DNA of 64,000 bases, taken from NCBI GenBank assembly GCA_030427885.1, contig JAUICM010000003.1, forward strand, positions 1-64,000, written 5' to 3'. Shown here piece after piece: positions 1 to 64,000 of this stretch (position 1 is the stretch's first letter; every line of letters begins with the position of its first letter). The DNA comes from Rhodothermia bacterium (GTDB lineage Bacteria; Bacteroidota; Rhodothermia; Balneolales; Balneolaceae). The translations under genes and the position numbers were made by a program. The notes under the pieces are model-generated. The model worked only from the letters and a program-made list of their open reading frames with translations. It was not told the DNA's origin and ran no database searches.

Positions 1-127
1 CGTCTTCACATGGATAAGCAAATATCTCAGAATCTGCATTAATTACTGTTCTTTGAGAATTTCCGGCAATTGTGCCAACAAAGATTCCTCCAAGTAGTCC
101 AAGTCCTAATACCAATACCTTTTTCAT
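1..127 (-). CDS. Exported protein, N-terminal fragment (cut by window edge)
   Basis: Only the first 42 codons are present, read leftward from an ATG at 127-125. They encode MKKVLVLGLGLLGG, then a hydrophobic stretch to about residue 21, then a polar segment with one Cys near residue 40. This is a signal peptide or N-terminal membrane anchor. The frame is open to the window edge, so the product cannot be identified. A 13-bp tandem repeat lies about 65 bp upstream of its start. Confidence 0.5.
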   Translation of the reverse strand, partial: MKKVLVLGLGLLGGIFVGTIAGNSQRTVINADSEIFAYPCED

Positions 128-190
128 CTCATTAGATTGTTAATTGATTTACATCAGGAATTAACATTATTTAAACGAAAGAGGAAAAAA

Positions 191-240
191 TTTTACCCTC
201 CTCTTTTACCCTCCTCTTTTACCCTCCTCTTTTACCTTTT
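191..240. repeat. 13-bp tandem repeat, about 3.8 copies
   Basis: Three perfect copies of TTTTACCCTCCTC (191-203, 204-216, 217-229) are followed by a partial fourth (230-240). The array is non-coding and lies upstream of the minus-strand gene at 1-127. Such arrays can change length by slippage or recombination. No function is shown by the sequence. Confidence 0.85.
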
Positions 241-298
241 CCTAAATTCGAAGTTCTAAAAGGACTTCACAAAAATAGTGTTAGTTGCCATTTTCATT

Positions 299-595
299 CT
301 ATTTCGCTGCTTGGTACTTCTTAGAAAACTCGTTAAATAATCTTGCCCACAGATAGTATTGAATGGTGGGTAACTCTCTTTCTAGTATTTCCCCTGTTAT
401 CATCGCATCACTAAAAAGCTGGGGCACTATTAAAGCTGTACTCTTAAACCTGTGATTCAGTTAAAACTCGCATCACTCAATAAACAGCAAGTTGAGTTCA
501 TGATCTTCTAAACATTTTGCTACTATTTTCCCTTGAAACTGTTCGCATTCGGACACCTTCTGTATAGAAACGTACATATTTGTAACTAAAAACAT
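299..595 (-). pseudogene. Two short remnant reading frames, probably a decayed gene or gene pair
   Basis: On the minus strand an ATG at 595 opens a 40-codon frame (starts MFLVTNMYVSIQKV) ending in TGA at 475-473. This overlaps an ATG at 473-471 (TGATG). The frame from that second ATG stops within ten codons. One base out of phase, a 53-codon open stretch (460-299) reads as protein-like sequence ending LFNEFSKKYQAAK. This looks like two overlapping small genes, the second frameshifted, but the frames are short and could be chance. No family recognised. The rest of the 128-698 gap shows only the tandem repeat. Confidence 0.3.
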
Positions 596-698
596 CTCTT
601 TCGAAACAACTAAGACGATTTTTAAATTTTGGTATGGTTATTGAAATTAGTATCCAGTAAACAGTGATCAAACTACTGTTGACTGCTAGCTGAACAAT

Positions 699-3101
699 AT
701 GCTTAAAAACTACATCAAAATTGCTCTTCGGAATATTCGTAAGAACCCCTGGTTTTCAGCCATAAATATTGGCGGACTAGCGATAGGTATAACGGCCTGT
801 CTCCTGATCGCTCAATATGTGGCCTTTGAGACCAGCTACGATGACTTCCACCAGAAATCAAACCAGCTTTATCGCATCAGCGTCGATATGTATGAAAACG
901 GAGTGCTTCAGACTCAAAGTGCACGCGTGGCACCTGCAGTTGCCACTTCCTTTACTGATGAGATCCCTGAAATAGATAAGTATGCCAGATTGATCATTCT
1001 TGGTCCTGACGGAGTACTCACTTCAGGCGACAAAGCCATTAGCGAGCCTGATATCTATCTTGCTGAAAATTCGTTCCTGGATCTGTTTTCATTTCCATTG
1101 CTGCAGGGCGATCCAGCTCAGGCCCTGACTAAACCATTCACTGTTGTTATTTCTCAGAATACAGCTAATTCTCTGTTTGGGAATGAAGATCCGATAGGAA
1201 AAACCATCGTGATAAATTCAGATAATTTTGATGGTCAGTCTTTGGATTATGAGGTCACGGGGGTGATGAAAAACATTCCACAAAACTCTCACATACAGCC
1301 GGAAGTACTTATTTCTTACTCTACCCTCCATACTTTTGTCGGGAATATGTTTGATAATTCATGGACCTGGAGTGAGACCTATTCTTATGTTCAGCTCAAT
1401 GACCAGGCCGATCCTGAGAAAGCGGAAAGTTTTTTCTCTGATATCTATAAACGTTCAAATCCGAATGGACCTGACTGGCGATACCATCTTCAGCCTGTAA
1501 CCGAGATTCATCTCCATTCTGAGCTCCAGCACGAAGCAACCGCAAACGGAAATGCGACCTATGTGTACTTCATGGTACTGGTGAGTGTACTGATCCTGAT
1601 CGTTGGGTATATTAATTACACCAATCTCACTACCTTAAAAGCCGAACAACGTTCTACTGAGATCGGGATCAGAAAAGTATCAGGTGCCAACAGATTTCAA
1701 CTTATGGTTCAATTTGTGATGGAATCTTCCATCATTAATTTCACCGCTCTGATACTGGCATTGTCACTAACTGAAGTGTTTTCGCCTTACTTCTCTTCCT
1801 TGTTTGGTATTCCTGTGACTTCACTTACCGGAAGTCTGGGTGGAATATGGTTTTGGCCGATCATGGCTGGATCATTCATTATTCTTACTGTGTTAAGCAG
1901 CCTTTATCCAGCCTATGTCATCTCCAGACTGACTCCTTCAGAGACCATCAAAGGAAAAGTAACTTCAAATTTCAGTGGTGCCCGTCTTCAGAAAGTATTA
2001 GTAGCAACACAATTTGCTGTATTTGTCCTGTTGTTGTCAGTTACCTTTACCATATCCAGTCAAATTGACTTCCTCAAGACCCAGGATCTTGGTTTTAATT
2101 CTGAGCAGGTTTTGATCGTTAAAGCTCCCAAGTCTGTTCTTGGAAGTGGCGAGTCTGACTTTACAGTTTTCAAAGATAAGGTCTCATCCATTGCAGGGGT
2201 AACTGGGGTATCCGGCTCTGAGACCGTACCCGGACAGGAGATCTATCGTTTCACCGATCAGATCAGGATCAATCAAACTCCCGTAAATGGAGTGTTCTCT
2301 CAACTTGCGGTAACACCTGATTATTTCGATCAGTACGGAATAACATTTTTAGCTGGCGATTCTTTCCCCGATCCGGATTCTCAGGACTGGGTAATCAATC
2401 AGAAAGCAGCAGAGATCATGGGATTTGAAACTGCCTCTGAAGCCATTGGTAAAGAAGTTATGATCAATGACCACCCTCATAGCATCAAGGGCGTGATCAC
2501 CAATTACCATCATGAAAATCTAAAGAATGCCGTTGAACCGGTGATCTTTTCCGCTACTGACGATGCTAATTATTTTTCTGTGAAAACATCCGCTGCTGAC
2601 ATTGAACCCTTGTTATCCTCTGTTGGGACAAATTATGCATCACTGTTTCCTGGAAGTCCTTTTGAATATTTTTTCCTTACTGATTTCTATAACCAGAAAT
2701 ATGAGCTGGAGGATCAATTCAGCCTATTATTCAGAATATTTTCCATTTTATCTATTGTGATCGCATTGATTGGGTTACTGGGTCTTTCAGGATTCTCCAT
2801 TCACAGAAGAACAAAAGAGATCGGCATCCGTAAGGTGCTCGGCGCCGGTATTGGCAATATCCTGTTGTTGGTTTCGCAAGAGTTTATGATCCTGGTACTG
2901 GCCGGCTCAGCAGTTGCGGCTCCATTAGCCTGGTACCTGCTAAATAACTGGCTTTCCGGTTTTGCTTATAAAACAGAAATTAATATCTGGATCTTTGGTA
3001 TCTCAGCTCTTCTGGCTTTGATGATGGCTTTAATAACAATTAGCTGGCAGGCAACCAAAGCAGCAATAGCAAACCCGGTAGACAGTTTAAGAAATGAATA
3101 A
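699..3101 (+). CDS. ABC transporter permease, duplicated FtsX/MacB type
   Basis: An 800-residue inner-membrane permease with the layout usual in Bacteroidota. It has an N-terminal anchor (about residues 20-42), a MacB-like periplasmic domain, and a three-helix FtsX block starting near residue 287. A second unit follows: an anchor near 430, another periplasmic domain, and a final FtsX block from about 678. The FtsX hallmark EIGIRKVxGA occurs twice (TEIGIRKVSGA and KEIGIRKVLGA), once per half, so one chain probably supplies both permease halves. The ATPase gene starts 18 bp downstream, so the two are almost certainly one operon. Members of this family move lipids, lipoproteins or peptides, or transmit mechanical force. 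The substrate cannot be read here. Confidence 0.93.
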   Translation: MLKNYIKIALRNIRKNPWFSAINIGGLAIGITACLLIAQYVAFETSYDDFHQKSNQLYRISVDMYENGVLQTQSARVAPAVATSFTDEIPEIDKYARLIILGPDGVLTSGDKAISEPDIYLAENSFLDLFSFPLLQGDPAQALTKPFTVVISQNTANSLFGNEDPIGKTIVINSDNFDGQSLDYEVTGVMKNIPQNSHIQPEVLISYSTLHTFVGNMFDNSWTWSETYSYVQLNDQADPEKAESFFSDIYKRSNPNGPDWRYHLQPVTEIHLHSELQHEATANGNATYVYFMVLVSVLILIVGYINYTNLTTLKAEQRSTEIGIRKVSGANRFQLMVQFVMESSIINFTALILALSLTEVFSPYFSSLFGIPVTSLTGSLGGIWFWPIMAGSFIILTVLSSLYPAYVISRLTPSETIKGKVTSNFSGARLQKVLVATQFAVFVLLLSVTFTISSQIDFLKTQDLGFNSEQVLIVKAPKSVLGSGESDFTVFKDKVSSIAGVTGVSGSETVPGQEIYRFTDQIRINQTPVNGVFSQLAVTPDYFDQYGITFLAGDSFPDPDSQDWVINQKAAEIMGFETASEAIGKEVMINDHPHSIKGVITNYHHENLKNAVEPVIFSATDDANYFSVKTSAADIEPLLSSVGTNYASLFPGSPFEYFFLTDFYNQKYELEDQFSLLFRIFSILSIVIALIGLLGLSGFSIHRRTKEIGIRKVLGAGIGNILLLVSQEFMILVLAGSAVAAPLAWYLLNNWLSGFAYKTEINIWIFGISALLALMMALITISWQATKAAIANPVDSLRNE

Positions 3102-3119
3102 TTAATACAGTGAAAAAAC

Positions 3120-3806
3120 ATGATCAAACTAGTAGACATCGATAAATACCTGGACAAAAAATTCCAGCGTACTTTTATTCTTAAGGGCATTGACCTGGAA
3201 ATTGGACAAGGTGAATTTGTGTCCGTTATGGGGCCGAGCGGAGCCGGAAAATCAACCCTCCTTAACATCATCGGGTTTCTGGATGACGCCAACAGCGGCG
3301 AATATTACTTCTTTGATGAACCGGTTCATAAACTCAATGAGAAGCAAAAATCCCAATATCATAAATCACATATCGGTTTTGTGTTCCAGGCCTATCATCT
3401 GATCGATGAACTCACTGTGTACGAAAATATTGAAATGCCCCTGCTCTACCGGAAAGTAAAAGGTAGTGAGCGAAAAAGTATGGTCGCCGATATGCTCGAT
3501 CGTTTCAATATCGTAGCCAAGAAAGATCTGTTTCCACATCAGCTATCTGGTGGCCAGCAGCAGCTCGTAGGAGTTGCCCGTGCACTCATTGGCAGTCCCA
3601 AACTGATACTTGCTGACGAGCCTACTGGCAATCTTCATTCTGACCAAAGCACAGAGATCATGGAATTGTTCAAACAATTGAATGAAGAGGATGGAGTTAC
3701 CATCATTCAGGTTACTCATTCTGAGAAAATGGCTTCTTATGGCAACAGGGTCATTAATATGCAGGATGGAATGCTGGTTGAGAATAACCCTTACCTGGCA
3801 GAGTAA
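3120..3806 (+). CDS. ABC transporter ATP-binding protein, LolD/MacB type
   Basis: A 228-residue ATPase that should power the permease just upstream. Walker A is GPSGAGKST (residues 38-46), the Q-loop Gln is Q90, the signature is LSGGQ (142-146), Walker B is LILADE (162-167), and the H-loop His is H200. The sequence after the signature is [10 protein letters not shown] rather than the common QRVAIARAL, but all catalytic elements are present. Length and motif spacing match the LolD/MacB class. A hairpin terminator follows the gene, closing the two-gene operon. Confidence 0.95.
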
Positions 3807-3815
3807 TTTTCTTTG

Positions 3816-3847
3816 AACCTCAGGACCACAACCTGAGGTTTTATTTT
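3816..3847 (+). terminator. Rho-independent terminator after the ABC operon
   Basis: Perfect 9-bp stem AACCTCAGG / CCTGAGGTT (3816-3824, 3832-3840) with a 7-base loop, followed by a T-rich tail, 10 bp after the ATPase stop codon. Confidence 0.75.
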
Positions 3848-3885
3848 AATCTTTAATACTAAACACATAGTACTAACAGATTCAC

Positions 3886-4995
3886 ATGAAAAAGATCTTC
3901 TTATTTCTTTTTTTAATATCGTTGCATCAATCGCTCTTAGCTCAGATCTATCCGGATCATAATTGGGTTTCCGGAACTTTGAAAGAATTCGATATCAGTG
4001 AAGCACCCCTTTCTGAAATGGAAGTAAAGATAGACGTGGGTGATTTCGGAGACATTCATTCAGTTATCATCGTGAAAAATGGAAAACTGGTATATGAGAA
4101 TTACTTTAATGGTTGGAACCGGGATTCGCTTCAACAAACTCAGTCCGTCACCAAGAGTGTAGTTTCATCATATGTGGGAATTGCCATTCAGAAAGGATTG
4201 ATTGATGATATTAACAAACCTGTATACCCGGTTTTCCAGAATGATTTTGAAATTGCAGAACTAACTGAGGAAAAAAGAAAACTTAGTCTTGCCGATCTTA
4301 TGACCATGCGAGCCGGATTCGAATGGGAATCAAGATGGGTAAATCCAAACAACACCTGGAGAAAGATTCTTGATACACCTGGTAATTGGTATAAAATGAT
4401 CCTGGATCGACCTATGGCATATTCTCCCGGAACCTATTTTCAGTATCATGAAGGAAATCCAGTACTGGTAGCCGGATATATTCAGGCCTTGGCCGGAGAA
4501 CCCATTCAGGAATTTGCCCGAAAGAATCTGTTCACTCCTCTGCAAATTGAGCGCTATCGTTTCTGGCCTGGAAATGGAGGACCTGACCAAAATGGAGCTG
4601 TGTTATTATTCATGAGACCCGTGGATATGGCTAAATTCGGATACTTATATTTAAATAAAGGAGTCTGGAAAGGAACACGCATTTTACCCAAGTGGTTTGT
4701 GGAAGAGTCTACCTCGTCAATAGTAAAAAATGCGGAAGATAATCCTCTATATAGCTCTTTCGATTATGGGTATTATTGGTGGGTTAATCCACAGATCAGA
4801 GATAAACACATTCAAAAACCAGAAGGTACTGTATACCTTGCCCGTGGGACAGGTGGACAAAACATCATTGTCTGGCCAGAACAAAATATTGTATGTGTGA
4901 TCACGGCCTGGAACCTGCAACGTCCCAATTTTCCGCAAACCATTTTCGATCGCTTTATTGTTCCTGCAATTCAAGGCATCACTGAAAGCAGGTAA
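3886..4995 (+). CDS. Secreted serine hydrolase, class C beta-lactamase/PBP-like fold
   Basis: A 369-residue protein with a signal peptide ending near LLAQ (residue 20). The nucleophile motif SxxK is S87-V-T-K90, in the context TQSVTKS. A Tyr/Asn motif is suggested by YHEGN, and a C-terminal RGTGGQ segment sits where the family has its HxG/KTG triad. This matches the beta-lactamase-related hydrolases (esterases, D-aminopeptidases, PBP4-like) common in Bacteroidota. Substrate is unknown, and antibiotic hydrolysis should not be assumed. A paralogue with SASK lies at 5880-6959, and a DUF4440 protein follows directly. Confidence 0.88.
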   Translation: MKKIFLFLFLISLHQSLLAQIYPDHNWVSGTLKEFDISEAPLSEMEVKIDVGDFGDIHSVIIVKNGKLVYENYFNGWNRDSLQQTQSVTKSVVSSYVGIAIQKGLIDDINKPVYPVFQNDFEIAELTEEKRKLSLADLMTMRAGFEWESRWVNPNNTWRKILDTPGNWYKMILDRPMAYSPGTYFQYHEGNPVLVAGYIQALAGEPIQEFARKNLFTPLQIERYRFWPGNGGPDQNGAVLLFMRPVDMAKFGYLYLNKGVWKGTRILPKWFVEESTSSIVKNAEDNPLYSSFDYGYYWWVNPQIRDKHIQKPEGTVYLARGTGGQNIIVWPEQNIVCVITAWNLQRPNFPQTIFDRFIVPAIQGITESR

Positions 4996-5066
4996 CTTTC
5001 TGCCGTTTCAAACGTGTTAAAATCCTGATCGCAAACCAGTTTATTCAACTCCTGTCAATAAAACCG

Positions 5067-5519
5067 ATGAAAAAACTACTATTACTTTCAGCACTTCTTA
5101 TTACACCGATGCTTTCTTCAGCTCAAACCTATAACGGCAGTGAAGAGGAAGTCCGAACCATTCTCAAGAACATAGACGCCTTCTCGGGATTTGTAGTGGC
5201 CGGAGATATTGAAGCCATTGGTCAGTCTTACACTGAGGACGCCAGTATTCTGGTAAATAACCGGGACATCATCACAGGAAGAGATCCGATTGAAGCCTAT
5301 TGGACTCCAGGTGGCAGTTCCCGAACTGTATATCATAAAATTCACCCTGTTGAGATCACCATTACCGGCGATACTGCCTATGATATGGGGCGTTATGAAG
5401 GAAGAACCCGCATGCAAAACGGAGATGAAGCAAGCTGGAAAGGAAAGTATGTGATCGTATGGAAAAAGATTGAGGGTGAATGGAAGATCTATATAGATAT
5501 ATGGAACAGAATTGAATAG
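5067..5519 (+). CDS. Secreted SnoaL-like/DUF4440 protein
   Basis: 150 residues with a signal peptide (MKKLLLLSALLIT, cleavage near SSAQ). The rest fits the NTF2-like fold of DUF4440/YybH proteins: a helical start (EEEVRTILKNIDAF), a GDIEAIGQSYTEDASI segment, an ITGRDPIEAYW helix, and C-terminal strands ending in WKKIEGEWKIYIDIWN. The family forms cone-shaped alpha+beta barrels that bind small hydrophobic ligands or act as isomerase-like enzymes. No catalytic set can be assigned. It lies 71 bp after the first serine hydrolase, on the same strand. Confidence 0.85.
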   Translation: MKKLLLLSALLITPMLSSAQTYNGSEEEVRTILKNIDAFSGFVVAGDIEAIGQSYTEDASILVNNRDIITGRDPIEAYWTPGGSSRTVYHKIHPVEITITGDTAYDMGRYEGRTRMQNGDEASWKGKYVIVWKKIEGEWKIYIDIWNRIE

Positions 5520-5662
5520 CATGTTCGTTTTCGAACACATCTTGTATCAAAATGAACATCACAGATCTGAAAACCGTGTTATTTATACCATTTTAAAGCA
5601 TAATATCACTTTGGTATGATTGTTGACCTTTCGTCACAAGCCATCAACAAATTCTTATTATT

Positions 5663-5947
5663 ATGCATAATGTCAGAGTACAATTTACCATCCCCAATGT
5701 AGATAAAGTTGCCAACCTGGATGTTTTTGTGAACGGTGAACAACGTAAAATGCGTTTCCGCGTTGAAACTTTTGATTGGGATGAGGAAACCGGAAGCACC
5801 GAAGATCTGGTCTCATTACTCAGATATCGTATCTTAAACTATGATTCAGAATGGGAGCTTTATCATATTGGAACGCCTTATGAAGACAGTATTCCTGTCA
5901 CTTTCCGTTTTAAAGGAAACAAATCTGAAGAAGAGACTGAAGAATAG
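5663..5947 (+). CDS. Conserved small protein of unknown function
   Basis: 94 residues, beginning MHNVRVQFTIPNVDK, without signal peptide or membrane segment. It is acidic, with a Glu-rich tail (KSEEETEE) and several predicted beta strands (VRVQFTI, NLDVFVNG, WELYHIG, PVTFRFKG). No family recognised. Its 3' end overlaps the 5' end of the next gene by about 20-70 bp depending on that gene's start, which suggests co-transcription and perhaps translational coupling. Confidence 0.75.
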   Translation: MHNVRVQFTIPNVDKVANLDVFVNGEQRKMRFRVETFDWDEETGSTEDLVSLLRYRILNYDSEWELYHIGTPYEDSIPVTFRFKGNKSEEETEE

Positions 5948-6959
5948 CCTCATACTTTTCCTGTTTCTGTTAATCTGTACAGGTGTTCAGGCTCAACCTG
6001 CCGATGATATTGAGGTGAATGCGACTGTACCGGATCTGGAATCAATTTTTTCAGCTGCTGATAAGATATCCAGTGTTCGCAGTTTATTGATTCAACAGCA
6101 TGGCCAATTGATCGGAGAGCAATATTTCAATGGAAGAAGCGGTAACAAGCCTTATAACATTAAATCAGCTTCTAAAAGTATCATCGGGTTGCTGACCGGT
6201 ATTGCTATTGAACAGGGCTTCATCCCTTCTATCGACCAACCGATCCTGAGCTATTTTCCGGAGTATTTTGAAGAAAATCCCGATCCCAAAAAGGAACAGA
6301 TCACTATACGAAATTTGCTGAGTATGCAGGCCGGACTCCGTTCTACCAGTTCAGGTAATTATGGTGCCTGGGTGCTGAGTAAAAACTGGGTGGAATTTAC
6401 CCTGAATCAGGATTTCGTTTCCCCGATCGGCGGAAGAATGGTCTATAGTACCGGAACTTCCCATCTGCTTTCAGTCATCATAACTAAGGCATCCGGAATG
6501 AGTACTAAGGCATTTGCAGAGAAATATCTCTTTGATCCGATGGATATCAAGGTTGGCGGCTGGGACAAAGATCCTCAGGGAAATTATATGGGTGGAAATA
6601 ATCTGGCGCTCAAACCTTCAGATATGCTCAAAATCGGACAAATGCTTATCAATGACGGAATCTGGGAGGGAGAGAGGTTAATAGCAAAAGAATGGATCAG
6701 AGAATCCTTCAAAACCTACACACACAGCAATTACAATCCATACGGATATGGCTATCAGTGGTGGAATACAAAAACCGGAAAATATACCACTTACTTTGCA
6801 TGGGGACATGGCGGGCAGTACATCATGATGTTGCCTGAATTGGATGCTGTTGTTGTCATCACTTCCTCGGTTACAAACGAAAGCCGCAGGCGAACATATA
6901 AACGTCCGGTTTTCATTTTACTGGAAGAACAGATTATCCCACTTCTGGAGAATTATTAA
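5880..6959 (+). CDS. Secreted serine hydrolase, class C beta-lactamase/PBP-like fold (second copy)
   Basis: Paralogue of the 3886-4995 gene. The nucleophile motif is SASK (Ser codon at 6165, Lys at 6174) in IKSASKSIIG. The C-terminal triad is HGG (WGHGGQYIM), and a YSTGTSH segment sits at the Tyr motif. The start is uncertain: ATG at 5841 or 5880 gives an awkward long N-terminus. A CTG at 5925, preceded seven bases upstream by AAAGGA, would give an ideal signal peptide (KKRLKN, then a hydrophobic core ending GVQAQ). The gene overlaps the preceding small gene. Substrate unknown. Confidence 0.88.
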   Translation: MKTVFLSLSVLKETNLKKRLKNSLILFLFLLICTGVQAQPADDIEVNATVPDLESIFSAADKISSVRSLLIQQHGQLIGEQYFNGRSGNKPYNIKSASKSIIGLLTGIAIEQGFIPSIDQPILSYFPEYFEENPDPKKEQITIRNLLSMQAGLRSTSSGNYGAWVLSKNWVEFTLNQDFVSPIGGRMVYSTGTSHLLSVIITKASGMSTKAFAEKYLFDPMDIKVGGWDKDPQGNYMGGNNLALKPSDMLKIGQMLINDGIWEGERLIAKEWIRESFKTYTHSNYNPYGYGYQWWNTKTGKYTTYFAWGHGGQYIMMLPELDAVVVITSSVTNESRRRTYKRPVFILLEEQIIPLLENY

Positions 6960-6975
6960 CTATTCAGGAAAATCT

Positions 6976-7569
6976 CTATCTGAATTCAGCGATCAATTCA
7001 ACATATTCTTCGGAATTCACCACATTTTCATATAAAGAGGCGTCCTGATATCGAAGTTTATCTTCAATACCTGACGTAATTCTGTCTTTGTTGATACTTA
7101 CAACTGAATAACAATCATAATTACCCATGTTTTCGTTATAAGTACATTTTCTTACTTCTTCCTTTACACCATTCAAATTGATATCAAATTCTACTGTTGA
7201 AGCCTGATATTCACTGGATTCACTTTGAATAGTCTCCACAATTTCATTGATCTGATTAGTTAGTCTTGCAACTTTTTCACCCAGGTTTGATTGAGCGGCT
7301 GTTTTAGCTCTTCTGCTACCAATATCAACAGATCTGGAATCCTGCTCACCAACTCCGTATACCAATTGTTCCCCGTCAGGGCCAAGACCATTTTGGTCAT
7401 AAAATCTGTCACAGAAATAATATGCAGCAGAAACTTTGCCATCCTCTACATATTGATGGGCAGGACATCTTTCTTCCTCTGAAAAACTTGACATATCTGG
7501 TAATGCCGGTGGTTTTGATGAGCTACAGCTTAAGCTAACTAATGCAATAATACTTACTAAATACTTCAT
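6976..7569 (-). CDS. Lipoprotein of unknown function
   Basis: Taken from the ATG at 7569, which gives MKYLVSIIALVSLSC: a lipoprotein signal with the acylated Cys at residue 15. An upstream ATG at 7608 would add 13 residues and spoil the signal. The mature part (about 180 residues) contains RRAKTAAQSNLGEKVARL, an amphipathic segment resembling those in LPP20-type lipoproteins. It has scattered Cys residues (ERCPAHQ, YYFCDRF, RKCTY, YDCYS) that could form disulphides in the periplasm. Function not recognised. It is convergent with the serine hydrolase gene, 16 bp away. Confidence 0.75.
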   Translation of the reverse strand: MKYLVSIIALVSLSCSSSKPPALPDMSSFSEEERCPAHQYVEDGKVSAAYYFCDRFYDQNGLGPDGEQLVYGVGEQDSRSVDIGSRRAKTAAQSNLGEKVARLTNQINEIVETIQSESSEYQASTVEFDINLNGVKEEVRKCTYNENMGNYDCYSVVSINKDRITSGIEDKLRYQDASLYENVVNSEEYVELIAEFR

Positions 7570-7696
7570 GTTTACCCCTGATTTTACATTGGTCGGGAGT
7601 ATATACATGCAATGTTAATAAATCAAACGCGATCCCGTGACAACCCGGAATAGCTTGCAATTTTTAATTTTACTAGAGTTGAAATCAAATGTTTAC

Positions 7697-7800
7697 TTAT
7701 ATATTCGGGCAGTTCACAATTCCAGCGCCCTGAGCCAGAATATTTGCGGACTGTGCTGAACGCTGGTCGGATACATTGCTGAATTCAGTCTTGTTTGAAA
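7697..7800 (-). pseudogene. 3' remnant of a second copy of the 317-residue lipoprotein gene
   Basis: Read on the minus strand, this stretch encodes FSNVSDQRSAQSANILAQGA then GIVNCPNI and a stop. That is nearly the same as the C-terminus of the lipoprotein at 9097-10050 (FSNVSDLSSAQSASILAQGA then AIVNCPIVEVNM). DNA identity is high over about 90 bp. The frame is closed by a TAA just upstream of the homologous part, and no start or 5' portion remains. It is a truncated paralogue left by duplication and deletion, lying between two unrelated genes. Confidence 0.75.
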
Positions 7801-7852
7801 ATTATTATTTCAGTTTTTTGAAGCGAAATCAAAACGATCTATAAAACGGGCT

Positions 7853-9034
7853 ATGTCGGGGAAACTTCAATTTCAGGTGGTGGGGTCTGCAACCCTTGAG
7901 TATCCCATAAATTATGATCACGTACTTTCAGGATCGGGAAAAAGGATTATTTATGTATCACAAAGGAAATCTCTGCACTCACTCGATATTGATCCCACCA
8001 CGCTATCTATTAAAAAAACCAACCATGATGTAACACTGGTTCCTCATTCTGATGAACCCTACAAAAGCCTGATCATTGACACCGACGAAGATGGTAATCG
8101 TGTTGTGATAGATGCAAAAGAACGCCCCGAACTGCTGATATATGACATCAATACAAGAGAAGAAAAATTTATTCTGAACCGGAGTTATGCTCAGGCAATT
8201 ACACCTGATGGGAAATGGTGGGTAACTTTTCACCGTCCATTTAATGACAATGAAGAATGGGTGTATATCCAAAATACAAAAACGGGCGAACGACACCCTG
8301 CAACGAACATGTTTCTGGATCATCCCGGCAATTTAATACTGAGTACCCGCAATTTTATAACTGATACACATCCCGGAATCGAAGCCGATGCCATACTCTA
8401 TCTTTCTCATAAAAAAGACGACCCTGACTATCCCAGACTTCTGGAGGAAGAGATAACCAAAAGAAAAGAGAGAACAGCCAGGGCAAAAGAATACTGGGCT
8501 AAACCACGAGAAATGTATCTTGACAATCCCGATTCCCTATCCATCAAAAAGATAGATAAGAGATCATTTGAGATCTTTGTGGGATGTTATGGCTTTATCT
8601 GGAGCACAGTGATCGAGTACAAGACCTTTGGAAAAATGAAGAAACTGGATTACAGCTCCCTGATATTTTCTGATGTGGTTTATGATCCGGTAGAGATGAT
8701 CAGTCCGGTAGGAAGCAATTATTCTCTCGCCGTTCATGGATATGGATCAGGGCTTATCGCATTGGATAGCCTGAACAAGTGCAGCTATAATTTTCCGTCA
8801 CGTCAGCTCGACCCTCAACATAATTACGGATCAGTGAAAGGGGGGCTGGCCGGAATTGGTACTAAAACCTGCATGGTTATTTGCGGTAAATCTGAATTCC
8901 TGTGGGATCCCGGATCGGAACCACTTGAAATAATCGATCATATCGGCACCCCCATTGCTTTATATGATGGAATTCTATTAGCCAGGAATTTAGATGGAGA
9001 TAAGCTCACCTGGTATTCATGGGACGTTGAATAA
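7853..9034 (+). CDS. Cytoplasmic beta-propeller-like protein of unknown function
   Basis: 393 residues with no signal peptide. It has repeated beta-strand modules of the WD40/YVTN kind: GSGKRIIYVSQRKSLHSLDI, NRVVIDAKERPELLIYDI, TPDGKWWVTFHRP, EEWVYIQNTKTGERH, and GSNYSLAVHGYGSGLIALDS. A charged helical insert (EEEITKRKERTARAKEYW) interrupts the strands near residue 205. No catalytic motif is visible and no family is recognised with confidence. It is convergent with the lipoprotein gene at 9097. The remnant gene lies just upstream. Confidence 0.7.
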   Translation: MSGKLQFQVVGSATLEYPINYDHVLSGSGKRIIYVSQRKSLHSLDIDPTTLSIKKTNHDVTLVPHSDEPYKSLIIDTDEDGNRVVIDAKERPELLIYDINTREEKFILNRSYAQAITPDGKWWVTFHRPFNDNEEWVYIQNTKTGERHPATNMFLDHPGNLILSTRNFITDTHPGIEADAILYLSHKKDDPDYPRLLEEEITKRKERTARAKEYWAKPREMYLDNPDSLSIKKIDKRSFEIFVGCYGFIWSTVIEYKTFGKMKKLDYSSLIFSDVVYDPVEMISPVGSNYSLAVHGYGSGLIALDSLNKCSYNFPSRQLDPQHNYGSVKGGLAGIGTKTCMVICGKSEFLWDPGSEPLEIIDHIGTPIALYDGILLARNLDGDKLTWYSWDVE

Positions 9035-9068
9035 AAAAACACCATCCCGTTTTTACACAGAATGGTGT
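9033..9068 (-). terminator. Terminator for the minus-strand lipoprotein gene
   Basis: Stem ACACCAT / ATGGTGT (9039-9045, 9062-9068). Read on the minus strand it is followed by a run of seven Ts. It lies 28 bp beyond the stop of the 9097-10050 gene and overlaps the end of the convergent gene. Confidence 0.6.
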
Positions 9069-9096
9069 GTATTTGGGCTTTATCTCGGAGTCGAAA

Positions 9097-10050
9097 TTAC
9101 ATATTCACTTCCACGATCGGGCAGTTGACGATGGCAGCGCCCTGAGCCAGAATACTTGCCGACTGTGCTGAACTCAGATCAGAAACATTACTGAAATCTG
9201 CATTGTCGAAGATGTTCACCATCCAGAGCGGAGAGTAGTCTGCATCATCAGGCAATGTAGCAGGTACATTATGTGTTTGATCAGAATTCATCTCTGTTAC
9301 AAATCCTGATGGCGGTCCTCCTCCATCCTGACCAGGATTCACATTGAAAGCGACATATATAGGCGATAATGGAACTTGCCCGTTCGAACCGGTACTCAAC
9401 GCCTTTTCCTGGAAGGTGAAGTAATAGACGACCTGATCATCATACCAGCCCCGCATCAGGTCTTTTGATTCTGTACTAGTAAACCTTTTATCCGCAGTTG
9501 ATCCTTTAGGTACGATCGGGCAATTCACCAGCATGTTGGTTGTTTCCATCTCATAACCTTCGCCAGCTAATGCGGCGTAGCTGGTGATGGTATTAGCCTC
9601 ATAGTCAGATGGAACTGTTACTTTCGTCACCAACCAAAAATCGTTGTATCCCTCATCACCGGGAATCACATTAACAATATTGAGCTGTCCTTCAACAGGG
9701 GTGTCCTCTCCTTCGCGGAATAACACATAGATAGGAGCCGGAGCTGTGGGCATTACATCGAAATTATAATACTCGCTCATTTCGCCATCAGGTCCTAATC
9801 CTTTTGTGATAAAGGGAGCCATATCAAAATCAATGGGAGCATTGGCTGCGGGAAGAGCTGAATTTGCACTTCTTTTGAACAGATTACCTGCTTCATCACT
9901 GAAACGGTCTATTGAAGCCTCAGGAGCAGTATCCGGGTCTTTTACTTCCGGACCAGAAGGGTTATCACTGCATGCAGCACTCGTCAAACCGATGAGAAGA
10001 GTAAGTATGAGTATAGTTCTTGACTTAAATAATTGTCTGGTTGTTTTCAT
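9097..10050 (-). CDS. Lipoprotein with two tandem homologous domains, function unknown
   Basis: 317 residues. The N-terminus (MKTTRQLFKSRT, hydrophobic core, LTSAAC) is a lipoprotein signal with Cys at residue 26. The mature protein is an internal duplication. Each half has an aromatic strand, a PIYVxF strand (APIYVLFREG; SPIYVAFNVN), an acidic P(G/D)D segment followed by a hydrophobic strand (FWLVTKVTV; LWMVNIFDN), then a Ser/Ala-rich helix ending in NCPIV. The paired NCPIV cysteines may form a disulphide or bind a ligand. No family recognised. A decayed partial copy sits at 7697-7800. Confidence 0.8.
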   Translation of the reverse strand: MKTTRQLFKSRTILILTLLIGLTSAACSDNPSGPEVKDPDTAPEASIDRFSDEAGNLFKRSANSALPAANAPIDFDMAPFITKGLGPDGEMSEYYNFDVMPTAPAPIYVLFREGEDTPVEGQLNIVNVIPGDEGYNDFWLVTKVTVPSDYEANTITSYAALAGEGYEMETTNMLVNCPIVPKGSTADKRFTSTESKDLMRGWYDDQVVYYFTFQEKALSTGSNGQVPLSPIYVAFNVNPGQDGGGPPSGFVTEMNSDQTHNVPATLPDDADYSPLWMVNIFDNADFSNVSDLSSAQSASILAQGAAIVNCPIVEVNM

Positions 10051-10163
10051 TGCGTAGAAATTGATTGAGCGTTTGTTCGCTCAATATCGATCCAACATCA
10101 CCCACGCGCATAACGAAATAGTCACAATTAGTTCACAAAATTCTCACATTATTCCACTTTACT

Positions 10164-10197
10164 ATAAAAAAAGGAATGACGGTAAAGCCATTCCTTT
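10164..10197 (-). terminator. Terminator for the small secreted protein gene
   Basis: Perfect 9-bp stem AAAGGAATG / CATTCCTTT (10170-10178, 10189-10197). Read on the minus strand it is followed by a T run, 36 bp after the stop of the 10233-10580 gene. Confidence 0.75.
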
Positions 10198-10232
10198 CAC
10201 TATCTGATAATTATATTAAACTATCACAACCG

Positions 10233-10580
10233 CTACCCCTTGGTTGCATCCTTTGGGTTTTTTACTGCCCCACCACCATCATCCTTTGGATCATCATCTT
10301 TTGAAGGGGGGTCATGTTTTATAGGTCCATAATATGGAGTAACACCCGCAACTTTTCCTCCAGATGCTTGACAATTAGCTATGATGATTCGGATCTGCTG
10401 AGGTTGCACAGGCTTTGAATCATGTGGCTTACCTTTATATTTACATTTGACTATAAAACCGTCTGGCCCCCCTTTACTTTGTGCTTGTACTGGTGTTGAT
10501 CCTGCAAATAGGATCATTGCTAAGAAAAAAGCAGCAAAAGCTACGATATTCCTCTTCCGTTCTGTTTTTGATTGATTCAT
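10233..10580 (-). CDS. Small secreted protein of unknown function
   Basis: 115 residues with a clear signal peptide (KTERKRN, hydrophobic core, cleavage near PVQAQ). The mature region is basic, with two Cys (VKCKYKG and IANCQAS) and a disordered tail rich in Asp, Lys, Pro and Gly (PPSKDDDPKDDGGG). No family recognised. It has its own terminator and probably its own promoter in the 179-bp gap shared with the divergent MscS gene. Confidence 0.65.
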   Translation of the reverse strand: MNQSKTERKRNIVAFAAFFLAMILFAGSTPVQAQSKGGPDGFIVKCKYKGKPHDSKPVQPQQIRIIIANCQASGGKVAGVTPYYGPIKHDPPSKDDDPKDDGGGAVKNPKDATKG

Positions 10581-10759
10581 TTCAACCCCTTTTATGGTTT
10601 TAAATTTGAGAGGATATAATCACTACGAGTAGAAGACCTTTTTAAACCCCATCTTTGTACCCAGACACCCCTATTTGTTCTTCAATGTATAGATTTGAAA
10701 TGGTTCTACAAATTAAGATTATCGGTTCCAACCGTTTAGCACATTTCTTAACTTTAGGT

Positions 10760-12448
10760 ATGAATACAAAAACATTCTTCCACACGGTACTTTTTGCTTT
10801 AATATTGATCCTGCCATCCGGGCTATATGGATTTCAGGAAGCTTCTTCAGCTACAGGATATTTGTCTAACCCTCAAAGAGCTGCACACACTTTTGTACAC
10901 TGGCAGCAGAAAGGGCACCAAAATTTTGACCGTGTTATCCTGACCTTGAAACTTTCTGATATTGAGAAATCAGAAAAGGTGAATCTGGCGAAAGAGCTAC
11001 TCAAAGTGCTTGACGCCCGTGGACTATTGGTGGAATATGATAAGATTCCCACTAATCCCAACTACACCGATAGTCTTTCAGGTCTGAACCAATACATTCT
11101 GTTCTCCAGTCTGCCCGAGGTATTCCTGGTAAAAAACAACAATGAATGGGTATTCTCCAAAGAAACTATTGAGCAGATCCCGGATCTGTACCGTTCGACC
11201 TTTTCCACGTATGTGGAAGTAGTTCTTGACCGACTGCCGGAGTGGACAAAAAAAGATTGGCTTGGAATTGAGATCTGGCAATATCTGGCGGTGTTCTTCT
11301 GGTTACTGATTGGTTTGATTCTTCGAAAGATCTTCGAGTTTATCCTGGATAATTACATCCGCAGGATCACACAGAAAACCAAATTTACCTGGGATGATGA
11401 CCTTCTTGACACCATTGATAAGCCCGCAGGTTTTATCTTTTTGATGTTTTTCTTCTCCATTACCTATACCAATCTGCAATTGTCGGTAACGGTGAATATG
11501 TACCTCTCAGCTATCCTTGATATTGCTGTTTCGATCGGGTTTGTCTGGTTATTCTACAATCTGGCTGATGTATTTTCGAAATACCTTTCCGTGGTCACTT
11601 CTAAAACTGAGAATACCCTCGATGACCAGCTTGTTCCACTGATCCGCAAAACTCTCCGCTTTTTTATTGTGGTGATGGGTGTGATCATGGTACTTCAGAA
11701 TCAGGGATACAATGTAGCGTCCCTTATTGCTGGTCTTGGTATTGGTGGTTTGGCTGTTGCTCTTGCCGCTAAAGATACTCTGGCTAATTTTTTTGGCTCT
11801 ATCACCATTTTTGTTGATAAACCTTTCCGCATCGGTGACTGGATCAAGATCGGTAGCGTAGAAGGAACCGTAGAAGAAGTGGGGTTCCGGACTACCCGCA
11901 TACGAACCTTCTATAATTCTGTGATCTCGATGCCGAATTCCAGTATCGCAACTACGGACATCGATAATCTTGGAATGCGTCGTTACAGAAGACTAAAAAC
12001 GGTGTTAAACCTTACGTACTCCACCAGTCCCGAACAAATGGAGGCTTTTGTCGAAGGGATCAAAGGGATCATCAAAGCTAACAAACACTTCCGTCAGGAT
12101 TATTATGAAGTACACTTCAATTCATTCGGCGCTCATTCGCTGGATGTACTGGTGTATGTATTCTTTGATGTCCCCGACTGGAGCACTGAACTTCAACAAC
12201 GGCATAACTTCCTGCTGGAGATCCTGCGTTTAGCTAAAGAACTAGGTGTCGAATTCGCCTTCCCTACTCAAACCCTGCATGTGGATTCTTTCTATAAAGA
12301 TGAACCCCGCAAAGTGGGCGAAGAACGATCTGAAGATGAACTAACTACCGGAGTTTTTGAATTCGGACCCGGTGGAAGCAAAGGTAAACCCGACGGCCTG
12401 AAGATCTACAAAGACGGTAAAGAAGTGGATTTCAGTAAGGGAAAGTAA
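10760..12448 (+). CDS. Mechanosensitive ion channel, MscS family
   Basis: 562 residues from the ATG at 10760, chosen because it gives a signal peptide (MNTKTFFHTVLFALILI, ending near YGFQ); an ATG at 10655 would bury it. A periplasmic domain of about 170 residues precedes membrane helices near 180-340. The pore helix and beta domain carry the MscS core: IAGLGIGGLAVALAAKDT, then FFGSITIFVDKPFRIGDWI, EGTVEEVGFRTTRIRT and MPNSSI. This protein releases solutes on hypo-osmotic shock. The Asp/Glu-rich cytoplasmic tail (about the last 50 residues) is not part of the core fold. Confidence 0.92.
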   Translation: MNTKTFFHTVLFALILILPSGLYGFQEASSATGYLSNPQRAAHTFVHWQQKGHQNFDRVILTLKLSDIEKSEKVNLAKELLKVLDARGLLVEYDKIPTNPNYTDSLSGLNQYILFSSLPEVFLVKNNNEWVFSKETIEQIPDLYRSTFSTYVEVVLDRLPEWTKKDWLGIEIWQYLAVFFWLLIGLILRKIFEFILDNYIRRITQKTKFTWDDDLLDTIDKPAGFIFLMFFFSITYTNLQLSVTVNMYLSAILDIAVSIGFVWLFYNLADVFSKYLSVVTSKTENTLDDQLVPLIRKTLRFFIVVMGVIMVLQNQGYNVASLIAGLGIGGLAVALAAKDTLANFFGSITIFVDKPFRIGDWIKIGSVEGTVEEVGFRTTRIRTFYNSVISMPNSSIATTDIDNLGMRRYRRLKTVLNLTYSTSPEQMEAFVEGIKGIIKANKHFRQDYYEVHFNSFGAHSLDVLVYVFFDVPDWSTELQQRHNFLLEILRLAKELGVEFAFPTQTLHVDSFYKDEPRKVGEERSEDELTTGVFEFGPGGSKGKPDGLKIYKDGKEVDFSKGK

Positions 12449-12605
12449 GTCTCCCCTCGAAGGGATACAGTTTTAGAAACCCCATTTATGGTGTTTATAA
12501 AACCAGAGAGATGTCCTGTGGGTCGAAAAACACCCCCCGCCTCGATACTTCCTCCCGATTCATTAAAAGATGCTTGAGGCACCGCCTTCAAAAGAGGACT
12601 TTCTA
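12449..12605. repeat. Probable interspersed non-coding repeat
   Basis: The gap after the MscS gene holds C-rich and G-rich palindromic pieces, for example TCTCCCCTCGAAGGGA at the left and CTTCAAAAGAGGACTTTCT at the right, which are roughly inverse of each other. A 72-codon open frame on the minus strand (12406-12624) overlaps it but has Pro/Ser/Gly-rich composition typical of spurious frames in such elements. Called a repeat by its look only; copy number is unknown. Confidence 0.35.
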
Positions 12606-12624
12606 ATAAATAAATTCGAACCAT

Positions 12625-12660
12625 AAAAAAAGCCCGACACTCATAGCATCGGGCTTTTTT
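12625..12660. terminator. Bidirectional terminator between MscS and bacilliredoxin genes
   Basis: AAAAAAGCCCGA / TCGGGCTTTTTT inverted repeat (12626-12637, 12649-12660) with an 11-base loop, giving a T run on either strand. It separates two convergent genes. Confidence 0.85.
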
Positions 12661-12681
12661 AATAATAATAGAAATAAGTAA

Positions 12682-13131
12682 TTACTTCTCTGCTTCTTCC
12701 TTTCCGGCAAAAGCTTCGAATACCATTTTCAGATCGGCTGCCACATCATGGCTGGTTCTGCCTTCGATTCTGTGACGTGGGATCATTGCTTTGATCTCAC
12801 CATCAACAAAATAAGCGAAAGAAGGTGATGAAGGAGGAAACTCACTGAAATATGCACGTGCATGTGCGGTTGCTTCTTTATCCTGTCCGGCAAATACCGT
12901 AACCATATGATCAGGTTTAGCTTCAGATTGCTGAAGAGCAATACCTAATCCTGGACGTGCATTCCCTGCAGCGCATCCACATACAGAGTTGATCACCATT
13001 AACATGGTGCCTTTATATTCTTTCATTGCACGATCCACATCATCGGTGGTCGTCAATTCTTCCACTCCGAATTGAGTCAGTTCTTCTCTCATCCAAGAAG
13101 TGTCGGGGCCCATTCCAAATCCAAATTGCAT
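12682..13131 (-). CDS. brxA: Bacilliredoxin, BrxA/YphP family
   Basis: 149 residues with the thioredoxin-like fold of the BrxA/BrxB (YphP/YqiW, DUF1094) family. The active site is CGC (C51-G-C53) in VINSVCGCAAGNARPG, which is the family signature. Bacilliredoxins remove bacillithiol from S-bacillithiolated proteins after oxidative stress, although organisms without bacillithiol also carry the family. Length is normal. It sits upstream of its terminator, on the same strand as the superoxide dismutase gene, a context consistent with redox defence. Confidence 0.9.
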   Translation of the reverse strand: MQFGFGMGPDTSWMREELTQFGVEELTTTDDVDRAMKEYKGTMLMVINSVCGCAAGNARPGLGIALQQSEAKPDHMVTVFAGQDKEATAHARAYFSEFPPSSPSFAYFVDGEIKAMIPRHRIEGRTSHDVAADLKMVFEAFAGKEEAEK

Positions 13132-13202
13132 AATAGTACCTGTATTGGTTTAAAATAATTTCGTTCTAAAAATAATGATTTTTCAACTGTAAGACGAATT
13201 CA

Positions 13203-13300
13203 GTCATTCTGAGTGTTAGCGAAGAACCTTATCGTATTAATCTGTACTCAAAATAGTTCTACAACTATATCCTCTCCGCCAGCTTGCGGATCAGGATGAC
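13203..13300. repeat. Degenerate palindromic interspersed repeat (GTCATTCTGAG type)
   Basis: Begins GTCATTCTGAGTGTTAGCGA and ends TCAGGATGAC, which are imperfect inverted ends. An internal hairpin TCCGC-CAGCTT-GCGGA lies near the right end. It fills most of the gap between brxA and sodA. Elements with these ends are familiar as scattered non-coding repeats in Bacteroidota-type genomes; copy number here is unknown. Confidence 0.5.
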
Positions 13301-13311
13301 TTGAAACAGAT

Positions 13312-13344
13312 AAAAAACGACGATGAGTAATCTCATCGCCGTTT
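13312..13344 (-). terminator. Terminator for sodA
   Basis: Stem CGATGAG-TAAT-CTCATCG (13321-13327, 13332-13338), extended past one mismatch by further pairs. On the minus strand a run of Ts follows. It lies about 30 bp after the sodA stop. Confidence 0.75.
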
Positions 13345-13372
13345 CACATTCGTCGTTAAACGTTCGTTGTGA

Positions 13373-13978
13373 TTACTTCGCAGCAGCGTAGTATTCAGCA
13401 ACTTTGTCCCAGTTTACAATGTTCCAGAATGCTGAAACATAATCAGGACGTCGGTTCTGGTAGTTCAGGTAGTACGCATGTTCCCAAACATCCAAACCTA
13501 AAATTGGTGTAGCACCATCCATGATCGGGCTATCCTGATTGGCGGTAGAGATCACTTTCAGTTCTCCACCATCAACAACTAACCATGCCCAACCTGAACC
13601 AAAACGGGTTCCTGCTGCATTACTGAATTCTTCTTTAAACGCATCGAAGCTGCCAAATGCAGAATCGATTGCAGAAGCCAGATCACCTGAAGGTGTTCCA
13701 CCTCCGTTTGGAGAAAGAATAGTCCAGAATAACGAGTGGTTTGCAAATCCGCCACCGTTATTGATCACAGCTTGTTTCTTATCAGCTGGTAATGCATCAA
13801 TGTTTGAAAGAACATCTTCAATATCTTTTCCTTCAAACTCAGTTCCTTCCAGAGCTGCATTTACTTTATTGGTATAACCCTGGTGGTGTTTTGTGTGATG
13901 GATCTCCATTGTACGCGCATCAAAATGCGGTTCTAAAGCATCATATGCATACGGAAGATCAGGTAATGTATAAGCCAT
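13373..13978 (-). CDS. sodA: Superoxide dismutase, Mn type
   Basis: 201 residues, converting superoxide to oxygen and hydrogen peroxide in the cytoplasm. Metal ligands are H27 (EIHHTKHH), H81 ([11 protein letters not shown]), D163 and H167 (DVWEHAYY). The Gly-rich GGGFANH segment and Gln148 in [10 protein letters not shown] are the pattern of Mn-preferring enzymes; Fe enzymes usually place the Gln in the middle segment. Cambialistic metal use cannot be excluded. Length is standard. It has its own terminator. Confidence 0.96.
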
Positions 13979-14189
13979 AATATCCTCTTTTAACTTTTCA
14001 ATTTTGAGCCATCAAGTATCTCGTACTTGTTGAACTCCAATAATTTAACTGCTATGAATGTAAGCATTAGACATCAGAAAATCGTTCCTCAACCGATACA
14101 AAGAATCTATGATTATCATTTGTTAACACTATGACAATCTTCAATATTCAACATTCAGTTACCCACTTTACATTGAAAGTTGAATATTG

Positions 14190-14894
14190 CTAGTAATGAA
14201 TAGCTTTAGGAAGGCCTTCGGAATCATATTCGATCTCTTCCGGTATCGATTTGATACCATCCGTCTCAGATCGTTTAGCATACAAGGCTAATACCATAGC
14301 ATCCACTATATCATCCTCTCCTACCTCGTTTCTTCGCCACTCTTCTTTAATATCCCGGAAAAAATCATCCGCTACAGGTTCGTGTTCTTCAATTAATTCA
14401 AGACGGTGCCGAACCCCTTTTTTCAGATTCTTCTTCTGGTAGATCATTCCGCCATTGAGTTTCTGGTATAAATATTCCGGATGGCTCTCAAACACCTTTT
14501 CTTTGAATTCAGGATTCTCTCTTAACAGTTCATCCAGCATTCTAATTTTTGGAGTGATATTCCAGGCTTGCAGCGATAGTTTTTTTTCGTTGTACTCAAA
14601 ACTGATCATATTTGCTTCCACATAACTGGGCGCGTATAAAGCCGGACGGATAGGAGGACTGAAAACACTGGACGCATATTCTGAGCCTAATTTCTTTCTG
14701 AGAAGTGTATCGCAGGCCCGGGTATATTCCTCATCTTCAAGCCCGATGGGCATATCAATATAGATCCTGTCATAGGAATCAAAAACCGATTTCAGCGCCT
14801 CTTTATTCTCGAGTACCTGATACTTTTCCTCCCCATCAGTAAAACTGATTAGGATCCATCCCAATTTACAACCGTCGATTCCTGCAGTTTTCAT
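14190..14894 (-). CDS. DUF429 protein, predicted RNase H-like nuclease
   Basis: 234 residues beginning MKTAGIDGCKLGWILISF, the N-terminal DUF429 signature with an acidic residue in the first strand as in RNase H folds. Further family segments are IYIDMPIGL, SSVFSPPIRPAL, VFESHPEYLYQKLNGG, and the C-terminal DDIVDAMVLALYAKRS, which carries two Asp residues likely to complete the acidic site. Nuclease activity is a prediction from fold. It stands alone between sodA and aspS. Confidence 0.88.
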   Translation of the reverse strand: MKTAGIDGCKLGWILISFTDGEEKYQVLENKEALKSVFDSYDRIYIDMPIGLEDEEYTRACDTLLRKKLGSEYASSVFSPPIRPALYAPSYVEANMISFEYNEKKLSLQAWNITPKIRMLDELLRENPEFKEKVFESHPEYLYQKLNGGMIYQKKNLKKGVRHRLELIEEHEPVADDFFRDIKEEWRRNEVGEDDIVDAMVLALYAKRSETDGIKSIPEEIEYDSEGLPKAIHY

Positions 14895-14914
14895 AAATAG
14901 AAAAATAGTTAACC

Positions 14915-15039
14915 GTCATTGCGAGGGTTTCTGCGAATGCAAAACCCAAAGCAATCTCATACATAATGACTCCAATCAGTAGGTTGCTTCGTCAACAACC
15001 GTTGATATCACAATACTCAATGAGTTTCCTCGCAAAGAC
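14915..15039. repeat. Palindromic interspersed repeat (GTCATTGCGAGG type)
   Basis: The element starts GTCATTGCGAGGGTTTCTGC and ends CCTCGCAAAGAC, inverted ends with one mismatch in twelve. Inner inverted pieces AAGCAATCTC and AGGTTGCTTCGTC also match the well-known long form of this repeat. It fills the gap between the DUF429 gene and aspS and ends 7 bp from the aspS stop, so its hairpin may serve as the aspS 3' end. Confidence 0.6.
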
Positions 15040-15045
15040 TATTAG

Positions 15046-16818
15046 TTACTTTAGCGTTCTTTTCAGAGCAATATGCAATTCATTCAACTGCTCCACATCT
15101 ACTTCTGAAGGCGAATTATCCATCATGCTCTGAGCCCGCTGGTTCTTTGGAAATGCGATAACATCACGCAAACTTCTGGCGCCGGTTAACAGCATCGCAA
15201 TTCTATCTACCCCAAATGCAATACCACCATGCGGCGGAGCTCCGTATTTGAATGCATCGAGCAAGAACCCAAATTTCTCTTCTGCTTCATCATCGCCGAT
15301 TCCCAGCAATTTGAACATCTGCTCCTGCACTTTTCTGTTATGGATACGAATGGATCCTCCTCCGATCTCTGAACCGTTAAGAACAAGGTCGTAGGCACGC
15401 GCCTTTACTGAAGCCGGATCAGATTCCAGTTTATCCATGTCTTCTTCTTTTGGAGAAGTGAACGGGTGGTGCATTGCATGGTAACGACGACTTTCTTCAT
15501 CCCACTCCAACAATGGGAAGTCTGTAACCCAAAGCAGGTTATAAGCTTCTTTGTCGATCAGGTCGAATTCTTCTCCAACAATTAGCCGCAGGTGACCCAA
15601 TTGCTCCAGCACAGAAGGTTTTGGTCCGGCAAGAATAAATACCAGATCTCCGGTTTTTCCACCGGAAGCATCCACCATTTGCTCCACGATCTCCGGGGTC
15701 AGGAATTTAGCTACGCTACATAATGGTCCATCTTCCTGTAGCTTGATATAGATAAGTCCACCGGCTCCCGTTTCTTTCTTAACTCTTTCAGTCCAGCGGT
15801 CGATCGCACCACGGCCCATTTCTCCTTGCCCGGGAATAGTAATTCCAACCACAGCTCCGCCATTGGCCACAGTTCCTGAAAATACTTTGAACTCCGCATC
15901 TTTTACGATTTCTGAATAATCCACGAACTCAAGTCCAAACCGGGTGTCTGGCTTATCAGAACCGTATGTATTCATTGCTTCCTCATAAGGGAGACGAGGA
16001 AACGGAGTTTTGATATCCACTCCGATCGTTTCTTTGAAGATATTTTTGATCAGGCCCTCATGCGTTTCAAAGATCACCTCTTCATCCACAAAACTCATCT
16101 CAACGTCGATCTGTGTGAACTCAGGCTGGCGGTCAGCTCTCAGGTCTTCATCACGAAAACATTTAGTGATCTGAAAATATCGGTCGTACCCGGAAACCAT
16201 CAGCAGCTGCTTATAGGTTTGCGGACTCTGAGGTAAAGCAAAGAATTTTCCGGGATTCACCCGGCTCGGTACCAGATAGTCGCGTGCACCTTCTGGGGTA
16301 CTGCGCATCAATACAGGTGTTTCTACCTCTGCAAACTCCAGACCATGATAATAGGCACGCACAGCCTGATACAGCTTGGAACGCAGCATCAGTTTTTCCT
16401 GCATTTCAGGGCGACGCAGATCCAGGTACCGATATTTAAGTCTCACGTCTTCATTCGTTGCAATTCCATCTTTGATCTCAAACGGAGGAGTATCAGCTTC
16501 TGAGTAGATGATCAGGTCAGTCGCTTCGATCTCAACTTCACCTGTGATCAGGTTCGGATTAATATTCTCCTCGCCACGGGCAATTACCTTCCCTTTCACA
16601 CCAATTACATATTCTGCTCTCAGATGTTCTGCTTTCGCATGCAGTTCTACATCCGTTTCTGTGAAAACAATTTGAGTTACACCATATCGGTCTCTGAGGT
16701 CAATAAAGATCAATCCGCCAAGGTCGCGCCGGGGGCCAACCCAACCGTTCAATATTACTTCCTGGCCGATGTGTTCCGCTTTTAACTCGCCACAGGTATG
16801 TGTTCTTTTTAAAGTCAT
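15046..16818 (-). CDS. aspS: Aspartyl-tRNA synthetase
   Basis: 590 residues, charging tRNA-Asp in the cytoplasm. The N-terminal OB-fold anticodon-binding domain (about residues 1-105) starts THTCGELKAEHIGQEVILNG. The class II core includes motif 2 (ITKCFRDEDLRADRQPEFTQ) and motif 3 (HGGIAFGVDRIAMLLTG). The roughly 100-residue GAD insertion between motifs marks the bacterial type, as does the total length. No asparaginyl amidotransferase is nearby, so whether it also charges tRNA-Asn cannot be judged here. Confidence 0.97.
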   Translation of the reverse strand: MTLKRTHTCGELKAEHIGQEVILNGWVGPRRDLGGLIFIDLRDRYGVTQIVFTETDVELHAKAEHLRAEYVIGVKGKVIARGEENINPNLITGEVEIEATDLIIYSEADTPPFEIKDGIATNEDVRLKYRYLDLRRPEMQEKLMLRSKLYQAVRAYYHGLEFAEVETPVLMRSTPEGARDYLVPSRVNPGKFFALPQSPQTYKQLLMVSGYDRYFQITKCFRDEDLRADRQPEFTQIDVEMSFVDEEVIFETHEGLIKNIFKETIGVDIKTPFPRLPYEEAMNTYGSDKPDTRFGLEFVDYSEIVKDAEFKVFSGTVANGGAVVGITIPGQGEMGRGAIDRWTERVKKETGAGGLIYIKLQEDGPLCSVAKFLTPEIVEQMVDASGGKTGDLVFILAGPKPSVLEQLGHLRLIVGEEFDLIDKEAYNLLWVTDFPLLEWDEESRRYHAMHHPFTSPKEEDMDKLESDPASVKARAYDLVLNGSEIGGGSIRIHNRKVQEQMFKLLGIGDDEAEEKFGFLLDAFKYGAPPHGGIAFGVDRIAMLLTGARSLRDVIAFPKNQRAQSMMDNSPSEVDVEQLNELHIALKRTLK

Positions 16819-16949
16819 TTTCTAATTACGATGAATCGTGGAGTGAATATTCTGTTGCAAAGGCGCTGAAAATACGCATTATGAAAACGAAACGCTCGCT
16901 TTGATGTCACCTTACATAATTTTTTTGAAAGAATTGCTGAAGCAAACCC

Positions 16950-16989
16950 AAACCCGTAGGGGCAATTTATGAATTTCCCCTACGGGTTT
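16950..16989. repeat. REP-like perfect palindrome
   Basis: A 13-bp perfect inverted repeat AAACCCGTAGGGG / CCCCTACGGGTTT (16950-16962, 16977-16989), with a spacer whose AATT-TATG-AATT part also pairs. Only one C/T mismatch breaks a longer hairpin. It lies in the 307-bp divergent gap between aspS and the response-regulator gene. The form resembles REP/MITE-type elements. Confidence 0.65.
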
Positions 16990-17045
16990 ATTTCCAATTA
17001 CAAGCTCCTCAGCCTAACGATAAGAGAAAGGACATAACTTTTTTT

Positions 17046-17064
17046 GGGGCTATGCCCCTTTTTT
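17046..17064 (+). terminator. Short terminator-like hairpin in the regulator leader
   Basis: GGGGC-TAT-GCCCC followed directly by six Ts, 61 bp before the ATG of the response-regulator gene. The stem is only 5 bp but all G-C. It could end an upstream transcript or attenuate the regulator gene. Confidence 0.4.
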
Positions 17065-17125
17065 AGCTACATTATCTGTCCTTCTTTATGAAAGATTAAA
17101 TCATTTGAGCCTGGGGAGGTCTTAA

Positions 17126-17776
17126 ATGGGCACAATCAAAACGATTGTTGCAGACGGCAACGAAATATTCAGGCATGGATTAAGTTCCATCCTACGTGAG
17201 GACGGGTTCACCATTTGCAGTGAGATCGACAACGGAGCGTTGATCCTGACCGCTTATGAAAGTGTTCAGCCCGATCTATGCGTTATTTCTTTTACCATGC
17301 CGGAAATCAATGGCATCCAGCTGGCTGATAAGATCATCGATAAATACCCCGAAGCCAATATTCTCGTAATGGCCCATAAAGATTCTGATCTGGTACTTGA
17401 TGAATTTTTGGATTCAGGCGCCAGTGGATTGCTGCTCAAATCCGCGCACAAACTTGAATTTCTGGATGCTGCCCGTAAAGTGGCCGAAGGTGAAAACTTC
17501 ATCGGCAAACAATTCTCCAAAATGATGACGCGCGAATATTTACGCCTCGCACGTATCCGTAAAGCTAAGCATCATATCACCCGGCGTGAGAAGGAAGTCT
17601 TAGCGCTTCTGGTTGAAGGACTTACAAGTTCCGAGATCGCTGATAAACTCTATATCAGTCCCAGAACGGTAGACAAACACCGGACAAATTTGCTTAAGAA
17701 ACTTGGACAAAAAAATACGGCTGGTTTGGTCAGATACGCTCTTGAAAACAAGAAGTCCATTGCCAGAAGTTTCTAA
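17126..17776 (+). CDS. LuxR/NarL-type response regulator with atypical receiver
   Basis: 216 residues: receiver domain (about 1-120), linker, and LuxR helix-turn-helix (about 148-210: ITRREKEVLALLVEGLTSSE, YISPRTVDKHRTNLLKKLG). The position that should hold the phospho-acceptor Asp, before xxMP, is Ser55 (VISFTMP; codon TCT at 17288-17290). One of the usual acidic-pocket residues is also changed (VADG rather than DDH), while the conserved Lys (LLLKS) is kept. It is therefore probably not controlled by ordinary phosphotransfer. No histidine kinase is adjacent. The ribosome site GGGGAGG is stronger than others in the window. Confidence 0.92.
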   Translation: MGTIKTIVADGNEIFRHGLSSILREDGFTICSEIDNGALILTAYESVQPDLCVISFTMPEINGIQLADKIIDKYPEANILVMAHKDSDLVLDEFLDSGASGLLLKSAHKLEFLDAARKVAEGENFIGKQFSKMMTREYLRLARIRKAKHHITRREKEVLALLVEGLTSSEIADKLYISPRTVDKHRTNLLKKLGQKNTAGLVRYALENKKSIARSF

Positions 17777-17887
17777 GCATACGTATAAATACGTAGTCAA
17801 AATACATAAATGTTTCTATTGAGCGTACGCCGGCTAAAAACTAAGTTTGATATGCAAATGGGGTAATAGCCGTCTGTAGATGATATT

Positions 17888-17922
17888 AGCCGTCGACCAT
17901 TGATTTGGGGACGGCTTTTTTT
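17888..17922 (+). terminator. Terminator after the response-regulator gene
   Basis: Stem AGCCGTC / GACGGCT (17888-17894, 17910-17916) with a 15-base loop, then a T run. It lies about 110 bp after the stop codon. Confidence 0.7.
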
Positions 17923-17960
17923 ATGTTTAAACTTTTTAGTCATCTACTACTTTCAAAATC

Positions 17961-18248
17961 ATGTCAAACAATATTCAGATCGATGAGAGTAAACACAAAG
18001 AATCGCCGGGCTTATTCAGGCGATTGTGGGATGCGGTCGTGGGGGTAATAGAGGGGTTTATCCTTCTCCAGATCACCTTCACTTTTGGATTCAGAAGCGG
18101 TTTTTCTATTGTTCTACTCTATAAAAATCCTTTATTTATTGGCTATCTGATCTTTTGTTTAATAATGGGCTGGATTTACGGTTACCAATTCCACGGATGG
18201 CTCAAAAAGAAAATGGAAGAATGGAATTTATGGGGTTGGTGGTACTAA
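17961..18248 (+). CDS. Small membrane protein of unknown function
   Basis: 95 residues. A charged N-terminus (about 25 residues) is followed by hydrophobic segments near 26-42 (VVGVIEGFILLQITFTF), 47-55 and 58-74 (FIGYLIFCLIMGWIYGY), and a basic, Trp-rich tail (WLKKKMEEWNLWGWWY). Two or three membrane passes are likely. No family recognised. It is convergent with the next gene, with only 9 bp between. Confidence 0.6.
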   Translation: MSNNIQIDESKHKESPGLFRRLWDAVVGVIEGFILLQITFTFGFRSGFSIVLLYKNPLFIGYLIFCLIMGWIYGYQFHGWLKKKMEEWNLWGWWY

Positions 18249-18257
18249 CTCCTTTTT

Positions 18258-18779
18258 TTAGTCCAGCTTATCCAGCGTCATTTCAAAAAACTGAAACCAG
18301 TTATCTCCCCTTTTCATTTCTCCTTTTTCAAACCATTGACCCTTTTCGTTCAGTGTTATGATATACCGGATGAATTCCGACGGATACCAATAAAAAAGAT
18401 TCTCACCCTTCATCTCCCCTTTATAGTTTCCGGACCTTCCACTGAATAAGTATGAATCAAAATTGTATGCACCTTCTTTATCCGGAGTAATAATAGCGAG
18501 AGCGTTATGAATCACTACTCCTTTTGAAACCCCTCTTCCTTCAACCAAAAGTGCAGTACCTTCATTTTTGAACTGAACAACTTCCGTTTGATCAAAGGTA
18601 TCCCTGATTCCCTGCTGAGTGTAGATCCATCCGGTCCCTTTCCAATTGCCGGTAAGGAATTCCAGCTTCGCAATCTCCACCTGGGCTTCTTTATCAACCG
18701 TTTGCGGTTGCTGTGCTTTTGATACCATAGTAACTGACAAAACTAAAATGAATGTGATAACTAATTTTCTTGAATACAT
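18258..18779 (-). CDS. Secreted DUF1579-like (lipocalin-type) protein
   Basis: 173 residues with a signal peptide ending near VSKAQQ. The mature N-terminus (EIAKLEFLTGNWKGTGW) is the typical start of DUF1579 and related beta-barrel proteins. It continues with repeated strands: VVQFKNEGTALLVEGRG, YNFDSYLFSGRSGNYKGEM, and WFEKGEMKRGDNWFQFFEM. Such proteins bind small hydrophobic ligands, but the ligand is unknown. The AraC-type regulator lies 78 bp upstream on the same strand and may be co-transcribed. Confidence 0.75.
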   Translation of the reverse strand: MYSRKLVITFILVLSVTMVSKAQQPQTVDKEAQVEIAKLEFLTGNWKGTGWIYTQQGIRDTFDQTEVVQFKNEGTALLVEGRGVSKGVVIHNALAIITPDKEGAYNFDSYLFSGRSGNYKGEMKGENLFYWYPSEFIRYIITLNEKGQWFEKGEMKRGDNWFQFFEMTLDKLD

Positions 18780-18857
18780 AACCTCTCCGTTTGTTTGAAT
18801 TTACAGGCTAGTATACTCAACTCATTAAATTTTGATATTGTAAAAACCCGCCAAATC

Positions 18858-19640
18858 TCAATCCCTGGTCAGGTCAATATGATTGATCTGATCGATGTAC
18901 TTTTTAAAACCGGACGGGTTATTCCCAACGATCAATGAAAATTCACTATTGAAATGAGACCGGTCGAAATAACCGGCTTTGTCAATGATGGCTGACGTCT
19001 TTTCCCCGCTGGTCAGCATCTCAATAGTGGTAGATCTTATCCTTCTAACCCGGGCAAATTCTTTTAGCGTAAGTCCAACCAGCCGTTTGAACTCTCTCTG
19101 AAGATGGCGCTCACTCATAGCAGACTGTTTCACCACATCAGAAACTTTCACTTTCCCATGTTCTTTTATTATGAAGCTGACCGCATTATTTACGCTGAAA
19201 TTTTCTTCCAGATCTGTTTTTTCCAAATATTCTTTCAGACTCATATCAAATAAGCTGAATATCTTTTTATCGGACAGATGAACCAGGTGTTCATCCAGAT
19301 CTAACCGAGCACTAAAAGATTCCGCTTTCAGATCTTTATCTCTGAGTTCAGCCCCTTCTATGCCCAGCAGATAGAACTGTGCCGGCGGCAAAAATCGTAC
19401 TCCTACTGCAACCATGCCGGGGTAAACCTGAACTTCTATATTCGACACAGTTGGGCCTGTTAATGATTTGACGACTACCGGTACACCCGGAATCTTAATA
19501 AATGCCAGGGAAGTACAACCATCCGCCATAATAGAATGCATGAATGGTTCTTTATAGAACTCCGCATCCACTTCAAACCTCCAATAAGAGTGGATGTAAT
19601 TTTTAAGTGCTTCAGCCGGTTGTATTTCCTGGTAGATCAT
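18858..19640 (-). CDS. AraC-family transcriptional regulator
   Basis: 260 residues. The N-terminal half (MIYQEIQPAEALKNYIHSYW onward) matches the small sensor domain DUF6597 found in AraC regulators. The C-terminal half (about 155-255) has the two helix-turn-helix motifs: VKVSDVVKQSAMSERHLQRE and AIIDKAGYFDRSHFNSEFSL, separated by LTLKEFARVRRIRST. The effector is unknown. It probably controls the DUF1579-like gene downstream, the BspA-like gene upstream, or both; all three are on the minus strand. Confidence 0.92.
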   Translation of the reverse strand: MIYQEIQPAEALKNYIHSYWRFEVDAEFYKEPFMHSIMADGCTSLAFIKIPGVPVVVKSLTGPTVSNIEVQVYPGMVAVGVRFLPPAQFYLLGIEGAELRDKDLKAESFSARLDLDEHLVHLSDKKIFSLFDMSLKEYLEKTDLEENFSVNNAVSFIIKEHGKVKVSDVVKQSAMSERHLQREFKRLVGLTLKEFARVRRIRSTTIEMLTSGEKTSAIIDKAGYFDRSHFNSEFSLIVGNNPSGFKKYIDQINHIDLTRD

Positions 19641-19679
19641 ACCTGAATTACGGAAATAGCCTGATAAGAAAAAAGCAGG

Positions 19680-21749
19680 CTACTTAACCAGTAACATCTG
19701 TCGTGAGATCACTTCATTCGGTGTAGAAAGAACATACATATACACTCCAGATGACAAGCCATTAGCATCAAAGCTAACTTCATGGGTTCCGGCACTCAGT
19801 CTTCCCTGTACTAACTCGGCCACTTCCCGGCCCAGCGCATCATACACCTTCAGCGAAACCTCACTGTTCACTGCCAACTGAAAACGGACCACTGTTGTCG
19901 GGTTGAAGGGGTTGGGATAATTTTGGGAGAGGTTTAATTCTGAAGGAATTTTGGTTTCTTCTTCAACCGAAGTGCTCCCGGGGCAGGTTCCCCACTTGGG
20001 TTTGTTGGTTTCTGATAATGGACTTGAAGTTGAAAAACCATCTGGTTCAGTCGCTAAATTTGAAACACACCAGCCTGATAAATTTTGATTAAATGAACTG
20101 GCATCCCTGAACATCCACCACATTTCAGTAACATTTGAAACATCCCAGTCCCCGATATCCTGATTAAAAGATGTTGCACCCCAAAACATACGGTCCATTC
20201 GCGTTACGCTACTTACATTCCAGCTTCCTATATCCTGATTGAAGGCCGTTGCATTTACAAATGCTCGACCCATATTTATCGCTGAACTCACATCCCAATT
20301 TCCTATGTCCTGATTAAATGATGTTGCACCCTCAAACACGTTTGCAAAACTTATTACGCTTATTGTGTTCCAATCACCTATGTCCTGATTAAACGATATT
20401 GCCCCTGCAAACGTGTAACTCATTCCTTCAACAGAGCTCACATCCCATTCTCCTATGTCCTGATTAAACGATATTGCTCCATCAAACATCCAGTTCATAT
20501 CAGTAACAGAACTCATATTCCAACTACCTATGTCCTGATTGAAAGATGTTGCACCCTGAAACATACCCTGAAGGTTATTAACGGAACTTAGGTCCCAGCT
20601 TCCTAAATCCTGATTAAACGATTTAGCGTTTGCAAACATATAACTCAAACTCTGAAGTGAACTCACATCCCAATTGCTAATATCCATGTTAAATGATGAT
20701 GCACCCCAGAACATAGCAAAAACATCTTTGGCAGAATTTAGATCCCAGCTTCCTATATCCCGGTTAAACGATTTGGCGTCTGAAAACATCCAGCTCATAT
20801 CAGTCACTGCTTTCACATCCCAATCGCCTATATCTTGATTAAATGATGATGCCCCAGCAAACATTCCGTGCATATTTGTAACCGAACTTACATCCCAGCC
20901 ACTTATATCTTGATTAAAAAAAAGTGTCCTATCTTTATCTTCTTCATTAGTCCATGAGTTGCCAAACATAAATTCCATAGTTTCTACTGAACTCACATCC
21001 CAATTTCCTATGTCTTGATTGAAAGAAGTTGCTAAATTAAACATGTAACTCATTTCTGTTACTGAACTGACATCCCAACCCCCTATATCCTGATTAAACA
21101 ATTCTGCTCCATCAAACATATTATTCATATTGCTTACAGAACTTACATCCCAATTTCCTATGTCTTGATTGAACGATACTGCACCAAAGAACATCTCTCT
21201 CATATTCTTTACATTACTCACATCCCAATTTCCTATATCTTGATTGAAATCAAATGCATTTCTAAACATATCACTCATATCTTCAGCAGAGCCCACATCC
21301 CAATTTCGTATGTCCTGATTAAACTTATTAGCTCCACCAAAGAGGTTTCCCATATCAACTACATTGCTAACATCCCAGTTACTAATATTTTGATTAAACG
21401 TACTTGCACCACCAAACATACTACTCATATCAGTTACTGATCTGGTATCCCATGAAGCAATATTTTGATTGAATTTGTAATCACCTCTGAATAGATTCGC
21501 CATACTATTTACATTAGAAGTACAGACTTTCGTAAGATCAGCTTTGGCATTTACACTATCCTGTAGTGTCTCATTGTTTACAGCCGTATAAATTATTCCT
21601 CCTACATCTGCTTTTTCTCCCGAGCTGGCCCCCTCGCAGGTTATAGTCACTCCATTATCGTGCAGCTTGAAGTCTCCCTGGGCATACAGCTCTTTTGATA
21701 ACAGTCCAACACAGATCAGACAAAAGATTCCTGAAACTGCTTTTATCAT
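19680..21749 (-). CDS. BspA-like repeat surface protein with type IX sorting tail
   Basis: 689 residues: signal peptide (ends near LYAQGD), a short lead-in, then 19 repeats of about 25 residues with consensus [20 protein letters not shown], which is the DUF285 (BspA, leucine-rich-like) family. One repeat carries a 10-residue insert ([14 protein letters not shown], near residue 270). The C-terminal 90 residues are a sorting domain ([19 protein letters not shown], then a strand pattern ending in SRQMLLVK), implying export by type IX secretion and surface anchoring. DUF285 proteins act in adhesion in other bacteria. The 75-bp DNA units are similar enough to recombine. Confidence 0.92.
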
Positions 21750-21848
21750 TTTATTCTCGAATTTGATGACATCGGGATCTCTCTTAAGTAAACATTAATC
21801 ACGAGCTAAGCTTATACTATAAATCCTGAATTATCAAGATAAAATTCA

Positions 21849-21884
21849 TAAAAAAAGCCCGGCTCATTCCATTGAACCGGGCTT
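21849..21884 (-). terminator. Terminator after tRNA-Met
   Basis: Perfect 8-bp stem AAGCCCGG / CCGGGCTT (21855-21862, 21877-21884). On the minus strand it is followed by a T run, 13 bp beyond the tRNA 3' end. Confidence 0.8.
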
Positions 21885-21897
21885 ATAATTCTTTGTG

Positions 21898-21971
21898 TAG
21901 CGTGGGGGAGACTTGAACTCCCGACCTCACGATTATGAGTCGTGCGCTCTGACCAGCTGAGCTACCACGCC
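21898..21971 (-). tRNA. tRNA-Met (anticodon CAT)
   Basis: 74-nt cloverleaf on the minus strand. The acceptor stem GGCGTGG / CCACGCT has one G-T pair at its end. The D arm is AGCTCAGCTGGTCAGAGC, the anticodon stem CACGA / TCGTG with loop CTCATAA (anticodon CAT), and the T arm contains GTTCAAGTC. No CCA is encoded. CAT also occurs in tRNA-Ile2, where C34 is modified; the body looks like elongator Met. Confidence 0.9.
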
Positions 21972-22106
21972 ATGCGTTTTCGCAAAGAGCACCAAATATA
22001 AGGCTTTCCTGTATTAGACGTAAAGATTTTTTGTTTAAAACTTCTTCATCTCATTATTAACTTCCTTACCTTCATTTTTTGATAAAAACGCAGTCAAATT
22101 TTACTA

Positions 22107-23573
22107 ATGGCACAGAAGATCACGAAAAGAGAACAAGATTATTCACAATGGTATCTGGATGTAGTTAAGGAAGCTCAGCTGGCCGAGCATTCTCCTGTTC
22201 GCGGATGTATGGTTATCAAACCTACCGGAATGGCGCTTTGGGAAAACATGCAGCAAGGTCTGGATACCATGTTCAAGGAAACAGGTCACCAGAATGCCTA
22301 TTTCCCTCTTTTCATCCCGAAATCGTTCTTATCCAAAGAAGCCCAGCATGTGGAAGGCTTTGCTAAAGAATGTGCTGTTGTAACTCACAGCCGGCTTAAA
22401 GCTGTTGATGGCGGCGTTGAAGTGGATCCGGATTCAAAGCTTGAAGAAGAACTGATTGTTCGCCCAACTTCTGAAACCATAATCTGGGATACTTACAGAA
22501 ACTGGATCCAATCGTACAGAGACCTGCCAATTCTTATCAATCAGTGGGCAAATGTGGTTCGCTGGGAAATGAGAACGCGTCTTTTCCTGAGAACCATGGA
22601 ATTCCTGTGGCAGGAAGGTCATACTGCTCATGCTACCAAAGAAGAGGCTGTTGCTGAAACCGAGCAGATGCTGGAAGTGTACCGCACTTTTGCGGAAGAA
22701 TATATGGCCATGCCCGTCATCACTGGCGCAAAAACCGAAAGTGAGCGTTTTGCTGGCGCTGAAGAAACCTATTGTATCGAAGCTTTAATGCAAGATGGCA
22801 AGGCTCTGCAGGCTGGAACTTCACATTTTTTAGGTCAGAATTTCGCCAAAGCATTTGATGTGAAGTTCCAGGATAGCGATGGTGAGCACAAATTAGTATG
22901 GGCAACCAGCTGGGGTGTATCTACCCGACTGATCGGTGGACTTATTATGACTCATTCTGATGATCAGGGTCTGGTTATCCCACCAAAGCTTGCACCGGTA
23001 CAGGTCGTGATCGTTCCAATTTATCGTGATGATGAACAACGTGCTACCGTTCTGGAATATGGTCAATCCATCTTTGATGAACTGAAAGAGGCCGGAGTTA
23101 GGGTTAAACTCGATGACCGGGATAACTACAAACCAGGATTTAAATTTGCTGAGCATGAAGCACGGGGTATTCCATTGAGAATCGCCATTGGTCCTCGTGA
23201 TGTTGAGAAGGGAAATGTGGAGTTAGCCCGCCGCGATACACTGAACAAAACGTTTGAATCGAGAGATGGAATTGCTGATCTGGTCCAAGAACTTCTTGTA
23301 ACCATTCAGAATGATCTGTTTGAAAAGGCTAAGAATCTTCGCGAAGAAATGACCTCTCATGTGGATACTTATGAGGACTTTAAGAAAGTTCTGGAAGAGA
23401 AAGGTGGATTCATTTACGCTCACTGGGACGGTACCCCTGAAACGGAAGAATTGATCAAGCAAGAGACCAAAGCAACCATACGTTGCATTCCATTTGGTGA
23501 TAGCGAAGAAGGCAAATGTATGGTCACTGGAAAACCTTCAAAGAAAAAAGTGCTCTTCGCTAAGGCATATTGA
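22107..23573 (+). CDS. proS: Prolyl-tRNA synthetase, archaeal/eukaryotic-like type
   Basis: 488 residues, charging tRNA-Pro. Segments of the short, class IIa ProRS are present: [20 protein letters not shown], then [34 protein letters not shown] (motif 2), [18 protein letters not shown] (motif 3). The anticodon-binding domain starts near residue 290 ([13 protein letters not shown]). The bacterial editing insertion is absent. The chain ends LFAKAY with the C-terminal Tyr typical of this type. The C-terminal domain keeps only two obvious Cys ([12 protein letters not shown]), so a full four-Cys zinc site is not evident. Confidence 0.96.
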
Positions 23574-23593
23574 TTCTAAGAGTACCGGGTTTT

Positions 23594-23693
23594 TTAACCC
23601 ACCCCTTAATCCCCTCCGATGGGGGGAAGCTCTTTGTTCAAATTATTAACAATAATTATACGTTCCCCTCTTGAGAGGGGACAGGTGTGTTCT
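23594..23693. repeat. Palindromic intergenic element (CCCCTC...GAGGGG type)
   Basis: The gap between proS and nnr holds AACCCACCCCTTAATCCCCT near 23596 and a perfect palindrome CCCCTCTTGAGAGGGG (about 23665-23680) followed by ACAGGTGTGTTC. The two ends are imperfect inverses of each other. Called an interspersed repeat by its form only. Confidence 0.45.
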
Positions 23694-23754
23694 TCATGTT
23701 GAATTCGTATCAATTCTTGATAAATTCCTTCAATATTGATTTAGAAATCCATTA

Positions 23755-25257
23755 ATGAATATTCCACACTCATACCAGTTGTTCACCGCTGAAGGCAGCC
23801 GTTCGTTGGATGAGCGTACCATAAATGAGTTTGGTATTGATGGGTTCACTTTGATGGAAATAGCCGGAACCCGCGCCGCTGATTTTATTCAGCATCAAAT
23901 TGAATCGGATTCACATGGGTTATTTATTTGCGGAAAGGGTAACAATGCAGGTGACGCCCTGGTCGTGGCCCGGATCCTTTCTGAAAACGGGTATACCTGT
24001 TCTCTCCTGTTTGTTTCCGGAACAGATTCACTGAGTCCGGACTGCAATAAAAACCTGGAACTCTTCAGGTCTCTGAATACTAACAATATTATATATGCTT
24101 CTTTTTCCGGGCTCCCTGAACAGACTCACTTTGATTTTATAGTGGATGGAATGCTGGGAACCGGGCTTAATTCAAATATCAGAGAACCGTACTCTACAGT
24201 CATTGACTGGATAAATAAACAAAAGGCTCTGGTATTCTCAATGGATATTCCGACCGGTCTGAATGCAGACACCGGAGAGATTATGGGGTCCGCTGTTATT
24301 GCCGATTTTACCCTCGCTTTCGGAACCCTTAAACAAGGCTTCTATTTTTCTTCGGGATATGAACTTTGCGGGGAAATTATCTTCTGCGAATTGCCTTTCC
24401 CATCTAAATACAAAAATTCCAGGCATTTTCTGATAGATCGGGACTGGGTTGAACTGAACCGGAAGAAAGCTCATCAAAGAGCACATAAATATGACGGAGG
24501 AGTGGTTTATATACTTGCCGGTTCATCAGGCCTAACTGGTGCAGCTATACTCGCCTCACAAAGTGCCTGGGCTGTGGGAGTGGGTGCAGTCGTCCTTATT
24601 ACCCCAAAAGGCTTGCTCAGTATTTACGAGAAAAACCTTCCCCAGATCATCAAAAAAACCATCGGATCTGAACAAAGCAATTGTTTTGCGGCTGACCAGC
24701 TGGATGCTGTTTTAAATATTATAAATGAGAAACCAGGAGTGGTTCTCATTGGCCCAGGTCTTGGTAGGGCGAAAGAAACTGTTGAATTCGTACGCTCGTT
24801 TCTCTCTAGATATGAAGGCAATGTTGTTATTGATGCCGACGCTTGTTTTGCGATGAATGAGGGGAAATTGCTCTCAAAACCAGAAACTGCTTCCTGGCTT
24901 ATCACTCCTCATCCCGGAGAATTTTCAAAACTTTCGGTCACTACTTTTACAACCGATTCCATAAGACTTTCAACAACTCAGGAATTTTCTACAGAAAATA
25001 ATATCATTACTTTATCAAAAGGTCTTCCTTCTATTATTTCAACATCAGATGGAAATTCCATGATCACAGGATATGATACCCGTATATTCTCAAGGGCTGG
25101 ATTCGGGGATGTTCTGGCAGGAAAAACGACAGCGTTTTGGCTGATTGAAAAAAAAGGGGAACTTGCCGGCTGTTTAGCACTTTTAGATGGAAAAGAAAAA
25201 GCAGATAATCATATCTTAAGTTCCGAAAATACGTTGGAACCACTGGATATTATTTAA
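23755..25257 (+). CDS. nnr: Bifunctional NAD(P)H-hydrate repair enzyme (epimerase/dehydratase)
   Basis: 500 residues. The N-terminal half (1-210, YjeF_N) epimerises damaged NAD(P)HX. Its site is seen as GKGNNAGDALVVARIL, a variant of the usual GNNGGDG, and DFIVDGMLGTGL. The C-terminal half (about 225-500) is the ADP/ATP-dependent dehydratase, with YILAGSSGLTGAAILASQSA, IGPGLGR, LITPHPGEFSKL and RAGFGDVLAG; the last is usually GTGDVLAG, with the catalytic Asp kept here. Both activities restore usable NAD(P)H. A VanZ-like gene follows closely and may be coupled. Confidence 0.93.
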   Translation: MNIPHSYQLFTAEGSRSLDERTINEFGIDGFTLMEIAGTRAADFIQHQIESDSHGLFICGKGNNAGDALVVARILSENGYTCSLLFVSGTDSLSPDCNKNLELFRSLNTNNIIYASFSGLPEQTHFDFIVDGMLGTGLNSNIREPYSTVIDWINKQKALVFSMDIPTGLNADTGEIMGSAVIADFTLAFGTLKQGFYFSSGYELCGEIIFCELPFPSKYKNSRHFLIDRDWVELNRKKAHQRAHKYDGGVVYILAGSSGLTGAAILASQSAWAVGVGAVVLITPKGLLSIYEKNLPQIIKKTIGSEQSNCFAADQLDAVLNIINEKPGVVLIGPGLGRAKETVEFVRSFLSRYEGNVVIDADACFAMNEGKLLSKPETASWLITPHPGEFSKLSVTTFTTDSIRLSTTQEFSTENNIITLSKGLPSIISTSDGNSMITGYDTRIFSRAGFGDVLAGKTTAFWLIEKKGELAGCLALLDGKEKADNHILSSENTLEPLDII

Positions 25258-25313
25258 ATACATATATCATCAAGACTCTTTTATTCAAATACAGAAAAAT
25301 ACTGGTAATATCA

Positions 25314-25673
25314 TTGGTCCTTGCAACTATAGCTATTTTAGCTGGCACCTTATTACCCTCTGATAAGATCATACCCAAAAAGATCTGGGACTATGACAAA
25401 TTCGGCCACTTCATCATGTTTGCAGTCTGGACCTTTTTGTACGGATTGGTGCTGGGTGTATGGAAACAAAAGCAGCCTAATTTATGGGTAATCTTTTTCT
25501 GGGGATCTTTCTATGGTATTCTCATTGAGTTCCTTCAATTTCTGCTTCCTACAAATCGCAGTCCGGAGTTACTCGACTTTATAGCTGATGCAATAGGTTC
25601 TGCCTTCGCTATTCTTATCCTGAAAATCATATTCAGAAGATCATTTACGAAGCCAAAAGAACAGACTGCATGA
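25314..25673 (+). CDS. VanZ-like membrane protein
   Basis: 119 residues from a TTG at 25314, with a small VanZ-family fold of about four membrane helices. The family core DKFGHFIMFAVWTFLYG is present, as are FYGILIEFLQFLLP and LDFIADAIGSAFAIL. No ATG is available. The same frame stays open upstream and reads KTLLFKYRKILVISLV before the TTG, which is the normal VanZ N-terminus, so the true start is probably a rare codon near 25269. Function is unknown; it does not imply glycopeptide resistance. It is probably co-transcribed with nnr. Confidence 0.85.
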   Translation: MVLATIAILAGTLLPSDKIIPKKIWDYDKFGHFIMFAVWTFLYGLVLGVWKQKQPNLWVIFFWGSFYGILIEFLQFLLPTNRSPELLDFIADAIGSAFAILILKIIFRRSFTKPKEQTA

Positions 25674-25741
25674 TGATGTGATTTTCAGGGCTATGCATGT
25701 TTCGTTTATTAGTGATGCATGATTAACTAATTCCTGAAGAG

Positions 25742-26386
25742 ATGGTCAAGAAAAATCCAAAAGCAGATCTGAGATCCTTCCACACAATTTTTATGCAATT
25801 GGGAATCATATTGGTGCTGATATTCCTGATAGCAGCTACGAAAACCGAGTTTCGGTACGATACGGGCTCAGGGCATCTTAAACCGGGCATCACTCCTGAT
25901 GTACCACTAGTTAATACTCCCCCAGTTATACCACCTGAAAAGCCAGCACCACTAAAACCAATGGTTGCTATCGAAGTCCCCAATGATACCCCATTAGAAG
26001 TGGATATTATTGAATTTCCTGAATTCGAGCTTGGTGATGCAATTGTTCCTCCTCCTGACCCACCTGATAACCCAAATGAAATTTTCAATACTTTTGGCAT
26101 TGAAGTATTGCCGGAAATGAAAGGTGGACTACAAAAATTATATAGTGAGATCATCTATCCTGAAAAAGCCCGGGCAGCAGGTATTCAGGGAAGAGTGTAT
26201 ATCGAATTTATCGTTAACAAGGACGGTAAAGTTGAAGAACCCCGGTTAATCAGAGGAATCGGAGGTGGCTGCGATGAGGAAGTGCTCAAAGCAATCAAGC
26301 TAATGAGGTTTACTCCCGGAGTACAAAACGGCAATTTGGTGAATGTACGTATGAGCCAAGTTGTTGTATTTAAAATGAATAATTAG
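25742..26386 (+). CDS. TonB-family energy transducer (first of two)
   Basis: 214 residues: short cytoplasmic start, one membrane anchor (about 17-33, LGIILVLIFLIAAT), a periplasmic linker with scattered Pro/Glu, and the C-terminal TonB domain (about 120-214). The domain has YPEKARAAGIQGRVYIEFIV, DGKVEEPRLIRGIGGGCDEE and the final strands. It links the ExbB/ExbD motor to outer-membrane TonB-dependent receptors. The Pro-rich linker is weaker than in the next gene. ExbB/ExbD are not in the window. Confidence 0.92.
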   Translation: MVKKNPKADLRSFHTIFMQLGIILVLIFLIAATKTEFRYDTGSGHLKPGITPDVPLVNTPPVIPPEKPAPLKPMVAIEVPNDTPLEVDIIEFPEFELGDAIVPPPDPPDNPNEIFNTFGIEVLPEMKGGLQKLYSEIIYPEKARAAGIQGRVYIEFIVNKDGKVEEPRLIRGIGGGCDEEVLKAIKLMRFTPGVQNGNLVNVRMSQVVVFKMNN

Positions 26387-26512
26387 AACACAAACGAAAC
26401 AGTGATAAAAAACGTTACAAATACAGAATGTGACATATTGGACTTGCGGGCTTTTAAAAAAATCCCGTTCTTTTTGCGTCCCTTTTTATCCTTACAAACT
26501 AGGTCTTAAAAT

Positions 26513-27169
26513 ATGATTAATGAAAGAAAATCAGCGAAAGCCGACTTGAGGAGATCTTATAATCTCATCCTTCAATTCGGACTTATTGTCGCTCTCCTGA
26601 TTATTATCGGGTTGGTTCGAGTAAATCTTTACAGTGCTCCTCCAGCTCCCATAGCAATTGATGAACAAGAGGAAGTTGTTATGGAGGAAGTAATTCAAAC
26701 CAAACAAATTGAAACTCCACCACCACCACCGCGCCCACCAGTGCCGGTAGAGGTTCCTAACGACGAGATCATAGAAGATGACGTTGTTGACCTGGATTTG
26801 GAGTTTGACCTTGATGGTCCTATGGATCTTCCACCACCACCACCACCAGCTGAAGAAGAAGAAGAAGAATTCTTTGTGGTTGTAGAAAACATGCCTCAAT
26901 TGAATGGTGGACTTGCTGAGCTTCAAAGAAAAGTTAAGTATCCTGAGATGGCCCGCCGTGCAGGTATTGAAGGCCGTGTAACCGTTCAGTTCATCGTGAA
27001 CGAAGATGGTAAAGTTGAGAATCCACGTGTTATCCGCGGTATTGGCGGAGGTTGTGATGAAGCAGCACTTGCAGCCGTAAAGCAAGCTGAATTCACACCA
27101 GGTATGCAACGTGGTAGACCGGTACGTGTTCAGTACTCGTTACCAATCGTATTCAGGCTTCAGAACTAA
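26513..27169 (+). CDS. TonB-family energy transducer (second of two)
   Basis: 218 residues, paralogue of the preceding gene: both begin with a KADLR-type motif (KSAKADLRRSYNLI here; KNPKADLRSFHTI there) and share the C-terminal domain (YPEMARRAGIEGRVTVQFIV, GIGGGCDEAALAAVKQAEFT). The linker is a classical TonB linker, with PPPPPRPPVPVEVP and PPPPPPAEEEEEEF. The 126-bp gap and the terminator after this gene suggest a two-gene unit made by tandem duplication, possibly with separate promoters. It probably energises receptors such as the one at 60335-63118. Confidence 0.93.
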   Translation: MINERKSAKADLRRSYNLILQFGLIVALLIIIGLVRVNLYSAPPAPIAIDEQEEVVMEEVIQTKQIETPPPPPRPPVPVEVPNDEIIEDDVVDLDLEFDLDGPMDLPPPPPPAEEEEEEFFVVVENMPQLNGGLAELQRKVKYPEMARRAGIEGRVTVQFIVNEDGKVENPRVIRGIGGGCDEAALAAVKQAEFTPGMQRGRPVRVQYSLPIVFRLQN

Positions 27170-27190
27170 GAAGTCTTGTTCAGATCTTAT

Positions 27191-27222
27191 AAAGGCGTGA
27201 TTTTGAATCACGCCTTTTTTTA
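27191..27222 (+). terminator. Terminator after the tandem tonB genes
   Basis: Perfect 12-bp stem AAAGGCGTGATT / AATCACGCCTTT with a 3-base loop, then more Ts, 21 bp after the stop. Confidence 0.92.
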
Positions 27223-27234
27223 TTTCTGATTGTT

Positions 27235-27657
27235 TTATGAAATACTTTTTTCGAATGAATAAAGTACTTCCTTCAGATTCTCAAATCCTACCTTTTTTAT
27301 AGCTTCGGAAAGCACAACCCATTCAAGTGAATGTATTCCTTCACTGGTTTGAGGGCTAAGTTCCTGCTCTTTTGAAAATATCATTGAATACCAATAAGTC
27401 GTCTTACCAATCAGCTTTTTCTTCTCCTGATACTCATGATATGTTGTTCCCAGACCTGAAACTATCAAAGGGAGCTCCGAACCTGTTTCTTCAGCAACCT
27501 CTCTTGCAGCACACATAGAAATAGTCTCGCCTTTCTCCATTTTTCCTTTTGGTATATCCCAATACCCATTTCGGTGAATGAGTAACACTTTGGGTTCATC
27601 ACATCCGCTTTGATAACGGTATACTACACCTCCAGCTGCAATAACTGGCTTAATCAT
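27235..27657 (-). CDS. NUDIX hydrolase
   Basis: 140 residues from the ATG at 27657 (MIKPVIAAGGVVYRY). ATGs at 27666 and 27711 are also in frame, but the last lies well inside the upstream gene. The Nudix box GKMEKGETISMCAAREVAEE-TG fits Gx5Ex7REUXEExGU in full, so a nucleoside-diphosphate-linked substrate and divalent metal are expected. WDIPKGKMEKGE resembles Ap4A/diadenosine-type hydrolases. The chosen start overlaps the end of the DUF1844 gene by 8 bp (ATGATTAA), indicating translational coupling. Confidence 0.88.
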   Translation of the reverse strand: MIKPVIAAGGVVYRYQSGCDEPKVLLIHRNGYWDIPKGKMEKGETISMCAAREVAEETGSELPLIVSGLGTTYHEYQEKKKLIGKTTYWYSMIFSKEQELSPQTSEGIHSLEWVVLSEAIKKVGFENLKEVLYSFEKSIS

Positions 27658-27970
27658 CTGAACCATTTGAAGATGGCTTCTTGTCTCCACCTTTCTTTGA
27701 TTCATCGGCATAATTCAGTCTCAGGTTGGTAAGAACCTGGTCCAGATAGCCCTTCAATTCCTTTGGAAGATTATCTTTGGTATATTTTTCTAATACCGTC
27801 AGTGTATCAATGGCATATTTAGCCGATGGCAGATCCCGTTCGATCTCGTCTGTAGCAGGATTCTTGATCTTACCCAATCCCATCATTCCGATCTGCTGAT
27901 GCTGTTGAATCAGCATCATAAACAATAACTGATCCTGTTGGTCCTTATTTAAATTTCCTTCGTTGATCAT
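27650..27970 (-). CDS. DUF1844 protein
   Basis: 106 residues. The middle part fits DUF1844 (PF08899): LLFMMLIQQHQQIGMMGLGK, then NPATDEIERDLPSAKYAIDT, LTVLEKYTKDNLPKELKGYL and VLTNLRLNYADE. It is mostly helical with no signal peptide, and ends in a disordered Lys/Ser/Gly tail. Function is unknown. Its last codons overlap the NUDIX gene start, so both are made from one transcript. Confidence 0.8.
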   Translation of the reverse strand: MINEGNLNKDQQDQLLFMMLIQQHQQIGMMGLGKIKNPATDEIERDLPSAKYAIDTLTVLEKYTKDNLPKELKGYLDQVLTNLRLNYADESKKGGDKKPSSNGSDD

Positions 27971-28080
27971 CTTAATCTTACTCCAATTATTAGCTGTATT
28001 TTTTTAATGAATTAAAGTTAATAAAGTTCTTTTTTCTTTACCTTTCTAATCCTTAAGAATTTAAGTGAGACTATTCAGAA

Positions 28081-29289
28081 ATGGCAATACTAAAGCCTTT
28101 TAAAGCATGGAGGCCAATACCCGATTTTCTCGGTGAGATTACCTGCGTTCCCTACGATGTTATTGACACCGATGAAGCCCGCGAACTTGCTTCCGGTAAA
28201 CCCAATAGCTTCCTCCATGTAATTCGTCCGGAAATAGACCTGCCAGCTGATACTGATATTCATGCAGATGTAGTGTATCAGAAAGGGGCTGAGAATCTGC
28301 GCTCACTTTTTGGCTCTGAGTTTTTTGAACAGGATGATGAGGACTCACTTTATGTTTACCGCCTGACCTGGAATGGTCGATCTCAGACCGGGATCTTCGG
28401 ATGTGTAAGTGTAAAGGATTATGATCATGAGGTTATTCTGAAACATGAGCTGACGCGCCCGGATAAAGAAGATGACCGTACCAGGCATATACTTACCCAG
28501 CAAGCTCATGCAGAACCGGTTATGATGATCTTCGATGATCTGGCTGGTATCACAAAGATCATGGACGAAATCGTTCAGACTGATCCAGTTTTTGATTTTA
28601 AAGCACCCGATTCCGTACAACACACATTGTGGAAAATCGAAAATACGGAGTCTCTGGTTCTGGCTTTTACTGATATCCCAAAACTCTACATTGCGGATGG
28701 TCATCACCGGTGTGCAAGTGCTTCCCGTGCAGCTCATGATATGGAAATACAAAACCCAGCACACTCAGGTAAGGAAGAGTATAATTTTTTCCCGGCCGTG
28801 TTGTTCCCAATAGATGAAATGGAAATACTGGCCTATAACAGGATTATATATTCGCTACCAGACGGATTCATCAAAAAACTTGCAGAGCAGTTTGAACTTA
28901 TTGAGGATGCCACTCCATTACCAACTGAAAAAGGTTCGCTTAGTTTGTATTTTAAGGGCTCCTGGTTTGGAGTAAGCTTACCGGAATCCTCAAAGAATAA
29001 CGCTGCTGCTCAACTTGATGTATCCCGTTTACAGGAATATATTCTGGAACCATATTTGAATATCACCAACCAAAGAACGGATCAGAATATCAATTTTGTT
29101 GGCGGAATAAGAGGTACCACACAACTCGAACATCTTGTGGACTCGGGAAAAGCCGAATTGGCCATAAGCATGTATCCAACAGATATAAAAGAATTGGTTG
29201 CGGTATCAGATGCGGGGCTATTAATGCCTCCTAAGTCAACCTGGTTTGAGCCCAAACTCAGGTCAGGATTGTTAATTCACTCTTTTTAA
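28081..29289 (+). CDS. DUF1015 protein
   Basis: 402 residues, beginning MAILKPFKAWRPIPDFLGEI, the conserved DUF1015 (COG4198) start. Other family segments: CVPYDVID, YVYRLTWNGRSQTGIFGCVS, LYIADGHHRCASASRAAHD, HLVDSGKAELAISMYPTDI, MPPKSTWFEPKLRSGLL. The ADGHHR motif, with two adjacent His, is a likely catalytic or metal site. The gene ends 27 bp before serC. This pairing is common in bacteria and ties the family to serine metabolism, but the reaction is not established. Confidence 0.93.
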   Translation: MAILKPFKAWRPIPDFLGEITCVPYDVIDTDEARELASGKPNSFLHVIRPEIDLPADTDIHADVVYQKGAENLRSLFGSEFFEQDDEDSLYVYRLTWNGRSQTGIFGCVSVKDYDHEVILKHELTRPDKEDDRTRHILTQQAHAEPVMMIFDDLAGITKIMDEIVQTDPVFDFKAPDSVQHTLWKIENTESLVLAFTDIPKLYIADGHHRCASASRAAHDMEIQNPAHSGKEEYNFFPAVLFPIDEMEILAYNRIIYSLPDGFIKKLAEQFELIEDATPLPTEKGSLSLYFKGSWFGVSLPESSKNNAAAQLDVSRLQEYILEPYLNITNQRTDQNINFVGGIRGTTQLEHLVDSGKAELAISMYPTDIKELVAVSDAGLLMPPKSTWFEPKLRSGLLIHSF

Positions 29290-29316
29290 TTTATCACTCA
29301 CATTACACTCATAAAC

Positions 29317-30396
29317 ATGAAACGAGTACATAATTTTAGCGCAGGACCTGCTGTACTGCCCCTCGAAGTCCTCCAGAAAGCACAGGCAGAATTAGTTGAT
29401 TATCACGGAACAGGAACTTCTATCATGGAAAAGAGCCACCGTGGTGCTGATTATATAGAAGTAGATGCACAAGCACGGGAACGGTTAACCCGGATCCTTG
29501 GGCTTGGCGATGATTTCGAAGTTCTATTTCTGCAGGGCGGAGCAAGCACACAATTTCTTACCATCCCATTCAACTATTTAGCTGAAGGGCAAACTGCTGA
29601 TTACATCAACACCGGAACCTGGTCCAAAAAAGCTATAAAAGAAGCTAAACTGTTCGGTAATGTAAATGTGGCATTTACCAGCGAGGATTCGAACTTTTCC
29701 AGAGTCCCGGGCAACGATGAGTTAAACCTCAGCCCTGACGCTCGTTATGTTCACTTCACTTCAAACAACACCATTTTTGGTACTCAATTCAAATCTGAGC
29801 CGGAAACGAATGGAGTACCACTTGTTTGTGATGCCTCATCTGATTTTTTATCCCGGCCTGTTGATCTGGATAAATACGGTATGATCTATGCCGGTGCCCA
29901 GAAAAATCTTGGCCCTGCAGGGGTAACCATTGTTGTGATCCGTAAAGACTTCATTGATAAGATCGAAAAGACAGATCTTCCAACTATGATCAACTATAAA
30001 ACACATGTTGGTACTATGTTCAATACACCACCTGTATTTTCTGTATATATGGTTAATCTGGTGCTCGAATGGGTTGAAAGTAAAGGCGGACTAAAATATT
30101 TCGAGGAATTTAATAAGAACAAAGCAGCTCTTATCTATAACGAGATAGATGCAGACAGCTTCTACCGGGGAACAGCTGAAAAAGCTTCAAGATCCGATAT
30201 GAATGTTTGTTTCAGACTGGATACTGAAGAACTCGAAGCTGCTTTTCTTAAAGAAGCTAAGTCACATGACCTGGATGCCCTTAAAGGACACAGAAGTGTT
30301 GGTGGAATCCGTGCAAGTATCTACAATGCATGTCCTCAGGAAAGCGTAGAAGCTCTTGTTGCGTTCATGAAAGAGTTCCGGGCCAAAAACGGCTAA
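29317..30396 (+). CDS. serC: Phosphoserine aminotransferase
   Basis: 359 residues. It transfers the amino group from glutamate to 3-phosphohydroxypyruvate, step two of serine synthesis; it also serves pyridoxal phosphate synthesis in some bacteria. The N-terminus RVHNFSAGPAVLP and the GTGTSIMEKSHRG segment are typical. The PLP-binding Lys is K196 (IYAGAQKNLGPAG). The C-terminus GHRSVGGIRASIYNACP is also conserved. Length is standard. It is co-directional with and close behind the DUF1015 gene. serA and serB are not in the window. Confidence 0.97.
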   Translation: MKRVHNFSAGPAVLPLEVLQKAQAELVDYHGTGTSIMEKSHRGADYIEVDAQARERLTRILGLGDDFEVLFLQGGASTQFLTIPFNYLAEGQTADYINTGTWSKKAIKEAKLFGNVNVAFTSEDSNFSRVPGNDELNLSPDARYVHFTSNNTIFGTQFKSEPETNGVPLVCDASSDFLSRPVDLDKYGMIYAGAQKNLGPAGVTIVVIRKDFIDKIEKTDLPTMINYKTHVGTMFNTPPVFSVYMVNLVLEWVESKGGLKYFEEFNKNKAALIYNEIDADSFYRGTAEKASRSDMNVCFRLDTEELEAAFLKEAKSHDLDALKGHRSVGGIRASIYNACPQESVEALVAFMKEFRAKNG

Positions 30397-30410
30397 ACTA
30401 ATTCTATTTT

Positions 30411-30464
30411 CAACAAGGAATGATCAACATTCAGGTAATCACTTTACTTGAATGTTCCTTGTTG
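30411..30464. terminator. Long imperfect hairpin between serC and the rhomboid gene
   Basis: CAACAAGGAA at 30411 pairs with TTCCTTGTTG at 30455-30464. An inner block ACATTCAGGTAA pairs with TTACTTGAATGT apart from one G-T. It sits between convergent genes. T-runs are short, so it may be a weak bidirectional terminator or an RNA-stabilising structure. Confidence 0.5.
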
Positions 30465-30479
30465 ATTTCTGAAAATTGA

Positions 30480-31070
30480 TCAAAGCACACCTATCATGGT
30501 CAGAAAGTGATCGATCGTATTGGGAATGAATGCAAACATATAGATCAGTCCCCACACACCACCTGCAATATGTGCTTCATGATTGATCTTACCTTCCTTT
30601 TTACTAGCCCAAATACTGTACCACACAAAGCAGACTCCAAAAAGTAGTGCCGGTATTCCAATAGGAATAAACATCAGGTAAATTGGTTCGAACGGGTAAA
30701 GAACTATGAAGGCGAACAGCACACTCTCTACAGCTCCGGAAGCTCCGATTGTGGCATACCCCGGATCATCCTTATTTTTGATCAATGAAGGAACGGATGA
30801 GGCAATAAGGCCGGTAAAATACAAGATCACAAAGTGCTCAGCCCCGATGGTGTATTCTAAAGCACTCCCAAAGAAAAAGAGCGTAAACATGTTGAATAAA
30901 AGGTGAGTGATCCCACCATGAAGAAATCCTGAGGTGATAAGCTCATACCAGGTGTTATTCCTGATGGTTCGGTATGGCATGAGCAATCCAAGCTCCATCA
31001 CCTTAGGAACATAAAATGCTATAAAAGAAATAACCACGTTTATGGCGATGATAGTGAACGTAACCGTCAT
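30480..31070 (-). CDS. Rhomboid intramembrane serine protease
   Basis: 196 residues with six hydrophobic segments. The catalytic Ser is in the GASGAVE motif of helix 4 (YATIGASGAVESVLF), and the partner His is in HEAHIAGGVWG of helix 6. HLLFNMFTLFFFG in helix 2 carries the supporting His/Asn. This is the minimal bacterial rhomboid layout, without an extra helix or a cytoplasmic domain. The enzyme cleaves membrane protein segments; its substrate cannot be told from context. Confidence 0.94.
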   Translation of the reverse strand: MTVTFTIIAINVVISFIAFYVPKVMELGLLMPYRTIRNNTWYELITSGFLHGGITHLLFNMFTLFFFGSALEYTIGAEHFVILYFTGLIASSVPSLIKNKDDPGYATIGASGAVESVLFAFIVLYPFEPIYLMFIPIGIPALLFGVCFVWYSIWASKKEGKINHEAHIAGGVWGLIYMFAFIPNTIDHFLTMIGVL

Positions 31071-31165
31071 TTATTTTTTACATAGTAGTTAGGAAGTATT
31101 GCAGATTTATCAAAATACTGAGTACTATTAATTTTAATTCTCTTCATTATTGAGAACTCTTTTAG

Positions 31166-31237
31166 GCCGATATAGCTCAGGGGTAGAGCAACGCTCTCGT
31201 AAAGCGTAGGTCGTCGGTTCAAATCCGACTATCGGCT
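31166..31237 (+). tRNA. tRNA-Thr (anticodon CGT)
   Basis: 72-nt cloverleaf: acceptor stem GCCGATA / TATCGGC, D arm AGCTCAGGGGTAGAGC, anticodon stem ACGCT / AGCGT with loop CTCGTAA (anticodon CGT), T arm GTCGG-TTCAAAT-CCGAC. No encoded CCA. It stands alone between the rhomboid gene and the S74 protein gene. Confidence 0.93.
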
Positions 31238-31242
31238 CTACA

Positions 31243-31279
31243 TAAAAAACCCTGGTTCATCAATTGACAAACCAGGGTT
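31243..31279 (-). terminator. Terminator of the S74 surface-protein gene
   Basis: Perfect 10-bp stem AACCCTGGTT / AACCAGGGTT (31248-31257, 31270-31279). On the minus strand it is followed by a T run. It sits 22 bp beyond the stop of the 31302-34196 gene, and may also end the tRNA transcript from the other side. Confidence 0.85.
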
Positions 31280-31301
31280 AACTTAATTGGGTAAACCTAT
31301 C

Positions 31302-34196
31302 TTACTTTTCTGAAACTGATTTTCCTACACTCGCAGTTTCAGTATTAATAAGCCTCATAATTGTATCTAATTGAGACTTAATTCCATCAATCTCAGCAAC
31401 ACGGTCTTTGAGATCAGAATTTTCTGATTCTAGCACTTCGATCTTTGCGTTAAGATCTTTCACTGCTTCAATTAGAACAGCAACCATCTGAGAATAGTTT
31501 ACGGATTTCATTCCGTCTTCATCGGTATGAACAAACTCAGGATAGACTTTCTCCACTTCCTGAGCAATTACCCCAATTTGGTTGTCAGCAGATTTGTATT
31601 TATCGATCCAATTATAACTTACTCCACGAAGCTGTAATGTATTATCCAGTGCATTTGACAGAGGCTGAATATTAGTTTTCAGGCGACGATCAGAAGTTTC
31701 TGTTAGTGAGGTTACTGTGATTCCTCCACTGGATCCATTGATGTCGATCATTTTTGTTCCGCTTACAAACATCTCGAGCAGTGGCCCACCACTTTGATTA
31801 TGATTAAGTACAAACCCATCAGTGTATGGGTTCTGCCCTCCACTAATACTCCCACCGGATATACTTTTTACTTCATCATTCGCAGTGTCACCCTCAATAT
31901 ACAATTCGCTAGCTTGCACTTTCCCACTGTATCCGTCAAGTTGAATGGTTCCCTCTGAAGTTCCGTCTGCAATAGTTGATTTATTCAGACTTAAAGTTGC
32001 CCAATCATGAGTTCCATCTGTATCAAGGAAAAGCCCGGCATTATTAACATACCAGTCATTACCATCCGGCGTATTTCCAAATAATTGAATATACGCCATA
32101 TCAGCATTGTTCCAGCTTTGTGCACCCATTTGAATGTTTGGTGTATTAGGTCCCCAGAAAAATGCTCCTCCTCCCTGGTCCTGATTTTCTCCCTCAGCAT
32201 ATAGATCAACAGCTGAATTTTCGTTAGCATCAACTACATTTATTGAAGTAGTTGGACCCGAATCACTACCGATTATAGACCCATTTACTGTTAGATCGCC
32301 ATCTACCACAACTTCACCTGTTAAATACGCTGAACTTGCATGTACGCTGCCATCACTACCGTTCAGGCTGATCATAGATTCCGTGGTCATTCCAGCAATA
32401 TTTGTTTTTGAAAGGCTAAGGTCACCCCACTCATCTGTGCCATCAGAACTTACGGTCAGGAATACATTATTATGGTACCAACCGTTGCCATCTTCGGTGC
32501 TTCCCCACAATTGTATGTAACCAAGATCTGAGTTCTCCCATGTCTGGCCACTGATCTGAACATTCGGACTTGAATTTCCCCATAGAATCATTTCTCCGGC
32601 AGTACCGTCAGGATCATTACCTGTTGAGCTATTTGATACTCCCATACTTATAGCTGTTCCTTTTTGGTCTATCCCACGTTGTGTTGATTGCAATTCAAAG
32701 TACGGCACCTCATTATTTAAATCATTCAACCTGCCACCCATAGACACGAGAGATACAAAAGGGCTGGTAGAAGTTCCTTCCATTGAGAAAAACGGCAGGT
32801 TGTTGTTCCATGAAGCACTCCCTATCAAAGTCCCTCCCGCATATGATTCGTCTTCATTATAGCCAACAACCTGAACAAAGCCTCCAATTCCATAATTACC
32901 AAACCATGCCGTAGGTTGTGCATTATTTTGTTGATAAAAGTAGAGCTGACCTGCACCACTTTGAGTGGTAAGAAGCCGGGCTGCTTTTTCCTGGTTTGTA
33001 TTTAGTAACTCAATATTTCTAAATCCGGTGCTGTCTGGAAAACCTGAAGAACCATTACTTCCGATAGGAGAACCATTTACCATAAGTGTTCCATTCACAT
33101 TAACGTCTCCATCAAAATATCCAGCCCAATTTTCTACTCCCTCCCAGGCAGAGCCATATACTCCATAGTTAACACCAGGTCCAAATGCCCGGCCAGCTAC
33201 ACCATGATTTATTACTGAATCAGCAACTCCAGCCGAGGATAAACCATGCACTCCAAAATTCCATTTTCCATTTTCACCTGATGCATTGGCCTCAAGACCT
33301 GTATTATTCCATAAATTGCCCTCGGCATAACCTGAAAGCCCAAAATTTATGGACCCTTGCCCATACTCTTTTCCTTCATCTCCATTTCCGGACCCAGAGG
33401 CAACTCCGCTTAAACCATAATTATATTTTGCCTGTGACGCCGCTTGCCCGTACACACCATATCGGGTTCCGTTGGTTGCATCCGGATTCCATGCAGTACC
33501 AATCATACCAATATGAGTACCATTACCCTGCCCGCTTGCAGTTCCACTTACCGCAAATTGGCTTGCACCATTTGCAGCCTCTTCACGAATCTCACCATGA
33601 ATTGGCCTGTTGCGACCTGTTGAAAGACCAATAACGTTCAAACCGTAGGCTAATTCTTCTTCTGATTCGCTTCCAGCCCTGATAATAGTCAGTGAATCCT
33701 GTAGCGCAGCATTATCAGTATTAATTTCTATGAAATCATTGAAGCCGTTATTAGCCGTAGAATCTGTAGCCCCCCCATTTATAACATTCTGAGCAAATAA
33801 TGCATATGGAACTGAAAGCAGCCGTGTAGTACCAAGATCCTCATAACTCGTACCCCCGGTTGGATCTATCGCTAGTTTTACATAATAATCTCCGCTTGCC
33901 CAGTTCACTGAACTGAAATTATTACCCTCAGAAGGAATCCCTTCTCCGATGACAAGCTGAAGTAATCCCACGGCGTTTGTTGTATCAAGATGGGTTTCTG
34001 TATAGACTGCTTCTCCTCTTTCAGATCCCATTAAAATGGTTACCTGTATTCCAAGCTCCTGTTCAATAAGTGGTAGTCCATCCACACTCCTGGCCACCGC
34101 CTGAAAATTAAATCCTTGCGGAACCTGTGCATATACTTTTGTAGATATTAGTATCACTAATAGAACGAAAATAGTTTTTATAAGCTGCTTTTTCAT
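31302..34196 (-). CDS. Exported protein with C-terminal endosialidase-chaperone (S74) domain
   Basis: 964 residues with a signal peptide (MKKQLIKTIFVLLVILIS, ends KVYAQ). The N-terminal domain begins VPQGFNFQAVARSVDG, often seen at the start of Bacteroidota fibre-like proteins. A Gly/Asn/Ser-rich middle contains at least two related blocks (IQLWGSTEDGNGWYHNN; IQLFGNTPDGNDWYVNN). From about residue 834 comes the Peptidase_S74 intramolecular chaperone: SDRRLKTNIQPLSNAL, IGVIAQEVEKVYPEF and VNYSQMVAVLIEAVKDL, then a coiled coil. In phage tail spikes this domain drives trimerisation and cuts itself off. There is no sorting tail. Probably an operon with the small sorting-tail gene just upstream. 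Confidence 0.9.
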   Translation of the reverse strand: MKKQLIKTIFVLLVILISTKVYAQVPQGFNFQAVARSVDGLPLIEQELGIQVTILMGSERGEAVYTETHLDTTNAVGLLQLVIGEGIPSEGNNFSSVNWASGDYYVKLAIDPTGGTSYEDLGTTRLLSVPYALFAQNVINGGATDSTANNGFNDFIEINTDNAALQDSLTIIRAGSESEEELAYGLNVIGLSTGRNRPIHGEIREEAANGASQFAVSGTASGQGNGTHIGMIGTAWNPDATNGTRYGVYGQAASQAKYNYGLSGVASGSGNGDEGKEYGQGSINFGLSGYAEGNLWNNTGLEANASGENGKWNFGVHGLSSAGVADSVINHGVAGRAFGPGVNYGVYGSAWEGVENWAGYFDGDVNVNGTLMVNGSPIGSNGSSGFPDSTGFRNIELLNTNQEKAARLLTTQSGAGQLYFYQQNNAQPTAWFGNYGIGGFVQVVGYNEDESYAGGTLIGSASWNNNLPFFSMEGTSTSPFVSLVSMGGRLNDLNNEVPYFELQSTQRGIDQKGTAISMGVSNSSTGNDPDGTAGEMILWGNSSPNVQISGQTWENSDLGYIQLWGSTEDGNGWYHNNVFLTVSSDGTDEWGDLSLSKTNIAGMTTESMISLNGSDGSVHASSAYLTGEVVVDGDLTVNGSIIGSDSGPTTSINVVDANENSAVDLYAEGENQDQGGGAFFWGPNTPNIQMGAQSWNNADMAYIQLFGNTPDGNDWYVNNAGLFLDTDGTHDWATLSLNKSTIADGTSEGTIQLDGYSGKVQASELYIEGDTANDEVKSISGGSISGGQNPYTDGFVLNHNQSGGPLLEMFVSGTKMIDINGSSGGITVTSLTETSDRRLKTNIQPLSNALDNTLQLRGVSYNWIDKYKSADNQIGVIAQEVEKVYPEFVHTDEDGMKSVNYSQMVAVLIEAVKDLNAKIEVLESENSDLKDRVAEIDGIKSQLDTIMRLINTETASVGKSVSEK

Positions 34197-34214
34197 TTGT
34201 CTTTCGTTTTATTT

Positions 34215-34727
34215 TTATTTGATTAAAATCATTTTTTTCGTCATAATATTTTTTCCATCGGCAGTAAGAGTGTAGAAATACATTCCACTTGCAAATGAAC
34301 CAGCATTAAAGGTCGCACTATGAAATCCAGCTGGTCTATCTTCATCTAAGAGTACCGCTACTTTCGCCCCGATCGAATTGTATACTTCTAACTTAACCCT
34401 TGACGATTTAGGTAAGGAGAACTGGATCTTAGTTGATGGGTTAAACGGATTCGGATAATTCTGACTTAGCTCAATTTTATCAGGAAGCTCCAGATTTTCT
34501 GTTTCCTTTGAAGTCAAAATCCCATCTAATGATGATATAAAACCACTATTGAAGCTGAGCGATCCAGAACTAAAATCTCCCGAAACCGACTCTCCACTCA
34601 TAAAAATTACTTGTACTGAAGAATTACTGAATTCCCCGAAAGCTGTGGAGATGAGTGTTTGTGCGTTAGTATTCCGGCCAGACATCGTACAAATTCCCAT
34701 CACTGTCAACATGAAGAGCTTTTTCAT
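34215..34727 (-). CDS. Small secreted protein with type IX sorting tail
   Basis: 170 residues from the ATG at 34727, preceded by GGAGATTTT, giving a signal peptide MKKLFMLTVMGICTMSG; an upstream ATG at 34778 would spoil it. The mature part has only about 60 residues before the sorting domain. That domain starts [19 protein letters not shown] and ends MTKKMILIK. The stop lies 18 bp before the S74 gene, so the two are one operon and may act together at the surface. Confidence 0.88.
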   Translation of the reverse strand: MKKLFMLTVMGICTMSGRNTNAQTLISTAFGEFSNSSVQVIFMSGESVSGDFSSGSLSFNSGFISSLDGILTSKETENLELPDKIELSQNYPNPFNPSTKIQFSLPKSSRVKLEVYNSIGAKVAVLLDEDRPAGFHSATFNAGSFASGMYFYTLTADGKNIMTKKMILIK

Positions 34728-35049
34728 AAAATCTCCAACTAAATTTATTTTTTGAATAAAAATTCTACAAAAAAACAAACTTTAATTTCAATTTTACAAC
34801 TACATGAACAGGCGGTTTTCAATAAAAAATATGAACTAATTACGTTCATTAAGATCAGGTAGAGTAAAAACTATTTATAGAATCCTCATCAGAGGATATT
34901 CCGGCATTATTATTTTTTTTATTGACTACATGATCCGTTACATCAATCAAATCACACTTGTTCATCTATGGTAAAGAGCTCCACATTACCTTTTCGTTTT
35001 AAGGTCTTCTTACTCTATATTCATAAAAGCTTAGCAAGGAGTTAATTAG

Positions 35050-36945
35050 GTGAAACAATCAACCCGAAGTTTATCCCCCAGTGCTTTTTTATGGGTGATT
35101 TTCGTCCTATTTATTACCACAAATCCAGCCTATTCCCAGTTCCAAGGATTGGAGACTAAAGAGGAGTCTATCCAGCGAGTTGAAAAGGAATTAGAACAAG
35201 CCAAAACTGATAGAACACGGGCTGGACTTCATCGGGAACTCTATTATATCTATATCAATGATGATACGGATAAGGCTTTAGAAGTAGCACAAAAGGCCGT
35301 CAAATTTGCCCAGCTGGCAGAGGCCCAGAGCCTGATTGTATACAGTTATTCTGACCTGGGAACGGCATATCTAAAGAAAGGCAATTTTAATGAGGCCTCA
35401 GAAAATTTTGCCCTTGCTTTGCAAAATAGTGAGAACTCACCCATAAAATCACAGAGTACATATATTCAATTCGATCTTGGAATTATGTACACGGAACTCC
35501 TTCTATTTGAAACCGCAAAGATATTTCTCCATCAGGCAGAGCGGGAGTTCATAAATGCCCGAAATAAATCTTTGGCTACCTATGAACTTGCAAAGATCTA
35601 TTTAATTGAAGGCGATACATCTCAAGCCAGAATTTATACCGAAAAGCTCAAAGATTATATTCCTGAGACCAGTTCTCAGATTAACTACGATTATCTTTTC
35701 CATTATGCGGTTTTATCTGAGCTTTATGCTAACCTGAATGAGCTGGATAAGTCAGAAGAAATACTAACGCTCGCATTACCTGCTATTGAATATCATGATC
35801 GACGATTTTACCGTGGTATTGCTTCTTATTCCCGTTCATTGATCGAGTACAAAAGAAACAATTTTAGGGCATCCCTTTCGGCAGCACAACAAGCCCTTAG
35901 CCTTTTCAAAGATCAGAAAGAAGCCTCCTACATGGCGAAAGCCTATAATCAGCTCTCAAAGACCTATCGATCTTTAGGTATGTATAGAGAAGCTCTTTCT
36001 GCCCTTGAAGAGTATAATAATCTGAGTGATGCCCGATTTGAATTACTACAGTCTGCTTTAGAAGAACGGTTGGTAAATCAACATGAGGAAGTAAGAAATG
36101 CTGAGGGTGAACTCGAAAAAACAGAGTCTACCTTAAAGCAGAGACAGATCTTTCTTATCGTATTGAGTATCATGTTTACCCTGCTATTGATCCTAACTAT
36201 TATGGTATATCGCAGTTCTAAAGCAGTGAAGAACGCTGCAAAAAAACTGGATCAACTAAATAAAGAAAAAAACCATTTTATTGGAGTGGTATCTCATGAT
36301 CTGCGAAGTCCATTGAATTCCATAATGCTGCTTTCCAGCCTTATGATTGAAGATCGCAACTCTATCGATGCTGACAAACTCAGAGACTATAACTCCATCA
36401 TACTCAATTCCAGCCGCCGAATGGAGTACCTGGTTAACAATATGCTGGATGCTTCCAAAATTGAAGCCGGAAAAACTGACCTCCTGCTTGAACCACTTCA
36501 ATTATCCGATATCGTCCGCAACGTGTATAATTCTATCATTATTCTGGGTAACGAAAAAAGCATAAAAACTCAGCTAAATGTGGAACCGAATCTACCTCCT
36601 ATTACAGGAGATCTACATGCTATTAGCAGCGTTCTGGAAAATCTGATTAGTAATGCATACAAATTCTCTCCAAAACAAAGCACTGTTACTATTACACTAA
36701 AAGAGGCCGGAGACCAGGTTGAGCTATCTGTTCAGGATCAGGGTCCCGGAATAACTGATCTCGACAAAGATCGTCTTTTCCGTAAATTTGAAAAACTTTC
36801 TGCGAACCCGACCGCCAATGAAAAATCAACCGGTTTAGGTTTGTATATCGTAAAAAACCTGGTTCAGCAAATGGGAGGAACAATCCTTATTGAGTCAATG
36901 ATAGATAAAGGAACAACCTTCAAGGTACTTTTTAATAAAGCTTAA
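35050..36945 (+). CDS. Sensor histidine kinase with periplasmic TPR repeats
   Basis: 631 residues from a GTG start preceded by AAGGAG. Order: signal peptide (ends near NPAYSQ, residue 29), TPR repeats (about 35-345, e.g. VYSYSDLGTAYLKKGNFNEA), coiled segment, membrane helix (about 369-391), HisKA domain with H416 in FIGVVSHDLRSP, and HATPase domain (N-box NLISNAYKFSP, G1 DQGPGI, G2 GLGLYIVKN). No receiver domain is fused and no response regulator adjoins it, so the partner is elsewhere. The signal sensed by the TPR domain is unknown. Confidence 0.93.
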   Translation: MKQSTRSLSPSAFLWVIFVLFITTNPAYSQFQGLETKEESIQRVEKELEQAKTDRTRAGLHRELYYIYINDDTDKALEVAQKAVKFAQLAEAQSLIVYSYSDLGTAYLKKGNFNEASENFALALQNSENSPIKSQSTYIQFDLGIMYTELLLFETAKIFLHQAEREFINARNKSLATYELAKIYLIEGDTSQARIYTEKLKDYIPETSSQINYDYLFHYAVLSELYANLNELDKSEEILTLALPAIEYHDRRFYRGIASYSRSLIEYKRNNFRASLSAAQQALSLFKDQKEASYMAKAYNQLSKTYRSLGMYREALSALEEYNNLSDARFELLQSALEERLVNQHEEVRNAEGELEKTESTLKQRQIFLIVLSIMFTLLLILTIMVYRSSKAVKNAAKKLDQLNKEKNHFIGVVSHDLRSPLNSIMLLSSLMIEDRNSIDADKLRDYNSIILNSSRRMEYLVNNMLDASKIEAGKTDLLLEPLQLSDIVRNVYNSIIILGNEKSIKTQLNVEPNLPPITGDLHAISSVLENLISNAYKFSPKQSTVTITLKEAGDQVELSVQDQGPGITDLDKDRLFRKFEKLSANPTANEKSTGLGLYIVKNLVQQMGGTILIESMIDKGTTFKVLFNKA

Positions 36946-37004
36946 TTTCAATTTAGAGTAATTGAAAATATATTTAGCAAACGGCTAAGCGACATCATCT
37001 GCAT

Positions 37005-37682
37005 ATGAATTCAACCCGACTCCTGCTTCTGGCTATAGTATTGTCAGTGCTCACATCTGCCTGTGGTATAACGTCAGGTACTTTTTCCCGAACTGGTACT
37101 AGTTCCGGCAGCTCTTCAAAGAACATGAAAGCCATTGAAACCGGTGTTGCAAGCTGGTACGGGCCCAATTTTCATGGCAAACTTACTGCCAATGGCGAAA
37201 CCTATGACATGGACGGACTGACTGCCGCCCATCGTACTCTCCCTTTTAATTCCGAAGTAATCGTAGAAAACCTCGATAACGGTAAATCTCTAAAAGTCCG
37301 CATTAATGACCGTGGGCCTTTTGCAAAAGACCGGATCATAGATCTTTCCCGGGAAGCAGCTACCCGACTTGGAGTAATTGAACCCGGAACTGCCCGCGTG
37401 AGATTATACCTGGTTAAAGGAGACCTTGATAATTCCAGGGTTACCGATCTCAAAGTGGCCAACTACACTGTTCAGCTTGGTTCCTATCAGGACAGGGCTT
37501 TTGCTGAGAAAAAGGCTGCTGAAGTTGATGGCAGCCGTGTAGAGGAATTACGACTTAATGGAGAAAGAGTTTTCAGAGTATATTTTGGCACCTATCAGGA
37601 TCCTGAACATGCAAAACAGGCACTGGATAAACTACAAGCTGACGGACATGATGGCTTTGTTAAACAAATTGAAAATGATTAG
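37005..37682 (+). CDS. rlpA: RlpA-family septal lytic transglycosylase, lipoprotein
   Basis: 225 residues with a lipoprotein signal (LTSAC, Cys at residue 22). The double-psi barrel (about 45-135) carries GVASWYGPNFHGKLTANGE, then YDMDGLTAAHRTLPF, VRINDRGPF and RIIDLSREAA. The conserved catalytic Asp of the barrel is in INDRGPF. A C-terminal SPOR domain (about 150-225: YTVQLGSYQDRAFAEKKAAE) binds denuded septal glycan. RlpA proteins cleave such glycan during cell separation. Length is typical of the shorter forms. Confidence 0.93.
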   Translation: MNSTRLLLLAIVLSVLTSACGITSGTFSRTGTSSGSSSKNMKAIETGVASWYGPNFHGKLTANGETYDMDGLTAAHRTLPFNSEVIVENLDNGKSLKVRINDRGPFAKDRIIDLSREAATRLGVIEPGTARVRLYLVKGDLDNSRVTDLKVANYTVQLGSYQDRAFAEKKAAEVDGSRVEELRLNGERVFRVYFGTYQDPEHAKQALDKLQADGHDGFVKQIEND

Positions 37683-37746
37683 TTCTTTTCGGGATTGATA
37701 CTTCTCAGATTTCGGTTATGTGCCTGAATCAAACAACAGAAGATCA

Positions 37747-39225
37747 ATGACAAAGAACATAATTATTATTGGAAGCGGCTTCGGGGGACTTGGTGCCGCA
37801 TCTCGCTTATTATCTGCAGGACATAAAGTTACTATCCTGGAAAAGAGAGATAAACTTGGTGGCCGTGCTTACGTGTATGAGCAAAATGGATTTCGGTTTG
37901 ATGGGGGACCTACCGTAATTACTGCTCCATTCATGTTTGATGATATCTGGGAGACTGCCGGTAAAAAAAGAAGCGATTATGTTGAATTTGTTCCTTGTGA
38001 CCCATTCTACCGAATCTTTGACCACAATGGAACCAGCTTTGATTACAATAATGATCATGACTTCACCTTGAAGGAGATCGCCAAGAGAAATGCATCCGAC
38101 ATCGCCGGGTACGAACAATTCCTGAGTACCACTAAAGCAATATTTGACAAAGGTTTTACAGAACTAGCCGATAAACCATTTCTAAAGTTTACGGATATGC
38201 TTAAGGTTGCTCCCGATCTGATCAAACTGCAATCCTATAAAAATGTTTATAAATACGTTTCTCAATTCATAAAGGATGACTTTCTCCGACAATGCTTTTC
38301 ATTTCATCCGCTTTTAGTAGGGGGGAATCCATTTGATACTACCTCTATCTATGCAATGATCCATTATCTCGAGCGTGAGTGGGGAGTTCATTATGCTATG
38401 GGTGGAACCGGAGCCATTGTACAGGCATTTGAAAAACTGATCACAGAACAAGGCGGTCAGATCCATTTGAATGTTGAAGTCGATGAAATTCTGATAAAGA
38501 ATGGAAAGGCGGAAGGAGTTCGTCTCAGTAATGGAGAGAAACTGGACGCTGATGTAGTAGTAAGTAATGCCGATGTAGCATTTACTTACAAAAATCTTAT
38601 TAAGCCCGAGCACCGGAAAAAGTATACCGACCGCAAGATCGAACGGACCAAATACAGTATGTCTTTGTTCGTGATCTATTTCGGGACTAAAAAGCGTTAT
38701 CTCGATTCGGGTCTTGCTCACCACAATATCATACTTGGAAAGAGATATAAAGGACTGCTCGACGATATATTCCATAAGAAACATGTAGCCGACGATTTCT
38801 CCCTTTATTTGCATATGCCTACCATCACTGACAGCAGTATAGCTCCGGAAGGCCACGAAGGATTTTATGTACTATCACCTGTTCCTCACCTTGACAGTGG
38901 CACCGACTGGACAGAATTTACTCCAAAATACCGGGATTCTATCATGAATTTTCTGGAGGAAAATTACTTACCTGATCTGCAGGAAAATCTGGTTGCAGAA
39001 CACTACATCGATCCCCTGCATTTTCAAAATGAGTTGAACAGCTTTAAAGGCTCTGCCTTTTCGGTTGAACCAATATTGACCCAGTCAGCCTGGTTCAGGC
39101 CTCATAATAAATCAGAAGATGTGGATGGATTGTATTTTGTTGGCGCCGGAACACATCCGGGGGCTGGATTGCCTGGTGTACTATCGTCATCTATCATCGC
39201 ACAGAACCTGATTGGGAAGGCATAA
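37747..39225 (+). CDS. crtI: Phytoene desaturase-type carotenoid desaturase (CrtI family)
   Basis: 492 residues from the ATG at 37747, chosen over 37720 because the FAD-binding fold starts directly: [20 protein letters not shown], then [20 protein letters not shown] and [13 protein letters not shown]. The C-terminal FAD motif is [20 protein letters not shown]. This matches CrtI, which introduces double bonds into phytoene; related CrtN or CrtD-like enzymes share these motifs, so the exact substrate is uncertain. No phytoene synthase (crtB), cyclase or regulator is next to it, which is unusual for carotenoid genes. Confidence 0.9.
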
Positions 39226-39253
39226 AAAAAGAGCCGGGTTGAATCCGGCTCTT
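39224..39253 (-). terminator. Terminator of the transaldolase-like gene
   Basis: Stem AAGAGCCGG / CCGGCTCTT (39229-39237, 39245-39253) with a T run on the minus strand, 14 bp after that gene's stop. It also lies at the end of convergent crtI. Confidence 0.85.
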
Positions 39254-39266
39254 CATGATCAATTAC

Positions 39267-39926
39267 TTATTTTTTCAGGCTTGCCTGAAGATCGTCCCAA
39301 TCTTTAAGGAAACGAGCCAGACCTGAATCTGTCAATGGGTGCTTCAATAGTCCCATGATAACATTTAGTGGCATTGTAGCAACATCTGCTCCCACTTTAG
39401 CACATTCAACCACGTGCATTGGGTGGCGAATACTTGCAGCAAGTACTTCAGTAGCAAAACCATAGTTCAGGTATATCTGAACGATATCCTGAATGAGTTG
39501 CATACCATCCGTTGAAATATCATCAAGTCGTCCAAGGAAAGGAGAAATGTACGTTGCACCTGCTTTTGCCGCTATCAGTGCCTGTGTGGATGAAAAACAC
39601 AGAGTACAGTTGGTTTTGATTCCTTCATCAGAAAAGGTCTTGATCGCCTTAATACCATCTTTGATAAGTGGTACTTTTACAACCACATTGTCAGCGATCT
39701 TTGCAATTTTACGCCCTTCTTCTACCATCTCATTGTATGTGGTAGAAACAACTTCGGCTGATACATCCCCTTCTACAATATCACATATCTTCTTGATGTG
39801 ACCTTCAAAATCGGTAACTCCGATCTTGGCACATAAACTTGGATTAGTAGTAACTCCGTCTAAAACCCCAAGGTCGTTGGCTTCCTGAATTTCCTCAAGG
39901 TTTGCAGTATCGATAAAAAACTTCAT
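39267..39926 (-). CDS. Transaldolase / fructose-6-phosphate aldolase (small type)
   Basis: 219 residues, the short TalC/FSA-type of transaldolase. Start [16 protein letters not shown] and the NPSLCAKIG segment are typical. The Schiff-base Lys is K84 (VVVKVPL). Other conserved parts: [31 protein letters not shown] and [18 protein letters not shown]. It either moves a three-carbon unit in the pentose phosphate pathway or cleaves fructose 6-phosphate; sequence alone does not separate these. It is a single gene with its own terminator. Confidence 0.95.
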
Positions 39927-40103
39927 TGAATGATGAGATTAGTTTTAAAATTGTTCTGTAAAGTTACATAAATGTAAACTGCTATTCATTTCAATTTGTA
40001 AATGGGGCATTGCTTTTTTTTACATGCTGATATTACGTATAACAGAACTAATTCACGAACTTTAGTGTCTTTATCTAAAACAACTCGTAAGACCTCAAAA
40101 AAA

Positions 40104-41450
40104 GTGAAAAAACTACTCTTTTCGGCATTTATTACTTCAATATTATTTTTGGCTTGTGGTGACTCAGACTCAACTCAAAACCCTCCATCTGGATTTTCGG
40201 GATTTGGTGGCTTCGGGATGCAAAGAACTACTACTGTTGAAACTCAACCTGTAACACTTGGGCCCATTTCTGAACAAGTCCGTTCTTATGGCAGTGTTAA
40301 AGCTCAGAACGTTGTTGCAATCAACCCTCAGGTGAGTAACAGGATCACCCGAATTTATGTAGATCTTGGGGACTCTGTAAAAAGAGGGCAACTCATGGCC
40401 AAGATCTATGATGCTACTTACAAAGACCAGCTTAATCAGGCTAAGGCTCAACTCGAGCAAAGCAAAATAGCTATGAAACGGGATAGTTCTCAATTTGCCC
40501 GTCAGCAACAATTATTAAGTAAAGATCTTATTAGTGCTTCTGAATTCGATATCGCACAGGCAACCTACAGAAGCTCTGTCGCTCAATTTGAATCTGCCAA
40601 AGCATCACTAACCCAAGCTCAGGAAAATTTCAACAATACAGAAGTACGGTCTCCGGTAGAAGGTGTTGTTACTGCACGAAATCTTGAAGAAGGAGATCTT
40701 GCTTCCACAGGCCAGGCGATTTTTGAGGTAGCAAATACTACCGGTTATGAAACAAGGGTGTATGTACCGGTTCAGGATTGGAGAGCTGTGAAAGTGGGAC
40801 AGGAAGTTAATCTACGTGTTTCGAATGAAGACGGCGTATCTGCCAAAGGAGTTGTCTCCAGAAAGAGCCCTCAATTAGACGCCACTACCGGACTCGGTGA
40901 AGTGGTTGTCACGCTAAGCCAGATCGGTTCATCCATTTACCCGGGCGTACTGGTCGAGAACCGTATCAACATCTCCAGTAAAGAAAGAGCTATTACAGTT
41001 CCCAGAAGCGCTCTCGTCGAAAAAGTTGAAACTGTTGTAAATCCTGAATCAAATACTATCGAACTGGAGCGAACTTATGCTGTATTTGTGTCCAGAGGTG
41101 ATTCTGCAGCCGAACGCAGAAATCTTACGTTGGGAATTGAACAAGGTGATAAGATTGAAGTGCTCGCTGGTTTAAGGCCTGGCGACCATATTATCATTAC
41201 CGGGCAGCAAGGTCTTGAAGATGGTTCTAAGATCGCTGTTGCTTCAGGGCAGGCGTTTCAGGCTCCTGAAGGACAAACTATCACAAGAGGTCAACAACCG
41301 GGGGGCCGTCCTGGAGGAGGTAACTTCCCAAGCCTGACTGCTGAACAGCGTGAAAAATTACAGGGTATGAGTCCCGATGAACGCCGGGCCTACTTCCAGA
41401 AATTGATGCAGGAACGTCAGTCTAACGCTGACTCAACAGCTGCTAACTAA
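40104..41450 (+). CDS. RND efflux periplasmic adaptor, lipoprotein
   Basis: 448 residues from a GTG at 40104, which gives a lipoprotein signal (MKKLLFSAFITSILFLAC, Cys about residue 18); an ATG at 40002 would leave this buried. Layout of the membrane-fusion family: lipoyl half (VRSYGSVKAQNVVAINPQ), alpha-hairpin (QLEQSKIAMKRDSSQFARQQ and on), second lipoyl half (RSPVEGVVTARNLEEGDLAS), beta-barrel, and a Gly/Gln-rich tail. It links the pumps to an outer-membrane channel. It starts a three-gene operon with both RND pumps. No outer-membrane channel gene is present. Confidence 0.94.
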   Translation: MKKLLFSAFITSILFLACGDSDSTQNPPSGFSGFGGFGMQRTTTVETQPVTLGPISEQVRSYGSVKAQNVVAINPQVSNRITRIYVDLGDSVKRGQLMAKIYDATYKDQLNQAKAQLEQSKIAMKRDSSQFARQQQLLSKDLISASEFDIAQATYRSSVAQFESAKASLTQAQENFNNTEVRSPVEGVVTARNLEEGDLASTGQAIFEVANTTGYETRVYVPVQDWRAVKVGQEVNLRVSNEDGVSAKGVVSRKSPQLDATTGLGEVVVTLSQIGSSIYPGVLVENRINISSKERAITVPRSALVEKVETVVNPESNTIELERTYAVFVSRGDSAAERRNLTLGIEQGDKIEVLAGLRPGDHIIITGQQGLEDGSKIAVASGQAFQAPEGQTITRGQQPGGRPGGGNFPSLTAEQREKLQGMSPDERRAYFQKLMQERQSNADSTAAN

Positions 41451-41458
41451 CCGATACA

Positions 41459-44400
41459 ATGGGATCATTATCAAAACTGGCGGTAGACCGCCCGATAACT
41501 TTATTGATGACCACCCTGATCCTGGTTGGATTTGGGATATTCGGATTACAGAACCTCAGATTAAATCTATATCCTGATGTTTCATTCCCTACCATAACGG
41601 TATATACCAGTTATGAAGGAGTGGCTCCGGAGGATATTGAGACGCTGGTAACACGCCCTATCGAAGAATCGGTTGGAAGTATCAGTGGAATACGGCGAAT
41701 TCGCTCTTTATCAAGCCAGGGAGCTTCGGTTGTAAAACTGAACTTTAATTGGGGAACTGACCTTTATGAAGCTGAGAATGACGTTCGTAAACAACTCGGG
41801 TTTGTAGAGCGTACCATCCCGGATGATGCGGAGTCGCCTTTAGTGTTTTCTTACGACCCGAACCAGGAACCGATCGTGGTTCTTACGGTAACTTCGAATG
41901 CTCGCAGTTCCCGAGAACTCAGAACGTATGCTACCCAGGTGCTTGAGCAACGCCTAGAACGTGTAAACGGCGTTGCTTCTGTTGAGACATCGGGTGGACT
42001 TGAGCGGCAGATCAATGTTACGATCAATAACGAAAAGATGAGGTTATACAACCTCTCGATCTCGGATATCTCCAATAAGCTTCGTCAGGAAAATATCCAG
42101 GTCCCGGCCGGACAGCTTACGGAAGGAAACACGATTTATTCACTTCGTACGATCGGAGAATTCAAGAATGTAGATCAGATCAGAAATACTATTGTTACGG
42201 TGCGTAACGGTCAGCCACTGCTGCTTAAAGACGTTGCTAATGTTGAAGATGGCATCGCTCAACCAGTAGGAAATGTACACATCAACGGCAATGATGGAGT
42301 GATCCTGAATATCTACCGCCAGAGTGATGCCAATGTTGTGTCGGCAGCCAAAGCCGCCATCGCCAGCCTGGATGATATCAAGAAAAGCCTCCCTCCTGAT
42401 GTAAATATCGATGTACTTACTAATAAAGCTGACTTCATTGAACAGTCCATCAGCAACCTGTTGATGACAGGTGTTCAGGCTGTGATACTCGTGGTTTTGA
42501 TACTTTTAGCATTTCTGAGAAGTGGTCGTTCAGCGCTCATCATAGCTATTTCGATCCCGATCTCTATTATCACCACATTTATGGTGATGGATTTTGCAGA
42601 TCTCAGTTTGAATATCATCTCTCTTTCAGGCCTGACCCTTGCTGTTGGTATGGTGGTTGATGATGCGGTGGTTGTTCTGGAAAATATATTCCGCTTCAGA
42701 GAAGGTGGAGCCGATCGCAAAAAAGCTTCTGTTCAGGGGGCTAAAGAAGTAGCTGTTCCGGTTGTGATCTCTACATTAACCACACTTGTTGTATTTCTGC
42801 CGATCCTGTTTGTACCGGGTATCGCCGGATTCCTGTTCAAAGATCTTGCATTGACGATCTCATTCTCACTATCGGTTTCTTCTTTGGTGGCTCTTACACT
42901 TATACCAATGATGACCTCTCAGTTCTTCAAAGAAAAAGCTGAAAGTTTTGAAGCCAAAAATAGGATTGCAGATTTCTTTAGCCGTGCTTTGGATAAAATG
43001 GAAACCTGGTATCAGGTTAAATTAGATGCCGTACTTAAAAAAAGCGGAACTGTAGTTACTGCATCCATTCTGCTATTTGTATTCACCCTGCCAATATTTT
43101 ATCTCCTCGGCGGTGAATTCTTCCCACGTGTTGATGAAAATGCTTTTACCCTGGAAGTTCAGCGGGAACCCGGAGTGAACCTGTTTGAACTGGAGCGCTC
43201 TATCCGACAAGTTGAATACATCATTAAAGAAGAAGTGCCCGAGGCCCGCTTAATTGTTTCTGATTATGGAGATAAAGAAGGAATTGAGGGTGCCGATAAT
43301 CCAGGTGGGTACCGTGGTACTGTTCGAATTGAATTAGTTCCACAAAAAGACCGTGAGCGAACTCAGTTCGAGATTACCTCTTCCCTGTTGAATGCACTCA
43401 GAGGAGTTCCCGGGGTAGAGATCAAAGAATTGATCATCGACCCATTGAGTCCGGATGGTGAAAATGGACTTATCGTTCAAATATTCGGATATAACCCGGA
43501 TATCAAAAAAGAACTTGCCGATGGTGTTAAAGAAAAACTTATGGCTATCGATGGAATAGCTAATGTTTTCAGTACTTCAGATCAGGGACGTCCGGAACTA
43601 CGGCTGGTAATGGACCGGGAGCGTATTTCGCGTATGGGAATGAATACTAATACTGTTGCAAGTTCTGTGAGTGATGCCGTTAAAGGAAGCATTGCAACCA
43701 GTTTTGTGGATCAGGGTGTTGAATTTGAGGTGTTAGTTGAACTTGATCCAATGGATAAATCTCAATCCGATGATCTTTCAAACATCCAGATCCAGGCACC
43801 AGACGGAACCTGGATGCCTCTTAAAAACCTGGCTCGACTAGAGCGTTATACCGGGCCAACAAATGTTCTTCGAATAAATCAGGAACGGGTAGCTGAGGTC
43901 ACTGCAGATCTTAGTGATATTGACCTTAAAGCCGCTTCTGATGAAGCCAGAAATATTCTCGATCAAATCGAATGGCCTGATGGTTACCGGTATGAGCTGG
44001 CTGGTACTGCAGAAGAACAGGCTGAGTCTTTCAATTTTCTTATGATCGCATTCGCAATAGCGGGTATTCTTACCTACATGGTAATGGCATCTCAGTTTGA
44101 AAGCCTGGTAGAACCATTCATCATTATTTTTACTATTCCTCTTGCACTAACCGGGGTACTTTTAATGCTCTGGGCTACTGGCACATCTATAAGCGTTACC
44201 TCCATGGTTGGGCTTATCCTACTTACCGGTATTGTGGTAAACAATGGTATCGTAATGATCGATTATATCAAGATCCTCCAGGCTCGTGGTATCAGTCGTG
44301 AAGAAGCGATCGTTACAGGTGCAACCCGGCGTTTACGCCCGATCCTTATGACCGCTTTTACTACTATTTTATCTATGGTTCCACTTGCTTTAGAGATCGG

Positions 44401-44587
44401 CTCAGGTTCAGAAACATGGAGTCCTATGGCCCGAACTGTAATTGGAGGTTTGACTATGTCGACTTTACTTATGTTGTTTGTGGTACCCTGCTTGTATAAA
44501 ATCGTCAACTCTACTGTTGAACGATTTGGCTTCGATTCAGTTCATAAACTTGATCCTTTAGCTCAGGAAGAAGAGGTAACGGCATGA
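41459..44587 (+). CDS. RND-family efflux pump, first subunit
   Basis: 1042 residues, HAE1-type RND pump with 12 predicted membrane helices and two large periplasmic loops. N-terminus: LSKLAVDRPITLLMTTLILV. In helix 4 the proton-relay pair is intact, D401-D402 (VGMVVDDAVVV). In helix 10 the segment is GIVVNNGIVMIDY, with Asn where AcrB has Lys940, as in many non-AcrB members. It starts 8 bp after the adaptor stop. Its stop overlaps the start of the second pump (ATGA). The cargo is unknown; drug or lipid export is possible. Confidence 0.95.
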   Translation: MGSLSKLAVDRPITLLMTTLILVGFGIFGLQNLRLNLYPDVSFPTITVYTSYEGVAPEDIETLVTRPIEESVGSISGIRRIRSLSSQGASVVKLNFNWGTDLYEAENDVRKQLGFVERTIPDDAESPLVFSYDPNQEPIVVLTVTSNARSSRELRTYATQVLEQRLERVNGVASVETSGGLERQINVTINNEKMRLYNLSISDISNKLRQENIQVPAGQLTEGNTIYSLRTIGEFKNVDQIRNTIVTVRNGQPLLLKDVANVEDGIAQPVGNVHINGNDGVILNIYRQSDANVVSAAKAAIASLDDIKKSLPPDVNIDVLTNKADFIEQSISNLLMTGVQAVILVVLILLAFLRSGRSALIIAISIPISIITTFMVMDFADLSLNIISLSGLTLAVGMVVDDAVVVLENIFRFREGGADRKKASVQGAKEVAVPVVISTLTTLVVFLPILFVPGIAGFLFKDLALTISFSLSVSSLVALTLIPMMTSQFFKEKAESFEAKNRIADFFSRALDKMETWYQVKLDAVLKKSGTVVTASILLFVFTLPIFYLLGGEFFPRVDENAFTLEVQREPGVNLFELERSIRQVEYIIKEEVPEARLIVSDYGDKEGIEGADNPGGYRGTVRIELVPQKDRERTQFEITSSLLNALRGVPGVEIKELIIDPLSPDGENGLIVQIFGYNPDIKKELADGVKEKLMAIDGIANVFSTSDQGRPELRLVMDRERISRMGMNTNTVASSVSDAVKGSIATSFVDQGVEFEVLVELDPMDKSQSDDLSNIQIQAPDGTWMPLKNLARLERYTGPTNVLRINQERVAEVTADLSDIDLKAASDEARNILDQIEWPDGYRYELAGTAEEQAESFNFLMIAFAIAGILTYMVMASQFESLVEPFIIIFTIPLALTGVLLMLWATGTSISVTSMVGLILLTGIVVNNGIVMIDYIKILQARGISREEAIVTGATRRLRPILMTAFTTILSMVPLALEIGSGSETWSPMARTVIGGLTMSTLLMLFVVPCLYKIVNSTVERFGFDSVHKLDPLAQEEEVTA

Positions 44588-47500
44588 AACAATTCAGTGT
44601 AGCTGGTTCCATTTTACATCGTCCTATTACGGTGATCATGGTCACTCTTATTGTGATCTTCTTTGGAGTGTATTCACTTCAAAACCTTCGGGTTACGCTT
44701 TTCCCATCTACCATTATTCCGGTTCTGGCAATATCCGCGGGATATCAGAATGTTTCTCCTGAAGACATCAATCGCATCATCGTAAATCCTATTGAAGGGG
44801 CTGTTTCGGCAATCGAAGGTATCGAAACTCTCGAAGCCAGGGTGAACAGTGGCCGCGCTTTTGTGATGCTTAGAATGAAGGAAGGCGTTGACATGCGAAA
44901 AGCCGAACTTAAGGTCCGGGAAGCAATCGATAACATCAGAAATGAACTTCCTTCGCAAGCTCAAGAACCCGTTATATTCCAGTTCGACCCCGAAAGCCGG
45001 CCGATCATGCGTTTGAGTATCGATGCAAGTAATCGCGGCCTTGATGAGCTTCGAAATCTGGGTGTTGAATTTGTGGAAACACGGCTCGAAAGAATCGACG
45101 GACTTGCTTCTGCTGAAACTCAGGGTGGTCTTGAACGCCGCATTTATGTAGATGTATCCCCAATGTCTTTGGCTCAGTATAATCTCGTTCCTTCAGAGAT
45201 AGAGAATGCTTTGAGATCCAATAACTCTCAACAACCTATAGGCAACATAGTTTCTGACCGAATCAGCTACAGCGTGAGGGCCCAGTCTAACTACGAAACC
45301 GTTGATGAGATCGCTAACACGATCGTTAAGATCTCGGAAAATGGAATTCCAATCCGGGTTAAAGACGTGGCGAATGTATCAGATGGTTTTACCGATATCA
45401 CCAGCCTGGTAAAAGTAAATGGCCGCAATTCGGTTTCTGTCGATATCCAAAAGACTTCTGATGCCAACACTCTGGACATTGTTAATGCAGTTAAGGCAGC
45501 CCTTCCTGAGATCAACGAGATCATGCCTCCGGGCGTACTTGTTCAGGTTCTTTCTGATGAAGGCCGTAACATTGAGGATTCCATTAACAATCTTTCTCAA
45601 TCTGCTACAAGTGCCTTGATCGTTGTGATACTGGTGATACTGATCTTTATGGGCGGATGGAGAATTTCACTAGTAGTGGCTTGTTCCATTCCTGTTTCTA
45701 TCGCCGCCAGCTTCGCAGCCATGTATGCTGCTGATCTTACTCTAAATATTCTCACTATTTCTGCACTTGCACTGGCCATCGGGCTTTTAGTAGATAACTC
45801 CATTGTAGTAACCGAAAGTATTGCCCGTAAGCTTGAGGACGGTCTCCCAAAATTTCAGGCAGCATTGCAGGGTACCAATGAAGTGATCGGAGCCCTTCTG
45901 GGTTCTACCTTAACAACTCTGGGTGTCTTCGTTCCAATCATTATGCTCAGTGGTATTCAGGCCGCTTTCTTCCGTGAGTTCGCTTTCACCATCTGTTTTG
46001 CCATTGGATTCTCATTCCTGTCCTCCATTATTCTGGTACCTGTGATCTCTCTTCTGACTTTGGACGGATCACAATTCAATAAACGGAATCTGGCCTTCCG
46101 TGGGATCTCCAAACTGGAACGTGGCTACACAAAAGTTCTTAATTGGTTGCTGCATCAAAAATGGGTGGCTGTTTTAGCTATGATCGGAATAATTGCCGGA
46201 ACCATCATTATGGCTATTCAGATCAACAAAGAGGGTTTTCCTGAATCCGATTCAGGGCAGATCGATATTGATATTACTCTTCCTGAAGGAAGTAAGCTGG
46301 TTAAGACTATAGGTGTAATGGAGCAGTTTGCCGCACAAATTGACTCTCTGCCCGAAGTAAAAACCATGATCACTTCGATCGGAAGAAGCCGTTACTCAGA
46401 ACAAACCAATCGCGGTGAGATCAGTGTTGTGCTGGTTCCTGAAAGTGAACGCTCTGTTAGTACTACTGCTTTGTCTCTGAAACTCAGAAATGAACTTGTA
46501 TCTCCGGGAGTAACGGTACGGGTGCGTGTTGAAGGTGGTGGACTTAGATTCGGTCGTAGTTTCGATTTTGGTGCCGGGGCAATTCGCCTTAGTCTTATCG
46601 GACCTGAGATCGATGAGCTGCTCGCTATATCTCAAAAAATTGAGACCAAACTTAACGAAGACCCGAATATCATTTCGGTAGATAATGGCCGTACAGACCC
46701 AACTCCGGAGATCCACTTTCTGGCTGACCGGGAACGCCTTGGGTTGCTTGGAACAAACCTGAATTCCATTGCTTCTAACCTGCGAACTCAGACACTTGGT
46801 AACCAGGCCGGCTACTACATTTCTGGTGGACGCGAGATCCCTATCGAGGTAAGAACCCGAAAATCTGCATTAAAAAACCGTGATGATCTGTACGATATAG
46901 AAGTATTTCAGGTTGATGATCAGCGGGTTCCGATAGTAGCTGTTGGTGAGTTTGTACAAAAAGAAGGGGTTAATTCATTTCAGCGCCGTGACCGTGAAAC
47001 TCTCCTAGATGTGAATATACGTGTTAACGGTGATGCTGCTGCATACCGCCAAAACATTGTAGCCTTCTTCGAGAATGAAATTGTTATGCCGGAAGGATAC
47101 CGATATGAGTTTACCGGTGGTACTGCTGAAGCTGATGCAAATGCTAATCAATTCATGTGGGCACTTATTGCTGCAGTACTGCTTATGTATATGATCATGG
47201 CCTCATTGTTCGAGAACTTCAGAGATCCTTTTGTGATCTGGCTTTGTATTTTCATGGCCTCATTTGGAGCTCTCGCTTACCTTATGCTTATAGGAAGTCC
47301 TCTTAGCACTACTGCCCAGATCGGAATGTTCATGTTGGTGGGTATTATCGTAAACAATGGTATTGTGTTAGTGGATTATATTCATCTATATACAAAAGGT
47401 AATCCCTTTGACACCCGGAAAAATTCGCCGTACATGCAGCATGTTCTTGAAGCTTGCCGACGCCGTATGCGTCCAATTCTCCTTACCGCACTTACCACGA

Positions 47501-47706
47501 TCTGTTCAATGATCCCTCTTTCTCTGGAATTAGGATCCGGGGCTGAAATCTGGTCACCTCTTGCAAAAGCAGTAATAGGCGGGCTTGTGTTCGGAGCAAT
47601 ACTAACACTGTTTATCACTCCTGCATTATCGGTTGGATTCAATCAGATGATCGCCTGGATGAAGGGACTCAGAAAAAAAGATACCAACACTGAAGTAGTT
47701 GCTTAG
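44584..47706 (+). CDS. RND-family efflux pump, second subunit
   Basis: 1040 residues, same fold as the preceding pump (HRPITVIMVTLIVIFFGVYS at the start). It overlaps that gene by 4 bp, so the two are made together. In helix 4 the pair is D404-N405 (IGLLVDNSIVV) instead of Asp-Asp, while helix 10 has GIIVNNGIVLVDY. The differing relay residues suggest that the two subunits are not equivalent, as in MdtB/MdtC-type heterotrimers where two RND chains form one pump. DN also occurs in active RND homologues, so this does not prove inactivity. Confidence 0.95.
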   Translation: MKQFSVAGSILHRPITVIMVTLIVIFFGVYSLQNLRVTLFPSTIIPVLAISAGYQNVSPEDINRIIVNPIEGAVSAIEGIETLEARVNSGRAFVMLRMKEGVDMRKAELKVREAIDNIRNELPSQAQEPVIFQFDPESRPIMRLSIDASNRGLDELRNLGVEFVETRLERIDGLASAETQGGLERRIYVDVSPMSLAQYNLVPSEIENALRSNNSQQPIGNIVSDRISYSVRAQSNYETVDEIANTIVKISENGIPIRVKDVANVSDGFTDITSLVKVNGRNSVSVDIQKTSDANTLDIVNAVKAALPEINEIMPPGVLVQVLSDEGRNIEDSINNLSQSATSALIVVILVILIFMGGWRISLVVACSIPVSIAASFAAMYAADLTLNILTISALALAIGLLVDNSIVVTESIARKLEDGLPKFQAALQGTNEVIGALLGSTLTTLGVFVPIIMLSGIQAAFFREFAFTICFAIGFSFLSSIILVPVISLLTLDGSQFNKRNLAFRGISKLERGYTKVLNWLLHQKWVAVLAMIGIIAGTIIMAIQINKEGFPESDSGQIDIDITLPEGSKLVKTIGVMEQFAAQIDSLPEVKTMITSIGRSRYSEQTNRGEISVVLVPESERSVSTTALSLKLRNELVSPGVTVRVRVEGGGLRFGRSFDFGAGAIRLSLIGPEIDELLAISQKIETKLNEDPNIISVDNGRTDPTPEIHFLADRERLGLLGTNLNSIASNLRTQTLGNQAGYYISGGREIPIEVRTRKSALKNRDDLYDIEVFQVDDQRVPIVAVGEFVQKEGVNSFQRRDRETLLDVNIRVNGDAAAYRQNIVAFFENEIVMPEGYRYEFTGGTAEADANANQFMWALIAAVLLMYMIMASLFENFRDPFVIWLCIFMASFGALAYLMLIGSPLSTTAQIGMFMLVGIIVNNGIVLVDYIHLYTKGNPFDTRKNSPYMQHVLEACRRRMRPILLTALTTICSMIPLSLELGSGAEIWSPLAKAVIGGLVFGAILTLFITPALSVGFNQMIAWMKGLRKKDTNTEVVA

Positions 47707-47750
47707 ATACTGATACCCACGATTTTCAGTTTACCAGAATATTTATTTTT

Positions 47751-47758
47751 TACTTTTG
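47751..47758 (+). promoter_or_regulatory. Candidate -7 promoter element upstream of the YtxH gene
   Basis: TACTTTTG fits the Bacteroidota -7 consensus TAnnTTTG, 73 bp upstream of the YtxH-like gene. A convincing -33 TTTG is not seen, and an inverted repeat TACCAGA/TCTGGTA surrounds it. Weak support. Confidence 0.25.
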
Positions 47759-47831
47759 TAATCTGGTATTTGGAACTTGTTTTAGCTATTCTTGTTTATA
47801 GAGTTAAAGCAAACATTAATCACAGACTGTC

Positions 47832-48134
47832 ATGAGCAAATCAGGAAATTTCATCGCGGGTTTATTGACCGGAGCAGCAGCAGGTACTATTATGGCACTT
47901 CTTTATGCTCCTGATACAGGCAAGAATACAAGAGACCGCCTTTCTTACCAACTAAGTAATTACAAAGACGAGCTTACTGACCTTATCAATGAATTGAGAA
48001 AGGAAAAACAGAAGCTGATGTCTGAAGCCAAAGAAAAAGGCGAGAAAGTTGTTGTTGAAGCAAAAGAGAAAGCGGAAAGCCTTATCAAGGAAGCAGAAGG
48101 ACTACTCGAATCGATCGAGAAAGCCAAAAACTAA
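47832..48134 (+). CDS. YtxH-family small membrane/stress protein
   Basis: 100 residues. The N-terminal SGNFIAGLLTGAAAGTIMAL is the Gly/Ala-rich membrane segment of YtxH/GvpP-like proteins, followed by the conserved LYAPDTGKNTRDRL. The rest is a long charged helix (about 40-100) with repeated EAKEKGEK / EAKEKAES units, probably a coiled coil. Such proteins are often general-stress or envelope-associated; the function is unknown. It follows the RND operon after a 125-bp gap. Confidence 0.88.
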   Translation: MSKSGNFIAGLLTGAAAGTIMALLYAPDTGKNTRDRLSYQLSNYKDELTDLINELRKEKQKLMSEAKEKGEKVVVEAKEKAESLIKEAEGLLESIEKAKN

Positions 48135-48161
48135 TATCAGCTAACCAATCTCTGAATTATT

Positions 48162-48644
48162 ATGAGGCTGGTCTGTTTCTTACTTCTTCCATTCTTCTTA
48201 CTGAACTGCAATTCAGTAAATGATGCCAGTACAGATACAGATTTTCTACTCTTTGGAACATTCTATGGAGAATGCCTTGGAGAACAATGTGTTGAAATAT
48301 TCAAGCTGACAAGTGATAAGTTATTTGAAGATCGTAATGATCAATACCCAAGTTCTCACAACGAAACCAGTTTTTATGTTGGAGATTTTATAGAGCTATC
48401 ATCTTCACTTTTTGAAGAATCCAATCAACTATGGCTTTCATTCCCTAACCAGTTGAAATCTATTAAATCCGGTACTGTATATGGTCAACCGGATTCATAC
48501 GATCAGGGGGGGATCTACATTGAGCTTAAAAGCGGGACCATCCATAAATACTGGATCCTTGATACCAATAAAGAAGATGTCCCATCCTTTCTTCATTCCT
48601 ATATGGATGAAATTCAAACAGTCCGGGATTCGCTGACTTTCTGA
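48162..48644 (+). CDS. Lipoprotein of unknown function
   Basis: 160 residues with a lipoprotein signal (MRLVCFLLLPFFLLNC, Cys at residue 16). The mature part is acidic with mixed alpha/beta composition. A GECLGEQCVEIFKLTSDK stretch with two Cys resembles the start of small Bacteroidota lipoproteins that report a value from a text-like field. No family named with confidence. It lies 27 bp after the YtxH gene and is probably co-transcribed. Confidence 0.7.
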   Translation: MRLVCFLLLPFFLLNCNSVNDASTDTDFLLFGTFYGECLGEQCVEIFKLTSDKLFEDRNDQYPSSHNETSFYVGDFIELSSSLFEESNQLWLSFPNQLKSIKSGTVYGQPDSYDQGGIYIELKSGTIHKYWILDTNKEDVPSFLHSYMDEIQTVRDSLTF

Positions 48645-48715
48645 CCCTTTTTCTCCTCTTGCATTTTTGCAGTGCTATCTTTAAATCCCTTTGGGTAACA
48701 AACTAAAGGTGATCT

Positions 48716-50005
48716 ATGTCTTCCAGAAAAGAATTTCTACATAAAATGACTGGCGGAGCCGCTGCTTTTGCAATGGGCTCACTATTCAATCCACTTAAAT
48801 CCGGGGAACTTCTTGAAGAGCTAAACGCTTTCAAAGGCTCACCTTCAACAATTGCCAGGGATGAAGAATTCTGGTTCCGGGTACAACAGGCATTCACGGT
48901 AGACCGAAGTCTCATAAATCTGAATAATGGGGGTGTGAGTCCTTCCCCTGAATTTGTGCAGGCTGCAATGAAAAAACACCTGGATTTCTCAAATCAGGCT
49001 CCTGTTTACAATATGTGGCGTATTTTAGAACCTCGTAGAGAAGGTGTTCGCCAACGTCTTGCAAGAATGTTCGAGGTTGATACCGAAGAAATCGCTCTTA
49101 CCAGGAATGCCTCGGAAAGTCTGCAGATCTGCCAATTGGGGATGGATCTTAAACCCGGAGATGAAGTACTGACTACCGATCAGGATTATGGCCGGATGAT
49201 CAACACCTTTAAACAGCGTGAGCGAAGAGATGGAATAGTACTAAAGCAATTCAGTATTCCGGTGCCCGCTGAGAATGAAGATGAAATCGTTTCATTGTTC
49301 GAAAAGAATATCACCCCTAAAACTAAAGCCATATTGATGTGTCATATCATTAACTTGACTGGTCAAATCCTGCCTGTCAAAAAAGTGGTACAAATGGCCC
49401 GCAAGAAAGGCATTCCCGTTATCGTGGATGGGGCTCATGCTTTTGCACACTTCAGTTTTAAACATGCCGATCTGGATTGTGATTATTATACTACCAGCCT
49501 TCATAAATGGCTGTATGCACCCCACGGAACAGGAATGTTGTACGTACGCAAAGAGAAGATCAAAGATCTCTGGCCATTAATGGCAGCTGCAGAATCTCAG
49601 GATGAGGATATTCGAAAATTTGAAGAGATCGGAACACATCCGGCCGCAAATTATTCTGCTATCGGGGAAGCCATCACCTTCCATGAAGGAATCGGTTCTG
49701 ACAGAAAAGAAGCCCGTTTGAAATATCTGAATGACAGATGGATCGATCAGATCATCGATGATGACAAAGTTGCTCTTCATACCAGCAGAGATCCTAAATT
49801 TGCCTGTGCTATTGCTACAGTTGAGATCAAGGGTATTGAACCCAATGAACTAAATAGCCGCTTGTGGGCAAAACACAGGATCATAACCACCCCGATCAAC
49901 CATGCACAATTCAAAGGTATCAGAGTTACTCCCAATGTTTACTCAACTCTGGAAGAGATCGACCGGTTTTCTGATGCAATGAAGGAAGAAATAAAAAGTG
50001 TTTAG
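48716..50005 (+). CDS. Exported class V aminotransferase-like PLP enzyme
   Basis: 429 residues. The N-terminus SSRKEFLHKMTGGAAAFAMG resembles a twin-arginine signal with an RK pair, implying export of a folded PLP enzyme. The body (about 55-425) is a class V aminotransferase of the isopenicillin-N-epimerase/Cys-desulphurase-like group: ALTRNASESLQICQLG, VIVDGAHAFAHFSF, and the PLP Lys K264 in TTSLHKWLYAPHGTGMLYV. Members include epimerases, lyases and desulphurases, so the reaction cannot be named. It is not in an obvious operon. Confidence 0.88.
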   Translation: MSSRKEFLHKMTGGAAAFAMGSLFNPLKSGELLEELNAFKGSPSTIARDEEFWFRVQQAFTVDRSLINLNNGGVSPSPEFVQAAMKKHLDFSNQAPVYNMWRILEPRREGVRQRLARMFEVDTEEIALTRNASESLQICQLGMDLKPGDEVLTTDQDYGRMINTFKQRERRDGIVLKQFSIPVPAENEDEIVSLFEKNITPKTKAILMCHIINLTGQILPVKKVVQMARKKGIPVIVDGAHAFAHFSFKHADLDCDYYTTSLHKWLYAPHGTGMLYVRKEKIKDLWPLMAAAESQDEDIRKFEEIGTHPAANYSAIGEAITFHEGIGSDRKEARLKYLNDRWIDQIIDDDKVALHTSRDPKFACAIATVEIKGIEPNELNSRLWAKHRIITTPINHAQFKGIRVTPNVYSTLEEIDRFSDAMKEEIKSV

Positions 50006-50177
50006 ATCACATTTTTTAGTTTTAGTTTTCAATAATTACTGGAAATAATTCTCTTAGTTTTTATTCAATAATCACACTTCGTTTGTAGTCTTTTTTTTGA
50101 CTGAATTTCTTTGATAAAAGCATGTTTTTGCGAATATTATTTATGTAGAATTAAGTACATAAAAAGATTAATAAAGC

Positions 50178-51851
50178 ATGAATTATCAACGGTTTATTGG
50201 CTTGATACTTTTACTGAGCATTGTGGGAATTTTTTGCACAGACAGCAACTCCCCAAACATGTTCAATATCAATGTTTCAATTCAGCCGGAAAATGCTGGT
50301 TCTGTCTCCCCTTCAAACGATACATTGCTTTTAGAGAATTCCGATTTTCAGTTAATGGCCAATCCTGCAGAAGGCTATAGTTTCACGGGTTGGAGTGGAT
50401 CATTTACTTCCAGCGATAATCCTGTATTGCTTAACATGACAGGTAATTTTGTGCTTACTGCTAACTTCGATATCAAGAGTTATGCACTTAATATAGACGT
50501 TGTTGGTGGCGGAACAGTCACAGAAACAGTAATTCAGGCCAAAACAGATTACGATCATGGAACCATTGTGCAGCTTCAAGCCGTGCCTGATGAGGACTGG
50601 ACTTTTATTGGCTGGTCTGGGGATATATCCGGAACTGATGAGATCGCCCAGGTAACCATCAACCAGGAAATGAACATCACTGCCACTTTTGAAACGGAAA
50701 AAGTGATACCTGAAGATGTTATTAAAACCAATGGTACACAGATTTATGCCCATTATATGCCATGGTTCCAGTCTAAGCCTTACGATGGATATTGGGGATC
50801 GCACTGGACCCTGGAGAACAAGAATCCTGATAATGTTGACGGGAATGGTAAAAGAGAAATAGCTTCTCATTACTATCCGTTGATCGGGCCCTACTCCTCT
50901 AAAGATCCTGATCTTGTTGAATATCATCTCTTATTGATGAAACTCACTGGTATTGATGGAGTTATGATAGACTGGTATGGAACCTATGATATTTATGATT
51001 ATCGTGATAACCTGGAAGGAACTGAAGCTCTCATCGAAAAAATTGAGGAAGTAGGGCTTAGCTTCTCAATCGTTTATGAAGACGGTTCTACTGAGAACGT
51101 TGTGAATCAGGGGGCAGCAGCTTCTTCTCTGGAAGCCGCAAAAACTGACTTTGAATATATTCAGGCCAACTACTTCAGTCATGACAACTACCTCAAAGTT
51201 GATGACAAGAATGTAGCACTAGTATTTACTCCTACTTATATCCAGTCAGGCTCTTCCTGGTCCACTATTTTTGAGAACATTGATCCGAAGCCCTATTTCC
51301 TTTCTATCTGGGGTGAAAAAAATGATCTTGGTACTCTTGGTTCAGGTGAATATGCCTGGGTTTATAATGGTAATGGCAATCATTTATCGCTATTACAAAA
51401 CTTCTACAATAATACTCTAAACCGGTATGACCTCTCCATTCCATCTGCCTATCCGGGATTTGTAGATTTCTATGAAGAAGGTGGTCGCGGCGATTTTATT
51501 GGATGGGAAATTCAACATAACGGAACAGCCACCCTGGAGGCCACACTCGCCTATGCAGAGCAGAATAATCCAGAACATCTTCAGCTGGTAACCTGGAATG
51601 ATTTTGGAGAGGGAACAATGCTGGAACCCACTGATGAGTTCGGGTATTCATTTCTTGAAACCATTCAGGAGTTTGCCGGCGTGAGTTATACCGTTGATGA
51701 ACTTGAATTAGTTCATCAGCTCTACACATTAAGAAAGGAATTTAAAGACGATGCTGATGTTCAGGCTCAATTAGATCTCGTTTTTGAATATCTGGCAACC
51801 CTTCAGATAAGCAAGGCTTCTGATCTGTTGGACCAACTTTCAACGAATTAA
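50178..51851 (+). CDS. GH99/GH71-like glycoside hydrolase lipoprotein with InlB-type repeats
   Basis: 557 residues with a lipoprotein-like signal (LLLSIVGIFC). Two InlB B-repeat-like domains follow, ending in GYSFTGWSG...NFVLTANFD and WTFIGWSGD...MNITATFE. The catalytic region begins near residue 187 (YAHYMPWFQSKPYDGYWGSH). It has the GH99-like fold with GVMIDWYGTYD and TWNDFGEGTMLEP near the end. GH99 endo-mannosidases use two Glu in a NEWHE-type motif; here the pair is D475 and E478. The outer-membrane-facing lipoprotein probably attacks mannan-type glycans, but the specificity is inferred. GH97 follows 24 bp later. Confidence 0.85.
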   Translation: MNYQRFIGLILLLSIVGIFCTDSNSPNMFNINVSIQPENAGSVSPSNDTLLLENSDFQLMANPAEGYSFTGWSGSFTSSDNPVLLNMTGNFVLTANFDIKSYALNIDVVGGGTVTETVIQAKTDYDHGTIVQLQAVPDEDWTFIGWSGDISGTDEIAQVTINQEMNITATFETEKVIPEDVIKTNGTQIYAHYMPWFQSKPYDGYWGSHWTLENKNPDNVDGNGKREIASHYYPLIGPYSSKDPDLVEYHLLLMKLTGIDGVMIDWYGTYDIYDYRDNLEGTEALIEKIEEVGLSFSIVYEDGSTENVVNQGAAASSLEAAKTDFEYIQANYFSHDNYLKVDDKNVALVFTPTYIQSGSSWSTIFENIDPKPYFLSIWGEKNDLGTLGSGEYAWVYNGNGNHLSLLQNFYNNTLNRYDLSIPSAYPGFVDFYEEGGRGDFIGWEIQHNGTATLEATLAYAEQNNPEHLQLVTWNDFGEGTMLEPTDEFGYSFLETIQEFAGVSYTVDELELVHQLYTLRKEFKDDADVQAQLDLVFEYLATLQISKASDLLDQLSTN

Positions 51852-51875
51852 TATCAACTAACTATTCAAGAAATA

Positions 51876-53972
51876 ATGAGAATCTTTAACCTGCTTTCCG
51901 TACTGGGTTTTGTCGCTTTACTTGGGCTATCGGCCTGTTCTAAATTTGGCGACCTTGATACTAATACTGTTTACTCTCCTTCCGGAAATATCACTGTTCA
52001 ATTCGAACTTTCTGCTAATGGCACTCCATCGTACAATGTATCTTTCAATGGAAAAAATGTTATCAAACCTTCATCTATGGGCTTTGATTTCAAAGATCAG
52101 CCTTCTATGAATTCCGGCTTCGAGATCATAGATAAAAATATCTCGCATTTTGAGGAGAACTGGGAAATGCAGTGGGGTGAACAGCGTGAGGTTGAAAACA
52201 ATTTTAATCAGCTGGTCGTGAATCTCCGCGAAAAAGAAAGTCCAAACCGAGCGCTTAACATTTACTTTAAAGCATATGATGACGGCATTGGTTTCAGATA
52301 TGAATTCCCTGAGCAGGATGGCGTTGATTCTGTCATCATCATGGATGAGAATACACAATTCGATCTGACCGGAGATCATACAGCCTGGTGGATACCGGGC
52401 GACTGGGAGATCTACGAACACCTTTATAATGAGACAAAAGTATCTGAGATCGATGCTCTTCAGTTTGTAAATCACGAGAACCTGGCTCAAACCTATATCC
52501 CGGAAAATGCTGTGAACACTCCAGTTACCATGCGTACAGAGGATGGAACTCATCTGAGCTTTCATGAAGCAAATCTAACTGATTATGCCGGAATGACCCT
52601 CAAGATCGATACCGATAACTTAAGTATGACCAGTGAACTGGTTGGTTCTGACCTTCAGGGATATAAGGTGAAGAGGGAGCTGCCATTTAAAACTCCATGG
52701 AGAACTATTCAAATAAGTGAAGATGCGCCGGGTCTTATCGAATCAAAACTTATTGTTAATCTGAATGAACCTAATAAAGTAGGAGATGTATCCTGGTTCA
52801 CCCCAATGAAGTATGTCGGAATCTGGTGGGAAATGCATGCGGGTGTTTCAACCTGGGATATGGCCAGTGGTAAGCATGGTGCAACTACCGAAAACACCAA
52901 AAGATACATTGATTTTGCAGCTGAAAATGGATTCGGCGGTGTTCTGGTAGAAGGGTGGAATACAGGCTGGGAACGCTGGATCGGATTTCCGGATCGTGAA
53001 GGAGTTTTCGATTTCATTACCCCTTATCCCGATTATGATCTCGAAGAAGTGGTGCGGTATGCCAATGAAAAAGGAGTACAGATGATCATGCATCATGAGA
53101 CTTCGGCCGCCCCCCGTACTTACGACCTGCAAATGGATACGGCTTATGCCCTGATGAACAGATTGGGTATACATTCTGTAAAAACCGGGTATGTAGGACC
53201 ACTGCTTCCAACAGGTGAGTATCACCATGGTCAGTGGATGGTGAATCACTATCGTCGTGCTATTGTGAAAGGTGCTAAGTACCAGGTGGCCATCAATGCC
53301 CATGAACCCATAAAAGACACCGGGCTTCGAAGAACTTATCCAAATGCTATTGCACGGGAAGGCTTAAGAGGTCAGGAATTCAATGCCTGGGCCGCTGATG
53401 GAGGAAACCCACCTAATCACTTACCTACGGTTGCATTTACCCGTATGCTGGCTGGACCCATCGACTTTACGCCGGGAATCTTTAACATAAAACTGGATGG
53501 ATACAACAAACCAAATAATCAGGTTAATACCACGCTAGCTCAGCAACTTGCTTTATACGTAGTGATCTATAGTCCCATTCAAATGGCCGCTGATCTTCCT
53601 GAGAATTACGAAGCTAATGATCCGCCACTTCAATTTATTCGGGATGTCGGGGTAGATTGGGAGCAAACTAAAGTTCTTGATGGTCAGATAGGAGATTTTG
53701 TGACAATAGCCAGACAGGAAAGGGGAACAGGTAATTGGTTTTTAGGAAGCATTACCAATGAAGAGTCGCGCACTGTAACTATCTCTTTCGACTTTCTGGA
53801 ACCTGGAACTGAATATATTGCTAAGATCTACAAAGACGGAAAGGATGCTCACTGGGATAACAACCCCTTGAGTATCGATATTACCGAAACAGAACTTAAC
53901 AGTAACTCATCCATGAATTTTGAACTCGCTCCGGGTGGCGGTTTGGCAATCAGTATGTTCCCAAAGAACTAA
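51876..53972 (+). CDS. GH97 family glycoside hydrolase, lipoprotein
   Basis: 698 residues with a lipoprotein signal (LLGLSAC, Cys at residue 21). The N-terminal beta-sandwich (to about 290: TVYSPSGNITVQFELSANG) is followed by a TIM barrel (KYVGIWWEMHAG, GVLVEGWNTGW, MIMHHETSAAPRTY) and a C-terminal beta domain. NAHEPIKDTGLRRTYPN and GLRGQEFNAWA hold Glu residues matching the SusB group. The barrel strand reads VKTGYVG, with Gly where retaining GH97 members have a nucleophilic Asp, so an inverting alpha-glucosidase-type mechanism is likely. It is co-transcribed with the GH99-like gene. Confidence 0.92.
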   Translation: MRIFNLLSVLGFVALLGLSACSKFGDLDTNTVYSPSGNITVQFELSANGTPSYNVSFNGKNVIKPSSMGFDFKDQPSMNSGFEIIDKNISHFEENWEMQWGEQREVENNFNQLVVNLREKESPNRALNIYFKAYDDGIGFRYEFPEQDGVDSVIIMDENTQFDLTGDHTAWWIPGDWEIYEHLYNETKVSEIDALQFVNHENLAQTYIPENAVNTPVTMRTEDGTHLSFHEANLTDYAGMTLKIDTDNLSMTSELVGSDLQGYKVKRELPFKTPWRTIQISEDAPGLIESKLIVNLNEPNKVGDVSWFTPMKYVGIWWEMHAGVSTWDMASGKHGATTENTKRYIDFAAENGFGGVLVEGWNTGWERWIGFPDREGVFDFITPYPDYDLEEVVRYANEKGVQMIMHHETSAAPRTYDLQMDTAYALMNRLGIHSVKTGYVGPLLPTGEYHHGQWMVNHYRRAIVKGAKYQVAINAHEPIKDTGLRRTYPNAIAREGLRGQEFNAWAADGGNPPNHLPTVAFTRMLAGPIDFTPGIFNIKLDGYNKPNNQVNTTLAQQLALYVVIYSPIQMAADLPENYEANDPPLQFIRDVGVDWEQTKVLDGQIGDFVTIARQERGTGNWFLGSITNEESRTVTISFDFLEPGTEYIAKIYKDGKDAHWDNNPLSIDITETELNSNSSMNFELAPGGGLAISMFPKN

Positions 53973-53989
53973 TGTGATTTCACAAAACA

Positions 53990-54023
53990 AAAAAGCCCCG
54001 GCATATTAAATGCAGGGGCTTTT
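53990..54023. terminator. Bidirectional terminator between the GH97 and PpiC-like genes
   Basis: AAAAGCCCC / GGGGCTTTT (53991-53999, 54015-54023) with a 15-base loop, giving T-runs on both strands. It separates the convergent glycosidase operon and surface cassette. Confidence 0.85.
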
Positions 54024-54040
54024 CTATAAGCAATAAATAG

Positions 54041-55780
54041 TTATTCAGATCGCTTTTTATAAAGCTCATAGATACTATTAAATAATGCTGTATCCACATT
54101 GATCTCTAAATCTTCCCTGATACTTGAGATCTCAGTATTGATATGATTGAAAACTTTATATCTAAGTTTTAGTTCAGACTGATCTGTGTTCTTATCGATT
54201 TCCGTGATCTTCCTATCTGTTACCATCAATACCATCCAGCCATCAGATGAATGTGCAACAACGGGGATATCGATCAAACCATCTCTGACAAGAGAATAAT
54301 CTGAATCTGTAGATAATATAATTTCATCACTGAATTCCCGAAAACTATCATAGCTTTCAGGAATTCCTTTATTCTCAATATCCCCTTTAATTTCAATAGC
54401 CTCATCCATTGAAGAAGCTGGTATTTTCCAGTAACTGGCGATCATCTGAAAATCACGATTTCTAACCAACCGGTCTCTGAATGAAGACGGAACAATTACA
54501 TCGCTTGTATCTTCTAGTGCTTCTCTGGTCAACTCATATTGATAAAGCTCTGAAAGCTTTTCATAGCCTCTTTGTCTTACTTTCTTCTCAACTCTTGGAT
54601 CAGATTCATAGCCTTTTTCCTTACCAATCTTATAGAGAACCTCATTTCTCAATGCTCTTCCAATTGAAGCCCCCGTCCTCTTTTTTGATTCCTCGAATGA
54701 TAAATATGGTAACCATCTCAGATAATCATCAAAAGTAAATTCCTGACGTTCTCCTCCAAGCACGTAGGTTCCCAGAACGGCATCATTATCAAAAGCAGCC
54801 CTGAGTTCGTCAAGATTTGAACTTCTCCAGCCATCATTTTGCAATTCATTCGACAGATCATTTTCGTTCTGTATCTCAGGTTGATTTACTCCCTTGATCG
54901 CTTCCATCAATTCAAGCACTTTTTCGCGATCTACTTCAACTAATAATGATCCCATCAGATCACGTATATAGTCGTTTGAAACCAGCTCCTGATTACGTAA
55001 CCTTACCTGGCTTCTGATGCCCTGCTTTCGATACTGGTAATCATCCTCTGCCAGCATTGCCGGAAATTCAATGAACTCTACATATATAATATGATAACCA
55101 AACATGGTTCGTACAGGTTTAGTGAAGTCTCCCTGATTTGTTGAATAGGCAGCTTCTGCAAAAGCATCATCAACACCGAAATAACTAACCGGACCTAAAT
55201 ATCCTGCAGAAGAGTCATATTTTTCGGTTTTATAGAAGTCATTGGCTACATCAATAAAATCCTCACCCGCTTTAAGTCTTCTGTAAGGTTCCTGAAGATC
55301 CTGTTCATTTTTGGAATATAGATGCCTTACATAAACCGAACGTTTAGACTTAGCATATGCAAGCCTCATTTGTTCATCTGTTGGAGGTTCTAGCAACTCT
55401 TCCATCTCGTCAACGAAGTAAACATCTACAGTAGACTTCATTCGCTGAAAATTTAAAGCAGCCTGATATACACTGTTATCTGTTAATCCCTCGTCCGCTG
55501 CATCTATAGCCATTGCAAGTTTATCGATCATCTGATTGAGAAATGCGTAGCGTTCATTTCTGCTATCATTTCTGCCTGTTCTGATCAGATAGTTCACATA
55601 AGCCACTTCAAAATCATAAGTAGTGACTTCAATGTCGTTTACAGAAAAGAGTAATTTATCCTGATCGGGAGTTTCTTTGGTACAGTTAGCTGAAGTAATC
55701 AGCAGGATGAATAGTAAATAAAAAAAGAATGGCTGCTTTAGAACAAAGCAGCCATTCTTGCACAATAAAGTTTTTAACAT
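54041..55780 (-). CDS. Parvulin-type peptidyl-prolyl isomerase lipoprotein
   Basis: 579 residues. The N-terminus has Lys-rich and hydrophobic parts ending in LLITSANC (Cys about residue 33), a lipoprotein signal that is longer than usual. A SurA-like helical start (LLFSVNDIEVTTYDFEVAYV) precedes a parvulin domain (about 145-240: VRHLYSKNEQDLQEPYRRLK, AGYLGPVSYFGVDDAFAEAAY, TMFGYHIIYVE). A long helical C-terminal half follows. It should help fold proteins bound for the outer membrane. The ATG abuts the PorV-like stop (TAAATG). A strong intrinsic terminator lies within codons 7-21, so expression is probably coupled to or limited by the upstream gene. Confidence 0.88.
   Translation of the reverse strand: MLKTLLCKNGCFVLKQPFFFYLLFILLITSANCTKETPDQDKLLFSVNDIEVTTYDFEVAYVNYLIRTGRNDSRNERYAFLNQMIDKLAMAIDAADEGLTDNSVYQAALNFQRMKSTVDVYFVDEMEELLEPPTDEQMRLAYAKSKRSVYVRHLYSKNEQDLQEPYRRLKAGEDFIDVANDFYKTEKYDSSAGYLGPVSYFGVDDAFAEAAYSTNQGDFTKPVRTMFGYHIIYVEFIEFPAMLAEDDYQYRKQGIRSQVRLRNQELVSNDYIRDLMGSLLVEVDREKVLELMEAIKGVNQPEIQNENDLSNELQNDGWRSSNLDELRAAFDNDAVLGTYVLGGERQEFTFDDYLRWLPYLSFEESKKRTGASIGRALRNEVLYKIGKEKGYESDPRVEKKVRQRGYEKLSELYQYELTREALEDTSDVIVPSSFRDRLVRNRDFQMIASYWKIPASSMDEAIEIKGDIENKGIPESYDSFREFSDEIILSTDSDYSLVRDGLIDIPVVAHSSDGWMVLMVTDRKITEIDKNTDQSELKLRYKVFNHINTEISSIREDLEINVDTALFNSIYELYKKRSE
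55719..55759 (-). terminator. Intrinsic terminator embedded in the 5' coding end of the parvulin gene
   Basis: Perfect 15-bp stem AAGAATGGCTGCTTT / AAAGCAGCCATTCTT (55725-55739, 55745-55759) with a 5-base loop. On the minus strand it runs into CTTTTTTTATTT. It begins 22 bp after the PorV-like stop. It is fully inside the parvulin gene's first codons if the ATG at 55780 is used. Confidence 0.9.
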
Positions 55781-56836
55781 TTAGAAATAGAGCTTTAAAT
55801 CAACCAGTGTTGTTTGTCCTAAATAATTGAATGGAACTTGAGCAAAATCCACTCCAATTGCCACACCTGATGAAGTTTTTAATGTAAAACCTGCTCCATA
55901 GGTAACATGGGAATCAACCTTATCACCAAGTAACAAATCTTTATAACCACCACGAACATGGAACTTCACAGTATTGGTTATATAACTCAGCTGAGATCCT
56001 GAATCTATGTTAAGATCGTTATCATTTGTTTGTTGAGCATCAGACAAGATCAACCATTCCAGGTTTTCTGTTTTAATAACCGGCAATGAGATCCCAAATC
56101 GAAATGACAAAGGAAGATCCCATTGATCCAGATAGATTCTTGCCGGAATATCATCGTTATTTCCTTCACTGGTTGGATCAATATCCACGAAGTGCTCAGA
56201 GTTGATCCCGTCCATCTGCATTTTACCGCCGAAGTTTGAGATCGAAGCTCCGATTCTTAATCCATTCAGATATTGTGTTTTCAGAATAAATCCGAAATCA
56301 AAAGCGAAGGTTTCCGCGGTCATATCATAGATCTTCTGCTGAACGATTTTTGCAGTTCCACCGAAGTGGAATGACTCTGTTAGATTCTGAGAGTATGTCA
56401 ATCCTATACTCAGGTCATGTGAGCCAAAAGTAGCTCCCGTTCCTTCCGGGTTTTCAACAGTACGAACATCCTGCCTGCCGTAATCAACAAAATTGACTCC
56501 GAATCCGAATCTTTTCTTACCGGTGTCGCCAATTGGAAAAACCAGCCCTGATCCGTAGGCATAAACATCAGCAAAGAGTTTATTACCACTAAAAAATCCA
56601 GAGCTTCTGGTGCTACCCTCGTTTTCCAGAGAGATTGCTGCAGGGTTCCAGAATAAAGCTTCTGCACCTGAGCCATTAACCGTATTTGCGTGCCCCAGTG
56701 CAGACGCCTTTGCTCCAACCCCCATGGTGAGGAATGGAGCAGCAGTAGTACCTACCCTGCTTTGAGCATACAGATCTGAGATACCCAACAAAACGATGAG
56801 TTGTAAAAGTATTGTTATTCTTTTCATGCTTTTCAT
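55781..56836 (-). CDS. PorV/PorQ-family outer-membrane barrel protein
   Basis: 351 residues with a signal peptide (MKSMKRITILLQLIVLLG, ends LYAQ; an ATG at 56827 gives a shorter form). The mature start TAAPFLTMGVGAKASALGHA and EALFWNPAAISLEN is the signature of PorV/PorQ (UPF0164-like) proteins. Many amphipathic strands follow, and the chain ends TTLVDLKLYF with a terminal aromatic residue as in outer-membrane barrels. In type IX secretion PorV shuttles substrates to the sortase. A copy placed beside sorting-tail proteins suggests a dedicated role. The parvulin gene follows with no gap. Confidence 0.9.
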   Translation of the reverse strand: MKSMKRITILLQLIVLLGISDLYAQSRVGTTAAPFLTMGVGAKASALGHANTVNGSGAEALFWNPAAISLENEGSTRSSGFFSGNKLFADVYAYGSGLVFPIGDTGKKRFGFGVNFVDYGRQDVRTVENPEGTGATFGSHDLSIGLTYSQNLTESFHFGGTAKIVQQKIYDMTAETFAFDFGFILKTQYLNGLRIGASISNFGGKMQMDGINSEHFVDIDPTSEGNNDDIPARIYLDQWDLPLSFRFGISLPVIKTENLEWLILSDAQQTNDNDLNIDSGSQLSYITNTVKFHVRGGYKDLLLGDKVDSHVTYGAGFTLKTSSGVAIGVDFAQVPFNYLGQTTLVDLKLYF

Positions 56837-56866
56837 ATTAAGATCTTCAAGAATGAATGGTTCTTA

Positions 56867-59800
56867 CTATTTGACTACCGCAAATTTATCTACATACTCA
56901 CCAATACCTTCGGCAGATACATGGTAGAAGTAGACACCGTATGCGACGTCTTCGTTGTTGTTTGTTCTCAGATCCCAGGAAGTAGAACCCTCATTAAATT
57001 CGCCCGAGTGTTCGATGGTTTTAACAAGTTCACCCCTGATATTGAAAATCCTGATGGTACATTTTCTTGGCAGGTTAAAGAAACTGATCTTCCTTTCGCC
57101 CCTACCAATAGAATTTGAAATCTTTTCCCAGGATGCAGCACCAACATACGGGTTCGGAGCTACATATATATTTTCAAGTTCACTTTTGGCCAGATCGTCA
57201 TCGATAAACCCTTTTCTTACTCCAAATTCGAAGTAATCATCACTACCAAAGGCACGTGATGTAGAGATTACAATCTTATCTCCGGGAGATGGTGCAATGT
57301 TATCAGGCCCTGCATCAATAGCTATAACAAAGCGATATACGATCCTGCCTAATGAATCTTCTTCAGATACGATCAATTGATCACCATCACTGATATCTTC
57401 ACTTTCGTCATTATCGACCACTAAGATCTCTGCTGGAGCGCCTGTAGTAGAATTCTTAGCAAACAGAGGTATCTCAATTCTTGAGAAACCACCACCAAGA
57501 ACTCTCGGAGGTTTGTACAAACTATCAGCAGGATTTACGAACAGCAATTCGTAATCACTATCTGTAGCCCGGAAACCATTTGAGGATCCATCTCTTTGTT
57601 CATCAATTTCTATTTCCCAATCAGTACTCAATCCATCAAGTTCAGTCGGGTCATAGTTGAACAATTCATTCTCAGTCCCCTGATTGGAAACCCATCCTGA
57701 TTTGTTCTCCAGTAGCTCTCCTGGTTCAGAGTTGGTAAGATTAACTGTGAAGCCATTAATTACAGAAGTAGAGGTAGCGAATGGTGACATTCCTACAACT
57801 GTTCTGTTCTGGGTCAGTTCTTTAATTCTGTAACCTGTTGTTACACGATAATCAGCTACAACAGAATTTGAATCTGTAAACTCAATTCTATATAGATACG
57901 AGTCTTCCAACTCTGATTCTACCACTACACTAACAGAAGCAGAACCGGTACCAGTACCACCTGTTACAGTGCTCAAATCGATAGTGGCTCCACCATCCAC
58001 ATAACCTGCTGGTGTGGTTACCGGAACAACCGCTGCAGTATTAATAGAAGTACCCGTCAGGTTACCCTGCAAATCAACAGAAACCCTGAATGTATTTTCC
58101 TGAGGATCAATTCCGGGTGCATCTGAGCCTTCTTCTGCAGGTAGGCCTCGGTCATATGCTACAATTGCGTAGTAATAGGTTTTACCATTTACCACATCAT
58201 TATCAACATAATGGAATGCTAAACCTGTATTAGAGCCAAGATCGTATACTGCTTCGCCCTCAAGGATGGTTCTCATACCACTAATGTCATTATCAAGATC
58301 CCATCTGGCTATTGGCTTATAGAATGTTGGTGTTCCATTTACATCAGTAATAGTTCTGGCATCTGTAAACAGGTTATTCGTGCCTTTATAGAGTTTGTAA
58401 CCCTCAAAGTCGAAGTCCTGAAGGAAGTTGTCATAACTTCGAACTGACAAAGTATCCCAGGAAAGAACTACCTGCTTGTCACCAGTAACTGCTGTTAATG
58501 TTGGGACAATTGGTGGCTGAGCAAATTTATAATCAGCATTATAAATATTCTGAACTGTTCTTCGGTTTTTGAAGAAGTCTTGTTCATCATTTCCAAATAT
58601 CCATGCTGTTGAGAAGAAATCAGTAGATTTACCACCTAACTGATCTTCCGGATTTAGCTCAACCTGACCCGACATGAATAATAAGAATGGCTCATCATTG
58701 GCAACAGGATCACTTGGAGGTATTGTACCAAGAGGGAATTCACTAATTCTGATTCTGTTGAATAACCAGGTATCATCTCTAAGGTTATTACCACTTTCAT
58801 AAAATGGTCGGGTATTAAGGTCAAAACCTCTCAAACCGATCTGATCAGATTCGTCTACATCAAGATCGTTATAGTTTGGTTCACCCTGAGTTGGAATTCC
58901 GTCTCCTTCCCCTTCATCCGGGCCCGGGTAATTCAGATCAAAAAGACCTAAACCATCACGACCCACGTCATTATTGAGAACTTCACCTGGATCAAGAGTT
59001 CCGTTGTTATTTGCGTCATCAAATCCAACCCAGTCCATATTCTCATCGGTTGTGTACCAAACACCTTCTTTGTAAGCAGGACGATCGACGATATCACTGT
59101 AATAGCTTTCAAAGTCAGCTACATTGTAATTGTTTTGAACAAAATTCTGGATAGCTATTTCGGAATCCAGTCTCATATAATTTTCATCGAAACGAGACTC
59201 ATCTGTAATACCATCCTGATCATCATCCTGATTGTTTCTGTCGTTTGCAGGTGATTCAAGGAATGCAAAACCGGTATAACCCAATTCATACTGAGCACCA
59301 CCATTGGTAGGTGTCCCTAAACCATCGGAATCCCATCCATATACAACGTCAAGAATTGGGTCGTAACTCGCATTGTCATCATCCTCATCTTGTCCCAAAC
59401 CATAATCCACGATTTGAACAAAATAAAGACGGTCGTGATCTTCATCTCCTTTATTGGTAATTCGATAGATCAGGAACATAGTATCCTCAGCAAGAATATT
59501 TGCCCATTGGTAAATACGAACCTGAGTCTGCATACCGAATCCACCCATTAATGAATCTGTTTCCGGACTTGGATAATAAACACCCAATGCACTATGTGGA
59601 CCCTCTGTTTCGAGATCAAAACCATATTCCATATCGGAAAAATCATCCATTACATAAAATGATTCCTGATCAGCATTCGCAAATTTACCATCACGACCAT
59701 CCCAAAAACCACACCAGCCCGGATCGCCTGGTTCAAACCAACGATCAGGCCAGCAATCAGGCCATGAAGTAGGATCATTTGATTTAGCCGGAATAGGAGT

Positions 59801-60292
59801 CAGAGCATCGGTAATTGGAGCTCTTCTTAATGGGTTGTTAAAACCCGGTAGAGGCAACCATCCCCAAACATCACCAGAATAAGGACTGGTTCTTACACCT
59901 GCATCCCTATAGTTGATCATAACCGGGTTCAGTGTCGTATCCGGAATTACATAGGTTCTTTTCCATTCCACATAATCAGCATAGCTGCTGAATCTGGAAC
60001 CGTCAGCCCCATCAACATAACCAGCTACTACCACGCCTACACCGTCAATGTGGCGTCCCCCAATATTCCGAGGCCATACTCCCCAGGGAATATCTCCCCA
60101 ACGAGCCAACTCTCCGTGGTTTCTGTAGTTAGTTTCAATGAGGTTACCATCCATGACCCCTCTTGCGACAGAGTTTAATGCTCCTCTGTACACAACTCCA
60201 TTATATTCATCAGGGATCTGTGCTTGTGCATTACCTGCAGCCGCTAGTAAGAAGCATACCGCTAACAGGCCTAGTCTTGTTTTAGTTTGCAT
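56867..60292 (-). CDS. Very large secreted surface protein with C-terminal sorting/FlgD-like tail
   Basis: 1141 residues with a signal peptide (MQTKTRLGLLAVCFLLAAAG, ends AQAQ). The middle is Asp/Asn-rich with calcium-type loops such as DDANNNGTLDPGE. Around residue 610 are fibronectin-III-like strands (VLSWDTLSVRSYDN, YYYAIVAYDRG). The C-terminus has the FlgD/type IX-tail look: ENIYVAPNPYVG, then IRIFNIRGELVKTIEHSG, ending VDKFAVVK. It lacks the exact QNYPNPFNP motif. It sits between a TonB-dependent receptor and a PorV-like gene, so it is likely a surface partner of the receptor. Function unknown. Confidence 0.88.
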   Translation of the reverse strand: MQTKTRLGLLAVCFLLAAAGNAQAQIPDEYNGVVYRGALNSVARGVMDGNLIETNYRNHGELARWGDIPWGVWPRNIGGRHIDGVGVVVAGYVDGADGSRFSSYADYVEWKRTYVIPDTTLNPVMINYRDAGVRTSPYSGDVWGWLPLPGFNNPLRRAPITDALTPIPAKSNDPTSWPDCWPDRWFEPGDPGWCGFWDGRDGKFANADQESFYVMDDFSDMEYGFDLETEGPHSALGVYYPSPETDSLMGGFGMQTQVRIYQWANILAEDTMFLIYRITNKGDEDHDRLYFVQIVDYGLGQDEDDDNASYDPILDVVYGWDSDGLGTPTNGGAQYELGYTGFAFLESPANDRNNQDDDQDGITDESRFDENYMRLDSEIAIQNFVQNNYNVADFESYYSDIVDRPAYKEGVWYTTDENMDWVGFDDANNNGTLDPGEVLNNDVGRDGLGLFDLNYPGPDEGEGDGIPTQGEPNYNDLDVDESDQIGLRGFDLNTRPFYESGNNLRDDTWLFNRIRISEFPLGTIPPSDPVANDEPFLLFMSGQVELNPEDQLGGKSTDFFSTAWIFGNDEQDFFKNRRTVQNIYNADYKFAQPPIVPTLTAVTGDKQVVLSWDTLSVRSYDNFLQDFDFEGYKLYKGTNNLFTDARTITDVNGTPTFYKPIARWDLDNDISGMRTILEGEAVYDLGSNTGLAFHYVDNDVVNGKTYYYAIVAYDRGLPAEEGSDAPGIDPQENTFRVSVDLQGNLTGTSINTAAVVPVTTPAGYVDGGATIDLSTVTGGTGTGSASVSVVVESELEDSYLYRIEFTDSNSVVADYRVTTGYRIKELTQNRTVVGMSPFATSTSVINGFTVNLTNSEPGELLENKSGWVSNQGTENELFNYDPTELDGLSTDWEIEIDEQRDGSSNGFRATDSDYELLFVNPADSLYKPPRVLGGGFSRIEIPLFAKNSTTGAPAEILVVDNDESEDISDGDQLIVSEEDSLGRIVYRFVIAIDAGPDNIAPSPGDKIVISTSRAFGSDDYFEFGVRKGFIDDDLAKSELENIYVAPNPYVGAASWEKISNSIGRGERKISFFNLPRKCTIRIFNIRGELVKTIEHSGEFNEGSTSWDLRTNNNEDVAYGVYFYHVSAEGIGEYVDKFAVVK

Positions 60293-60334
60293 AGAATTCA
60301 GTCTTAAATACTCTTTATTTGTTTAGTGACGCGC

Positions 60335-63118
60335 TTAGAATTTTAAGCTTAATCCAACCTTTATTGTTCTCGGAGGACCTAACATACTTTCATTCAGATA
60401 CCACTCAGAATATGAATTCAGACCGCCAGGTATTGTACCTTGTCGAAGAGTACGTGCCAGCTCTGTAGATTCAGTTGCAAGTCCGGTATCACTGAATACA
60501 CTCCAGTGAGGAGCGCTGTCAAAGATATTATCTACCTGTAGGAACAACTGAATGTCATAGGTAAGGAATCCAGGTTTGTAATAAACCCGAGCATCCGAGT
60601 TAAACCAAATAGGTTTGTCCTGATTATTTGGAACATAAGACTGAACAAAGTTTCGCTCAGAAGTATAAGGGGTTCCTGTCTGTAGGCTGTTTATTGTTGA
60701 AATGGTAAAACCAATATTTGTTTTCCATGTGATAGTGTTATTCAACACATTTCTTCTATCCCAGTTCAGACGGTTGATCTTGATAATAGGATCAAGGCCA
60801 CTGGTTACCCTGTTAAAAGTATCCTGAGGGTTTGAAGCTGAACCACTTGCAAACTGAAGAGTATAATCGATCGTCCAGGTTATCGGACCATCTCCTCGTT
60901 GATAGAGGGAAAGAGTTCCACCCTTTACAGTTCCATAATCCAGATTCACATTTCTTGAAATATACCGTCCGTCAAAATTTCTGTATACCTCAGTACCAGC
61001 CAGGTTTCTGATATCTTTAGAGAATAAGGTCAGATCCATACCCAAGGTTTCTGTCAAACCTTGTTGAAGCCCTACCTCAAATGACAATGTTCTTTCAGCT
61101 TTCAGAGACGCGTTACCAAACTGAATGCTTGTTGACTGAGGGTTATCCTCAAAGTCGTTATTCGCATATAGTAGGTTCAACTGAGGGGTCTGGAAGAACA
61201 AACCTGCCGAAAATCTCATTACACCTGTTTCAGATATAGGAAATGCAATACCCAATCGAGGACTTATCTGAAATGAATTATCTGCTGCTTTCCTGTTCGA
61301 AATGAATACGGAATCAGAAGCAGGTCTTGAAGGATCAAGAATTTCATCTTTAGGGCCCTGAGAAAGATCTACAGGAACTACAAAATCCGGCTCGAAGTAA
61401 TCAAAACGAAGACCTGCATTCACGATAAGATCCTCAAACTCAAGTTTAACCTGAGAATAACCGGCAGCCTCATAAGGACTCACATCCAGCGCTGAGTTAT
61501 TAAATGGGTTATCTGATCGTATTGGTTCTCCGAAGGCATTTGTTGTAATACCAAATGACTCATTGTCTATATTGTGAAGACGTCCTGAAAGACCCGCCTT
61601 GAATAGAACAATGTTGTTAATCTGAGAAGTAAAATCAGCCACTATAGTATGTGTTGTGGTGATATTTTCAGAAGAATTCAGGTAGTTACCACCCATATTG
61701 AAGGCTGAAGCACCCTGCTGACTCGATTGATCCGGACCCACATAACGTGGATCAAGTATCGTTGCTGAAGCATCATTATATAGTTTGGACTCACCCTGAT
61801 CTCTCAGATAACTATACGATAAGTTCGCAAAGGCATTTGCTCCAATTGAATATCGAATCCCAAGAATATGATTCTGAGACAGATTATAATAGTTATTTAT
61901 GCCATCAGGGTTGTATTTATATGAATGGTCATAATTCGAACCATCATTCTTTTGAAGAAAGATGTTATAATCTAGCTTTAGGTCACTATTCACCTGATAA
62001 ACAAGTGAAGAGTTCAATGAATATCTGGTGTGGCGATTCAGCTCCTGATAATCCCCACTTCCTGTTGACTCAAGGATCCAGTTATCAGTTTCAGCACCAC
62101 CAGATACTCCACTTTGAATACCATTATCCGTTTGCGTGAACTGCTGATCTGATGGTTTGAACAGATCACGACCGATCAGATAACCAGGTTCATTCAGATA
62201 TCTGATAGTTGCTTGTATACCCAGCTTGTCTTTTATGATAGGACCACCAATTGAAAACTGAAGGTCACGATTAGCAAACTTAGAAGATGCTTTCGTATAA
62301 CTTACTTTCTCCTGCGAGAAATCATCATAGCTAAGAAACGAACCAGCATCGGTATCTCTTGATACGAATTCAAGTTCTCTGTTACTAACGATGGTTCCAC
62401 TATACGCTAACATATTTGCGGACCACTTTGGTGATACACCTTTGGTCACAATATTTACAACACCACTCATAGCCTGGCCATATTCAGCGTTAAATACACC
62501 ACTGATAACCTCCAGACTGGAGACCATGTTCTGCTCTACTTCAAATGCAGCATTATTATTGTATGCATTGTTGATCGGCACTCCATTTACGAGATAAGCA
62601 ACCTCACCGGTTCTACCTCCTCTAAAGTGACCATCAACAACACCTGCTTGTTGGTTAACAGCTTCATTTACGCTGACCACAGGGAGATTTTCAAGTTGAT
62701 CAGAACTTACATAGGCTGTAGTAGTTGTTCTGTCTTTTTCTACAATTGGACGTTCCGCGGTAACAACAATTTCCTGACCTGCGATCACTTCTTCCTGAAG
62801 TGTAGCATTCACTTCAGTGGTTTTATCTACTATAACTTTCACTTTTTCTACCTTGGTAGTAGCAAAACCAATATATCTGAACACAACGGTGTATTCACCG
62901 GGTTCCAGATTTACAAGGCTGTAGTTTCCATCAACATCAGTAGTAGTACCTTTTTGAGTTCCATCTATGAATACCTGAACACCTGCGAGAGGCTCACCTG
63001 ATTCATCGACAACTTTACCTGCTATTTTACCTTTTGTACCGGCAAATACTAAGCTGGTAGAAATCAAAAAAGCGATTACAAATAATATCGCGTGCTTTAA
63101 TGACGGGAGTTTCTTCAT
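60335..63118 (-). CDS. TonB-dependent outer-membrane receptor with CarboxypepD-reg-like domain
   Basis: 927 residues: signal peptide (ends near LVFAG), a carboxypeptidase-regulatory-like domain (about 30-105: GKIAGKVVDESGEPLAGVQV, DVDGNYSLVNLEPGEYTV), a plug (about 130-235: EIVVTAERPIVEKDRT, AYLVNGVPINNAYN, VFNAEYGQAMSGVVNIVTKG) and a 22-strand-type barrel ending IKVGLSLKF. This is the general layout of SusC-like and related importers, but no SusD gene accompanies it. It takes up a substrate using TonB energy. The substrate is unknown. Probably co-transcribed with its flanking surface genes. Confidence 0.94.
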   Translation of the reverse strand: MKKLPSLKHAILFVIAFLISTSLVFAGTKGKIAGKVVDESGEPLAGVQVFIDGTQKGTTTDVDGNYSLVNLEPGEYTVVFRYIGFATTKVEKVKVIVDKTTEVNATLQEEVIAGQEIVVTAERPIVEKDRTTTTAYVSSDQLENLPVVSVNEAVNQQAGVVDGHFRGGRTGEVAYLVNGVPINNAYNNNAAFEVEQNMVSSLEVISGVFNAEYGQAMSGVVNIVTKGVSPKWSANMLAYSGTIVSNRELEFVSRDTDAGSFLSYDDFSQEKVSYTKASSKFANRDLQFSIGGPIIKDKLGIQATIRYLNEPGYLIGRDLFKPSDQQFTQTDNGIQSGVSGGAETDNWILESTGSGDYQELNRHTRYSLNSSLVYQVNSDLKLDYNIFLQKNDGSNYDHSYKYNPDGINNYYNLSQNHILGIRYSIGANAFANLSYSYLRDQGESKLYNDASATILDPRYVGPDQSSQQGASAFNMGGNYLNSSENITTTHTIVADFTSQINNIVLFKAGLSGRLHNIDNESFGITTNAFGEPIRSDNPFNNSALDVSPYEAAGYSQVKLEFEDLIVNAGLRFDYFEPDFVVPVDLSQGPKDEILDPSRPASDSVFISNRKAADNSFQISPRLGIAFPISETGVMRFSAGLFFQTPQLNLLYANNDFEDNPQSTSIQFGNASLKAERTLSFEVGLQQGLTETLGMDLTLFSKDIRNLAGTEVYRNFDGRYISRNVNLDYGTVKGGTLSLYQRGDGPITWTIDYTLQFASGSASNPQDTFNRVTSGLDPIIKINRLNWDRRNVLNNTITWKTNIGFTISTINSLQTGTPYTSERNFVQSYVPNNQDKPIWFNSDARVYYKPGFLTYDIQLFLQVDNIFDSAPHWSVFSDTGLATESTELARTLRQGTIPGGLNSYSEWYLNESMLGPPRTIKVGLSLKF

Positions 63119-63135
63119 GGCGTGAGAAATTTAAA

Positions 63136-63161
63136 CGGGCACAGCTCGAATGCTGTGCCCG
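63136..63161 (-). terminator. Intercistronic hairpin between the sorting-tail gene and the receptor gene
   Basis: Perfect 10-bp stem CGGGCACAGC / GCTGTGCCCG with a 6-base loop (63136-63145, 63152-63161). On the minus strand it is followed by TTTAAATTT, an imperfect T tract. It could partly terminate transcription or protect the upstream message. Confidence 0.55.
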
Positions 63162-63182
63162 ATTGGAATTGTGAGTTTAAAC

Positions 63183-64000
63183 CTACTTGATTAAGGTCAT
63201 CTTTCTAGACTGAACGAAAGATGGAGTACTTATTCTGTAGAAATACATTCCTGAAGCCAGACTACCAGCATCGAAATTCTGATAGTGCTTACCAGCCGTC
63301 ATCTTCTGATTCTGAAGCAATGTGGCCACTTTCTGACCAAGCATATTATAAACTTCAAGAGTTACATCAGTCGTGCTTGCAAGCGTGAATGCAATCTTAG
63401 TTGTAGGGTTGAAAGGGTTTGGATAGTTCTGATCCAGGCTGAATTCCAGTGGATTATCAGCTGTTTCTTCAACAGATATACCTACTTTGTTTCTTCCAAC
63501 GAAGGCAATTGTTTGCCAGCGAGCTGGTGTGTTCCACCAGGTATCACCACCTGCTCTGTTACTCCATGAAAGCTGTGTTTCACGAGTTACTGCAGGATCA
63601 TCAGCATCATTAATAGCAACGTTGAATGGATACAGAGTAATCTCATCTGAACCAGGGAAGTCGAATAACTCATCAGAAGCTGTGGCTTCAGCAGTACTTA
63701 GTTCCACAGTATTGATAAGAGTTAAAAGTCGGTATCCTGTATCAGTGGTTTCACCAATAGTTTCAGAGTTAGGAATCACATCATCTCTTGCACTTTCGTG
63801 AACAAAAGGATCCGCATCAGATCTCATTCCTGCACGGAACTGATAGTCCGGATCTTCACCTCTCCAGAACTCGGTATGAGTAGAAGAAATAATGAATGAT
63901 TCTGGTGTGTAATTACCCAGACCTAATTCCCAACTGTCATATGCCCATGCTGCGCCGGTTGTAATAGTCTCACTGGCAAAAACAAGTGCATCATCAGTAA
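63183..64000 (-). CDS. Secreted surface protein with type IX sorting tail, C-terminal part
   Basis: The frame is open from the window edge: the last 271 residues are visible (TDDALVFASETITT onward), and the ATG at 63827 is internal. The visible part has Ser/Thr/Asp-rich strands (FWRGEDPDYQFRAGMRSDAD, RYxL-type). It ends in a clear sorting domain: [20 protein letters not shown], then LEVYNMLGQKVATLLQNQ and SRKMTLIK. It is the first known member of the minus-strand surface cassette and is separated from the receptor by a hairpin. Full length and N-terminal domains are not in the window. Confidence 0.9.
   Translation of the reverse strand, partial: TDDALVFASETITTGAAWAYDSWELGLGNYTPESFIISSTHTEFWRGEDPDYQFRAGMRSDADPFVHESARDDVIPNSETIGETTDTGYRLLTLINTVELSTAEATASDELFDFPGSDEITLYPFNVAINDADDPAVTRETQLSWSNRAGGDTWWNTPARWQTIAFVGRNKVGISVEETADNPLEFSLDQNYPNPFNPTTKIAFTLASTTDVTLEVYNMLGQKVATLLQNQKMTAGKHYQNFDAGSLASGMYFYRISTPSFVQSRKMTLIK

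Follow-up and report, generated by a model that had tools for sequence, protein, structure and literature searches.

Gene organization at the locus

The window analyzed here is a 64,000-nucleotide stretch of a contig from a Rhodothermia bacterium. It contains a series of closely spaced genes ending in a lipoprotein gene, the first codons of which include a hairpin followed by a U tract. The genes and features, all on the minus strand, are as follows.

60335..63118, minus strand: TonB-dependent-receptor-like protein, 927 aa (assigned from sequence only); the operon presumably begins with this gene
56867..60292, minus strand: large secreted protein with a C-terminal sorting-type end, 1141 aa (weak PorZ C-terminal match; position before PorV conserved)
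55781..56836, minus strand: PorV/PorQ-family outer-membrane protein, 351 aa (NCBIfam NF033709, 140.9 bits, cut-off 90)
54041..55780, minus strand: PpiC/parvulin-type peptidyl-prolyl isomerase lipoprotein, 579 aa (Pfam PF00639, 1.6e-10)
55778..55780, minus strand: lipoprotein start ATG, directly after the PorV-like TAA (55781-55783); an abutting or overlapping start is kept in many orthologs
55745..55759, minus strand: hairpin 5' arm, AAGAATGGCTGCTTT (sequence and RNA folding)
55740..55744, minus strand: hairpin loop, GTTCT (sequence and RNA folding)
55725..55739, minus strand: hairpin 3' arm, AAAGCAGCCATTCTT (sequence and RNA folding)
55715..55726, minus strand: U tract, TTTTTTTATTTA, its first two Ts also paired; encodes F19-F20-Y21 and L22, the start of the signal-peptide hydrophobic core
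55682..55684, minus strand: codon of Cys33, putative lipidation site (LLITSANC), from the translation; a Cys lies near the equivalent place in aligned orthologs
53987..54027, minus strand: strong terminator 3' of the lipoprotein gene, which also serves the convergent gene (-24.9 kcal/mol, z = -5.58); the operon presumably ends here

The genes for the secreted protein, the PorV-like protein and the lipoprotein are tightly spaced on one strand, and their order is conserved across relatives. The rotamase domain of the lipoprotein (PF00639) scored 42.3 bits against a cut-off of 21.7; its scores to the PpiC-like models of NCBIfam were under their cut-offs. A hydrophobic stretch precedes Cys33, with an Asn at -1 that is off the classic consensus, and several orthologs have SC or GC at this site. 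The PorV-like protein scored under the cut-offs of the PorV, PorQ and PorV2 equivalog models (T9SS models). In the loci checked, it travels with the large secreted protein and the parvulin lipoprotein, and the three possibly form a dedicated shuttle set.

A strong terminator-like hairpin (CGGGCACAGC..GCTGTGCCCG, TTTAAATTT) also lies at 63136-63161 on the minus strand, just 5' of the TonB-receptor-like gene at the presumed operon start. The nearest Bacteroidota-type promoter motif (TANNTTTG) was found 645 nt upstream of the lipoprotein gene, with counts of this motif in the window at chance level. No Rfam cis-regulatory RNA family scored above its gathering score (L20_leader, for example, reached 26.9 against 58.7 bits), and a known riboswitch or leader was rejected on this basis.

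A hairpin and U tract within the lipoprotein reading frame

On the minus strand, positions 55759-55725 read AAGAATGGCTGCTTT-GTTCT-AAAGCAGCCATTCTT, followed by TTTTTATTTA. The perfect 15-bp stem with a 5-base loop described in the first-pass annotation is borne out by the sequence, which forms 15 Watson-Crick pairs with no mismatch or, under an alternative calling, 16 pairs and a 3-nt loop. The annotated seven-T tail needs qualification: the run does contain seven Ts (55726-55720), of which two are shared with the stem and five lie outside it, followed by ATTTA. The stem begins, as annotated, at the 22nd base past the PorV-like TAA (21 intervening), and the hairpin occupies nucleotides 22-56 of the lipoprotein gene, or codons 8-19. 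With the T run, which reaches codon 21, the element spans codons 8-21. The RNA is predicted to fold with an energy of -22.9 kcal/mol (z = -5.85), and none of 200 shuffled sequences was as stable. The element thus has the structure of an intrinsic terminator, a stable G+C-containing stem-loop with a U tract directly after it. A terminator for the plus strand is ruled out, as that side has no T run, and a repeat or mobile element is ruled out by its single copy in the genome, where the sole second match is its own inverted arm.

The coding frame was confirmed to remain open through the hairpin, and the TAAATG junction (55783-55778) is present as annotated. From the ATG, the frame reads ATG TTA AAA ACT TTA TTG TGC AAG AAT GGC TGC TTT GTT CTA AAG CAG CCA TTC TTT TTT TAT TTA. 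The suggestion that the foldase might start further in is unlikely; it was rejected for the window, in which no in-frame ATG, GTG or TTG follows the stem, and is further weakened by several relatives without the hairpin that still retain a start abutting or overlapping the PorV stop. Because there is no usable start past the hairpin, every lipoprotein mRNA, from any upstream promoter, must cross it, as all transcripts of a gene controlled by an attenuator cross the terminator. By position, therefore, the hairpin is an attenuator of the lipoprotein gene, if it terminates at all.

Strength of the hairpin against the genome background

We scored stem-loops with T tails over sampled stretches of the same genome totaling 864 kb, with ORFs called mechanically. 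The hairpin was the top-scoring terminator inside any same-strand ORF. Scores of at least 18 were reached by 26 intergenic and 2 in-ORF hairpins, the second of the latter being a mis-called gene start. The strength of the lipoprotein-gene hairpin falls within the class of the genome's intergenic terminators, and its 21-nt distance from the upstream stop codon is typical of ordinary terminators in this genome (mostly 19-28 nt). When 400 kb of genome G033 and 310 kb of genome G220, both from relatives, were scanned with the same method, the best or joint-best in-frame match lay in the same orthologous gene.

Synonymous recoding of the first 40 codons of the window's lipoprotein gene gave as good a terminator in 7 of 2,000 trials. 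Across the 17 genomes with a hairpin (described below), a match arose in 0-18 of 2,000 trials for 15 genomes and in 44 and 54 for the remaining two, although these results are not independent, as the genomes are related. The window's peptide itself favors pairing, with 12.9 of the 15 positions paired on average after recoding. The U tracts held 102 Ts against a synonymous expectation of 89.8, an excess that is partly ascertainment and biased upwards, since T-rich tails were required in the scan.

Conservation with turnover of the stem

Orthologs were drawn from relatives, family, order and class, together with named genome records, giving 51 rows, and the records of relatives label the group as Balneolaceae; one locus (L010) was left out of scoring as its junction is masked by N. 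An in-frame terminator occupies the same signal-peptide codons in 17 of the 51 orthologs, in three families of the class (f1, f2 and f19). The question of whether orthologous loci conserve both stem and frame, raised in the first-pass annotation, was therefore answered positively.

Stem, T tract and open frame occur together in 10 genomes of the window's family. Eight of these share a GGCTGC/GCAGCC core, and the other two carry a wholly different stem, GAATAGCCAC/GTGGCTATTC, in the same place. Further unrelated stems, in frame within the signal-peptide codons, were found in L019, from another family of the order, and in six f19 genomes of the class. This gives at least four unrelated stems: GGCTGC/GCAGCC, GAATAGCCAC/GTGGCTATTC, GGGCGGTG/CACCGCCC and GCGCCAGGCACC/GGTGCCTGGCGC. 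The signal peptide sequence is not conserved between clades, whereas a hairpin is. In the GGCTGC clade, pairing extends to 83% of cells, versus 24-61% in slid versions, and three pairs have changed on both sides, counted over eight related sequences. Codon choice favors stem pairing. Many relatives have textbook T-rich tails right after the stem (TTTTTTTT, TTTTTTATG); the U tracts are weak in about one quarter of the hairpin-bearing orthologs (e.g., GTTATTTG, CTTATTTA), and termination in these may consequently be poor.

In the window's family, the lipoprotein ATG directly follows or overlaps the PorV stop codon, and the stem begins 22-28 nt downstream of that ATG; TAAATG or TGATG junctions are kept in family f1. 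The four f19 genomes with an ATG start have it 24-26 nt beyond the PorV stop, and their stems begin 18-20 nt after the ATG. G217 and G218 appear to start at a GTG beside the PorV stop, about 39 nt ahead of the stem. Measured from the PorV stop, the f19 stems lie at 39-44 nt. Overall, 15 of the 17 genomes with a hairpin have a stem that begins 18-28 nt after the ATG, both where the ATG touches the stop and where it stands 24-26 nt downstream.

Related elements were seen elsewhere. At locus L197 (G033:C1:3459914-3459939, minus strand), a start-proximal in-frame terminator (AGCTACGTCCTGGTTAGGACGTAGCT TTTTCTATTT) lies among the opening codons of a BirA-like gene, 6 nt downstream of the preceding gene, with a U tract encoding FFYF, which suggests that the arrangement may be wider in the window's family. 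At locus L209 (G033:C1:3696534-3696562, plus strand), a terminator-like hairpin (CGGAATTCCTTT..AAGGGAATTCCG TTTCTATTTT) lies 32 nt into a phospholipase-D-like reading frame. Where relatives carry the terminator, the first lipoprotein codons of L011 (G022) hold a perfect palindrome, CCCGAACAATTGTTCGGG, that lacks a T tail and may be a decayed or replaced element.

Probable gain and loss of the hairpin

On the 51-row tree, hairpin presence requires at least five changes, a count that depends on the scoring threshold; with scores of 7-11, the hairpins in G214, G216 and G221 were judged too weak and entered as absent. Every basal branch of the window's close clade has the hairpin. One derived group of nine relatives (genera g5, g16 and g21) lacks it, and several members of that group also have the start moved off the PorV stop. 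Its absence from these nine close relatives indicates that the hairpin is dispensable. The first-pass annotation had named orthologs that keep the frame and lose the stem as evidence against a dual-purpose sequence. Such orthologs do occur, but in the close clade they are confined to this one derived group, and the rest belong to more distant lineages. The tree is most simply read as repeated gain with one loss in the derived clade, and the hairpins outside the close clade look like separate gains. A deep origin with many losses is a possible alternative.

The hairpin as a probable internal attenuator

We conclude that the hairpin is probably a real, selected intrinsic terminator that serves as an internal attenuator of the conserved operon encoding the secreted protein, the PorV-family barrel and the PpiC lipoprotein. 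Most RNA polymerases would stop at the hairpin, leaving a clean 3' end for the upstream genes, and a minority would read through to the final terminator of the operon, providing a small supply of the foldase lipoprotein. Such partial termination would keep the foldase below the barrel and the secreted partner. With the structure, position, open frame, lack of a usable start past the hairpin and conservation with stem turnover observed, we infer that termination occurs in the cell, that it is partial and that stoichiometry is its purpose. Two features would explain its placement inside the coding sequence: the start of the lipoprotein is kept next to the PorV stop, and the U tract can serve at the same time as Phe/Leu codons of the hydrophobic core, with the stem encodable by the n-region, whose sequence is poorly conserved. 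One cost is that ribosomes already started on the lipoprotein ORF would reach the end of a terminated transcript with no stop codon; a tmRNA gene was found in the genome.

The dual use of the sequence, as lipoprotein code and as terminator, is strongly supported. The combination kept in the 10 genomes of the family recurs in two other families, and the lipoprotein must be translated through the hairpin from the abutting ATG, in line with the dual-purpose sequence first proposed. As a secondary effect, ribosomes translating the end of PorV or initiating at the new start may modulate the fraction of polymerases that read through.

A stricter version, also from the first-pass annotation, makes the hairpin a translation-gated switch: a ribosome ending PorV and reinitiating at the abutting ATG would cover the hairpin and allow read-through, and transcription would stop when PorV is not translated, tying the foldase to translation of the barrel. 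This switch is possible but unproven, and we consider it unlikely. A ribosome finishing an upstream gene in Escherichia coli may repress a terminator 17-28 nt away (up to about 27 nt), or may not, depending on the sequence (PMC4824070). The window's 21 nt from the PorV stop is inside this range, and the pyrBI operon offers a terminator within a translated leader. The junctions kept in f1 and the steady distance from ATG to stem, wherever the ATG stands relative to the stop, are also consistent with the switch. However, the f19 stems lie outside the repression range, and the constant ATG distance is also explained by the need for the U tract to encode the hydrophobic core. In addition, when a terminator stood 30 bp downstream of a second ORF's AUG in E. 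coli, translation reduced its efficiency by only ~10% and most of the termination persisted (PMC4824070). A search upstream for an antiterminator with RNAalifold over eight orthologs recovered only the terminator hairpin and one 4-bp pairing in PorV codons; no conserved antiterminator structure was seen. A reinitiating ribosome that covers the hairpin is not supported as stated. It is similarly doubtful that this is a recurrently evolved 'signal-peptide terminator', in which a terminator doubles as the code for the export signal of an outer-envelope foldase and read-through is under the control of the ribosome that completed the preceding PorV-family protein. If true, foldase synthesis would report successful translation of its probable PorV-family partner.

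Start-proximal stems can lower translation, and the hairpin could instead act after transcription, by stabilizing the trimmed 3' end of the upstream mRNA or by slowing translation at the lipoprotein start, with the T-rich stretch a mere signal-peptide code. Phe and Leu codons do largely account for the T-richness, and some orthologs have weak U tracts. We nonetheless regard this role as quite improbable given the T-rich tail right after the stem in the window, the textbook tails of many relatives, a spacing from the PorV stop that matches ordinary terminators and a strength in the intergenic class. Chance, in which signal-peptide amino acids happen to encode a palindrome, finds some footing in the pairing favored by the window's peptide but is extremely unlikely, as a hairpin is conserved between clades and the peptide is not, several lineages have unrelated stems in the same codons, the element is the top or joint-top in-frame terminator in three separately sampled genomes, and synonymous recoding rarely matches the observed terminators.

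Significance and comparison with known systems

This locus offers a clear natural case of one DNA stretch apparently selected as protein code and transcription terminator together. The gene concerned is a full-length structural one, not a leader peptide, and the arrangement seems to have arisen more than once. The gene with and without the hairpin, and with several different stems, makes a ready comparative system for testing if transcription is coupled to translation in Balneolales and their relatives. For annotators, it is a caution that a terminator at such a site does not make the downstream start wrong.

In E. coli, a single terminator ends the frd operon and attenuates the next gene, ampC. 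The element described here similarly would both end the upstream genes and attenuate the next one, but the ampC terminator is in an untranslated leader, whereas here it is in coding sequence. The E. coli pyrBI attenuator (discussed in PMC4824070) shares an intrinsic terminator in a translated frame, where translation can in principle prevent the hairpin. In pyrBI, however, the translated frame encodes a leader peptide ahead of the regulated genes, and the mechanism uses UTP-sensitive pausing; at the present locus, the regulated structural gene itself supplies the frame, with no known sensor. The construct W48, in which tR2 stands 30 bp downstream of a second ORF's AUG (PMC4824070), shares the layout, with an upstream gene and a start codon followed by a terminator that lies no more than 100 bp into the next frame. 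It retains most termination, but it is engineered, with a short ORF, and neither natural nor conserved. ORF-internal 3' ends in E. coli (PMC7815308) are likewise premature ends within coding sequence, although scattered and mechanistically mixed, in contrast to a conserved start-proximal terminator of one gene. Finally, internal intrinsic terminators set operon stoichiometry in the ABC importer operons of cellulolytic Clostridia (PMC9045158). There, as we propose here, a terminator within the operon follows an abundantly needed gene and partial termination lowers the downstream gene. The clostridial stem-loops are intergenic, whereas the one described here lies inside translated codons and has a coding role in the downstream signal peptide.
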